Source of the DNA: Olavius algarvensis Gamma 3 endosymbiont
GTDB taxonomy: Bacteria; Pseudomonadota; Gammaproteobacteria; GCA-001735895
Assembly: GCA_001735895.1 (NCBI GenBank)
Contig: DS021199.1
Location: 1,294,796-1,334,447 of the forward strand
Direction: 5' to 3'
Length of the DNA stretch: 39,652 nt
Shown: piece by piece, positions 1 through 39,652 of the stretch
Layout: every line of letters starts with the position of its first letter
Numbering within the stretch: position 1 is the first letter of the stretch
Notes under the pieces: model-generated
The model's input: the letters and a program-made list of their open reading frames with translations, nothing else
What the model was told of the DNA's origin: nothing
The model's database searches: none
Program-made: the position numbers and the translations under genes

Positions 1-402
1 GTCAAAATCCAGATACTGGTGGCATTGATCACGTATCTCATCGCCGATCTATACCGGCAACTTTGTGGATCGAGACGCGGTTTTTATCTGTGGCTGGCGG
101 AACTCAAATCGACTCTATTCCAGCGACCCAGACTCGAATTCGAAGTACTTAAACGACGACGAAAATGGAAATCCGATTTCCAAATACATCAAGCACAGTT
201 GGCATTATGATTTATTCCGGACAGCAGTGCGCGCAAGCGGGGATCTTTTAAGGTGGGCAATTTATATCACGAGCTATTTGGAGATTCCGATACGTCGGAG
301 CCCGACGGGACCCACAGGGCCTAAAGCCGCGCAGGCTTACGCGGGAATGACTAGAGCTGGGATGAGGTTTAGCTAAATCAGGACGATTGGCACTGGACCG
401 AT

Positions 403-419
403 AGCCCCCACTGGGGGCT
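403..419. terminator. GC hairpin, possible terminator
   Basis: AGCCCCC-ACT-GGGGGCT is a perfect 7-bp stem with a 3-base loop. It is followed on the plus strand by TTAATTC, a weak T tract, so it could end transcription entering from the left. A second hairpin follows 8 bases later. Confidence 0.4.
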
Positions 420-427
420 TAATTCAA

Positions 428-448
428 ACTACCGGCTATGCCGGTAGT
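428..448. repeat. Perfect 9-bp inverted repeat
   Basis: ACTACCGGC-TAT-GCCGGTAGT is a perfect 9-bp stem with a 3-base loop and no T run on either side. It could be a REP-like palindromic unit or the second half of a tandem terminator pair. No second copy was noticed in the window. Confidence 0.5.
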
Positions 449-608
449 AGGTGAGTTCCGCGCGCCGGGTCGGACAGTCCGCTGGCAGGGGCAATCGTTA
501 TGCCGCGGGTTCGAACCAATCCCGTGTCATGCCAGCGTGAAACATAGGTTTCCGCGGTTTTTCCTGTTAGTGTTGCGTCTCTCTGAAGCGGCCTGAAATA
601 AACTCCTG

Positions 609-1832
609 ATGCTCGTCGACTACTGGCGCTTCGCCCGCGCGAACCCGCGATTCCTGGGATTTGGGTTTTTCCTCGCATTCCTGTCGAGCGCCGGTCAAAC
701 TTATTTTATCGGCGTTTTCGGACCCGAAATTCAGTCGGAATTCGATCTCGACACCGGTAGCTGGGGTCGCCTCTACATGTTCGGTACCCTGGCTTCGGCG
801 CTGGTAATCAATTGGAGCGGCAGCCTTATCGACCGCGTCGATCTGCGCCTGTTTACCGGACTGATCCTGCTCGGGCTGAGCTGCGCCTGCCTGGTCATGG
901 GCTCGGTCAGTACGCTAACGATGCTGGTTATCGCCATTTTTATGCTGCGCCAGTTCGGCCAGGGCCTCGCCAGTCACGCCGGCATTACTTCGATGGCGCG
1001 TTATTACGATAACAATCGCGGCAAGGCGATAGCGCTGGCGGCGATTGGTTATTCCTTCGGTGAAGCCTTGCTGCCGGTTGCCGGACTATACCTGGCGCAG
1101 CTCTGGGGCTGGCGCCATACTTTCTATGTCGTGGCCGTCGCCGTGCTGGCCGCGCTTGCGCCGGCGCTGTGGCTGTTGCAAGGGCATAGCCTGCGGCATG
1201 CGGCGCATGCCGCCGCTCTCCAACAAAAGGTCAGTCTGGGTATCGGACAGAGTGACTATACGCGCCGCCAGATGCTTACCGAGCCCCGGTTTTACTACAT
1301 GTTACCGGCCATAGTTGCCACGCCGATGATCGGTACCGCTTTATTTTTCTTCCCGGCGGAGATTGCCCGCGCCAAGGGCTGGAGCAGTCTCTGGGTGACC
1401 GGCAACTATTGGTTGTACTCGATGGTGTCGGTTTCGGTCACGATTTATTCCGGGGTCTTGATCGACCGCTTCAGTGCCCGCCGGGTGCTGCCGTTTTTTC
1501 TGTTACCGCTGGCCCTTTCTCTGGTGGTGATCAACCTGTCCCGCCACGAATTCACGGTATGGCCTTTTATGTTGTTGCAGGGAATTACATCGGGTTTATA
1601 TTTTACCGGCATGAGCGCGCTCTGGGCCGAACTCTACGGCGCCAGGCATCTGGGCGCCATCAAATCGCTGACCAATGCGGTAATGGTGTTTTCGTCGGCG
1701 CTGGGTCCAGCCGCGGTCGGCACGCTGCTGCAATGGCAGGTGACTTTCGTGACGATTACCCTGCTACTCGCCGGATTTTGCGTAATCGCAACCTTGATGC
1801 TGATTTACGCGCTGCGAACTCCGAGCAGTTGA
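609..1832 (+). CDS. MFS transporter
   Basis: This is a 407-residue polytopic membrane protein with about 12 hydrophobic segments, the usual size for a major facilitator superfamily permease. The conserved loop after TM2 (GSLIDRVDLRLF) and the repeated Asp/Arg loop at the start of the second half (GVLIDRFSARRVLP, near residue 285) are degenerate copies of the MFS motif A (GxxxDRxGRR). A long cytoplasmic central loop (about residues 195-220) separates the halves. The substrate cannot be named. The start is the first ATG of the frame; no strong ribosome site precedes it. The 3' end overlaps the converging BKACE gene by 28 bases. The gene may belong functionally with the adjacent amino-acid catabolic genes, but it is on the opposite strand. 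Confidence 0.85.
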   Translation: MLVDYWRFARANPRFLGFGFFLAFLSSAGQTYFIGVFGPEIQSEFDLDTGSWGRLYMFGTLASALVINWSGSLIDRVDLRLFTGLILLGLSCACLVMGSVSTLTMLVIAIFMLRQFGQGLASHAGITSMARYYDNNRGKAIALAAIGYSFGEALLPVAGLYLAQLWGWRHTFYVVAVAVLAALAPALWLLQGHSLRHAAHAAALQQKVSLGIGQSDYTRRQMLTEPRFYYMLPAIVATPMIGTALFFFPAEIARAKGWSSLWVTGNYWLYSMVSVSVTIYSGVLIDRFSARRVLPFFLLPLALSLVVINLSRHEFTVWPFMLLQGITSGLYFTGMSALWAELYGARHLGAIKSLTNAVMVFSSALGPAAVGTLLQWQVTFVTITLLLAGFCVIATLMLIYALRTPSS

Positions 1833-2619
1833 CGAACCTCGGCCGCGGTTACACGATCCTGTTGCCGCAGCGCGCTAATCAGGCTGTCCACCAGCGCGGC
1901 CGAATTGGGCGCCAGTTCGCCATTCGGCAGACAGAGGTTATTTTCGAATCCGATACGGGCGTGACCGCCGGCTTGGACGGCGCTCAGCACGCATTCCTGT
2001 TCGCGCCGGCCGAAGGCGCAGGTAAACCAGTCGAGGCTACTCAAGTCATATTGTAGAAAAGGTATCAGGTCCGCCGGCTCGGATTGGAAGTCGATGTTAT
2101 ACCGCCCCAGCACAAACAGCACGCAACGCTGCCCGGCGGGGATAATGCCGCGTTCACGATAGTCGAGAAATGTTCCAGATCCTTGGCCGAGAACAGGATA
2201 TGCTGGATATGGACCCGGTGTTCATCGCACCACTCGAAAAATTGCCGCGGCTGGCCCGTTTGTTCGAAATTGGAACTGATTTCACGCAGGCCCATGCTCG
2301 CCATTTCAGGGTTTACCCGCCGGATGCAGTCGACCTGTTGTGCGGGGCTGTAAACGCCAACGGCTTCGGAAGTGATTTGCACCAGCATGCCAGGAGCGCG
2401 GCGCGCCATTTCCGCGATCAGCTCGCGATAAAGCCCAGGGTCGAGTAGGTGCTCGCCATTGGCGCCGCGCACGTGGGCGTGCAATACGCCGGCGCCGGCG
2501 GTATGGCACAGGACTGCTTCGTCGACCGTGTCTTCAATCGAAAGCGGCAGGTTGGAATGATCGGATCGGGTCTTGCGCGCGCCGTTCGGCGCCGCCATGA
2601 CAATGACCTTAGCCTGCAT
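1805..2619 (-). pseudogene. BKACE (3-keto-5-aminohexanoate cleavage) family gene, one frameshift
   Basis: Two reading frames join to give a nearly complete BKACE (DUF849) protein of about 271 residues. These Zn enzymes condense or cleave beta-keto acids with acetyl-CoA. The N-terminal part carries MAAPNGARKT and the metal motif HAHVRG (His47, His49). The C-terminal part carries FVLGRYNIDF, the conserved GGHARIGFENN stretch and a typical C-terminal helix. Between LEHF and DYRERGIIPAGQ the frame slips near plus position 2168-2170. Adding one T to the TTT run on the coding strand restores LEHFLDYRERG exactly. This is either a real inactivating deletion or a homopolymer sequencing error. The gene sits 30 bases after the aminotransferase, in the same direction. 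Its start ATG follows GGTGGCGAG. Confidence 0.85.
2168..2170 (-). other. Frameshift point in BKACE gene
   Basis: The coding strand reads CATTTCTCGACTATCG. With four Ts instead of three it reads CAT TTT CTC GAC TAT CG, restoring one continuous frame. Missing bases in T runs are common sequencing errors and also common natural mutations. Confidence 0.75.
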
Positions 2620-2649
2620 ATCTCGCCACCCTGCTGGCGCGGAGGCCAG

Positions 2650-3978
2650 TCATAAACTGCGCAAGCTTGCCTTGATCGCGGTGTCGAGTTTGTTCACGAT
2701 TTCATCGATATGTCCGATATCGATGATAAACGGCGGCGCCAGTAGTACGTGATCGCCCTGTTGCCCGTCGACGGTGCCGCCCATCGGGTAACAGATCAAG
2801 CCAGCCTCGAAGGCGGCTTGTTTTAACTTCCGGTGAAAGCCGAGCTCCGGCGGAAACGGCGCCTTGGACTCGCGCTCGCGCACGAACTCGAGTCCGAAAA
2901 ACAGGCCGCGGCCGCGGATATCGCCGATGTTGGGATGTTCGCCGAACTGGTCGAGCAGCGCCTTGTGCAGGCGCACGCCCTGGGCCAGCACGCGATCGAG
3001 CATGCGGCGATCCATAATTTTTTGCACTACCGCATGCGCCGCCGCGCAGGCGACCGGATGACCGAGGTAGGTGTGTCCGTGCTGGAAGAATCCCGAGCCG
3101 TTTTCGATTACCCGGTAAATCTGCCTGGTGCATATCATCGCGCCGATCGGTTGATAGCCCGCACCCAGGCCTTTCGCGATTGTCATGATATCCGGCGTGA
3201 TGTCTTCCTGGTCGCAGGCGTAGAGACTCCCGGTGCGGCCCATGCCGCACATGACTTCGTCGAGGATTAACAATACGCCGTACTGATCGCAGATTTCGCG
3301 GATACGCTTGAAATAACCGGCCACCGCAGGCACCGCCCCGAGCGTGGCGCCGACCACCGGCTCGGCGATAAACGCCATCACCCGGTCTTCGCCAACGCGC
3401 TGGATTTCGATCTCGAGCTCATTGGCGACCCGCTGCCCGTAGTCGAATTCGGATTCGCCTTTCTCCTGGCCGCGGTAGGCGTAACAGGGCGGGATATGCG
3501 AGGTTTCGATCAGCAACGGATCGAATGGTTCGCGGCGCCATAGATTGCCGCCGGCGGCGAGCGCGCCAAGCGTATTGCCGTGATAGGACTGCAACCTCGA
3601 GATCACGCGATGGCGCGAGGGTTGCCCGATCTCGACGAAGTACTGACGCGCGAGTTTGAGCGCCGCTTCGACCGCTTCGGATCCGCCCGACACGAAGTAT
3701 ACCCGGTCGAGGTCGCCGGGCGCTTCCTTGATCAGCTGCTCGGCCAGAGCTTCAGCCGGCACGCTGCTGAAATATCCGGTATGCGCGAACTCGAGGCGAT
3801 CGAGCTGATTATTGATCGCTTCGATTACCCTGTCATCGCTATGCCCGAGGCAGGAGACCGCGGCGCCGCCCGAAGCGTCGAGATAATACTTGCCGGTACG
3901 GTCGATGATGTAAACGCCGTCGCCCTGCACCGCGAGCGGTACGTTGGTTTTGCAGTTACGCGGAAAAACGTTACTCAT
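2650..3978 (-). CDS. Class III PLP-dependent aminotransferase
   Basis: This is a 442-residue class III (omega) aminotransferase, usual length for the family. These enzymes move an amino group from an omega- or beta-amino acid to pyruvate or 2-oxoglutarate. Visible features: phosphate-binding SGGSEA (97-102), SYHG (131-134), the cofactor-ring aspartate in LILDEV (Asp240) and the Schiff-base lysine in TIAKGLGAGYQPIGA (Lys269). The ATG at 3978 is preferred over an in-frame start 54 bases upstream because it has CAGG about 8 bases ahead and begins MSNVFPRN, a common start for this family. It lies directly upstream of the BKACE gene and directly downstream of a GcvT-like remnant, so it was probably the middle of a beta- or omega-amino-acid degradation operon. 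The exact substrate is unknown. Confidence 0.9.
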   Translation of the reverse strand: MSNVFPRNCKTNVPLAVQGDGVYIIDRTGKYYLDASGGAAVSCLGHSDDRVIEAINNQLDRLEFAHTGYFSSVPAEALAEQLIKEAPGDLDRVYFVSGGSEAVEAALKLARQYFVEIGQPSRHRVISRLQSYHGNTLGALAAGGNLWRREPFDPLLIETSHIPPCYAYRGQEKGESEFDYGQRVANELEIEIQRVGEDRVMAFIAEPVVGATLGAVPAVAGYFKRIREICDQYGVLLILDEVMCGMGRTGSLYACDQEDITPDIMTIAKGLGAGYQPIGAMICTRQIYRVIENGSGFFQHGHTYLGHPVACAAAHAVVQKIMDRRMLDRVLAQGVRLHKALLDQFGEHPNIGDIRGRGLFFGLEFVRERESKAPFPPELGFHRKLKQAAFEAGLICYPMGGTVDGQQGDHVLLAPPFIIDIGHIDEIVNKLDTAIKASLRSL

Positions 3979-3982
3979 ATGA

Positions 3983-4402
3983 TTACCTGACTGGCGAGTG
4001 TATTCGATATCCGTCGGGATCGAACGCGGCATTTACCAAGATGGTCCCGGCATTCTGACTTCGTGCAATATCGACGTCAACACTGATGCCGTCTAAACTT
4101 GATGCAGTCCCCGTTTTGACCAGGGCGAGGGCGAAGTCCGGGCCAACTTGTAGCGGGTCTAGATCGGTATCGAGACCCTGTCCGAAGGCAGGAAAACGTT
4201 TCTCGATACGCATCGATGTCTGGGCAAATAACCCGGCCGGATTTGCTCCCGAGGTGATAAACCCGCGGTAAGGTTTATGCGCCTCTGCCGCCGGGCAGGT
4301 CAATTCCCAGCCGGCATCGCCGACATAAGACAAGTGTGCGGCATCGATCGCTATGCCCGACAATTCGGTTCGGCCAGGCTGGTCAATGCCGATCGTCCGG
4401 CC
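3983..4402 (-). pseudogene. Remnant of a GcvT-like aminomethyltransferase / dehydrogenase
   Basis: The minus strand encodes pieces of the folate-binding GcvT fold: HLSYVGDAGWELTCPAAEA, then a segment ending MRIEKRFPAFGQGLDTDLDPLQVGPDFAL. These match the 'SYVGExGWEL ... R.EKG...G.D....TPLEAGL' pattern of GcvT and of the C-terminal half of sarcosine/dimethylglycine dehydrogenases. After VKTG most of the C-terminal barrel is gone, but the end (VDVDIARSQNAG ... FDPDGYRI) looks like the normal family terminus. The N-terminal half is missing and the frame runs into the carbonic anhydrase gene. So this is a decayed gene with an N-terminal loss and an internal deletion. Its stop lies 4 bases before the aminotransferase start, as in a former operon. 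Confidence 0.65.
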
Positions 4403-4406
4403 GACC

Positions 4407-5048
4407 TCAGGCCAGCGGGGTGAAATTGCCGGCTTCCCAGTCGTAGGCGCTGAGTTCCGGAGTGGCAATGTCGACGTACCAGCCGTGTAACTGCAGCTCG
4501 CCGGCGTCGATACGATCGCGCACCCAGGGGAAGGTCGTCAAGTTTTCCAGCGATACCAGCACCGCGTTCTGCTCGCAGGCGCGCGTGCGTTCCTCCAAAC
4601 TGGCGTTGGCCATGGTCGCGCGCACCCGCCGGTGGGCGGCGTTCAACATCGAAACCCAGGCGGGCACGAACTTGAAGGCGCTGTCGTAAGGATCGGGATC
4701 CATCATCAGCTTGATGCCGCCGCAATGCGCGTGACCGAGCACGATGATGTGTTTGACCCCGAGTCCGAGTACCGCGAACTCAAGCGCCGCGCTGGTGCCG
4801 TGATAGGTGCCTTCCTCTTCCATCGGCGGCACCAGATTGGCGACGTTGCGCACCATGAACAGATCGCCGGGATCGGCCTGGAACAGGATCGCCGGATCGA
4901 CGCGCGAGTCGGAGCAGGCCACCACGGCGACGTCGGGGCGTTGGCCGCGCGTGACCAGTTCCTCGATCAGCGGTTGACTCTTTTGGTAGTCGCCATCGCG
5001 ATAACGACGGTAACCCTGCATTAATTTATCTACTCCGGTGGTCGACAT
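4407..5048 (-). CDS. Beta-class carbonic anhydrase
   Basis: This 213-residue cytoplasmic enzyme interconverts CO2 and bicarbonate. All beta-class hallmarks are visible: zinc ligand Cys45 and the catalytic Asp47/Arg49 dyad in ACSDSR, and zinc ligands His106 and Cys109 in LGHAHCGG. The conserved FMVRNVANLVPP segment (about 64-75) and the C-terminal GWYVDIATPEL stretch (usually GxxYDIxTG) also fit. An AGGA lies about 11 bases before the ATG. It is transcribed toward the catabolic block but is metabolically distinct from it. Likely role is bicarbonate supply or pH control. Confidence 0.95.
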   Translation of the reverse strand: MSTTGVDKLMQGYRRYRDGDYQKSQPLIEELVTRGQRPDVAVVACSDSRVDPAILFQADPGDLFMVRNVANLVPPMEEEGTYHGTSAALEFAVLGLGVKHIIVLGHAHCGGIKLMMDPDPYDSAFKFVPAWVSMLNAAHRRVRATMANASLEERTRACEQNAVLVSLENLTTFPWVRDRIDAGELQLHGWYVDIATPELSAYDWEAGNFTPLA

Positions 5049-5413
5049 ACTGCCAGATCCTGTTTCGTTGATTCACTGATTCGACTAAGTTTAGGAAACT
5101 CTGACTAAATTGGAGTTGCCGTTGCCTAATGCTTTAGCCACGGATGAGGACGATAACCTGTCTGGCGTCCAAGGTCGAGTAAGCGCAGGCAATTTGGCCG
5201 ATATCGGTTGTTTGAACGCGCCGTTCGGTGGGCGGGGCGGGTGTCATTTTTCGCGGGAATCTGCGGCTAAATAGAGTTTCGTCAGACGATATGGCGGCAG
5301 CTAGGGAGCAGAATTAAAGTCGCCGAAATTGACACTGGCGGTTTTACCGGTCTGTCTAATGTTGCTATTATCGCGCCCTTTCCTGGCGCGATCCGGAGGT
5401 CGGGACGATTTCC
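5049..5413. other. Divergent intergenic region
   Basis: This 365-base gap separates the carbonic anhydrase (leftward) from a cytochrome c gene (rightward) and must hold promoters for both. A TTGACA at 5329-5334 is a possible -35 box, but no -10 box is well spaced (TCTAAT is 20 bases away). No FNR-type box was found here. A perfect hairpin sits just before the ribosome site at 5370-5392. Confidence 0.5.
5370..5392 (+). promoter_or_regulatory. Leader hairpin before cytochrome c gene
   Basis: ATCGCGCC-CTTTCCT-GGCGCGAT is a perfect 8-bp stem with a 7-base loop, ending 2 bases before the GGAGG ribosome site (5395-5399). It could stabilise the mRNA or modulate translation of the diheme cytochrome. 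Confidence 0.45.
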
Positions 5414-6064
5414 ATGTTAAGAAAATTGTTGCTAGGCTTGCTGGCGCTGCACGCGGTGGCGGCAGCGGCCAATCCTCCCGCCGCCTTCGAAGGCAGAAGA
5501 CTTTACGTTTCCTATTGCCTGTTGTGCCACGGCAGCGACGGCCGCGGGGGTGGGCCGCTGGCGCAGGCGATGAAGATAAGCCCGGCGGATTTATCGACCA
5601 CGGTACGCTCGCGCAGCGATACCATCCTGACGAAGATCATCACCGGCGAGGGCAAGCAGACGATCACCGGGCGCGAGCGGCACAATTTACTCAACGAAAC
5701 CATGCCGGAATGGAAGGACGTCTTCGATGAATCGCAGGTCCAGGCACTGATCGCCTACCTGCGTTTCCTGTCGCGCAAAAAGCACGACCTGATGGGCGAT
5801 CCGGAACAGGGCCTCGAGCTGTATCAAAAGTATTGTCAGGTTTGCCATGGCGTCGAAGGCGACGGCGATGGGATTATGACCAATCTGATCGGCATCATGC
5901 CGATGGATCATACCAATCCCAACGAAACCAACAGCCTGGATAACCGGGAGTTGATGAACAGTATTCTCGACGGCAAGGGACGATACATGCCGGCCTGGAA
6001 AGGTATCCTGAGCCAGTCCGACGTCGAGGCGCTGGTCAGTTATATTAGATTGCTGTCTTTCTAG
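5414..6064 (+). CDS. Periplasmic diheme cytochrome c
   Basis: This 216-residue protein has a Sec signal peptide (about 1-19, cleavage after AVAAAA) and two class I cytochrome c domains. The heme sites are CLLCH (35-39) and CQVCH (141-145). Likely axial methionines are Met97 (ETMPEW) and Met192 (RYMPAW). This tandem layout resembles cytochrome c4 or the electron-shuttling cytochromes of respiratory chains. The start was chosen because MLRKLLLG opens a good signal peptide. The GGAGG upstream is somewhat far (14 bases). It is followed after 30 bases by the split-barrel/UbiA gene and lies upstream of the nos cluster, so a role as electron carrier in N2O or related respiration is plausible but inferred. 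Confidence 0.9.
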   Translation: MLRKLLLGLLALHAVAAAANPPAAFEGRRLYVSYCLLCHGSDGRGGGPLAQAMKISPADLSTTVRSRSDTILTKIITGEGKQTITGRERHNLLNETMPEWKDVFDESQVQALIAYLRFLSRKKHDLMGDPEQGLELYQKYCQVCHGVEGDGDGIMTNLIGIMPMDHTNPNETNSLDNRELMNSILDGKGRYMPAWKGILSQSDVEALVSYIRLLSF

Positions 6065-6094
6065 ATCAGCCGCCACCACTAAATGCGATAGCCG

Positions 6095-7618
6095 ATGACA
6101 ACGACATTGCGAGATAAGATTAATCAGGTAGCCGACAGTACTTCACGTATGGTGCTGGCGACCTCGGTCGACGGTTGCAGCTCTTGCGCCAGCGTGTTTT
6201 TTGCGCGCGACGGCGGCGACTTTCTGTTTTTTACTTTTAACCCGACCCGCAAGGCGCGCCAGATCGCTTTCAATCCCAGGGTGCAGATGACGATCTGGCC
6301 GGCCGGCGAAGACGGTATTCGCGGTCTGCGCGTCGATGGCAATTGCTTCAGGATCAGGCAAGCCGAAGAAATAAAACTGGCGCGTGAAAAAATTCTCGCG
6401 GTAACCGATGCCTTCCAGCAATATATGGACGATGAGTTCCTCAATGCCAACGGCGTCACCGGATACTACCGCGTCAAGCCGACGCAGATCACGCATATCG
6501 ATTTTTATGCCGAGGCGCAGTTTGAAACACTCGACTTTCCGGAAAATGACCTGCCGGCTCTGGCGCAGGCCGTAAGTGCCGCAAAAAACCGGTTGTTGCT
6601 GTGGCTGCAAGCGGTGCGCGCGCCCTTTTTTACCGCCACGCTAGTCCCGGTGTTGCTCGGGGCGACTATCGCCCGCGGCGATTTGAGCGAAGCGGGCATG
6701 GTCGATGCCTGGAACTGGCAACTATTCTGGCTGGTCGTGGTCGGTGCCGTAGCGGCGCATGCCGGCACCAACCTGGCCAATGATTATGGCGACCATGTGA
6801 CCGGAAACGATGCTGCCAATCGCGTACCCAGCCCCTTCAACGGCGGCAGCCGGATGATCCAGGCCGGCTTGCTTGCCCCCTGGAAGGTCCTGCTGGCGAC
6901 GATTTTGTGTTTCGCCGTCACGATTGCTATCGGACTGACCTTAAATCAACAACTCGCAGGTTCCTACTTTGCCGCGACACCGCTGTTGTATATCGGTATC
7001 GCCGGCTGTTTCCTCGGCGCCTCCTATACCCTCGGGCCCTACCGGCTCGGTTATCACGGCATGGGCGAGGCCGCCATTGCGATCGGCTTCGGGCCGGTCA
7101 TCGTGCTCGGAACCCACTATGTGCTCAGCACTCCTGTACCGGGCGTCTGGAACTGGGTGCCGGCGCTATTGGCTTCGATACCGGTTGCGGTCTTCGTGGT
7201 GCTAATCGTCTGGATCAATCAATTCCAGGACGTGCCCGCGGATCGGCTGGTAGACAAGTGCAACTGGGTCGTACGCTGTGCCGCGATGCAGGATGGTACG
7301 GTGCGTTACGAACGCCCGCTGGAGCTTTACCGGCTGCTGGGTTATTTCGGTTTCGGTTTCGTGGTCTTGCTCGGCGTCGCCGGTGTTTTCGACGCCGGCC
7401 TCGGCACGCTCTACGCGCTGTTGGCATTGATGCCGCTGCCGTTGTTGCTGTATGCGAATCGCCTCGGCGCCAGCTGGCTGCAGGACTGGAACCAGGACGA
7501 TGCCGATCGCCAGCGCCTGCCTTACCTGCTGTTGAAGGTCAATGCGATTACCATCGGCATTCATTTCAGTACCGGCCTGTTACTGGTACTGGCCTATACC
7601 CTGCGTACGCCTTACTAG
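6095..7618 (+). CDS. Fusion: PPOx-like flavin split-barrel + UbiA/MenA-like prenyltransferase
   Basis: This 507-residue protein joins two unrelated folds. Residues 1 to about 150 resemble the pyridoxamine-5'-phosphate-oxidase-like FMN-binding split barrel (RMVLATSVDG, FFTFNPTRKARQIAFNPRV, YYRVKPTQITHIDF). Residues about 165-507 form a multi-pass UbiA-family prenyltransferase. It has the first Asp motif NLANDYGDHVTGND (near 225), the PSPFNGGSR turn seen in MenA-like proteins, and the second motif NQFQDVPADRLVDK (near 374). UbiA enzymes attach polyprenyl chains to aromatic quinone precursors in the membrane, and the motifs look closer to MenA (menaquinone) than to UbiA proper. The fused flavin domain may act on a quinone or quinone precursor, but this is inference. 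It is likely cotranscribed with the upstream cytochrome. Confidence 0.8.
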   Translation: MTTTLRDKINQVADSTSRMVLATSVDGCSSCASVFFARDGGDFLFFTFNPTRKARQIAFNPRVQMTIWPAGEDGIRGLRVDGNCFRIRQAEEIKLAREKILAVTDAFQQYMDDEFLNANGVTGYYRVKPTQITHIDFYAEAQFETLDFPENDLPALAQAVSAAKNRLLLWLQAVRAPFFTATLVPVLLGATIARGDLSEAGMVDAWNWQLFWLVVVGAVAAHAGTNLANDYGDHVTGNDAANRVPSPFNGGSRMIQAGLLAPWKVLLATILCFAVTIAIGLTLNQQLAGSYFAATPLLYIGIAGCFLGASYTLGPYRLGYHGMGEAAIAIGFGPVIVLGTHYVLSTPVPGVWNWVPALLASIPVAVFVVLIVWINQFQDVPADRLVDKCNWVVRCAAMQDGTVRYERPLELYRLLGYFGFGFVVLLGVAGVFDAGLGTLYALLALMPLPLLLYANRLGASWLQDWNQDDADRQRLPYLLLKVNAITIGIHFSTGLLLVLAYTLRTPY

Positions 7619-7677
7619 TCTGGACTGAATCCCCGGGGATAACCGTCCCGACGGGTGTTTACGACTGCTCCGCCGGC

Positions 7678-7691
7678 TTGATAAAGGTCAA
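7678..7691 (+). promoter_or_regulatory. FNR/DNR-type box upstream of nosZ
   Basis: TTGATAAAGGTCAA matches the FNR/DNR consensus TTGAT-N4-ATCAA at 9 of 10 specified bases. Exactly 22 bases later lies a -10-like TAGAAT (7714-7719). That places the box at -41.5 from a start near 7726, the classical activating (class II) geometry. The nos operon is therefore predicted to be switched on under low oxygen or nitric oxide. Confidence 0.85.
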
Positions 7692-7713
7692 TTATAAGCG
7701 CTGATCGCTACAG

Positions 7714-7719
7714 TAGAAT
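7714..7719 (+). promoter_or_regulatory. -10 element of the nosZ promoter
   Basis: TAGAAT matches the sigma70 -10 consensus TATAAT at 5 of 6 bases and is phased with the FNR-type box as in class II FNR promoters. The predicted transcript leader is about 47 bases. Confidence 0.7.
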
Positions 7720-7772
7720 CTTCTCATTTGACGGTTTGAATTTCTAAAAATCCACTTATGGGAGATAGTTTC

Positions 7773-10079
7773 ATGGCTTTATCCAGAACCCGAGTATCAA
7801 CAGCGCTCCTGGCACTGTCGCTCGGTCTCGCCGCTACTGGCCCGATCGCGCAGGACTCGCTGCAAGATGTAATGAAAAACAGGGGATTGACCGAGAAAGA
7901 CGTCTTATCGGCGTCCAAAACCTACACGCCAACCGGCGGTCGCGACGAATTCCTGGCCTTCAGTTCGGGCGGTCAGAGCGGGCAGGTCATCGTTTACGGC
8001 ATACCGTCGATGCGGATCCTGAAATACATCGGCGTATTCACGCCGGAGCCCTGGCAGGGCTACGGTTTCGACGACGAATCCAAGGAAGTGCTGGCGCAGG
8101 GACGTATCCATGGCAAGGATATTACCTACGGCGATACCCACCACCCGGCGATTACCGAAACCAACGGCGATTACGACGGACGTTATCTGTTCATTAACGA
8201 CAAGGCCAACCCGCGACTCGCGGTGATCGATCTGCATGATTTCGAAACCAAGCAGATCGTGGTCAATCCATTCTTCAAGAGTGCGCACGGCGGCGCCTTC
8301 GTTACGCCGAACTCCGAGTATGTCATGGACCCGGCGCAGTATGCGGCGCCGCTCAGCAACGGCTTCGTGCCGCTGGAAGAGTTTAACGATCGCTATCGCG
8401 GCGGTCTGACCTACTGGAAGTTCGACAACGAGAAGGGCCGTCTCGACCCGAGTCAGTCTTTCACCTTCGAATTGCCGCCTTATAGCCAGGATCTCTCGGA
8501 TGCCGGTAAAGGTCCGTCATACGGCTGGGGCTTCACCAACTCGTTCTGCTCCGAACGTTATGTCGGCGGTAACGAGCGTGGCCGCCCGCCGTTCGAAGCT
8601 GGTTGTTCCTCCAAGGACACCGACTTTTTGCACGTTACCAACTGGAAAAAGGCCGCTGAGCTGGTCGCGGCAGGCAAGGTGAAAAAGGAAAACGGCGCCT
8701 ACCTGATCCCGATGAAGCAGGCGGTTGCCGAGGGTATTTTGTACCTCATTCCCGAGCCGAAAAGCCCACACGGCGTCGACGTAACCCCGGATGGCAAGTT
8801 CGTGACTATTTCCGGCAAGCTCGACAGCCATACCTGGGTTTATTCCTGGGCCAAGATCAAGGCCGCGATCGACAACAAGAAGTTCGAAGGCAAGGATCCT
8901 TACGGCGTGCCGATCATCGCCATCAACGACGTTTTGCATAAGTCGGTTAACGTCGGCCTGGGGCCGCTGCATACGCAATACGATTCCAAGCCTTGCGTCG
9001 CCTACACCTCGATTTACGTCGATTCGATGATCACCAAGTGGGACTACTGCGAAGGCAAGGTGCTGCATCAGCTGCCGGTACACTACAATGTCGGCCACTT
9101 GATGACGATGGAAGGCGACAGCGTCAGCCCGGACGGCAAATACCTGGTGTCGCTCAACAAGCTGGCGATCGACCGGTTCAACCCGGTCGGCCCGCTGCAC
9201 CCGCAAAACCATCAGCTGATCGACATCAGCGGCGAAAAGATGGAATTGTTGTACGATATGCCGATTCCGTTGGGCGAGCCGCATTACGCGGTGGCGATCG
9301 CCTCCGACAAGCTCAAGCCGGGCGTACGCTACAAGTCGGGCTGGAACAGCCGCAAGGACGAACGCTCGCCGTGGAAAACCCGCGCCGGTCGTGAAAAGAC
9401 CGAGCGCAGCTGTGACGCCGACGGCAAGTGTACCGTGCATGTTTACGGTACAACGATCCGCTCGCATATCACGCCCGAAATCATCGAAGTGGAAGAGGGC
9501 GATACGGTTTCGATCCACCTGACCAACCTCGAGCGTGCCGAAGACGAAGTACACGGATTCGCGATGTACGGCCACAATGTACAGCTGTCGATCGAGCCGG
9601 GTAAAACCGCTTCTTCGACTTTCGTCGCCGACAGAGCCGGTGTTTATCCCTACTACTGCACCGAATTCTGTTCCGCACTGCATCTGGAAATGCAGGGTTA
9701 CCTGTTGGTTAAACCGAAAGGTTATAAGGCCAAGGCGGTTAGTTTGAAAGAGGGCACCACCTACAGCCAGGCCGACTACCGCAAGCAGGTCGAAACCAAC
9801 ATCGCAACCCAGGGCGTTATCGATGGGGTTGTCACCTTCATCACCAGCCACAACTTCAAGGATTTCCCGACCGTTGTGGCGCTGGTTGAAGATGCCACCG
9901 ATCAGCTCGGATTTGCCGAGGAGGCCAAGGCCAAGTCCGAAGCCGCCGCCGCCAAGAAGGATTGGAGCAACGCGATGCTGTGGGCCAATCAGTGGTGGCA
10001 GTATCAAGTCAAGACCGCAGATCTAGGTCTGCGCGCAAAAACCCACCTTGAGGAGAATGGTGCCAAGAAGGTCAAGTAA
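7773..10079 (+). CDS. nosZ: Nitrous-oxide reductase, clade II (Sec-type)
   Basis: This periplasmic copper enzyme reduces N2O to N2. The ATG at 7773 (768 residues) has GGGAGATAG just upstream and opens a Sec signal peptide (MALSRTRVSTALLALSLGLA) with no twin-arginine motif, the mark of clade II NosZ. The seven-bladed propeller carries the CuZ-site histidines in DTHHP (123-124), SAHGGAF, GPLHTQYD, NVGHLMTMEGDSVSPDGKY and EPHYA. The C-terminal cupredoxin has the CuA site CTEFCSALHLEM (Cys629, Cys633, His637, Met640). After the CuA domain there is an extra tail of about 115 residues, Lys/Ala-rich and helical with a Trp-rich patch (WANQWWQYQ). It has no CxxCH, unlike the cytochrome tail of some epsilonproteobacterial NosZ. 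It is the first gene of the nos operon, under an FNR-type promoter. Confidence 0.97.
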   Translation: MALSRTRVSTALLALSLGLAATGPIAQDSLQDVMKNRGLTEKDVLSASKTYTPTGGRDEFLAFSSGGQSGQVIVYGIPSMRILKYIGVFTPEPWQGYGFDDESKEVLAQGRIHGKDITYGDTHHPAITETNGDYDGRYLFINDKANPRLAVIDLHDFETKQIVVNPFFKSAHGGAFVTPNSEYVMDPAQYAAPLSNGFVPLEEFNDRYRGGLTYWKFDNEKGRLDPSQSFTFELPPYSQDLSDAGKGPSYGWGFTNSFCSERYVGGNERGRPPFEAGCSSKDTDFLHVTNWKKAAELVAAGKVKKENGAYLIPMKQAVAEGILYLIPEPKSPHGVDVTPDGKFVTISGKLDSHTWVYSWAKIKAAIDNKKFEGKDPYGVPIIAINDVLHKSVNVGLGPLHTQYDSKPCVAYTSIYVDSMITKWDYCEGKVLHQLPVHYNVGHLMTMEGDSVSPDGKYLVSLNKLAIDRFNPVGPLHPQNHQLIDISGEKMELLYDMPIPLGEPHYAVAIASDKLKPGVRYKSGWNSRKDERSPWKTRAGREKTERSCDADGKCTVHVYGTTIRSHITPEIIEVEEGDTVSIHLTNLERAEDEVHGFAMYGHNVQLSIEPGKTASSTFVADRAGVYPYYCTEFCSALHLEMQGYLLVKPKGYKAKAVSLKEGTTYSQADYRKQVETNIATQGVIDGVVTFITSHNFKDFPTVVALVEDATDQLGFAEEAKAKSEAAAAKKDWSNAMLWANQWWQYQVKTADLGLRAKTHLEENGAKKVK

Positions 10080-10097
10080 TACTTGTAGTAAACCCAG

Positions 10098-10125
10098 CGG
10101 GGGCGATGCTTCGGCATCGCTCCCG
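10098..10125 (+). terminator. UUCG-loop hairpin after nosZ
   Basis: A 12-bp stem with one G-T wobble (CGGGGGCGATGC / GCATCGCTCCCG) closes a TTCG tetraloop. No T run follows, so it may protect the nosZ mRNA 3' end or partly terminate, giving more nosZ than downstream transcript. Confidence 0.6.
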
Positions 10126-10177
10126 TTCAACCCGATAACTGGCCATGAGGCCAGCCTGCCTTTCGATAGGAGTCGAT

Positions 10178-10498
10178 ATGAAACCCGTAAATCCAATTAT
10201 TATTTCTCTGGCAATGCTGGCTAGCATAATGCTCGCTACCCCCGCCCTCGCTGCCGATGGCGCCCAGCTTTACAAGACCAAAACCTGTTTTACCTGCCAT
10301 GGCAAGGATGGCAAAACCCCGATCCTGGATACTTATCCCAAGATTGCGGGCCAGAATCCCGCCTATTCGCTGCAGCAGATGAAAGACATTAAAAGCGGCG
10401 CCCGCGCCAACGGTTTGAGCGCGGCGATGAAGGGCGTGATGCATCTGGTCAACGATGACGAGATGAAAGCGCTGGCGGAATACATCGCGACCTTGTAA
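10178..10498 (+). CDS. Small monoheme cytochrome c
   Basis: This 106-residue protein has a signal peptide (cleaved about ALAADG) and one class I cytochrome domain with CFTCH (37-41). The YPKIAGQNPAYSLQQMKDIKSG stretch is typical of the cytochrome c4/c553-like modules that serve as electron donors. The ATG at 10178 was chosen because TAGGAG lies just upstream and a good signal peptide follows; an in-frame ATG 33 bases earlier has neither. Inside the nos operon, directly after nosZ, it is the most likely direct electron donor to the CuA site, comparable to NosC1/NosC2 of other clade II clusters. Confidence 0.92.
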   Translation: MKPVNPIIISLAMLASIMLATPALAADGAQLYKTKTCFTCHGKDGKTPILDTYPKIAGQNPAYSLQQMKDIKSGARANGLSAAMKGVMHLVNDDEMKALAEYIATL

Positions 10499-10530
10499 GC
10501 ACGAGTGGATCGTAGCAATGCCGCAAACAT

Positions 10531-11745
10531 GTGCCCGGTTGCCCCGCAGTGAAGAAACTTCGACAGTATTTCTCCGCGCGCAGCAAACGGGCCGGCGTGG
10601 TCGCGGCATTGTTTTTCATGGGAGTCGGCATCGTTTTCTGGGGCGGTTTCAATACCGCGATGGAAGCGAGTAACCGGCTCGACTTTTGCATCGGCTGCCA
10701 CGAAATGGAATCGACGGTATATCGGGAATATCGGCAATCGGCGCATTACAGCAATGCCTCGGGAGTGCGTGCCGTGTGCGCGGATTGTCACGTACCCAAA
10801 GACTGGACCCACCAGGTTCTGCGCAAAGTGCAGGCCAGCCGGGAGCTATACGCCTGGGCCGCCGGCACCATCGATACGCGCGAAAAGTTTGACGCCCGTC
10901 GCCCGCAACTGGCCGAGCGTGTCTGGCAATCGATGCGCGCGAGCGACTCGCGTGAATGCCGTAATTGCCACGATTTCGCGGCCATGAAAAACGCGATCCA
11001 GGGACGCTTTGCCGCGCGCGCGCACGACGATGCCAGCCTGGATGGCCGCAGCTGTATCGATTGTCACCAGGGCGTCGCGCATGAATTGCCGAACGAGCCT
11101 CAGCTGGCGGCAGCGCAAACCGAGCTGTCGCGCGACGAGCGCGAATATGCCGAGGAAATCAACGACACCTGCGCCGGTTGTCATGGTGAATTCGGCGAAG
11201 GTTCGCTCGATGGCGAGTACCCGCGGCTGGCCGGTATGGACGCGCAATACCTGGCGCGCCAAATCGATCATTTCAAGAGTCGCGCGCGGCTTAATATCCC
11301 GATGTTGCCCTACGCGACCGAGCGCGAATTGCCCGGCGAAGATATCGAAATCATCTCGGCCTACCTGGCTTCGATCGACTTGCCGACCGAGCTGCCCGAA
11401 ATCGAAGTCGATAACTTTAACGCGCTGGAGCGTCTCAAGCAGAGCAAACTGGTGATCAATATTGCGCGTTACCCGGGCAAGGCCAGCGCCGGTGCTAAAT
11501 TTTACACCCTCGAATGCGCGGGCTGTCACGGCAGCGATGGCTATGGCGGGACGGACGGCGCGGCACCGCAGCTGGCCGGGCAGCACAGCGCTTACCTGAA
11601 GCGCCAGATCGATTTATTCCGGCACGGCGAACGGCTTCACGACGATGCGCGCGATACGCAGATATTTCAGGCTTTCGACGACCGCCAGATCGACAATTTA
11701 CTGGCTTGGTTGTCGTTGGCGGATGACCACGGTAAGAGGCACTAA
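10531..11745 (+). CDS. Hexaheme NapC/NirT-type quinol dehydrogenase fused to diheme cytochrome c
   Basis: This protein of about 404 residues has one N-terminal membrane anchor (about 21-40) and six CxxCH sites: 53-57 (CIGCH), 83-87 (CADCH), 143-147 (CRNCH), 175-179 (CIDCH), 214-218 (CAGCH) and 329-333 (CAGCH). The first four, with FCIGCHEMES and SCIDCHQGVAHELP, match the NapC/NirT/NrfH tetraheme family that takes electrons from menaquinol or ubiquinol. The last two form cytochrome c4-like domains (YPRLAGMDAQYL; APQLAGQHSAYLK). The fusion could carry electrons from the quinone pool to soluble carriers within one polypeptide. The start is uncertain: GTG at 10531, or a later GTG at 10549; neither has a good ribosome site. 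It lies in the nos operon, where NosR is absent. Confidence 0.9.
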   Translation: MPGCPAVKKLRQYFSARSKRAGVVAALFFMGVGIVFWGGFNTAMEASNRLDFCIGCHEMESTVYREYRQSAHYSNASGVRAVCADCHVPKDWTHQVLRKVQASRELYAWAAGTIDTREKFDARRPQLAERVWQSMRASDSRECRNCHDFAAMKNAIQGRFAARAHDDASLDGRSCIDCHQGVAHELPNEPQLAAAQTELSRDEREYAEEINDTCAGCHGEFGEGSLDGEYPRLAGMDAQYLARQIDHFKSRARLNIPMLPYATERELPGEDIEIISAYLASIDLPTELPEIEVDNFNALERLKQSKLVINIARYPGKASAGAKFYTLECAGCHGSDGYGGTDGAAPQLAGQHSAYLKRQIDLFRHGERLHDDARDTQIFQAFDDRQIDNLLAWLSLADDHGKRH

Positions 11746-11809
11746 ACCGTGGTTACCTTAATCACAGGATCGCCAGCCCGGCGATAATTAGACTAACAGG
11801 AGAATTCGC

Positions 11810-12511
11810 ATGAAATTCAAAATTTTTACACTACTGGCGGCGCTGGCCTTTTGCGGCTCCGCGGCCGCCTGGCTGGAGGGCGGCGGCGAGCGTGACGAAG
11901 CGCTGGACCTGGAGCCCGATCTGGAGAATGGACTCGATGTTTACGAAGTCTGCTCCGGTTGTCACCTTCCTGAAGGCTGGGGTAAAAAGGATGGTACCTT
12001 CCCGCAGTTGGCAGGCCAGCACCGCTCGGTGCTGATCAAGCAGCTGGCCGATATTCGTGAGGGTAACCGCGATAACCCGACCATGTACCCGTTCGCGCTG
12101 CCGCGTGCAATCGGTGAGGCGCAGTCGCTGGCGGATGTGGTTGCCTATACCGAAAAGCTACCGATGAATCCCGATAACGGTAAAGGTGAATGGCCCGCAG
12201 GCACGCCGGAATTCGACATGGGTAAGAAGCTCTACGAAGACAACTGCGTCGAATGTCACGGTAAGGACGGCGAGGGCAGCGCCGAAAAGTTTTACCCGAA
12301 GATTCACGGCCAACACTATGCCTATATGCTGCGTCAATTCGAGTGGGTGCGTGACGGCAAGCGGCGCAACGCCAATCCCGACATGGTCGAGCAGATCAAG
12401 AGTTTCAGCAATAAGGATATGCAAGCCGTAATCAACTACGTATCGCGTATTCCGGTGCCGAAAGAAGACTTGGCGCCATCGGCCGACTGGACCAATCCGG
12501 ATTTCGATTGA
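11810..12511 (+). CDS. Diheme cytochrome c (c4-like)
   Basis: This 233-residue periplasmic protein has a signal peptide (about 1-20) and heme sites CSGCH (48-52) and CVECH (146-150). Each is followed by the c4-type 'FPQLAGQHR..L' or 'YPKIHGQHYAYMLRQ' segment. A strong ribosome site (AGGAGA) precedes the ATG. It is placed between the hexaheme protein and nosB. With the 106-residue cytochrome it gives three soluble or anchored c-type cytochrome genes in a row. Likely role is electron transfer between the quinol dehydrogenase side and NosZ. The acidic segment after the signal peptide (DEALDLEPDLENG) is unusual but unassigned. Confidence 0.92.
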   Translation: MKFKIFTLLAALAFCGSAAAWLEGGGERDEALDLEPDLENGLDVYEVCSGCHLPEGWGKKDGTFPQLAGQHRSVLIKQLADIREGNRDNPTMYPFALPRAIGEAQSLADVVAYTEKLPMNPDNGKGEWPAGTPEFDMGKKLYEDNCVECHGKDGEGSAEKFYPKIHGQHYAYMLRQFEWVRDGKRRNANPDMVEQIKSFSNKDMQAVINYVSRIPVPKEDLAPSADWTNPDFD

Positions 12512-12530
12512 GCACAGGATGACGCAGCTG

Positions 12531-13688
12531 ATGGCTAGAGACAGACAGATCTGGATTTACCGCGGATTGACCGCCGTCGGAATCCTGTTGCTGGCGTTTA
12601 TCTATTTCACGCCCATCTGGTGGGTATCCTTGACCGCGCCGAATTATCCCGCGGAAGCCTTTCCCGACGGCGTCCGCATCCATTTTCACGCCAACGGTGT
12701 TTTCAACGGCTGTCAAAAGGTCGACAAAACCGAAATCACCGAAGTCGAGGCGCTCGATTGCGTGCACGAAATGGATACCATAAATCATTATGTGGGCATG
12801 TATCCGATTGCCGCCGGCGGCGTCATCGAGCGCGCCTTCTCACCCTATCTGTTTAGCCTGCTCGGGATTATGCTGGCTAGTTTCATGGTGGTCGACCCGA
12901 AGCGGCGCACGCTTGTCATGGGAGCGGGTTTCGCCGCGCTCGCCGTCTGGATGTATTTCGGCTGGTATGCCGCCGACGGACTCAAGTATCAGAATGCCGG
13001 CTATATCGAAGCCTTGGTGACGGCGCTGGACCAGGATACTTCCAGCGATCAGGTGGTCAGCTCCGGTAACGCCATCGTCGACCGGCTGCGGGCTTCGCTC
13101 GAAGCCAGCGGTGTAAAGCTGGATGATGGCAAGGCCGAGCAGAATCAAAGCGATAAGGCGCGCAACCTGGAACATCTAAGCGTTACCTTCGAAAAAGACC
13201 AGGAGCGCAAACCGGCCGCGCAACGGCTGCAGTGGGACGGCAGCGGTGCGCAGATGATGTCCTGGCATTACGAAAAAAGCCTGGCGCGCTATTTTAATGT
13301 CGCGGCGGAGATCGCGCTGCGGGTCGCTGGCATGTCGACCGCCGGCCATATCGTATTCTGGGGATTGTTGGCAGCTATGATTTTTCTGCTGCTGGCGACC
13401 CGGCGCAACGACAGCCCGCTTTACTGGCTGCTGGTACTGCCCTCGATATTACTGCCGGTGTTTTTCATTATCGATTATTCCGCCTGGCTTTGGTGGTATG
13501 GCCACACGCTCAACGATATGGGCGCATTCACCGTTAAACCATTCATGCCTACCGTGTTCGGAGACGGCAAGGTGGCTCAGTTCACGACCCATTCCTACCC
13601 GCATATCGGCTTCGGTTTGATGGCCTTACACTCGGTCGCCGTAATCTTCGCCGCGAATCGGCGTTACCGCCTGCTGCAGGAAGAATAG
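12531..13688 (+). CDS. nosB: NosB-like membrane protein of the clade II nos cluster
   Basis: This 385-residue membrane protein has hydrophobic segments near the N-terminus, around residues 105-155 and at the C-terminus (three or four helices). Between the first helices is a periplasmic loop with the paired cysteines in NGCQK and LDCVHEMDTINHYVGMYPI. The HEMDTINHYVGM stretch is what I recall as characteristic of NosB, a protein of unknown biochemical role found only with clade II NosZ. A hydrophilic loop at about 165-240 precedes the last helices, which contain YSAWLWWYGHTLND. The ATG at 12531 was chosen because AGGA lies 11 bases upstream; an ATG at 12519 overlaps that AGGA. Its position between cytochromes and nosD matches other clade II clusters. 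Confidence 0.85.
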   Translation: MARDRQIWIYRGLTAVGILLLAFIYFTPIWWVSLTAPNYPAEAFPDGVRIHFHANGVFNGCQKVDKTEITEVEALDCVHEMDTINHYVGMYPIAAGGVIERAFSPYLFSLLGIMLASFMVVDPKRRTLVMGAGFAALAVWMYFGWYAADGLKYQNAGYIEALVTALDQDTSSDQVVSSGNAIVDRLRASLEASGVKLDDGKAEQNQSDKARNLEHLSVTFEKDQERKPAAQRLQWDGSGAQMMSWHYEKSLARYFNVAAEIALRVAGMSTAGHIVFWGLLAAMIFLLLATRRNDSPLYWLLVLPSILLPVFFIIDYSAWLWWYGHTLNDMGAFTVKPFMPTVFGDGKVAQFTTHSYPHIGFGLMALHSVAVIFAANRRYRLLQEE

Positions 13689-13689
13689 T

Positions 13690-15006
13690 ATGCGATCGCC
13701 GTGCCTGACTCTGGTTGTGTTGATCATGGCGGCTGTATCCGGTCCGGCCTGGGCGGCGGACAAAACCCTGCAGCAAATGATAGACGAAAGCCCCGAGCAC
13801 GGGCAGTTATCGCCGCCGCCGGGCGTTTACGCCGGGCCCATCGTAATCGATAAATCGATCACGCTCGACGGTGGCGGTAAGGTTACGGTGGACGCCGGCG
13901 GCAAGGGCAGCGTCATCCTGATCAAATCCGACGGAGTAACCCTCAGCGGCCTGCGCTTGATCAATTCCGGCGAATCCCACAACGATATCAACGCCGGTGT
14001 CCAGGTGCGCGGAAATTTCAACGTGATCAGGGACAATGTCATCGAAAACAGTCTGTTCGGGGTCGATCTGCAGCAGTCCAGCAACAATGTCGTGCGGCGC
14101 AATCGTATCAGCTCCAAGAGCAGGCAGCTGGGCCAGCGCGGCGATGCAATTCGACTCTGGTACAGCTTCAATAACAAGATTACCGACAACGATGTACGCG
14201 ACGCGCGCGACACCGTGGTCTGGTATTCGGCGGATAATGAAATCTCGCGTAACCGGGTGCGCGACAGCCGCTATTCGCTGCACTTCATGTATTCACGCTA
14301 CAACCTGGTGGAAGATAACGTTTATTACAACAATGCAGTCGGTATTTTTCTGATGTACAGCGATGGCGTCATATTGCGCCGCAACCAGATCAGGCACGCG
14401 TCGGGACCCACCGGCGTCGGCATCGGCTTCAAGGAAACTTCGGATGTCGTCGTCGAAGACAATGAAATTCTCTATTGCGCTACCGGCCTCTATATCGATG
14501 TGTCGCCGTTCCAGCCGGACACGATCAATCGTTTCGCGGGTAACCTGATCGCTTACAATGGTATCGGCATACGCTTCCTCAACGACTGGACCGGCAATCG
14601 ATTGCTTGACAATCGCTTCGTCGATAACCTGAGCCAGATCGTGGTATCCGGCGGCGCGACCGCCAACCGCAACGAATGGAGCGGCAATTACTGGAGCGAC
14701 TATCAGGGCTTCGACGAGGACCTGGATCGCGTCGGCGACAGTCCCTATGAACTCTATGCTTATGCCGATCGGTTATGGAAGGATGAACCCTACGCCCAGT
14801 TTTTCAAAGGCTCTCCGGTGCTCGAAGTACTCGATTTTCTCGAACGGCTGGCGCCGTTTTCGGAGCCGAATCTGTTGGTAAGAGACACCGCTCCCAATAC
14901 TAGCCTCGAAGTTAGCGTTGGCGCTACCACTAGCGCCGAGCCGGCGACACCGACGCAGCCGAAAAACTCGCTCGAATTATTGCGCGAAAGCCTGGAGCAG
15001 CAATGA
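13690..15006 (+). CDS. nosD: NosD, periplasmic beta-helix copper-site maturation protein
   Basis: This 438-residue protein has a Sec signal peptide (cleavage after PAWA). Its right-handed parallel beta-helix is made of repeated 'N.I..N.I..s..GI.L..S..N.V..N.I' turns (CASH/NosD repeats, about 60-330), with the conserved GNYWSDYQGFDEDLDRVGDSPY block near residue 335-355. NosD works with the NosFY ABC transporter to assemble the CuZ (4Cu:S) site of NosZ, probably receiving sulfur. The tail after about 395 is low-complexity (Thr/Ser/Ala/Pro) and looks like a linker. AGGAAGAA precedes the ATG one base after the nosB stop, and the gene overlaps nosG by 4 bases. Confidence 0.95.
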   Translation: MRSPCLTLVVLIMAAVSGPAWAADKTLQQMIDESPEHGQLSPPPGVYAGPIVIDKSITLDGGGKVTVDAGGKGSVILIKSDGVTLSGLRLINSGESHNDINAGVQVRGNFNVIRDNVIENSLFGVDLQQSSNNVVRRNRISSKSRQLGQRGDAIRLWYSFNNKITDNDVRDARDTVVWYSADNEISRNRVRDSRYSLHFMYSRYNLVEDNVYYNNAVGIFLMYSDGVILRRNQIRHASGPTGVGIGFKETSDVVVEDNEILYCATGLYIDVSPFQPDTINRFAGNLIAYNGIGIRFLNDWTGNRLLDNRFVDNLSQIVVSGGATANRNEWSGNYWSDYQGFDEDLDRVGDSPYELYAYADRLWKDEPYAQFFKGSPVLEVLDFLERLAPFSEPNLLVRDTAPNTSLEVSVGATTSAEPATPTQPKNSLELLRESLEQQ

Positions 15007-15797
15007 CGGCTAAGCGTGCCAGAAAGCCTCGCAGCCGGCGTAATTTTCTACGCACCGCGGTGATGGGTATCGGCGTGATCGGCAGCGCACTGCTCGGTTA
15101 TCTGCCGGTACTGGGTAGCGCCAAGCGCCGCATCCGCCCACCGGGAGCGCTCGACGAGCATGAATTTTTGGCCTCCTGCATCAAATGCGGCCAGTGCGTG
15201 CAGGTGTGCCCGGTCGAGGCGATCAAGCTGGCCGATATCGACGAGGGTTTCGCTATTGGAACGCCATACATCGAAACCCGCAACCAGGCCTGCGATTTTT
15301 CCTGCGATGGCTTACAGTGCGTGTTGGCATGCCCCACCGGAGCCTTAACGCATGCAATCAATTACTCGCACGAAACCGAGATGGGTTGGGCGCGGGTCGT
15401 GCGGCCCGATCTCTGTCTCGCCGCGCAGGGTCTGAGATTCAAGGGCCAGGCGCGTGGCCCGGCCTTCGAGGGCTTGCTGCGTTACGCCGAAATCGATCGC
15501 TGGAATCCGATCCGGGTCAGCGAGTACGACTATGATCTCGAAGTGTGCGATCTGTGCGTACGGCAGTGCCCGATCGAAATACGCCGCGCGCAATGCGACG
15601 CCGGTAAGCCGCCGTCCGGCGATACCAACCAGTGTCCGCCGAAACCGGCAATCAGCCTCGAATCCGATGCCGCCGGTCGCTTGTTGCCGGTGATTCACGA
15701 CGGTTGCGTCGGCTGCGGCGTCTGCGAAATGATTTGCCCGGTGGAGCCCGCGGTGCTTGTCATGGACTGGGATCGGTCCGCAGGTGTCACGGCATGA
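15003..15797 (+). CDS. nosG: NosG (NapG-like) periplasmic ferredoxin
   Basis: This 264-residue iron-sulfur protein has a Tat-type signal (SRRNFLRTA at 11-19) and four 4Fe-4S cysteine clusters: Cys59/62/65/69; Cys97/101/106/110; Cys182/185/189 with Cys198; and Cys235/238/241/245. This matches NapG/NosG, which partners a NapH/NosH membrane protein to oxidise menaquinol. The ATG overlaps the nosD stop (ATGA), implying translational coupling. NosGH is thought to be the quinol dehydrogenase of clade II systems in place of NosR. Its presence beside the NapC-type hexaheme protein gives two candidate quinol-entry routes. Confidence 0.95.
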   Translation: MTAKRARKPRSRRNFLRTAVMGIGVIGSALLGYLPVLGSAKRRIRPPGALDEHEFLASCIKCGQCVQVCPVEAIKLADIDEGFAIGTPYIETRNQACDFSCDGLQCVLACPTGALTHAINYSHETEMGWARVVRPDLCLAAQGLRFKGQARGPAFEGLLRYAEIDRWNPIRVSEYDYDLEVCDLCVRQCPIEIRRAQCDAGKPPSGDTNQCPPKPAISLESDAAGRLLPVIHDGCVGCGVCEMICPVEPAVLVMDWDRSAGVTA

Positions 15798-16777
15798 AGG
15801 CGCTCAAAAAATCACTCGCAGTACTGCTCGGCGCCGATCCGCAAAAGCCGATCCCCGACGATTTCACCATCGAGGCGCACGCTATGCATGCGGTGCAGCG
15901 CGCCGATAAGGGCCGCATTCAACTATTGCTGGCCGAGCTCGAGGAAAAGAAAACAAAGGGAAAACCGCCGGAGAAGTGGCGCCGCCGGCGCTGGAGTGTT
16001 TTGATCCTCGTCAATCTGTTGTTCGTGCTGTCCTATTCGCTCGATATTCAGGTGCTGGAAGGCGCGCTGACCGCGTCGCGTTTTGTCGGCTTCCATATGG
16101 CGGACCTGAATTCTGCACTGCAGGTCATGCTGGCCTATAAGCAAGTGCTGATCAATTTGCTGATCGGCACCGTCACGGTTCTTATATTCTGGTGGGTACT
16201 CGGCGGGCGCACTTTTTGTTCCTGGGTCTGTCCCTATCATCTGCTTGCCGAATGGGCCGAAATGATCCACGAATACCTGGAAAAGAAAAAAATCGTGCGC
16301 GATCACCCCTTCGATCGCAGGGTAAGAACCTTGTTGTGGCTGGTATTTGCATTATTGGCCTTCGTTACCGGGTACACCGTGTTCGAAACCATTTCGCCCA
16401 CCGGAATATTGAGTCGCGCGCTCATCTACGGGCCCGGGATTGCATTGGTCTGGGTCTTGTTCTTGCTGCTGGTCGAGATTTTTTACTCGCGCCGGGCCTG
16501 GTGTCGCTACGCCTGCCCGATCGGGCTTACCTATGGCGTGGTCGGCGCCTTTTCTCCGCTCAAGGTGACTTATTATCTCGATGCTTGTTTTCACGAGGGC
16601 GAATGCCGTAAGGTGTGCGAAGTTCCGCATGTACTCGACATGGTAATCAAGGGCCGCGCGACCGATGTCAACATGAACATCGGGGCCGACTGCACGCATT
16701 GCGGCCGCTGCGTCGACGCCTGCCCGACCGGTTCACTCAATTTGAAGTTCAAAGGGCTTGGAGATATTTTTCAATGA
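15794..16777 (+). CDS. nosH: NosH (NapH-like) membrane iron-sulfur protein
   Basis: This 327-residue protein has about four transmembrane helices (about 66-85, 118-136, 180-200, 212-230). It has two cytoplasm-side CxxxCP motifs (CSWVCP 142-147, CRYACP 237-242) as in NapH/NosR-type polyferredoxins. It also has a C-terminal ferredoxin part with Cys265/271/275 and Cys300/303/306/310 (CTHCGRCVDACPTGS). It should pass quinol-derived electrons with NosG. The ATG at 15794 overlaps the nosG stop by 4 bases. A longer in-frame version exists upstream but would sit inside nosG. The stop overlaps the nosF start in the same ATGA fashion. Confidence 0.95.
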   Translation: MKALKKSLAVLLGADPQKPIPDDFTIEAHAMHAVQRADKGRIQLLLAELEEKKTKGKPPEKWRRRRWSVLILVNLLFVLSYSLDIQVLEGALTASRFVGFHMADLNSALQVMLAYKQVLINLLIGTVTVLIFWWVLGGRTFCSWVCPYHLLAEWAEMIHEYLEKKKIVRDHPFDRRVRTLLWLVFALLAFVTGYTVFETISPTGILSRALIYGPGIALVWVLFLLLVEIFYSRRAWCRYACPIGLTYGVVGAFSPLKVTYYLDACFHEGECRKVCEVPHVLDMVIKGRATDVNMNIGADCTHCGRCVDACPTGSLNLKFKGLGDIFQ

Positions 16778-17664
16778 TACGCATCGAGCAGCTCAGCAAG
16801 TCTTTTCGCCGCCACAAGGTATTGCACGATTTGAATCTCGAAATCGGCGCCGGCGACCGGATCGCGCTGGTGGGCTCCAACGGCGCCGGTAAAACCACGC
16901 TGATGCGCTGCCTGTTGGGCGAATACGGATATACCGGCCGCATCGAGATCCACGGTTGCAACGTTAGTGATAATCGCGCCGAGGTTTTACGGCGTGTCGG
17001 CTTCGTACCGCAATTGCCGCCGCCGCTGAAGATGCCCGTGGATCAATTGCTGCGGTTTGCCGCCGGCGTCTGCGAATCGGATATTACCGCCATGCAGCAG
17101 GTTGCGAGCGAACTGGGATTACCGCTGACGGATATCGCTCACCAGGCTTTCAGCAGCCTGTCGGGCGGCCAGAAGCAAAAGTTGCTGATCAGCATTGCCC
17201 TCGGGCGTGATCTCGACGTCCTGGTGCTCGACGAACCCGCAGCCAATCTCGATCCGAAGGCCCGCCGGGCATTCTTTCGTTTACTGGCCGAACGCTATAG
17301 CGACACCACCATGCTGGTATCCAGCCATCGGCTGAGCGAAGTCGCCGCGCTGGTCAATCGCGTGGTCGAGCTCGAAGGCGGCCGGGTTACAATCGACGAT
17401 CACGTCGAGGCGACCTCGGAGCTGAACGTCGTCGCTAGTTGCTCGCTAACGCTATATCGTGCCGATGAAGCCTTTGCCAAGGCTATCGAGGCTTGGGGAT
17501 TTTCGAATCTGTCGGCGGGGCTCGAATGGCGGGGTGAGATTGCGGCGGCGGATCGGTTGCGATTTCTCGGGCTGCTGTCGCGTTACTCATCGATTTTAAA
17601 GCGTCTGCGCCTGGACGATGAAACTATGATTGCGGAGGTGCCAGCCGGTGCGCGTACTGCTTAG
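16774..17664 (+). CDS. nosF: NosF, ABC transporter ATP-binding protein
   Basis: This 296-residue ATPase energises the NosDFY machinery that builds the NosZ copper-sulfur site. Visible motifs: Walker A GSNGAGKT (34-41), Q-loop FVPQ (about 80), signature LSGGQ (129-133), Walker B VLVLDEP with Asp153/Glu154, and the H-loop SSHR near 187. The start at ATG 16774 overlaps the nosH stop. Longer open sequence upstream lies within nosH and is not used. The C-terminal region (about 215-296) is an accessory domain as in other NosF proteins. The gene ends 17 bases inside nosL, so the two are translationally coupled. Confidence 0.96.
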   Translation: MIRIEQLSKSFRRHKVLHDLNLEIGAGDRIALVGSNGAGKTTLMRCLLGEYGYTGRIEIHGCNVSDNRAEVLRRVGFVPQLPPPLKMPVDQLLRFAAGVCESDITAMQQVASELGLPLTDIAHQAFSSLSGGQKQKLLISIALGRDLDVLVLDEPAANLDPKARRAFFRLLAERYSDTTMLVSSHRLSEVAALVNRVVELEGGRVTIDDHVEATSELNVVASCSLTLYRADEAFAKAIEAWGFSNLSAGLEWRGEIAAADRLRFLGLLSRYSSILKRLRLDDETMIAEVPAGARTA

Positions 17665-18118
17665 TTTTGTATGCCTGGTTTTGATTTACGGCTGTAGTCC
17701 CGAGGATAACACCGGGCCGGTTGAAGTTCGCTGGGATAGAGAAGTCTGTCAGCGCTGTAGCATGGGTATCGGCGACAATCGCTTTGCGGCCCAGATTCGT
17801 GGTGGCGCGCAGCACAAGGTATACAAATTCGACGATATTGGCTGCGCCGTGATCTGGCTCGAACAGCAAGCCTGGAAGGACGCCGACGCAACCGAAATCT
17901 GGGTTTCCGACTACCACGACAAAAACTGGCTCGACGCGCGCCAGGCGAGCTATGTTCGCGTATTGCACAGCCCGATGGGTTACGGCTTAGGCGCGGTTGC
18001 GGGGCAAGTAAAAGACGCGCTAAGTTTCGCCGAGGCGATAGCGCATATCGAAGCCGTGGAAAATAAAGAGCATCGGCACGGCCAAGCGCATCAACACCAA
18101 AACCTTGAAACCGAATAA
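17648..18118 (+). CDS. nosL: NosL, copper-binding lipoprotein
   Basis: This 156-residue outer-membrane-type lipoprotein is the copper(I) chaperone for NosZ. The lipobox LIYGC (Cys16) ends a short signal peptide. The NosL core has CQRCSMGIGD (Cys34, Cys37, Met39) and RFAAQI followed by FDDIGCAVIWL, the usual NosL pattern. The start is taken as GTG at 17648, because GGAGG (17633-17637) lies 10 bases upstream and this gives a compact signal peptide. A TTG at 17630 is the alternative. The C-terminus is His-rich (HRHGQAHQHQN), which may add metal binding. It overlaps nosF and is followed 14 bases later by nosY, so the order here is F-L-Y. Confidence 0.93.
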   Translation: MRVLLSFVCLVLIYGCSPEDNTGPVEVRWDREVCQRCSMGIGDNRFAAQIRGGAQHKVYKFDDIGCAVIWLEQQAWKDADATEIWVSDYHDKNWLDARQASYVRVLHSPMGYGLGAVAGQVKDALSFAEAIAHIEAVENKEHRHGQAHQHQNLETE

Positions 18119-18132
18119 TCGGGATTAGCCGT

Positions 18133-18960
18133 ATGAAACATTTGTTACTGTCCGCCAGGCTCGATATCAGCGAAGCGATCCGCAGCCGCTGGTTTCTGGT
18201 CTATGCGCTGGTGTTTGGCGCCGTCGTGGTCGGCTTGTTCATCTCCGGATTGACCGAATCACGGGTGATGGGCTTCACCGGGCTCTCGCGTTTACTGGTG
18301 ACTTATTTACAGATCACGATGGCATTGCTACCGCTGTTCGTATTGCTGACCACGGTGCGCTCCATGGTGGGCGATCGCGAGAGCGGGACTTTCGAGTACC
18401 TGCTGTCGCTGCCGGTAGGGCTCGGTAGCTGGTTCTGGGGTAAATGCGTCGGCCGGTTCCTGGTGGTTTTTCTGCCGGTATTTGTCGCCATGGCCCTGGC
18501 CGTAATCTGGGGCGCGCTCAAAGGCCTGTCGATACCCTTGATGCCGGTGGTTTATTATACGGGGTTGCTGCTGTCGCTGGCTTTGTGCTTCCTCGGTTTT
18601 GGATTCCTGATTTCGACGCTGACGCGCTCGACCGAGGTCGCGACCGGATTGGCTCTAATGATGTGGCTGTTCATGCTGCTGTTCCTGGATCTGGTTCTGC
18701 TCGGCATATTGATCAAGACGGGTTTGAACTCGGAATCCGTGGTTGCCCTCGCGTTGCTCAATCCGCTTCAGGTTTTCCGCACCGCGTCGATGATGCTATT
18801 CGATCCGCAACTGGTGCTGCTGGGCCCTTCCGCCTATGTCATTCTCGACCATTTTGGCGGTAACGGATACATCGTCTGGGCATTGTTTTACCCTGCGCTG
18901 CTAGGCCTAGTCACGGCTTCGATCGCTTATCTCGCTTTCCGCAAAAGCGACCTGGTTTAG
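18133..18960 (+). CDS. nosY: NosY, ABC-2 type permease
   Basis: This 275-residue inner-membrane permease has six hydrophobic segments. It is the membrane partner of NosF, and the NosDFY complex spans the inner membrane to support assembly of the CuZ site. It begins with a soluble helix rich in Arg (ARLDISEAIRSRWF), typical of ABC-2 permeases such as NosY, and contains the conserved LLTTVRSMVGDRESGTFEYL stretch near 73-92. It is the last gene of the nos operon. About 230 bases later a strong bidirectional GC hairpin closes the region. Confidence 0.94.
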   Translation: MKHLLLSARLDISEAIRSRWFLVYALVFGAVVVGLFISGLTESRVMGFTGLSRLLVTYLQITMALLPLFVLLTTVRSMVGDRESGTFEYLLSLPVGLGSWFWGKCVGRFLVVFLPVFVAMALAVIWGALKGLSIPLMPVVYYTGLLLSLALCFLGFGFLISTLTRSTEVATGLALMMWLFMLLFLDLVLLGILIKTGLNSESVVALALLNPLQVFRTASMMLFDPQLVLLGPSAYVILDHFGGNGYIVWALFYPALLGLVTASIAYLAFRKSDLV

Positions 18961-19133
18961 CCTGCCTGATTGACCACGCGCCCTCTACGGGCGGTGATCT
19001 ACGAGATGACCGATACTGCTGTTGAGTAATCCCTGCACAAGCGGACACTTGTAAATCGAATTCGCGCTTCCACAACCGACACTGATGGAAGCCGACCGAT
19101 CCAAATAATAGTTACGGGCATAGCATAAGAACA

Positions 19134-19149
19134 GGCCCCGTTCGGGGCC
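19134..19149. terminator. Bidirectional terminator hairpin
   Basis: GGCCCCG-TT-CGGGGCC is a perfect 7-bp stem between the end of the nos operon (plus) and the stop of the Lys/Ala repeat gene (minus). On the minus strand it is followed by TGTTCTTATG, a moderately T-rich run, so it fits best as the repeat gene's terminator, and it may also stop read-through from nosY. Confidence 0.7.
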
Positions 19150-19190
19150 CATCCTCAGTTATCAATACAACTTCCTTTTTGCGGACGCGA

Positions 19191-20429
19191 TTAAGCTGCC
19201 AGGGCCGCGGGTCTTTTCCTTTTTGATTTTACCTTCTTGGCTTTCGGGCTCTTCGCTTTTTTGGCCTTGGTGAGTTTCGCTTTCTTGGTCTGTGCTTTTT
19301 TAGGTTTGGCTTTTTTAGCCTTGGCCTTGGCGAGTTTGGCTTTCTTGGCCTGTGCTTTTTTGAGCCTGGCTTTTTTAGCCTTGGCCTTGGCGAGTTTCGC
19401 TTTCTTGGCCTGTGCTTTTTTGAGCCTGGCTTTTTTAGCCTTGGCCTTGGCGAGTTTGGCTTGCTTGGCCTGTGCTTTTTTGAGCCTGGCTTTTTTAGCC
19501 TTGGCCTTGGCGAGTTTCGCTTTCTTGGCCTGTGCTTTTTTGAGCTTGGCTTTTTTAGCCTTGGCCTTGGCGAGTTTGGCTTGCTTGGCCTGAGCTTTTT
19601 TGAGCCTGGCTTTTTTAGCCTTGGCCTTGGCGAGTTTGGCTTGCTTGGCCTGAGCTTTTTTGAGCTTGGCTTTTTTAGCCTTGGCCTTGGCGAGTTTGGC
19701 TTGCTTGGCCTGTGCTTTTTTGAGCCTGGCTTTTTTAGCCTTGGCCTTGGCGAGTTTGGCTTTCTTGGCCTGTGCTTTTTTGATCCTGGCTTTTTTAGCC
19801 TTGGCCTTGGCGAGTTTGGCTTTCTTGGCCTGTGCTTTTTTGATCCTGGCTTTTTTAGCCTTGGCCTTGGCGAGTTTCGCTTTCTTGGCCTGTGCTTTTT
19901 TGAGCCTGGCTTTTTTAGCCTTGGCCTTGGCGAGTTTCGCTTTCTTGGTCTGTGCTTTTTTGAGCCTGGCTTTTTTAGCCTTGGCCTTGGCGAGTTTGGC
20001 TTGCTTGGCCTGTGCTTTTTTGAGCTTGGCTTTTTTAGCCTTGGCCTTGGCGAGTTTGGCTTGCTTGGCCTGAGCTTTTTTGAGCCTGGCTTTTTTAGCC
20101 TTGGCCTTGGCGAGTTTGGCTTGCTTGGCCTGTGCTTTTTTGAGCCTGGCTTTTTTAGCCTTGGCCTTGGCGAGTTTGGCTTGCTTGGCCTGTGCTTTTT
20201 TGAGCTTAGCCTTTTTGGCTTTGGCTTTGGCTTTGGCTTTGGCGAGTTTCGCCTGCTTGGCTTTTTTCTTCTCCTTCTTCAACTTGGCTTTCTTTGCCTT
20301 GGCCTTCTTCTGTAGCTTGGCTTGCTTTTCGTCCTCGCTGATTGTTTCGCTGGTGCTTTGCATACTTGCTTGTTTTTCCCGATTCTTTATCGAGTCGATG
20401 GGCGTGATATCGATGGTAGCTGCTTTCAT
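19191..20429 (-). CDS. Lys/Ala-rich histone-like 20-residue-repeat protein
   Basis: This 412-residue, extremely basic protein has a short ordinary head (about 1-36, MKAATIDITPIDSIKNREKQ, then Ser/Glu-rich). A lysine/alanine region follows, built from about 16 copies of a 20-residue unit (consensus KKAQAKQAKLAKAKAKKARL), ending in a Lys/Pro/Ser tail (SPKAKKVKSKRKRPAALAA). The units vary only at a few sites (Arg/Lys, Leu/Ile, Gln/Lys, Ala/Thr). The composition recalls histone-H1-like bacterial proteins such as AlgP, but the unit differs from the AlgP KPAA repeat. No signal peptide is seen. Binding and compaction of nucleic acid is the simplest inference; binding to polyanions such as polyphosphate is an alternative. 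A strong AGGAGG lies 8 bases before the ATG and an FNR-type box lies about 70-80 bases upstream. Confidence 0.85.
   Translation of the reverse strand: MKAATIDITPIDSIKNREKQASMQSTSETISEDEKQAKLQKKAKAKKAKLKKEKKKAKQAKLAKAKAKAKAKKAKLKKAQAKQAKLAKAKAKKARLKKAQAKQAKLAKAKAKKARLKKAQAKQAKLAKAKAKKAKLKKAQAKQAKLAKAKAKKARLKKAQTKKAKLAKAKAKKARLKKAQAKKAKLAKAKAKKARIKKAQAKKAKLAKAKAKKARIKKAQAKKAKLAKAKAKKARLKKAQAKQAKLAKAKAKKAKLKKAQAKQAKLAKAKAKKARLKKAQAKQAKLAKAKAKKAKLKKAQAKKAKLAKAKAKKARLKKAQAKQAKLAKAKAKKARLKKAQAKKAKLAKAKAKKARLKKAQAKKAKLAKAKAKKAKPKKAQTKKAKLTKAKKAKSPKAKKVKSKRKRPAALAA
19261..20220 (-). repeat. 60-bp tandem coding repeat, about 16 units
   Basis: Sixteen consecutive 60-base units (19261, 19321 ... 20161), with a partial unit after 20220, share the start ttggccttggcgag and differ at about four sites (e.g. 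tttcgc/tttggc, tttctt/ttgctt, tgtgct/tgagct, gagcct/gagctt/gatcct). The mosaic of shared variants along the array suggests unequal crossing-over or gene conversion, so unit number probably varies between strains. It encodes the 20-residue repeat of the Lys/Ala protein in frame with no broken unit. Confidence 0.97.
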
Positions 20430-20496
20430 TCTTGGCCTCCTCAGGCAGACGTACGAACTAAGCTATCGATACTTTATTATTTCGAGGTATGATATT

Positions 20497-20510
20497 TTGA
20501 TCTATGTCAA
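20497..20510 (-). promoter_or_regulatory. FNR/DNR-type box upstream of the Lys/Ala repeat gene
   Basis: Read on the minus strand it is TTGACATAGATCAA, 9 of 10 specified bases of TTGAT-N4-ATCAA. At class II spacing the -10 position holds AAGTAT (weak), with TAAAGT and AATAAT nearby. The box is convincing; the exact promoter is not. Confidence 0.65.
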
Positions 20511-20642
20511 CAATTCCCCCTTCAAACAAAAGGCTGCCAGCTAGTCCATGGCCAGCGGGCATGACTAGTTAAGATTCGAAATGTGTCATGAATGTCTCCC
20601 ATCCCGCAATTCGAACAGCAGCAAGTGGTGCAGGTCAGTTCT

Positions 20643-21392
20643 TTAAAACGGCAGCGGCAGTTTGCTGGTGCGGCCGCCGTCGATGACGATCACCTGGCCG
20701 GTGACAAAAGTGGCATCGTCGCCGGCAAGATAGACGGCAAGCTTGCCGACATCTTCGGGTTCGCCGATGCGTCCGCTCGGGTGCATTCGGTAGAGACCTT
20801 GCCGGGCCGCGGCCGGATCCTGTTGCAGGTTGATATAATCTTCGCTGAGTTCCGAACGAATCCAGCCCGGCGCAATCGCGTTGAGGCGAATACCCTCGCT
20901 GCCGAGATCGACTGCCATGGCTTTGGTAAGCGCGTGCACGCCACCCTTGCTGGCGCAGTAGGCAGTGTGCTCGGGATTCGCCGCCAAACCCTCGATTGAA
21001 CCAATATTGATTATGCTGCCACCACCGTTGCAACGCAGCAACGTCAGTAAAGCTTTGCACAAAAACATCGGAGCGGTCAGATTGACCGCGAGCATTCGGT
21101 TCCAGTCATCGAGTTGCATATCGTCGATCGATTGTTGGAACATGAATCCGGCGTTGTTAACCAGGATATCGATGCTGCCGAATTCCTGCTGCGCGGCCGC
21201 GGCGATGGCGGGGAAACTATCCGGCTGCGCCAGATCCGCCTCGATCCAGCTTGCCGCGGACAGTTCGGTTGGTAGCGGTCTGCGTTGCGCCACCAGGATA
21301 TGTGCGCCGGCAGCGAGCATCGCCTGGCTGATCCCGAGACCGATGCCCTGGCCGCCACCGGTGATGACGGCCACCTTGCCCGCCAGGCTCAT
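20643..21392 (-). CDS. Short-chain dehydrogenase/reductase
   Basis: This 249-residue classical SDR oxidises or reduces an alcohol/ketone with NAD(P). It has the nucleotide-binding TGGGQGIG (11-18), NNAG (79-82), catalytic Ser132 and Tyr145/Lys149 (YCASK), and the C-terminal FVTGQVIVIDGG typical of FabG-like members. It is the last gene of a minus-strand run with another SDR (3 bases between), an FAD oxidoreductase and hydrolases, which suggests a catabolic pathway. The substrate cannot be read from sequence. Confidence 0.92.
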   Translation of the reverse strand: MSLAGKVAVITGGGQGIGLGISQAMLAAGAHILVAQRRPLPTELSAASWIEADLAQPDSFPAIAAAAQQEFGSIDILVNNAGFMFQQSIDDMQLDDWNRMLAVNLTAPMFLCKALLTLLRCNGGGSIINIGSIEGLAANPEHTAYCASKGGVHALTKAMAVDLGSEGIRLNAIAPGWIRSELSEDYINLQQDPAAARQGLYRMHPSGRIGEPEDVGKLAVYLAGDDATFVTGQVIVIDGGRTSKLPLPF

Positions 21393-21395
21393 CGC

Positions 21396-22160
21396 CTAGT
21401 GAACCGGTTTAGCGCCGCTCACTTCGACCGTTTCGCCGCAGATGTAACGCGCGTCCTGCGAGGCCAGAAAGGCGATGACGTCGGCAATTTCCCCGGGTTC
21501 TGCAATACGGCCCAGCGGCACGGTTTTACCCAGTTCCTCTATCGCGTTTTCCGGATCGATGCCGCGCGTGGTATAACCGCTGCGTAGCATCGGGGTATTG
21601 ACTTCGTTGGGGCAAACCGCATTGACGCGGATACCGTCGGGCGCATGGTCGCGGCCGAGACTCTTGGTCAGCGCCGCCAGCGCGGCCTTACTGGTGCAGT
21701 AGGCGACGTGATCGGGTCCGGGATATATACCCCAGGTCGACGAGGTGTTGACGATCGCGCCGCCGCCGGCCTCCTGCATATAGGGAATCGCTGCGCGGCA
21801 CAGGAAAAACACCGCGTTCAGGTTGACGTCGAGTGCGCTAAACCACATGTCGTCGGTGGTTTCCAGAATATTGCCGCGCGGGATAATGCCGGCATTGTTG
21901 ACCAGGATATCGATGCCGCCGAAGGTGAGTACCGCCTCGGCGATCAGAGCCTCGCAATAGGTCTTCCGGCGCAGGTCGCCTGCCATGTAATGTGTGTCCA
22001 GCCCCTTGCGTTTCATGGCTTCGCTGAGGTCGTTGCAGTCTTCTTCGCTGCGATCGGAAAACAAAACCTTGGCGCCTTCGCTGGCAAACAGGTCGACCAG
22101 CGCATGGCCGATGCCGCCGACTCCTCCCGTGATTACTACGCTCTTATCGTCAAATCTCAT
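21396..22160 (-). CDS. Short-chain dehydrogenase/reductase
   Basis: This 254-residue classical SDR has TGGVGGIG (11-18), NNAG (88-91), active-site Ser in NTSST, Tyr154/Lys158 (YCTSK) and ICGETVEVSGAK near the end. The start is placed at ATG 22160 because MRFDDKSVVITG is a normal SDR beginning. The frame stays open upstream into the neighbouring gene but has no family similarity there. It lies 3 bases after the stop/start junction with the DadA-like gene and shares its probable operon. It is distinct in sequence from the next SDR, so the pair likely does different steps. Confidence 0.92.
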   Translation of the reverse strand: MRFDDKSVVITGGVGGIGHALVDLFASEGAKVLFSDRSEEDCNDLSEAMKRKGLDTHYMAGDLRRKTYCEALIAEAVLTFGGIDILVNNAGIIPRGNILETTDDMWFSALDVNLNAVFFLCRAAIPYMQEAGGGAIVNTSSTWGIYPGPDHVAYCTSKAALAALTKSLGRDHAPDGIRVNAVCPNEVNTPMLRSGYTTRGIDPENAIEELGKTVPLGRIAEPGEIADVIAFLASQDARYICGETVEVSGAKPVH

Positions 22161-22162
22161 CG

Positions 22163-23407
22163 TTATAAAAATCTTCTCGGACTGAACGGGGTTATATTGT
22201 GGCTCGGATCTTCGCCGTTTGCCAGTTCGGCGATGAGTTTGCCGGTAATTCCGGATAGCGTGAGTCCGAGGTGCTGGTGTCCGAATGCATAGATTATGTA
22301 TTCCGACACGGTACTGAAGCCGATTACCGGCAGCGCGTCGGGGCAGGTCGGGCGAAAGCCGAGCCATTCCTGATCGGGTTTGTCGGGCAGTTCCAGCATC
22401 TCCTGCGCTTTGCGGGTCAGATAGTCGATGATACCTGGGTTGATTTCGCCGTGGTAACCCGCGATTTCGACGGTGCCGGCGAAGCGCAGACCGAGGTTCA
22501 TCGGGGTCGCGTAAAAGCCCGCCTGACGCCAGCTAACCGGGCGGCTGAGCAAATGCTGCTTGCCGCCGAACTGCACGTGATAACCGCGCTCGGTGTCGAG
22601 TTTGAGCAGCTGCGTCGGAATCCCCTCGATGGATTTTGAAAAGGCGCCGGCGGCAACGACGACACGCTCGGCCTCGATATTGGCCCCGCTATCGAGCTGG
22701 ATCTCCACCGCGCCGGCTCCGTGCCTGACCTCGAGCGCGCGCTGGCGCAATAGCCGACCCTGGTTGCGCAGAAAACACTCGACGTAGCGCTGGCAAAGCG
22801 CCATCGGGTCGAGTACGTGGCTGATGCCGTCGGCTAGCAGACCGCGCGCGAACGGAATTTTCAGGTTGGGCTCGAGCGCCCGGATATCGCCTTGATCCAG
22901 TTCGACGAATTCGGAATAGTACCTGCGCCTTGTCTGAATATATTTTTTTGCGGCGTTGAATTCGCGCTCGTCGCGATAAACATCCAAGAATCCCTGTTGC
23001 GTCAGCAAGTCGCGCGCCTGCGCCATGTCGAGCAGCGGATCGAGTCCTTCATAGACCTTGGCCAGCAACTTGCCGAGTAGACGCGTAATCCGTTCGACCT
23101 TATGCTCGCGGCAATTGATTAAAAAATCCAGCATCCAGCCGGGATGCGATAATACGTAGCCGAGGTCCAGGCTCAGCGGGCTGTTATTGGAAAACAGCAG
23201 TGCCGGCAACCGGCGCAACAGATCCGGGCTGTTAACCGGAATGCAGCCGTATTCCGCGATGGTGCCGGCGTTGCCGGATGAGGTGCCGGAGCCCGGCTCC
23301 GCGGGGTCGATCAGGGTGACTCTAAAACCTTTTTTTTGTAACCACAGGGCGCAACTGCAGCCGACGATTCCGGCACCGATCACTGCGATGTGGATTTGCG
23401 AATTCAC
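22163..23407 (-). CDS. FAD-dependent D-amino-acid dehydrogenase-like oxidoreductase
   Basis: This 414-residue member of the DAO/DadA family oxidises amines or D-amino acids and passes electrons to the quinone pool. The N-terminal Rossmann motif is IAVIGAGIVGCSCAL with a family-typical GSGTSSGNAGTIAEYGC stretch. The C-terminal FAD segment WLGFRPTCPDALPVIG and HQHLGLTLSGITGKLIAEL match the family. The GT(S)SGNAG run and the length of about 415 match D-amino-acid dehydrogenases closely. It is upstream of two SDR genes and downstream (85 bases) of the DUF1611-like gene. Combined with the M20 hydrolase, it suggests use of N-acylated or D-amino acids. Confidence 0.88.
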   Translation of the reverse strand: MNSQIHIAVIGAGIVGCSCALWLQKKGFRVTLIDPAEPGSGTSSGNAGTIAEYGCIPVNSPDLLRRLPALLFSNNSPLSLDLGYVLSHPGWMLDFLINCREHKVERITRLLGKLLAKVYEGLDPLLDMAQARDLLTQQGFLDVYRDEREFNAAKKYIQTRRRYYSEFVELDQGDIRALEPNLKIPFARGLLADGISHVLDPMALCQRYVECFLRNQGRLLRQRALEVRHGAGAVEIQLDSGANIEAERVVVAAGAFSKSIEGIPTQLLKLDTERGYHVQFGGKQHLLSRPVSWRQAGFYATPMNLGLRFAGTVEIAGYHGEINPGIIDYLTRKAQEMLELPDKPDQEWLGFRPTCPDALPVIGFSTVSEYIIYAFGHQHLGLTLSGITGKLIAELANGEDPSHNITPFSPRRFL

Positions 23408-23492
23408 GCAGGCTCTTTCCAGCGACTAAGACGAGAGCGATAGTTTATGCAAACTCCGGGGGATTCGGTACCGCTTATTTGGCGGCCTCGAT

Positions 23493-24503
23493 TTACCGGC
23501 CGAGCGCTTTGCGTAGCATGGCGGCTAGCTGTGGGCGGCTCGATGGATCCATCAGGTTGAGCGCCGGCAGGCCGGCGAGCTTCTCCACCAGTGCGATCGC
23601 GGCATCGGTATTGGCTGCGCCACCGGCCACCAGGTCGGGGCTACGCTGGAAGGCCGTCTCGATGCCTACCACGGCGTAAGGATCTTGGGCGCACAACAGC
23701 TTGAATTTGACGTGGTCGCGGATCATTTCCGTGGCAATTGCGCCATTGTAAGGCTCGAGCGGGGATGCGCCGGCCTCGGCCACGACGACGTCGGGCTTGT
23801 CTCTGGCGATCAGCGACAACAGATAGGGCAGGGCTTCGCGGTAGTCCGCTTTGTCAACCGCCGATGACGGTAGTCCGGCATCGACAAAATCGTAGATCGC
23901 GCTGGCGCCGGCATCGAGGAAGCTGAGCATGTCGCGATAACGCGCCGCCCCCGTCATTTTGGTGCCGACCACCTTGAGTCCCATTTGCGCCAACAAGTGC
24001 ACGATGATGCGGCCGGACATGGTCTTGCCGGAAGACATCGAAGTGCCGACGATCAGGATGACCGGTATGTTGAAGTCGATCCTTTCGAGCGGCGGCAGGC
24101 AAGCGCGCATCGTCAGTTTGTTATCGTTGCGCGTGATGTGTCCCTGGTACTGCAGTCGCATGGGCGCAGATATGAACGGTGACAGCGATGTAGTTTTGCC
24201 GAATAGCCCGGCGGCGGTTAGCGCGTTAAGTTCACCCGTCGCATCGATCGAGCGCCAGTCGCCAACCGCCTCCAGCGTCGCCGCACGCCGGCCGAAGGCG
24301 CCGATTACGAGGTCGTCCTCCATGACTTCGATCATGCGCCCGCCGGGCAGTTCGATCGCCTTTGCGCGGCCGCGCGTGTCGAGCACCTTGGCGAGTACGT
24401 AATCGCCGGTATCCCAGTGATCGCGCGCCAATGCCGTAGTCGTGAAATTGTCGGGCGTCAGATCGGAGATGCGCGTGACCGATGCGAGAAAGGGACGGAT
24501 CAT
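23493..24503 (-). CDS. DUF1611-like P-loop protein
   Basis: This 336-residue protein has a central P-loop VGTSMSSGKT (about 152-161), a cofactor-like KVVGTKMTGAARYRDML segment, and DVVVAEAGASPLEP. This layout is that of the DUF1611 family (P-loop NTPase fold, C-terminal), some members of which sit beside dipeptide epimerases and D-glutamate genes (DgcN-type). An N-terminal beta-rich region (about 1-110) precedes the P-loop. The reaction cannot be assigned from sequence. It is 16 bases downstream of the M20 peptidase gene and so in one operon. Confidence 0.75.
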   Translation of the reverse strand: MIRPFLASVTRISDLTPDNFTTTALARDHWDTGDYVLAKVLDTRGRAKAIELPGGRMIEVMEDDLVIGAFGRRAATLEAVGDWRSIDATGELNALTAAGLFGKTTSLSPFISAPMRLQYQGHITRNDNKLTMRACLPPLERIDFNIPVILIVGTSMSSGKTMSGRIIVHLLAQMGLKVVGTKMTGAARYRDMLSFLDAGASAIYDFVDAGLPSSAVDKADYREALPYLLSLIARDKPDVVVAEAGASPLEPYNGAIATEMIRDHVKFKLLCAQDPYAVVGIETAFQRSPDLVAGGAANTDAAIALVEKLAGLPALNLMDPSSRPQLAAMLRKALGR

Positions 24504-24519
24504 GGAGAGCCTCCTGGTA

Positions 24520-25677
24520 TCAGTTTTTGAGCGCCGGCGCCATCAATAACAGGGTCAGCAGGGCGCAACGCTCCGGTAACAAATCGATTTGGATATGTTC
24601 GTGGTGAGCATGAGCGCCGTCGCCGACCGCACCCATGCCGTCGATCGTGGCGGTATAAAGGCTGGTGGTATTGCCGTCGGAGCCGCCGCCGGCGGTGCCC
24701 TGCTCGATATCCAGGCCGATCTCCGCCGCCAGTTCTTGCGCCAACCGCCATAGTTGTTGGTTGCCTGCGGTACGCTCCATCGGCGGGCGGCCGAAAGTGC
24801 CCTCGATGGTGAGTATGACCCCTGGCGTTTCGGTTTCGAGGCCGTGGATCGCGTTTTCCAGGCGCTCGGCGTCGGCATGGGTTTGCACCCTGACGTCGAT
24901 TACCGCGCGGCTCTGGGGCGCCACCATATTGGGCCGGATGCCACCGTCGATAAGACCGACGTTTACCGAGGTTCCCTGTTCGGGGTCATTCAAGTCGAAC
25001 AGTTTTTGAATCACGTGCGACAACTCGAGAATGGCGCTGGCCCCGGCGTCCGGGTCGAGGCCGGCATGGGCGGCCTTGCCCTGCACCGTGACCTCGAAGC
25101 GGCCGACGCCCTTGCGCGCAGTCTTGATTTTACCGCTGCTGCCGAGCGAAGGCTCGAGCACCATGCAGCGATCGACGCGTTGCGCCAGCGCATGCACGTA
25201 ACGTGACGATTCACGGCTGCCGATTTCTTCGTCTGAATTGATGAAACACAACGGTGCGACGCTGGGCCGAAGGCCCATGGACTCGATCGTTCTAAGCGCG
25301 AAAATCATTGCCACCAGCCCGGCTTTCATGTCGTAAACCCCGGGTCCATGCAAGCTGTTTTTTTCCCTTACCAGCGGCATTCCCTGCAGCGTGCCGATCG
25401 GCCACACCGTGTCGCAATGCCCTAGCATCAGCTGTGCCGGTTGACTCCGGCCGCAGTATTTTGCGCTGGCATAAACATGCCCGCCGGAAAGACGCCCGGG
25501 TATCAGGTTGACACGGTAATCGATTGCTTCGAATTCCGCCTTCAGGCGGTGCAGGATCTGGGCCTGTGATGCGGCGTCGGTGGATGGGGTTTCCATCATT
25601 ACCAGATCGCTGAGTAGTGCCGTCATCGAGTCTTGCTGGGCGCGCAGGTGGGCCAGCACTTGCCGCTTGTCTTCCAT
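24520..25677 (-). CDS. M20 family metallopeptidase (carboxypeptidase G2-like)
   Basis: This 385-residue zinc hydrolase has no signal peptide. The M20 metal and catalytic residues are visible: GHCDTVWP (His87, catalytic Asp89), GPGVYDMKAG (bridging Asp116), DEEIGS (catalytic Glu150 and metal Glu151), and a later His (HHEH near residue 360). The substrate side resembles glutamate carboxypeptidase / acetylornithine deacetylase-like enzymes that remove acyl groups or C-terminal residues. The start MEDKRQ is supported by the 5-base gap after the flavin reductase stop. Partner genes suggest degradation of an N-acylated amino acid. Confidence 0.9.
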   Translation of the reverse strand: MEDKRQVLAHLRAQQDSMTALLSDLVMMETPSTDAASQAQILHRLKAEFEAIDYRVNLIPGRLSGGHVYASAKYCGRSQPAQLMLGHCDTVWPIGTLQGMPLVREKNSLHGPGVYDMKAGLVAMIFALRTIESMGLRPSVAPLCFINSDEEIGSRESSRYVHALAQRVDRCMVLEPSLGSSGKIKTARKGVGRFEVTVQGKAAHAGLDPDAGASAILELSHVIQKLFDLNDPEQGTSVNVGLIDGGIRPNMVAPQSRAVIDVRVQTHADAERLENAIHGLETETPGVILTIEGTFGRPPMERTAGNQQLWRLAQELAAEIGLDIEQGTAGGGSDGNTTSLYTATIDGMGAVGDGAHAHHEHIQIDLLPERCALLTLLLMAPALKN

Positions 25678-25682
25678 GCAGC

Positions 25683-26285
25683 CTACCTTTTGAAGCCGGC
25701 CGGAAACGGCAGTTTGGTGGATTTCGAAATTTCGGCAAAACGGCCCGGGTACAGGTAAGCCAGTAGCGGCGCCTTGAAGACCAGGTCTTCGTCATCCCGA
25801 TCGTTGCGGCGGAGTTCATCCTCGGCGATCATGGCTTTGACGATGCGGCCGATAATCAGCGAGTTTTCTCCCAGGTCATCCACCATCTGCTCCAGCTCGC
25901 ACTCGAGAAACAGGTAGCCGTCCCGCACAAAAGAGGCATTGATCGATTCGGCGGCAAAAGTGGGTAGCGCCTCGGTAATCGGCTTGCTGCCGTCTTCACA
26001 GCGCGGGCTAGCGGCGAGGCTCGCCAGCACGGTTTGCGACGGGCGCATGTAGGTAACCGCGAATTGCCGGTCGCGCAAAATGTTTTGGTAGGTGTTGTGG
26101 CGCGGCGTGCAGACAAAGCCGAAGTGATTTTTCCAGCTCATCGGTATCGCCAGGTGCTTGGGCGCCAAATCGTCGCGGCCGTCTGCCTCGCGGGTTCCGA
26201 CGATGACGAGCGGGAAAACCGTGAAAAAACTCTCCCAGATGGATTCGCTGGTATCCAGCTCGATCAACTGCGCGGTATCGGCCAT
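25683..26285 (-). CDS. Flavin reductase-like (DIM6/NTAB) protein
   Basis: This 200-residue FMN-binding split-barrel protein belongs to the flavin-reductase-like family (FFTVFPLVIVGTRE, LAPKHLAIPMSWKNHFGFVCTP, NTYQNILRDRQFAVTYM). Such proteins supply reduced flavin or act as flavoproteins. It is the first gene of the minus-strand operon and directly faces the peroxiredoxin-like gene across a 174-base spacer with a perfect FNR-type palindrome. A predicted class II start would give a leader of about 20 bases. Confidence 0.85.
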   Translation of the reverse strand: MADTAQLIELDTSESIWESFFTVFPLVIVGTREADGRDDLAPKHLAIPMSWKNHFGFVCTPRHNTYQNILRDRQFAVTYMRPSQTVLASLAASPRCEDGSKPITEALPTFAAESINASFVRDGYLFLECELEQMVDDLGENSLIIGRIVKAMIAEDELRRNDRDDEDLVFKAPLLAYLYPGRFAEISKSTKLPFPAGFKR

Positions 26286-26342
26286 GCTATTTTCCGGTGA
26301 TTTTTATCCGATTAAAGCTAACATCGACCCCGCGTCGGCTTC

Positions 26343-26356
26343 TTGATACGTATCAA
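26343..26356. promoter_or_regulatory. Perfect FNR-type palindrome between divergent genes
   Basis: TTGATACGTATCAA is a perfect 14-bp palindrome matching TTGAT-N4-ATCAA at all specified bases. On the plus side a -10-like TATTAG (26383) follows; on the minus side TTTAAT (26316-26311). Both put the box near -45 rather than -41.5. It could control both the flavin reductase operon and the peroxiredoxin-like gene. Confidence 0.75.
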
Positions 26357-26459
26357 CTCATTAACCCGGCGACCGGTTTTGCTATTAGAGGTATACAGAT
26401 CGAACCGTTTTTGGTTAAGGTGGTCGTATACCAACAAATCCAATCCCAAGGAGTACTCC

Positions 26460-26990
26460 GTGAACGTATTAAAACCGCGGGAAGCCGTTCCCGCCCTCGA
26501 AGTCGAGACCCTGGACGGCACCTGGTCGCTGGCCGATCAGAATCCCGAAAATTTTACCCTGGTCGTTTTTTACCGCGGCCTGCATTGTCCGATCTGTACC
26601 AAGTACATCGGTGAGCTGGACCGTCTCAAGAACGATTTTGACGAGATCGGGGTTTCCGTGTTGGCGCTGAGCACCGATACTCGCGAGCGCGCGGTCCAGG
26701 CGCAGCAGAATTGGGAATTGAAAAACCTGAATCCGGGTTATGGCGTCACCGTCGAGCAGTGCCGCGACTGGGGTCTGCATCGCTCGGCTAGCCGTGGTCT
26801 GACATCGATCGGTATCGAGGAGCCCGCCGAGTTCAACGAACCGGGCATCTTCATTGTGCGCCCCGACAACACGCTTTACTGGGCGCAGATTAGCACCATG
26901 CCGTTCGCGCGGCCGCATTTTCGTGAAATCATCGGCGGCCTTAAATTCGCGCTGGAAAAAGATTATCCGGCACGCGGCGAGCTCAGCTGA
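26460..26990 (+). CDS. Peroxiredoxin-like (AhpC/TSA) protein
   Basis: This 176-residue redoxin has a thioredoxin fold and a CxxC-type motif HCPICTKYI (Cys43, Cys46) in place of the classic peroxiredoxin TPxC. It belongs to the peroxiredoxin-like family of the AhpC/TSA superfamily. The GTG start at 26460 is chosen because AAGGAGTACTCC lies just upstream and the reading NVLKPREAVPALEVETLDG is the natural family beginning. Likely role is peroxide or thiol handling. The perfect FNR box upstream links it to low-oxygen growth. Confidence 0.85.
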   Translation: MNVLKPREAVPALEVETLDGTWSLADQNPENFTLVVFYRGLHCPICTKYIGELDRLKNDFDEIGVSVLALSTDTRERAVQAQQNWELKNLNPGYGVTVEQCRDWGLHRSASRGLTSIGIEEPAEFNEPGIFIVRPDNTLYWAQISTMPFARPHFREIIGGLKFALEKDYPARGELS

Positions 26991-27113
26991 AGCAACCCGG
27001 TATCGTCTCGGGGTCTGCCTTCCAAGCCCCGGGATTCGAGCGGCGTCGACTGCCGCTTCGGATCGAACAATCGGTGGATCTGAAATCGTAAAAACTTCGC
27101 TCTCGGTGAGATT

Positions 27114-27139
27114 CTCCGGGTGTTCCGCAAAGCCCGGAG
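27114..27139 (+). terminator. Hairpin downstream of peroxiredoxin-like gene
   Basis: CTCCGGG-(12 bases)-CCCGGAG is a perfect 7-bp stem, not followed by a T run. It is a possible transcript end or leader structure before the 28-residue peptide. Confidence 0.35.
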
Positions 27140-27268
27140 GGGTCATATTCCAGTGCGATGCCGTGGTTTTTCGTTTATACGGGCGACAAATCATGCTTTC
27201 CGCAACTCGGATGCGGGACAATAACCCAACGGCAATCCAAGGTTTTTGATTGGCCGGGGGAGAAGTCT

Positions 27269-27355
27269 ATGTATTTCATGAACCTGCTATTAGCCGTGCT
27301 GATGCTGTGGCTGATACCGGGCGTGTGGAATGCCAATGCAGGCTCCGGCGAATAG
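27269..27355 (+). CDS. 28-residue hydrophobic peptide
   Basis: A strong ribosome site (GGGGGAG, 27255-27261, 7 bases before ATG) precedes a 28-codon frame: a short head, one hydrophobic segment (LLLAVLMLWLIPGVW) and a polar tail (NANAGSGE), then TAG. It resembles a small single-span membrane protein or a bare signal peptide. There is no known family. It may be cotranscribed with the CBS gene or stand alone. Confidence 0.45.
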   Translation: MYFMNLLLAVLMLWLIPGVWNANAGSGE

Positions 27356-27396
27356 GCGTTTCCCTAGTATTTACCCCCCACTAATTCCCGTTCTGT

Positions 27397-27410
27397 TTAA
27401 TCTAGATCAA
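27397..27410 (+). promoter_or_regulatory. Imperfect FNR-type box before CBS operon
   Basis: TTAATCTAGATCAA matches TTGAT-N4-ATCAA at 9 of 10 specified bases but no good -10 is phased with it. Weaker than the other boxes. Confidence 0.35.
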
Positions 27411-27517
27411 GTAAATGGCATTTTTTCAGTGCTTTTGCATCCAGCTGTAATCGCTGCGCAATACAAACCATGTATTATTTCCGCGCGGGCCGCTGCGGTC
27501 GAACATCGAATAATGGC

Positions 27518-28039
27518 ATGACTACCAAAAGCATAATGACTTCCGGCTTGTTTACGTTAAAGCCGAACGACACGGTCGCGGATGCCTTATCGCTAATGCA
27601 TGAAAAACACGTGCGCAATATTCCGGTGGTGGATGATTCGGGCGCTTTTATCGGATTATTCGGTTTGCGCCGACTAAGCCATCTGCTGTTGCCGAAAGCG
27701 GCGTCGGCCCTGGGTCCGCACAGCATCTCCGAACTTCATTTTCTGCCGGATGAGATTTTGCAGATGGGCGATCGCTGGGAAGAAATCGCAAAACAACCGG
27801 TGGAGAATTTCCTGGAAAAGAAAAAGAAACTGTTGTTCTGCACACCCGAGACGGCGTTTCCCGAGTTGCTTTCATTACTCGATGAAAGTAAGGACTCGAG
27901 TCTGCCGGTCATCGTCGTCGAGGGTAAGTCGAAAAAACTGGTGGGAATGGTTTCAAATTGGGATGTGCTCGAAGGCCTCATCATGGGGCGGCTGATCAGC
28001 GATGAGGCTAACGACGAGCCCGGCGAAAAAAAGGACTAA
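27518..28039 (+). CDS. CBS-domain-pair protein
   Basis: This protein of about 173 residues has two CBS motifs: MTTKSIMTSGLFTLKPNDTVADALSLMHEKHVRNIPVVDDSG, and a second near 110-160 (TAFPELLSLLDESKDSSLPVIVVEG..LVGMVSNWDVL). CBS pairs bind adenosyl nucleotides and regulate partner proteins. The start at ATG 27518 gives the typical beginning; an ATG at 27470 would add 16 residues without family similarity. No clear ribosome site is seen for either. It precedes a permease and another CBS protein, which suggests nucleotide control of ion transport. Confidence 0.85.
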   Translation: MTTKSIMTSGLFTLKPNDTVADALSLMHEKHVRNIPVVDDSGAFIGLFGLRRLSHLLLPKAASALGPHSISELHFLPDEILQMGDRWEEIAKQPVENFLEKKKKLLFCTPETAFPELLSLLDESKDSSLPVIVVEGKSKKLVGMVSNWDVLEGLIMGRLISDEANDEPGEKKD

Positions 28040-28094
28040 ACGAAAATCGAATTATGCCGGGCAACTCGGGGCAGCTTCGGGAAAGGGGGAATGA

Positions 28095-29438
28095 ATGCAC
28101 GGTGAAAGCGAGTTTGCATCGCAGGTGATTTTCGGTTGGGACCCCCTGTGGGTATCGTCGATCCTGTTTATCGCGACCTACGCTTTGATCGTTTCCGAAA
28201 AGATCAATCGCGCGATCGTGGCCGGGCTGGGGGCGGCGCTGATGATTGCTCTGGGCGTGCTCAACCAGCAAACGGCGATCTCCGGTGTCGATTTCAATAC
28301 GCTGGGGCTGTTGACTGGAATGATGGTTATCGTCGCGATTACCCGCGGCAGCGGCGTGTTCCAGTATGTTGCGGTCTGGTCGGCCAAGAAGGTCAAGGCC
28401 AGTCCCTGGGGCATACTGCTAATGCTGTCGTTGGTCACGGCGGTATTTTCTTCGCTGCTCGACAACGTTACTACCGTGCTGTTGATCGCACCGGTAACGC
28501 TACTGATCAGCCATGAGCTGAAGATGGATCCTTATCCGTTTCTTTTTGCCGAGATTTTCGCTTCCAATATCGGCGGTACCGCCACCTTAATCGGCGATCC
28601 GCCGAACATCATGATTGGTTCGGCGGTTAACCTGTCGTTTAATGATTTTCTATTCAACCTGGCGCCCATTATCCCTGTCATCCCGGCGCTAACCCTGGGG
28701 ATTATTTATCTGATCTGGGGGCGTAGCATGCACGCCACCGAGCAGGCTCGTGCTCGTATAATGCGCTTCAAGGAGCGCGAGGCGATCACGGATCCATTGC
28801 TGTTGAAGCAATCGATGTTTGTGCTCGCGCTGGTCATCGCGGGCTTTATTATGGCGCAGCCCCTGCGGCTCGAGCCGGCCACCATCGCCATGTTCGGCGC
28901 CGGACTGCTATTGCTATTATCCAATTTAAAAAGCAGCGCCGACGAACAATCGGAAGAAGTGCACAAAACCTTCGGCAGGGTCGAATGGATTACCATTTTT
29001 TTCTTTATCGGCTTGTTTATTTCGGTCAAGGGTATCGAGGAGGCGGGGGTATTGAGGATTCTTGCTGACGGGGTCATCGGCTTTACCGGCGCCGATCTAA
29101 CCGTCCTGTCGCTGGCTATCCTGTGGGTATCGGCAGTGGCTTCGGCGGTGGTCGATAATATACCCTTTGTAGCCACCATGATCCCGGTCATTAAGTCCAT
29201 GGCGCCGACCTTTGGCGGAGCCGAGAATCTCATGCCGTTGTGGTGGTCGCTGGCGCTGGGGGCCTGTCTGGGCGGTAACGGTTCGCTGGTCGGCGCCAGC
29301 GCCAACCTGATTGTCGCCGGCTTCGCCGAACGCGCGGGTCACCGCATCCGTTTCCTGAAGTTTATGTTGTTGGCCTTTCCGATGATGTTGTTGAGTATCG
29401 GAATCGCCAGTTTTTACGTCTATTTCCGCTTCCTGTAG
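28095..29438 (+). CDS. ArsB/NhaD-type membrane permease
   Basis: This 447-residue protein has about 10-12 hydrophobic segments and belongs to the ion transporter superfamily (NhaD/ArsB/CitM). Visible family features are SLLDNVTTVLLIAPVTLLI, the GGTATLIGDPPNIMIGSA signature, and the mirrored second half with VVDNIPFVATMIPVI and LGGNGSLVGASANLIVAG. Ion specificity (Na+/H+, arsenite, organic acid) is not determined. GGGGGA precedes the ATG by a few bases. It lies between two CBS proteins in one operon, an unusual sandwich for this family. Confidence 0.92.
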   Translation: MHGESEFASQVIFGWDPLWVSSILFIATYALIVSEKINRAIVAGLGAALMIALGVLNQQTAISGVDFNTLGLLTGMMVIVAITRGSGVFQYVAVWSAKKVKASPWGILLMLSLVTAVFSSLLDNVTTVLLIAPVTLLISHELKMDPYPFLFAEIFASNIGGTATLIGDPPNIMIGSAVNLSFNDFLFNLAPIIPVIPALTLGIIYLIWGRSMHATEQARARIMRFKEREAITDPLLLKQSMFVLALVIAGFIMAQPLRLEPATIAMFGAGLLLLLSNLKSSADEQSEEVHKTFGRVEWITIFFFIGLFISVKGIEEAGVLRILADGVIGFTGADLTVLSLAILWVSAVASAVVDNIPFVATMIPVIKSMAPTFGGAENLMPLWWSLALGACLGGNGSLVGASANLIVAGFAERAGHRIRFLKFMLLAFPMMLLSIGIASFYVYFRFL

Positions 29439-29461
29439 AAATCGATCGCGGGTGAATCTCG

Positions 29462-29926
29462 ATGTACGTAGATAAAGTGTTGATCCCCACCAAAGTTGCC
29501 AGGTCGGGTATGACTATTCGGAAGTTTTTTGCCGAGTGTTCGCGTGCGAATACCCCCGGGCTTCCGTATTGCAACGATGAGGGCAAGATAGTCGGCCGGG
29601 TTACTTTAAAAAATGTCTTGAAAAATACCTGGCTGCCGGACTACCTGGTGGCAATGGCCAGGGTGTTGGGCGAACAGCTCTCCAACGTGCAGGATATCGA
29701 GGAGAATGCCAAGGAAACCTGCGACGGACCGATCGATCCCTATGTTCAGAAACCGCATCTATCGGTCACCCCCGGCTCTTCCGCCGTCAAGGCACTGGCT
29801 TTGATGGAGCAAAGCGATACCAGTTACATTTATGTGGTCGACGAGGGGCGTTACCTGGGGGTGGTGACGATTCATAGCCTGGCGGACAAGCTGGCGCGTT
29901 ACGATAAAAAAGCCCGAAAATCCTGA
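29462..29926 (+). CDS. CBS-domain protein
   Basis: This 154-residue protein has a degenerate first CBS-like region (VARSGMTIRKFFAECSRANTPGLPYCNDEGKIVGRVTLKNVL) and a second CBS (HLSVTPGSSAVKALALMEQSDTSYIYVVDEGRYLGVVTIHSLADKL). It starts 23 bases after the permease, so it is cotranscribed. It is probably a regulatory partner of the permease, in addition to the CBS protein upstream. Confidence 0.85.
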   Translation: MYVDKVLIPTKVARSGMTIRKFFAECSRANTPGLPYCNDEGKIVGRVTLKNVLKNTWLPDYLVAMARVLGEQLSNVQDIEENAKETCDGPIDPYVQKPHLSVTPGSSAVKALALMEQSDTSYIYVVDEGRYLGVVTIHSLADKLARYDKKARKS

Positions 29927-30027
29927 GATCTCCGAATTAGCCCTGTCAGCCGTAATGATCGGTGGCGCCGGGAAGTTGCCAACGGCGATCCGGTCTAGGG
30001 AAGTGTGACACTCGGTCTATTCATAGA

Positions 30028-30501
30028 TCATCGGGTTCGAAAACTGAAGTGGCATGCGACACAAGCAGCAGTGACCTTGTTTAGGGCCATGTTCGTTGCC
30101 TTTAAGTCATCTTCCATAGCCGCCTGGGCAAGCTCGGTCGCCGACTGGTGCATGGACCAGCCGATGCTTCGCATCTCTGGCGGCATAAATCTACCCGGTC
30201 CCATACCCGTCGCTCGATGCTTCCCCATTGAACTCTTACCCATCCTGGTTTCCGCCACCTCGGCAGCTGCAGCAAGCTTGTTCGCAGCAATATGCCCTAT
30301 GATCTCGTTCAATGCTGCGAGATGGTCGAGCATATCACGACGCATAAGTTGCCGGGCTTCAGCGGGCATCGATACCAGTTGCCGGGGGTCACCGCCCGCA
30401 GTACCTGATGAGCCTTGGCCCGCGACAGCTTGTTGAGCTCCGTACGCTGATTGTATTGCAATTAAAAATACGCTCGCCGCAAATAAGGCGATCTTTTTCA
30501 T
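30028..30501 (-). CDS. Cytochrome c'-like (c-556 type) protein
   Basis: This 157-residue protein has a signal peptide (cleavage near AYGAQ) and a four-helix-bundle-like sequence (ARQLMRRDMLDHLAALNEIIG, MHQSATELAQAAMEDDLKATNMALNKVTAACVACH). Its single heme site CVACH is at the extreme C-terminus (Cys147, Cys150, His151), as in the cytochrome c' / c-556 family. Some family members bind nitric oxide. It is preceded by GGGAG and an FNR-type box about 60 bases upstream of the ATG. A nitric-oxide or nitrite-related role in denitrification is plausible but not shown. Confidence 0.88.
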   Translation of the reverse strand: MKKIALFAASVFLIAIQSAYGAQQAVAGQGSSGTAGGDPRQLVSMPAEARQLMRRDMLDHLAALNEIIGHIAANKLAAAAEVAETRMGKSSMGKHRATGMGPGRFMPPEMRSIGWSMHQSATELAQAAMEDDLKATNMALNKVTAACVACHFSFRTR

Positions 30502-30918
30502 CGCGACAGCTCCCTTTGAGATCGTGTAAAACAGGTTGCTCCATAATCGGCGGAATCGCTTTGACTATAGTCAAAAAGAAGTTATTTTTGGGCGCTCTGA
30601 GAGCGCTGCTCATTTAACAATAGTGGCAACGGAGACAAAGACCGGGACGGAGGTTTAGGCGATTAAAGCGGTAACAATTGTCGGCATCTTTCGCATTGTT
30701 TCCGCATATTTTACCTGCTCTTCGGTATTGCCAATGGAAAACTCGTGCCGTATTACGCGGTCGTGATTCAGAATTGACCCGAGCGTCTCTCCTTGCTTAA
30801 CCGTTGTAGCAGGGTGCAAATACGAAACGCATACTATCGCGCATCGATACCTTTTTTGAGCGGGTAAATCCCGCCAGACCATGCTAACGAGATCGCAAAG
30901 AATTAACTCGCAGCTCGA
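30502..30918. other. Intergenic region with FNR-type box
   Basis: A 417-base stretch between the cytochrome c'-like gene and the cytochrome-DsbC fusion. It contains the palindrome at 30561, a GGGCGCTCTGAGAGCGC repeat near 30590-30606, and one minus-strand open frame of 75 codons (30655-30882) with no ribosome site and no recognisable family. Nothing else is supported. Confidence 0.5.
30561..30574. promoter_or_regulatory. FNR/DNR-type palindrome upstream of cytochrome c'-like gene
   Basis: TTGACTATAGTCAA is a perfect 14-bp palindrome matching the TTGAC-N4-GTCAA form of FNR/DNR boxes. No well-phased -10 sits at class II spacing on the minus side (CAACCT), so it may act at another position or as a site for a related regulator. 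Confidence 0.6.
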
Positions 30919-32022
30919 TTACTGTAGCAACTGGGGAATCAACTCTTGATAGGGCCGATAACCCTCAATTTTTTCTCCATTGCTTTTAATCAGCGCCGGG
31001 GTTCCGCTTATGCCAATCTTGTTGCCGGTGCGGTAGCCCCGATCGATCATCGCCGCTGCGGCGCAATCACCTGCCGGTAAACTATCAAAGCGCTGATTTT
31101 TTGCGTCGGTCATCGCCTGGTTCCGGTCACCGGCACACCAAACCGATTTAAGCTGCTGATATCCCGGTCCGCTGCTACCCCCGCGGGCATAAGGCAAATA
31201 TCTCACAGTAATGCCGGCCTCCTGTAATTTTTCTATTTCGCCATGCAACTTCTGACAAAAGGGGCAAGAGGTATCGGTAAACACATTTAGTGTTGCCTTG
31301 CTTTCACCCCTGGCGGCGAATATCACCAGATCTTCATCGCTAAATTCGGCAATCGCCGCGACCGCAGCGATCCGGCGAGACCGCTCGGTGATATTTCGAC
31401 CGCTTTCCAGGTTTACCAGGTCTCCCATCAGGGCATGTTTGCCATCGTCGAGCAGATAGATATAGCGATTGCCAATTTGAACTTGCCACACGTCTTCGAT
31501 CGAGGTTTGCGCGACATTATCGATTTTGGCATCGCCGATTCTCTGTCGCAGCAAGTTGGTCAGAGGCCTATTGGCGGCTACCACGATGTCGTTTAGCGAA
31601 GGCAGGTCCGAGGTTTCGAATCGACCCGCCCAGCGTTGATAGATATCGTCCGGCCATTTCGATTGGAAAAATGCGATCACGCTGTCGATTTGCGCGGCGT
31701 TGAGCCGGCCCTCGAAACCGGGCATCTGGCCTCCCAGTTTGGCACCGCCTTCGCGAACCGTGCGGCGCAATAGATTTAAATCGTGGTGCCAGGCATGTGC
31801 GCTTCCGTTCAACGGCGGCGGCGGATAATTGCCGTTGGCGTCGGTCTGTTTCCAGTTGGGTGTTGCTTCGGCCTCCTGACCGTGGCAGGCGGCGCAGTTC
31901 TGGCGAAACAATTCTTTCCCGAGCTTTACCTGTTCGTCGCTATACCAGCGATCGTTATCAGCGGCAATCGTCTGACTGGTGAGCAGCATTAACGTTGCTA
32001 TGCATAAGTTTAGTGTTTTCAC
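30919..32022 (-). CDS. Fusion: cytochrome c + DsbC-like disulfide isomerase
   Basis: This 367-residue periplasmic protein (signal peptide 1-20) joins two domains. Residues about 30-120 are a class I cytochrome c with CAACH (43-47) and a likely axial Met100 (GGQMPGF). Residues about 150-367 resemble DsbC/DsbG: an N-terminal dimerisation-like beta segment (VWQVQIGNRYIYLLDDGKHALMGDLVNLESGRNIT) followed by a thioredoxin fold with the active site CPFC (253-256), a second Cys pair (296, 320) and the cis-proline GTPALI (341-342). DsbC repairs wrong disulfides; the attached heme suggests that its thiols are wired to an electron carrier. It follows the small cytochrome by 12 bases. Confidence 0.88.
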   Translation of the reverse strand: MKTLNLCIATLMLLTSQTIAADNDRWYSDEQVKLGKELFRQNCAACHGQEAEATPNWKQTDANGNYPPPPLNGSAHAWHHDLNLLRRTVREGGAKLGGQMPGFEGRLNAAQIDSVIAFFQSKWPDDIYQRWAGRFETSDLPSLNDIVVAANRPLTNLLRQRIGDAKIDNVAQTSIEDVWQVQIGNRYIYLLDDGKHALMGDLVNLESGRNITERSRRIAAVAAIAEFSDEDLVIFAARGESKATLNVFTDTSCPFCQKLHGEIEKLQEAGITVRYLPYARGGSSGPGYQQLKSVWCAGDRNQAMTDAKNQRFDSLPAGDCAAAAMIDRGYRTGNKIGISGTPALIKSNGEKIEGYRPYQELIPQLLQ

Positions 32023-32034
32023 AATCGCACCCCG

Positions 32035-32406
32035 CTAGAAGAGTTTTTTCTGTTGCTGGTAGTAGCGCAAGTAAGGCAGCAGGCTATCCATCTTTTTTGG
32101 CGTCATTCCGGCCACCGGCGGCATATCGCCAAAATTCCAATGGTGTTGCTTAACGCCTTGGAGTACGGCGCGGTAAAACGATTTGTCGCCGTGATGCGAT
32201 GGTTTGTAAAACGGATGGACCAGCGGTGGACCCTGGTCCGAACCGTTTAGCTGCAGTCCGTGGCATGAGCTGCAATACTTTTCATAGAGCACCTGGCCTT
32301 TGGCAAGATTAAACGGGATTTCTATATCTTCGGCCGATATTGCTGGGGCGGCATAAGCCGAAGTGAGCATTAGTAATACCAATATACGAACGTTTAGAGA
32401 TTTCAT
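32035..32406 (-). CDS. Small cytochrome c
   Basis: This 123-residue protein has a signal peptide (cleavage near AISAED) and one class I heme site CSSCH (45-49). A likely axial Met lies in FGDMPPVAGM. AGGATAAAAA precedes the ATG. Twelve bases separate its stop from the cytochrome-DsbC gene, so the two are an operon and may be redox partners. Confidence 0.9.
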   Translation of the reverse strand: MKSLNVRILVLLMLTSAYAAPAISAEDIEIPFNLAKGQVLYEKYCSSCHGLQLNGSDQGPPLVHPFYKPSHHGDKSFYRAVLQGVKQHHWNFGDMPPVAGMTPKKMDSLLPYLRYYQQQKKLF

Positions 32407-32433
32407 TTTTTATCCTGAGTAAAGTAAACACAA

Positions 32434-32451
32434 CACGCAGTCAACTGCGTG
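32434..32451 (-). terminator. Rho-independent-like terminator after Cys-rich gene
   Basis: CACGCAGT-(2)-ACTGCGTG is a perfect 8-bp stem just downstream (on the minus strand) of the Cys-rich gene stop, followed by TTGTGTTTACTTT. It separates that gene from the cytochrome operon. Confidence 0.7.
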
Positions 32452-32463
32452 ACTCGACTTTGT

Positions 32464-32802
32464 TCAGGCGATAGGTGGGCGATATATCGAATTCTCAGAA
32501 TGCGATCCGAATTTAGTATAGGCCGGAAGAAAACCGGCTAATTGGAGTGTTTCACCATATGGATGGGAAGGGTTTTCAGGGATAAATCCGATGCTGGAAC
32601 ATGGACTACAAGCCTGGGCCATCGAGGGGCAGTTTTCGTTGTTGCAAGGCAGATCTACTGCCATTTCCATTGGATCGCAATCGAGGCAATCGGTAGACGT
32701 CGAATGCTGGTGTTGCATTTCGTTCGCAACCAGATTGTAGGCCGGCATGAATCCGATGCATATTACCAACAGGAAGTAGATTAGATTTCTTTTGTGAGCC
32801 AT
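32464..32802 (-). CDS. Secreted Cys/His/Met-rich small protein
   Basis: This protein of about 112 residues starts at ATG 32802 with a signal-peptide-like segment (NLIYFLLVICIGFMPAYNLVA) and then a metal-ligand-rich stretch: MQHQHSTSTDCLDCDP, VDLPCNNENCPSM, ACSPCSS. The paired cysteines with His and Met suggest a periplasmic metal (copper or zinc) binding protein. I do not recognise the family. A longer frame upstream is unlikely. It is divergent from the CopA ATPase and shares with it a control region of about 240 bases, supporting a copper-related job. Confidence 0.6.
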   Translation of the reverse strand: MAHKRNLIYFLLVICIGFMPAYNLVANEMQHQHSTSTDCLDCDPMEMAVDLPCNNENCPSMAQACSPCSSIGFIPENPSHPYGETLQLAGFLPAYTKFGSHSENSIYRPPIA

Positions 32803-32865
32803 CGCGCCGTATATGAACCCTTGGGGATTCTCTGCAAACTTCGATCTCAGACAGGTCAAACTTAG

Positions 32866-32884
32866 CACAGTTCGGAGAATTGTG
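32866..32884. promoter_or_regulatory. Near-perfect inverted repeat before Cys-rich gene
   Basis: CACAGTTC-GGA-GAATTGTG has 7 of 8 paired bases in each arm. It lies 64 bases upstream of the Cys-rich start, where an operator would be expected. The regulator is unknown. Confidence 0.4.
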
Positions 32885-32953
32885 TCAGATCGGAGATCTC
32901 TTTGCCCCAAAATCGATAGCCATCGCCCGGTTTCAATCATCGGATTCTTTTTT

Positions 32954-32967
32954 TTGATTGAAATCAA
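32954..32967. promoter_or_regulatory. Perfect FNR-type box in copA/Cys-rich divergent region
   Basis: TTGATTGAAATCAA matches TTGAT-N4-ATCAA at all specified bases. Relative to the predicted copA start near 33024 it is centred around -63, close to class I FNR geometry. Confidence 0.7.
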
Positions 32968-32986
32968 TTTTGCCGCCAAACGGTAC

Positions 32987-33017
32987 TTGCATCTGTAGTA
33001 ACTACAGGCTTTAGACT
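32987..33017 (+). promoter_or_regulatory. MerR-type metal-responsive promoter of copA
   Basis: TTGCAT (32987-32992) and TAGACT (33012-33017) are -35/-10-like boxes with a long 19-base spacer. Between them is the palindrome TGTAGTAACTACA (32994-33006), matching the operator core of PbrR/CadR-type MerR regulators. An overlapping repeat TACAGGCTTTAGACTGTA covers 33003-33020. The start near 33024 supports ATG 33046 for copA. No MerR gene is in the window. Confidence 0.65.
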
Positions 33018-33045
33018 GTATGTGAGATTTCAAGTGGATCAAGCC

Positions 33046-35475
33046 ATGAGCGTTACCGAAACCAAATCCGAGTCAGGCAAGTTAGTCGATCCCGTATGCG
33101 GGATGACGGTTAGCACAGACAGCGAACATAAGTTTCGTTATGAAGCGATAGATTACTATTTCTGCTGCGACGGCTGTCTGCAAAAATTCAACTCTAACCC
33201 GGAAGGCTATCTGAGCGGCGAAGTTCACACCGCCTCGGCGGTGGCCGTGGCGGGTGCGTTATACATTTGCCCGATGTGCCCCGAGGTCGAGGAGGACCAC
33301 CCTACCAGCTGCCCGAGCTGCGGTATGGCCTTGGAAGTATCCGGCCCGCCCGGGCCTGTCACCCGCACCGAATACAGCTGTCCGATGCACCCTGAAATCG
33401 TGCAGGATCATCCCGGCGATTGCCCCAAGTGCGGTATGTCGCTGGAACCTCGTACTATTGAAATAGAGGAAAAAAACGAAGAACTGACCGACATGACTCG
33501 CCGTTTCTGGGTTGGGGTATTCTTCTCGACGCCGGTTTTAATACTGGCCATGCTGTCCGATCTCGCGCCTTCGTTGCTGCCGCAGTCGCTCCCGATGAAA
33601 ACGGTTCAGTGGATCGAGTTTGTGCTGGCGACGCCGGTGGTTATGTGGTGTGGCCTACCGTTTTTTGCGCGCGGCTGGGCGTCGCTCAAGACCCGTAATT
33701 TCAACATGTTCACGTTAATCGCTATCGGTGTCGGGGTCGCTTTTAGCTACAGCATAGTCGCACTGCTATTGCCCGGGGTATTTCCACCGAGCATGCTGCA
33801 CGGCGACACGATTCCGGTTTACTTCGAAGCGGCGGCAGTGATAACCACGCTGGTATTACTGGGCCAGGTACTCGAATTACGCGCCCGCAGCCATACCAAC
33901 GCAGCTATTAAGCTATTGCTTGGGCTTGCGCCCAACACGGCCCGAATCGTGCATGCCGATGGCAGCGAAATCGATGTTCCGCTGGAGCAGGTTAAACCGA
34001 CGGACGTTTTACGCGTCAGACCCGGCGAGAAAATTCCGGTAGACGGGGTTGTCACCGGCGGCGATAGCGCAGTCGACGAATCCATGGTTACCGGCGAATC
34101 GATTCCGGTTGCAAAATCGGTCGGCGATAGCCTGATAGGGGCCACGGTCAACGGTAACGGCAGTCTGTTGATGCGTGCCGAAAAAGTAGGCGCCGATACG
34201 CTGCTGGCGCAGATCGTGCTGATGGTCAGCGAGGCGCAGCGCTCGCGCGCTCCCATCCAGAGGCTTGCCGACACCGTCGCCGGTTACTTCGTGCCCGCAG
34301 TCGTGCTGATTGCCGTGATAACAATGATCGCCTGGGGTTTTGTCGGACCCGAGCCCAGGCTTGCGCACGCGATCATTAACGGCGTTGCAGTTTTGATTAT
34401 CGCCTGTCCCTGTGCGCTTGGTCTGGCGACGCCGATGTCGATCATGGTCGGAACCGGCAAGGGCGCCACGCTCGGTGTGTTGATCAAGAATGCCGAGGCA
34501 CTTGAAGTGATGGAGAAGATAGATACGCTGGTGGTCGACAAGACCGGCACGCTGACCGAAGGCCAACCTCGACTGGTCGGAATCGAAGTCGAAAATGGTT
34601 ATGATGAAAATCAGGTGCTTCGCCTGGCCGCAAGTCTCGAGCGCGCCAGCGAGCATCCGCTGGCGGATGCCATCGTGGCAGGCGCCCGCGAACGCAACAT
34701 CGAGCTCTCCGACACGCGCCGATTCGCGTCGATTACCGGTCAGGGTGTAACCTGCGAGGTGGGGCAAAATACCGTTGCCCTTGGCAATCTGGAGTTGATG
34801 CGGGCGCTCGGAATCGACCTGGGCGACATTTCGTCACAGGCCGAAGCCGGCCGTAAGCAAGGCCAGACGGTCATGCATATTGCGATCGACAACCGACCGG
34901 CCGGCTTTATCGCCGTGGCCGATCCGGTCAAGATTTCAACCCCGGGGGCGCTTGCAGACCTGCATCGAGAAGGTATTAAAGTTGTCATGTTGACCGGTGA
35001 CAATGAAACCACGGCGAGGGCAGTTGCTGCCCGACTCAAAATCGACCAGGTTAATGCAGAGGTATCGCCGCACGAAAAAGCCGAGATCGTCAAACAGCTC
35101 CAAACCGAGGGGCGCTTGGTCGCAATGGCGGGCGACGGGATCAACGATGCACCCGCTCTGGCGCAGGCGCATGTCGGCATCGCCATGGGTACCGGCACCG
35201 ATATCGCCATGGAAAGCGCCGGCGTGACCCTGGTGAAAGGTGATTTGCGCGGCATCGTGCGCGCCAGGCGTTTAAGCCGTGTCACGATGCGCAACATCCG
35301 TCAGAATTTATTCTTTGCTTTCATTTATAACTCCGTCGGCGTGCCGATAGCCGCCGGTGTTTTATATCCATTCTTTGGCTTGCTGCTATCGCCGATGATC
35401 GCCGCGGCGGCTATGAGCTTCAGTTCTGTATCGGTCATCGGCAACGCGTTACGCTTGCGCACCACGAGGGTTTAG
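33046..35475 (+). CDS. CopA-type P1B copper ATPase with YHS and two HMBD domains
   Basis: This 809-residue ATPase exports Cu(I)/Ag(I). In order: a YHS domain (about 12-50, DPVCGM ... FCCDGC), two heavy-metal-binding domains (about 72-98, [15 protein letters not shown]; about 109-135, [15 protein letters not shown]), eight membrane helices with the transport motif CPC (454-456), the actuator TGES, the phosphorylated Asp498 in [15 protein letters not shown], and the Cu-selective MSFSS in the last helix. The ATG at 33046 fits a transcription start near 33024. An in-frame GTG at 33022 lies at or before the predicted start and is rejected. Control appears dual: a MerR-type metal operator and an FNR box. 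It could supply or detoxify copper for a NosZ-rich periplasm. Confidence 0.95.
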
Positions 35476-35733
35476 CAACGGCGCAGCATTCAATCATTCT
35501 CGAGAAGGCTTAAAAAAACGACTTGTCCGACATCCGCGTTAGTATTTTTCAGGTCGTTGTGAGCAACCACTTGGCGTGTCACTCACTTCGTTTCCCGGTA
35601 AGGATGCCGACAAAGAGCCTGTGGATACCTGTCACGGTTCTTCAGCTGCTGCCATGCGCTATTGCTGTGTCCCAGTAAAATTCCCAAGCGCGCTTGTAGC
35701 AGCACAACCCCTGCCAGCTTATTCGACCGGAAG

Positions 35734-36432
35734 TCACCAGGGAATAATACTGCCGTTATACTCGATGAATTGCCCGGTTTGAGATTGCCCCGCGGATTGC
35801 AGGATAGCTTTTAAGCCGGATGCACTCTCATCCGTGCTGATTTCCGCGTTGGGTCCGCCCATGTCCGTTTGAACCCAACCCGGGTGCAGGCTTATGACGC
35901 TAATGCCGCGCTCAGCCAGATCGATGGAGAGGCTTTTGACGACCTGGTTTACCGCCGTCTTCGAGCTGCGGTACTGATAGCTTCCGCCACTGCTGTTGTC
36001 GGCAATACTACCTACCTTGCTGCTGATGACCGCCATCAGCTTGTGCCGACTGGCCGCGACCTGGTCGACCAACGCCTGGGCCAGCATGAACGGTGCGATC
36101 GTATTGACTTCGAGCACTTGGCGCCATTCCGCCGCATCGATCCTACCAAATGCCGCGTCTTTCGAACCATAGATGCCCGCATTGCTTACCAATATGTCAA
36201 TCGAGCGCCCCTTAAGCAGATCCGCCAGGGCGGTCACTTGTTCGTAATTGGTCACGTCCAGGGCATGTAATTCAATGACCCGGCCTCGTTCGGCCAGTGC
36301 ATGCAATTGCTCGGCATCGGCGGGGTTTCTGCAACAGGCGAGCACCTGCCATCCATCCCTTGCGAATTGTTCGGTTAATTTCAAGCCGATGCCGCGGTTG
36401 GCACCAGTGATCAAAATGGTTTGATTTGTCAT
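35734..36432 (-). CDS. SDR family oxidoreductase (CsgA/C-factor-like)
   Basis: This 232-residue SDR has TGANRGIG (9-16), NAG (84-86), active-site Ser in VISSKVG, and Tyr154/Lys158 (YRSSK). Its short length and sequence resemble the C-factor-like carbonyl reductases. It stands alone between copA and the GCS2 fusion; substrate unknown. Confidence 0.9.
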   Translation of the reverse strand: MTNQTILITGANRGIGLKLTEQFARDGWQVLACCRNPADAEQLHALAERGRVIELHALDVTNYEQVTALADLLKGRSIDILVSNAGIYGSKDAAFGRIDAAEWRQVLEVNTIAPFMLAQALVDQVAASRHKLMAVISSKVGSIADNSSGGSYQYRSSKTAVNQVVKSLSIDLAERGISVISLHPGWVQTDMGGPNAEISTDESASGLKAILQSAGQSQTGQFIEYNGSIIPW

Positions 36433-36513
36433 TAGAGCGCCCTTTGGATTGTTAGCGATTTAACGAGCATACCTTGTCGCTGCGATCGATTGAATCAGCG
36501 GACAATAAACGGA

Positions 36514-38907
36514 TCAGAGTTCGATCTCGTGATTTGGCAGGTAGTCCTGCAGCAGGTGGCACAGGCAGTCCTGGCGCACCACCAGCTTGTCGCGGGTAAT
36601 CATCGCCGGCATCATCGTATTATTCAGATAGATCTTGCCCGCTTCGACGCGCATGATGTCATCGGTGACGTCGTGACCATCGGTATCGGTGATCGAAATC
36701 GGGCGCTCGACCCGGGTATAGCCAAATACCTGCTGCGGGTCGAAAAGCGTAAAGTTTCGGCTCTCGAAATCGGGCTCGAAACACAAATCCACGTCGGCGC
36801 CCGGGTCGAACTCGAAACTGACATCCTCGGGGATATTCAAGGTTAGATGCGATTCGACCAGGTGCAGCGCGTGCCGCGTCGGCTGTTTATCCGGCAACTT
36901 GTCGAGGGTCAACATGTCCTCCAGGAAACGGCAGGCATGCTCGATGCCTGCGGGGTCGCCGGGTAACCCGCATTCGAGCGTCGCCGCCGGGCAAATGCCG
37001 TTAAAGGCCATGGTGCAGACGCCATAGTGGTTGAACACCATGCCGACTCGATTGAAGCGCGCCGCCAGGTTCTGATTTTCGAAACTGGGATCGGTAATGC
37101 AGGCGTAATGGGGATTTTTGCCCGTATTGTTATGAATATCGATGGCCGCGAATAACGGCAAGCCGTGGGCGATATCGACCACGCGCTGCATCATGCCCGA
37201 GGTCGTGCTCGGTTCGAGGTCGGTGCCCGGCCAGCAGCGGTTATAGTCCACCTGGCCCGGCAAAAAGCGACGATTCGCTTCGGCGGCGCGCACGTTGCCG
37301 ACAAACAGCAAAATCGAACGCGGGAGGTCCTCGGCATATTCGGCCAGCACTTTTTGCATGGCCTTGAGTCCGGAGTATTCGTTGCCGTGCAGCAGGATCG
37401 ATACGAATAGGAAATTCGTATCCTTGCCGTCGAGCTGAATCAGGGTCGGGTTGGGGAACAGGCTGCGGATATTGTCGATGTTTATGTCGAAAAACCCGTC
37501 GGGCAAACCGTGCAGCCGGTCAAAATAATCGATCATGCGCCGGGGTCGCACCAGTTGCGCGCTATCGCCGAATCGTTTCCAGTGACTAGAAATCCAGTGG
37601 GCGCCGGTTGCCTCCTGTTTGACGCGGGCTTCGACAATATCGAGCCAGCGCTCGGTATCCCCGATTCCGGCCTGTTCCAGATTGGCGCGCGCCAATGGAA
37701 TCGCCCGCTCGAGCAGGATATCTTTGAGCGACGATTCCCGGCCATCGGGCCAGTGTACTTCGGCGTCGAGGCCCGCACGCGCGGCACGGTAAAAGTCGAC
37801 ATCCAGCGTTTCATAAGGGACTTGCGTCAAGTCGTCGCCGAGCGCTTTCAAGCCTTCGGTCAGGCCGACGTAAAATACGATATTGGCGAGGGTATCGACC
37901 AGGGTCGGACCCGACGGCACCACGCGCAGCTCGAGTCGCAGGTGGTAGCTATCATCCTGGTTGCGCGCGATGATCGGGCGTACCCAGCGCCAGATGGTGC
38001 CGTTGTGCAGACATAGGTGGTGTAGATCCTCGACCGGCCGCTCGAGCACTTCAGGCAGGATCGGGCTGTAATAAAAGTTGTCCTCGAACAGGTCGAGCAA
38101 CGAATCGATATAACGCTTGCCGAGGTGCACGCGCGGGATTATGCGGTCTTCGATTTCTTGCACGTTACGGGTGTCGACCGCCTGCTTGAAAATACCGATG
38201 CGCGATTCCTGCCAGCAGCATTTACCGAGCACCAGCGGCGAGTTCGCGGTCGCGCCCAGAATCATCATGCTCGACCACAGCCCGGCGTGGTAGCAGGGCA
38301 CGATTTCATCGAAGGGAACCTGCAAATGAATTTGCAGCGAAGTCGCGAGCGCCTCGAGCATGACGTCGGTTTTTTCGACCACCAACTGCTCGTCGCCGTC
38401 GAGGTGCAGGTGGATCGGTTTGCCGCGCATGCGCAGCAACTGGCGGTTGAGCAGATTATAGCGATGCAGCTCGGTCATATATTCGTCGGGATTCAGGTGA
38501 TCGGGGGTGACGCTGGGGAATACGCCGAACATGCCAATGTGGGTGTCGAATTGCCGCGCGGCATCGGTGGCTTGCTGCAACAGTGAAGTCAGGTCGGCTT
38601 CGACCCGGTTGAAGACATCGCCCTCGTAGTCGAATGGATTGCCGTTGATTTCCATGTTGAACTTGGCCAATTCGGAGGTAAATAACCGATTTCCGGTGGC
38701 CTCGATGATATCGATATTATTTTTGCTCGGGTTGCCGCTGGCATCGGCCAGGCATAGCTCGAGTTCATAGCCGAGCACGCGGCTTTGGTTGTCGAAAGCC
38801 TGTTTGGCAAATAACCCGCGCACGAATTCGGTTTCCCGCTCCAACTGCTGCTGGAAGCGATCGTAGTCGGCTTTTTCGAAATGTTCCTTTTGTATTTCTT
38901 CGCCCAT
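36514..38907 (-). CDS. Fusion: GCS2/YbdK-like ligase + M14 succinylglutamate desuccinylase-like hydrolase
   Basis: This protein of about 797 residues has two parts. Residues 1 to about 430 resemble the GCS2 (YbdK/EgtA-like) gamma-glutamyl ligase family (RVLGYELELCL, NMEINGNPFD, MFGVFPSVTPDHL, HLQVPFDEI, LRLELRVVPSGPT). Residues about 480-797 resemble the succinylglutamate desuccinylase/aspartoacylase clan of M14 zinc hydrolases, with HGNEYSG (near 506), FAAIDIHNNTGKNPHY and TLECG. The ATG at 38907 is chosen; 22 further codons upstream begin with TTG. This could make and cleave, or edit, a gamma-glutamyl or acylated amino acid. It is unlinked to other genes here. Confidence 0.85.
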   Translation of the reverse strand: MGEEIQKEHFEKADYDRFQQQLERETEFVRGLFAKQAFDNQSRVLGYELELCLADASGNPSKNNIDIIEATGNRLFTSELAKFNMEINGNPFDYEGDVFNRVEADLTSLLQQATDAARQFDTHIGMFGVFPSVTPDHLNPDEYMTELHRYNLLNRQLLRMRGKPIHLHLDGDEQLVVEKTDVMLEALATSLQIHLQVPFDEIVPCYHAGLWSSMMILGATANSPLVLGKCCWQESRIGIFKQAVDTRNVQEIEDRIIPRVHLGKRYIDSLLDLFEDNFYYSPILPEVLERPVEDLHHLCLHNGTIWRWVRPIIARNQDDSYHLRLELRVVPSGPTLVDTLANIVFYVGLTEGLKALGDDLTQVPYETLDVDFYRAARAGLDAEVHWPDGRESSLKDILLERAIPLARANLEQAGIGDTERWLDIVEARVKQEATGAHWISSHWKRFGDSAQLVRPRRMIDYFDRLHGLPDGFFDINIDNIRSLFPNPTLIQLDGKDTNFLFVSILLHGNEYSGLKAMQKVLAEYAEDLPRSILLFVGNVRAAEANRRFLPGQVDYNRCWPGTDLEPSTTSGMMQRVVDIAHGLPLFAAIDIHNNTGKNPHYACITDPSFENQNLAARFNRVGMVFNHYGVCTMAFNGICPAATLECGLPGDPAGIEHACRFLEDMLTLDKLPDKQPTRHALHLVESHLTLNIPEDVSFEFDPGADVDLCFEPDFESRNFTLFDPQQVFGYTRVERPISITDTDGHDVTDDIMRVEAGKIYLNNTMMPAMITRDKLVVRQDCLCHLLQDYLPNHEIEL

Positions 38908-39039
38908 GACGCCCAAGTATAGGATAGTTGTCCGGGGATTGACTAGCTTCGTGTTGGGCCGGATTGCAAGCAATACACCGGCCAGGTAGTTTTAACCTTT
39001 AAGGCTGTTTATACTTTGCGCTCCCTGATCGAGAGCGCC

Positions 39040-39291
39040 ATGTCCGCCATCCTGCAAGTATCCAACCTGATCAAATCATTCGGCCCGATCGAGGCGGTGC
39101 GAGATGTCAGTTTCGAGATCCGGCGGGGTGTCTGTTTCGGTCTGCTCGGGCCCAATGGCGCCGGCAAGACCACCACCATCGAAATGATGGAAGGCATCAA
39201 TACTCCCGACAGCGGCACGATTCTTTACCAGGGCGAGGCGCTCGGCACGCAGTTTCGCAACGAGGCCCATAGCTGTCCGGGGGAAAACTGA
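39040..39291 (+). pseudogene. ABC transporter ATPase gene, truncated by IS insertion
   Basis: Only the first 76 residues or so are genuine: MSAILQVSNLIKSFG, Walker A GPNGAGKTT (37-45) and the start of the beta strand region to RNEA. The next seven codons (HSCPGEN) and the stop come from the IS end, so the ATPase lacks the signature and Walker B and is inactive here. A TATACT (39010-39015) could be its -10 box. The rest of the gene would lie beyond the IS, outside the window. Confidence 0.85.
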
Positions 39292-39652
39292 AGAAGGAAG
39301 TAAAGGTCTTGCTGTTCCTAATGTTTGGGGTTACAACCCCGAGTGCGAACTCAAAAACAAAAGGAACAACAAGGTGTACAGTAATACTCGATTTCATCAA
39401 CTTTTAGAAGCCCTTCCGCGTAATTTGATTGATCGAATTTCGTCTAGCCTCCAGGCTGGCCGTTACGATAAATCCTTCAAGCCCTATGACCACCTATTGG
39501 CATTGTTATACGGCCAGATCTCAGGCGTCCGTAGCCTGAGAGAGCTCGAGACGGGTTTCAACGCCCAGGCAGCCCATCATTACCATTTAGGCACGGGGCC
39601 GATCCGGCGTTCCACCCTGTCGGATGCCAATCAACGCCGTAATCCGGTTTGT
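39268..39652 (+). mobile_element. Left end of an IS4-family insertion sequence
   Basis: The ABC ATPase frame breaks near 39268 at sequence CATAGCTGTCCGGGGGAAAA, which looks like an IS terminus, and a transposase gene starts at 39374. The right end and target duplication are outside the window, so the exact left boundary is an estimate. Confidence 0.8.
39374..39652 (+). CDS. IS4-family transposase, N-terminal part
   Basis: GTG at 39374 (AAAGGAACAAC upstream) opens a frame that runs off the window (93 codons). It encodes FHQLLEALPRNLIDRI, YDHLLALLYGQISGVRSLREL and IRRSTLSDANQRRNP, the DUF4372 N-terminal domain of IS4-family transposases. The DDE catalytic domain is not in the window. Confidence 0.88.
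   Translation, partial: MYSNTRFHQLLEALPRNLIDRISSSLQAGRYDKSFKPYDHLLALLYGQISGVRSLRELETGFNAQAAHHYHLGTGPIRRSTLSDANQRRNPVC

Follow-up and report, generated by a model that had tools for sequence, protein, structure and literature searches.

The question raised by this locus is whether a bacterium can place a histone-like, lysine-rich protein under the control of a regulator that responds to the loss of oxygen. The window analysed here (the whole stretch of 39,652 nucleotides from the Olavius algarvensis Gamma 3 endosymbiont) carries, beside a nos cluster, a gene for a repetitive lysine/alanine protein with an FNR/DNR-type box upstream. The features of this gene are as follows, in window positions.

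19191 to 20429, minus strand: Lys/Ala repeat protein gene, an open reading frame (ORF) of 412 amino acids whose N-terminus is kept in orthologues
20304 to 20429, minus strand: N-terminal segment, residues 1–42, with 16 of 42 columns invariant in three sequences; the handle for orthologue recognition
19261 to 20231, minus strand: tandem array of a 60-nt unit in 16.2 copies, the 20-residue unit comprising four pentads (Tandem Repeats Finder)
20497 to 20510, minus strand: FNR/DNR-type box TTGACATAGATCAA, centred about 74 nt upstream of the ATG
20430 to 20442, minus strand: ribosome site GAGGAGG plus spacer, identical in the orthologue of genome G007
19128 to 19157, minus strand: GC-rich 13-bp hairpin, a possible transcription terminator (fold compared with shuffles)

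The repeat protein and its orthologues

Both the ORF and the array agree with a preliminary description of this DNA, which had reported a 412-residue protein of about 16 near-identical 20-residue Lys/Ala units, and the strong ribosome site that it had named was found as GAGGAGG just ahead of the ATG. The array showed 95% matches and 0% indels, and fifteen in-register units varied at four residue positions (K/R, L/I/P, A/T and Q/K) as well as at silent sites; such near-identity indicates that the array was homogenised recently. Lysine (171 residues, 41%) and alanine (128 residues, 31%) dominate the protein, which has a net charge of +177 and a pI of 12, and seven of its eight acidic residues lie within residues 1–40. 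The plus strand across the gene is also open, with frames of up to 284 aa; coding on that strand was ruled out because the orthologues, the ribosome site and the box all fit the minus strand. The claim that the gene has its own terminator held in part: the stretch around the hairpin folds better than shuffles (z −3.2), but the U-run is short and lies partly inside the stem, and the hairpin is missing from the output of the terminator scan. A terminator at this position is plausible, not certain.

Orthologues were found in two other genomes of the same gammaproteobacterial genus, G007 (62% complete) and G016 (94% complete), the window's own genome being G000. They share the first ~40 residues with the window protein from the same methionine onwards (64% over the first aligned stretch in G007 and 52% in G016), and their repeat units differ. 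An N-terminal model matched 3 of the 31 genomes searched in the genus and 3 of the 41 in the family, the order search covering the identical 41 genomes; in a class sample, in which G007 and G016 were not seen, it matched the own genome alone (1 of 369). Searching genome_contigs with the N-terminus gave one match, CAMYON010000026.1, which is the G016 copy, while viral contigs, plasmids and PDB yielded no homologue, and the N-terminal 42 residues matched no Pfam family. Absences in the other draft genomes are soft, because both orthologue copies sit at contig ends: the G007 contig breaks off within the repeat, and that of G016 extends only three bases upstream beyond the ATG. The repeat hinders assembly, and the count of 3 of 31 could miss copies lost at contig ends. 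Over 40 codons of the N-terminus, dN/dS was about 0.9 between the window and G007, the two remaining pairs giving 0.4 and 0.3; the segment is quick to evolve, which we counted against an essential role. Searching with the full-length protein gave matches in 21 of 57 relatives, mostly through composition. When 15 of the 28 relatives' loci were screened for ORFs of >60 residues with >20% Lys, a filter that misses Lys/Ala tails on other proteins (for example in G003), only L005, L006 and L011 were returned, and the lysine-rich ORF of L011 has an N-terminus different from that of the window protein.

Each of the three orthologues builds its repeat body from units of its own, yet composition is similar, with a whole-protein content of 34–48% Lys and 23–31% Ala; the net charges of the other two copies are +60 in 144 residues (incomplete) and +66 in 183. 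Common to all three bodies is a five-residue rhythm of small or hydrophobic residues. The hydrophobic autocorrelation at lag 5 was 0.72, 0.84 and 0.39, and none of 2000 shuffles reached the respective value; that of the window protein is inflated by its near-identical units, and a single unit alone gave a shuffle fraction of 0.0009. AlphaFold2, run on the single sequence, predicted one helix (residues 32–389, pLDDT 82.6, pTM 0.23) without strands. A long helix is expected in such a prediction for any Lys/Ala-rich sequence, and the body may be disordered in the cell.

The promoter and the nos neighbourhood

The FNR/DNR-type box of the preliminary description was corroborated in several ways. 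On the minus strand at 20510–20497, TTGACATAGATCAA matches the TTGAC-N4-ATCAA half-site form exactly and is one mismatch away from TTGAT-N4-ATCAA. G007 carries TTGACGCAGATCAA at an equal distance from the ATG, a spacing that suits an activator site, and the two boxes are identical at 12 of 14 positions, both differences falling in the spacer. Ungapped identity between the window and G007 is 60/81 from box to ATG and 29/81 over the next 81 nt upstream; that is, box, spacing and ribosome site are all kept, and similarity falls just above the box. This conservation rests on one genome pair, the G016 contig being without promoter DNA. When the DNA of the genus was searched with the region from box to start codon, G000 and G007 alone matched strongly; all other matches were short (E≥0.02). 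A simple scan found no sigma-70-like promoter or −10 element on the minus strand at the repeat gene, and one on the plus strand only.

Such boxes are also enriched. Across the 4.87-Mb genome, 56 sites fit TTGAY-N4-RTCAA, compared with 2 that fit the reversed pattern, and 6 of the 56 fall within the window (0.46 expected, Poisson P 8e-6). Five of these six stand 61–75 nt before a start codon (mechanical ORF starts), and the genes behind them are nosZ, the repeat gene, and genes for a flavin-reductase-like protein, a cytochrome c'-like protein (Pfam score marginally under the cut-off) and a metal-transporting ATPase; the sixth, at 16001, falls inside an ORF. A near-box stands ahead of a CBS-domain gene. 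The genome also encodes a CRP/FNR protein (L057) in which a CxxCx5C motif is followed by a further cysteine, a four-Cys FNR to whose cysteines we assign the FNR role, and L059 carries an E-S-x-S-R stretch, which we take to be like that of FNR/DNR. Judged from these sequence features, the repeat gene is likely, with good confidence, to be under an FNR/DNR-type factor. Since FNR and DNR cannot be told apart by this box, either oxygen or NO could be the signal.

Three observations concern the surroundings of the boxes. The six exact boxes of the 39.7-kb window, out of 56 in the genome, form an island at 7678–33042. In G007, the stretch that separates the repeat gene from a divergent ORF (start 2512) holds two boxes (L034, 2569–2582 and 2671–2684), so placed that each of these genes has one at a fitting distance. 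Upstream of the repeat gene in the window, a same-strand gene run (20643–26285, minus strand) has its own box at 26343 and comprises a flavin reductase, an M20 peptidase, an ORF without Pfam match, a DAO oxidoreductase and two SDRs; read-through from this run into the repeat gene is possible.

The adjoining nos cluster is as the preliminary description had it. NosZ (7758–10079) matched TIGR04246 at 4e-259, and NosD and NosL also matched their profiles. The cluster runs on the plus strand to ~18960, and the repeat gene, convergent and tail-to-tail with it, lies outside. A functional link to nos, which the earlier account had implied, was not supported: the genes are convergent, nosZ was found in one of the three bearers of the repeat gene (G000 only), and the neighbours at both orthologues are others. 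In G016 the nosZ model gave just a 35-bit match, confined to its last ~60 positions, and in G007, at 62% completeness, none. Across the 31 genomes of the genus, Sec-dependent NosZ was above the cut-off in three, with five more long sub-cut-off matches and one fragment, and the N-terminus of the repeat protein had no match in any other genome of the genus with a long nosZ match. By reading of translations, the G007 gene is accompanied by Na/Pi-cotransporter-like and amino-acid-dehydrogenase-like ORFs, and the G016 gene by selA/selB-like and amidinohydrolase-like ORFs, with a CBS-like ORF downstream. Three ORFs of the window had no Pfam match at E 0.001, namely 12519–13688 (389 aa), 23493–24503 (336 aa) and 26469–27221 (250 aa); the first sits within the nos cluster, presumably at the NosB position.

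Likeness to known polycations and candidate functions

Starting from the gene, its composition, the pentad rhythm, the N-terminus and the box with its spacing, all read directly from the DNA, we propose the following. On oxygen loss (or NO arrival), an FNR- or DNR-type regulator would bind the box and the gene would be transcribed. The product would be a cytoplasmic, strongly positive polycation of the H1/Hc2 type, rod-like or disordered, whose ~350-residue lysine/alanine body may neutralise and condense polyanions, most likely chromosomal DNA, so that the nucleoid would be compacted or quietened during anaerobic slow-down; the N-terminus (residues 1–40), with its seven acidic residues, may set oligomerisation or targeting. 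Our best reading, to which we give a probability of about 0.5, is a DNA-binding polycation of the H1/Hc2 kind, specific to this lineage and induced through FNR/DNR. On charge alone, the protein is very likely to bind polyanions. That DNA or the nucleoid would be the main target is about an even chance, polyphosphate and RNA, which would suit this charge too, being rivals. Of the earlier proposal of a histone-like DNA compactor switched on by oxygen loss, the FNR/DNR control is supported at the level of sequence and a histone-like polycation is the likeliest reading, given composition and pentads, while DNA binding is something that we infer.

The closest anatomy appears to be that of Hc2 (hctB; PF07382), with its relatives BpH1 of Bordetella and the Hc2-like proteins of Burkholderia. 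According to passages of PMC2848022, Hc2 has a short conserved start followed by lysine-rich pentamers arranged in longer elements that are rapidly duplicated and lost, condenses DNA, binds RNA and represses translation. The repeat protein shares with these proteins the short conserved N-terminus, the pentamers in longer elements, the even positive charge and the fast turnover of unit number and type. In contrast, it is almost without proline and has 412 residues, compared with the 165–237 that the same passages give for C. trachomatis Hc2. PF07382 did not match it at E≤10, and we therefore class it as working like Hc2 and not as an Hc2 member. HC2 was above the cut-off in 4 of the 31 genomes of the genus; of the two of these that were inspected, one has the Lys/Ala tail attached to an S2-like protein and the other to a different helical protein, and in G000 two HC2 matches lie away from the repeat gene, on an L30-like and an S2-like ORF (identity by reading).

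The earlier claim of a new kind of response was overstated, because both the repeat type (Hc2, BpH1, AlgP) and an anaerobically induced nucleoid protein are already known. The latter, Dan (TtdR/YgiP) of E. coli, belongs to the folded LysR-type regulators rather than to the lysine-repeat polycations. Like the role proposed for the repeat protein, Dan is described in passages of PMC3688515 and PMC4677351 as a nucleoid protein that is up under anaerobic conditions. No prior FNR-linked lysine-repeat protein was recognised in the open-licence literature, among the matches listed, so what is new, as far as found, is the FNR/DNR control of such a protein. We hold more tentatively, at somewhat below even odds, the wider picture of an H1/Hc2-like condenser wired directly into the FNR/DNR regulon, in which oxygen loss itself would lead to bulk chromatin compaction through a lysine-pentad polymer of rapid turnover, and of a new N-terminal family. 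If this were true, a respiratory switch would be coupled to a histone-like polycation, tying the energy state to chromosome compaction through one promoter. Moreover, the three orthologues keep charge and rhythm but not the unit, so that the family would test which features polyanion condensers must keep.

The alternative that survives best, although we consider it unlikely, is a polyphosphate-binding protein that would be induced on oxygen loss and would organise polyphosphate granules in the manner of AlgP. AlgP (AlgR3) and PhaF of Pseudomonas are like the repeat protein in their long lysine/alanine tail and H1-like composition. Passages of PMC9239181 describe both as binding DNA and associating with polyphosphate or PHA granules, AlgP being a lysine-rich DNA-binding repeat protein that localises to polyphosphate granules, with clues to a possible effect on anaerobic survival; they are silent on an FNR/DNR-type box such as that of the repeat gene. 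In addition, PP_kinase was above the cut-off in G000 and G016, and the G007 gene shares its small contig with the Na/Pi-cotransporter-like ORF. On the other hand, PP_kinase had no match in G007 (at 62% completeness), the KPAA repeats of the AlgP C-terminal domain are missing from the 412-residue sequence, and no polyphosphate gene is present among the Pfam-scanned genes of the window.

Slightly less probable still is that the polycation is directed at RNA or ribosomes, damping translation or storing ribosomes under anoxia. The Lys/Ala pentad tails on L30-like and S2-like proteins of the genus and the action of Hc2 on RNA and translation (passages of PMC2848022) would agree with this, but Pfam found no ribosome-binding or hibernation domain, and no translation gene occurs among the scanned genes of the window, the selA/selB-like ORFs being near the G016 copy. 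We regard as improbable a fast-evolving gene of low function, in which an array expanded within a small FNR-regulated ORF and the Lys/Ala body has been drifting. Presence in 3 of 31 genomes, the scant sign of purifying selection that one pair showed at the N-terminus and the recent homogenisation of the units are in its favour; against it, three diverged copies have all retained composition, charge and pentad rhythm, and the two comparable ones their promoter and ribosome site as well. Finally, a beta-helix of pentapeptide repeats whose surface would be all lysine is very improbable. In its favour, the window protein has A-x-[L/A]-x-x pentads and scores past the cut-off of Pfam Pentapeptide (PF00805; 82.6 bits vs 20.2). 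Against it, neither orthologue matched that family at E≤10, the NCBIfam pentapeptide scores are far under their cut-offs, lysines take the outward positions, and the model (a weak test) shows one long helix in place of the right-handed quadrilateral beta-helix typical of the family. The Pfam match probably stems from the five-residue rhythm. PHROGs matches were to families of unknown function.

Other Lys/Ala proteins occur in the genus. L30-like or S2-like ribosomal proteins with Lys/Ala pentad extensions (identity by reading) were seen at L071 (1549–2082), L072–L076, L077 and L079, and different H1-like Lys/Ala proteins or tails in other genomes of the genus at L080 (1487–2038), L078 (1097–1849) and L081 (1642–2328). 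None of the 11 stretches examined for such proteins contained an exact FNR box. One of the three proteins at L078, L080 and L081 has a helix-hairpin-helix-like N-terminus, again by reading.
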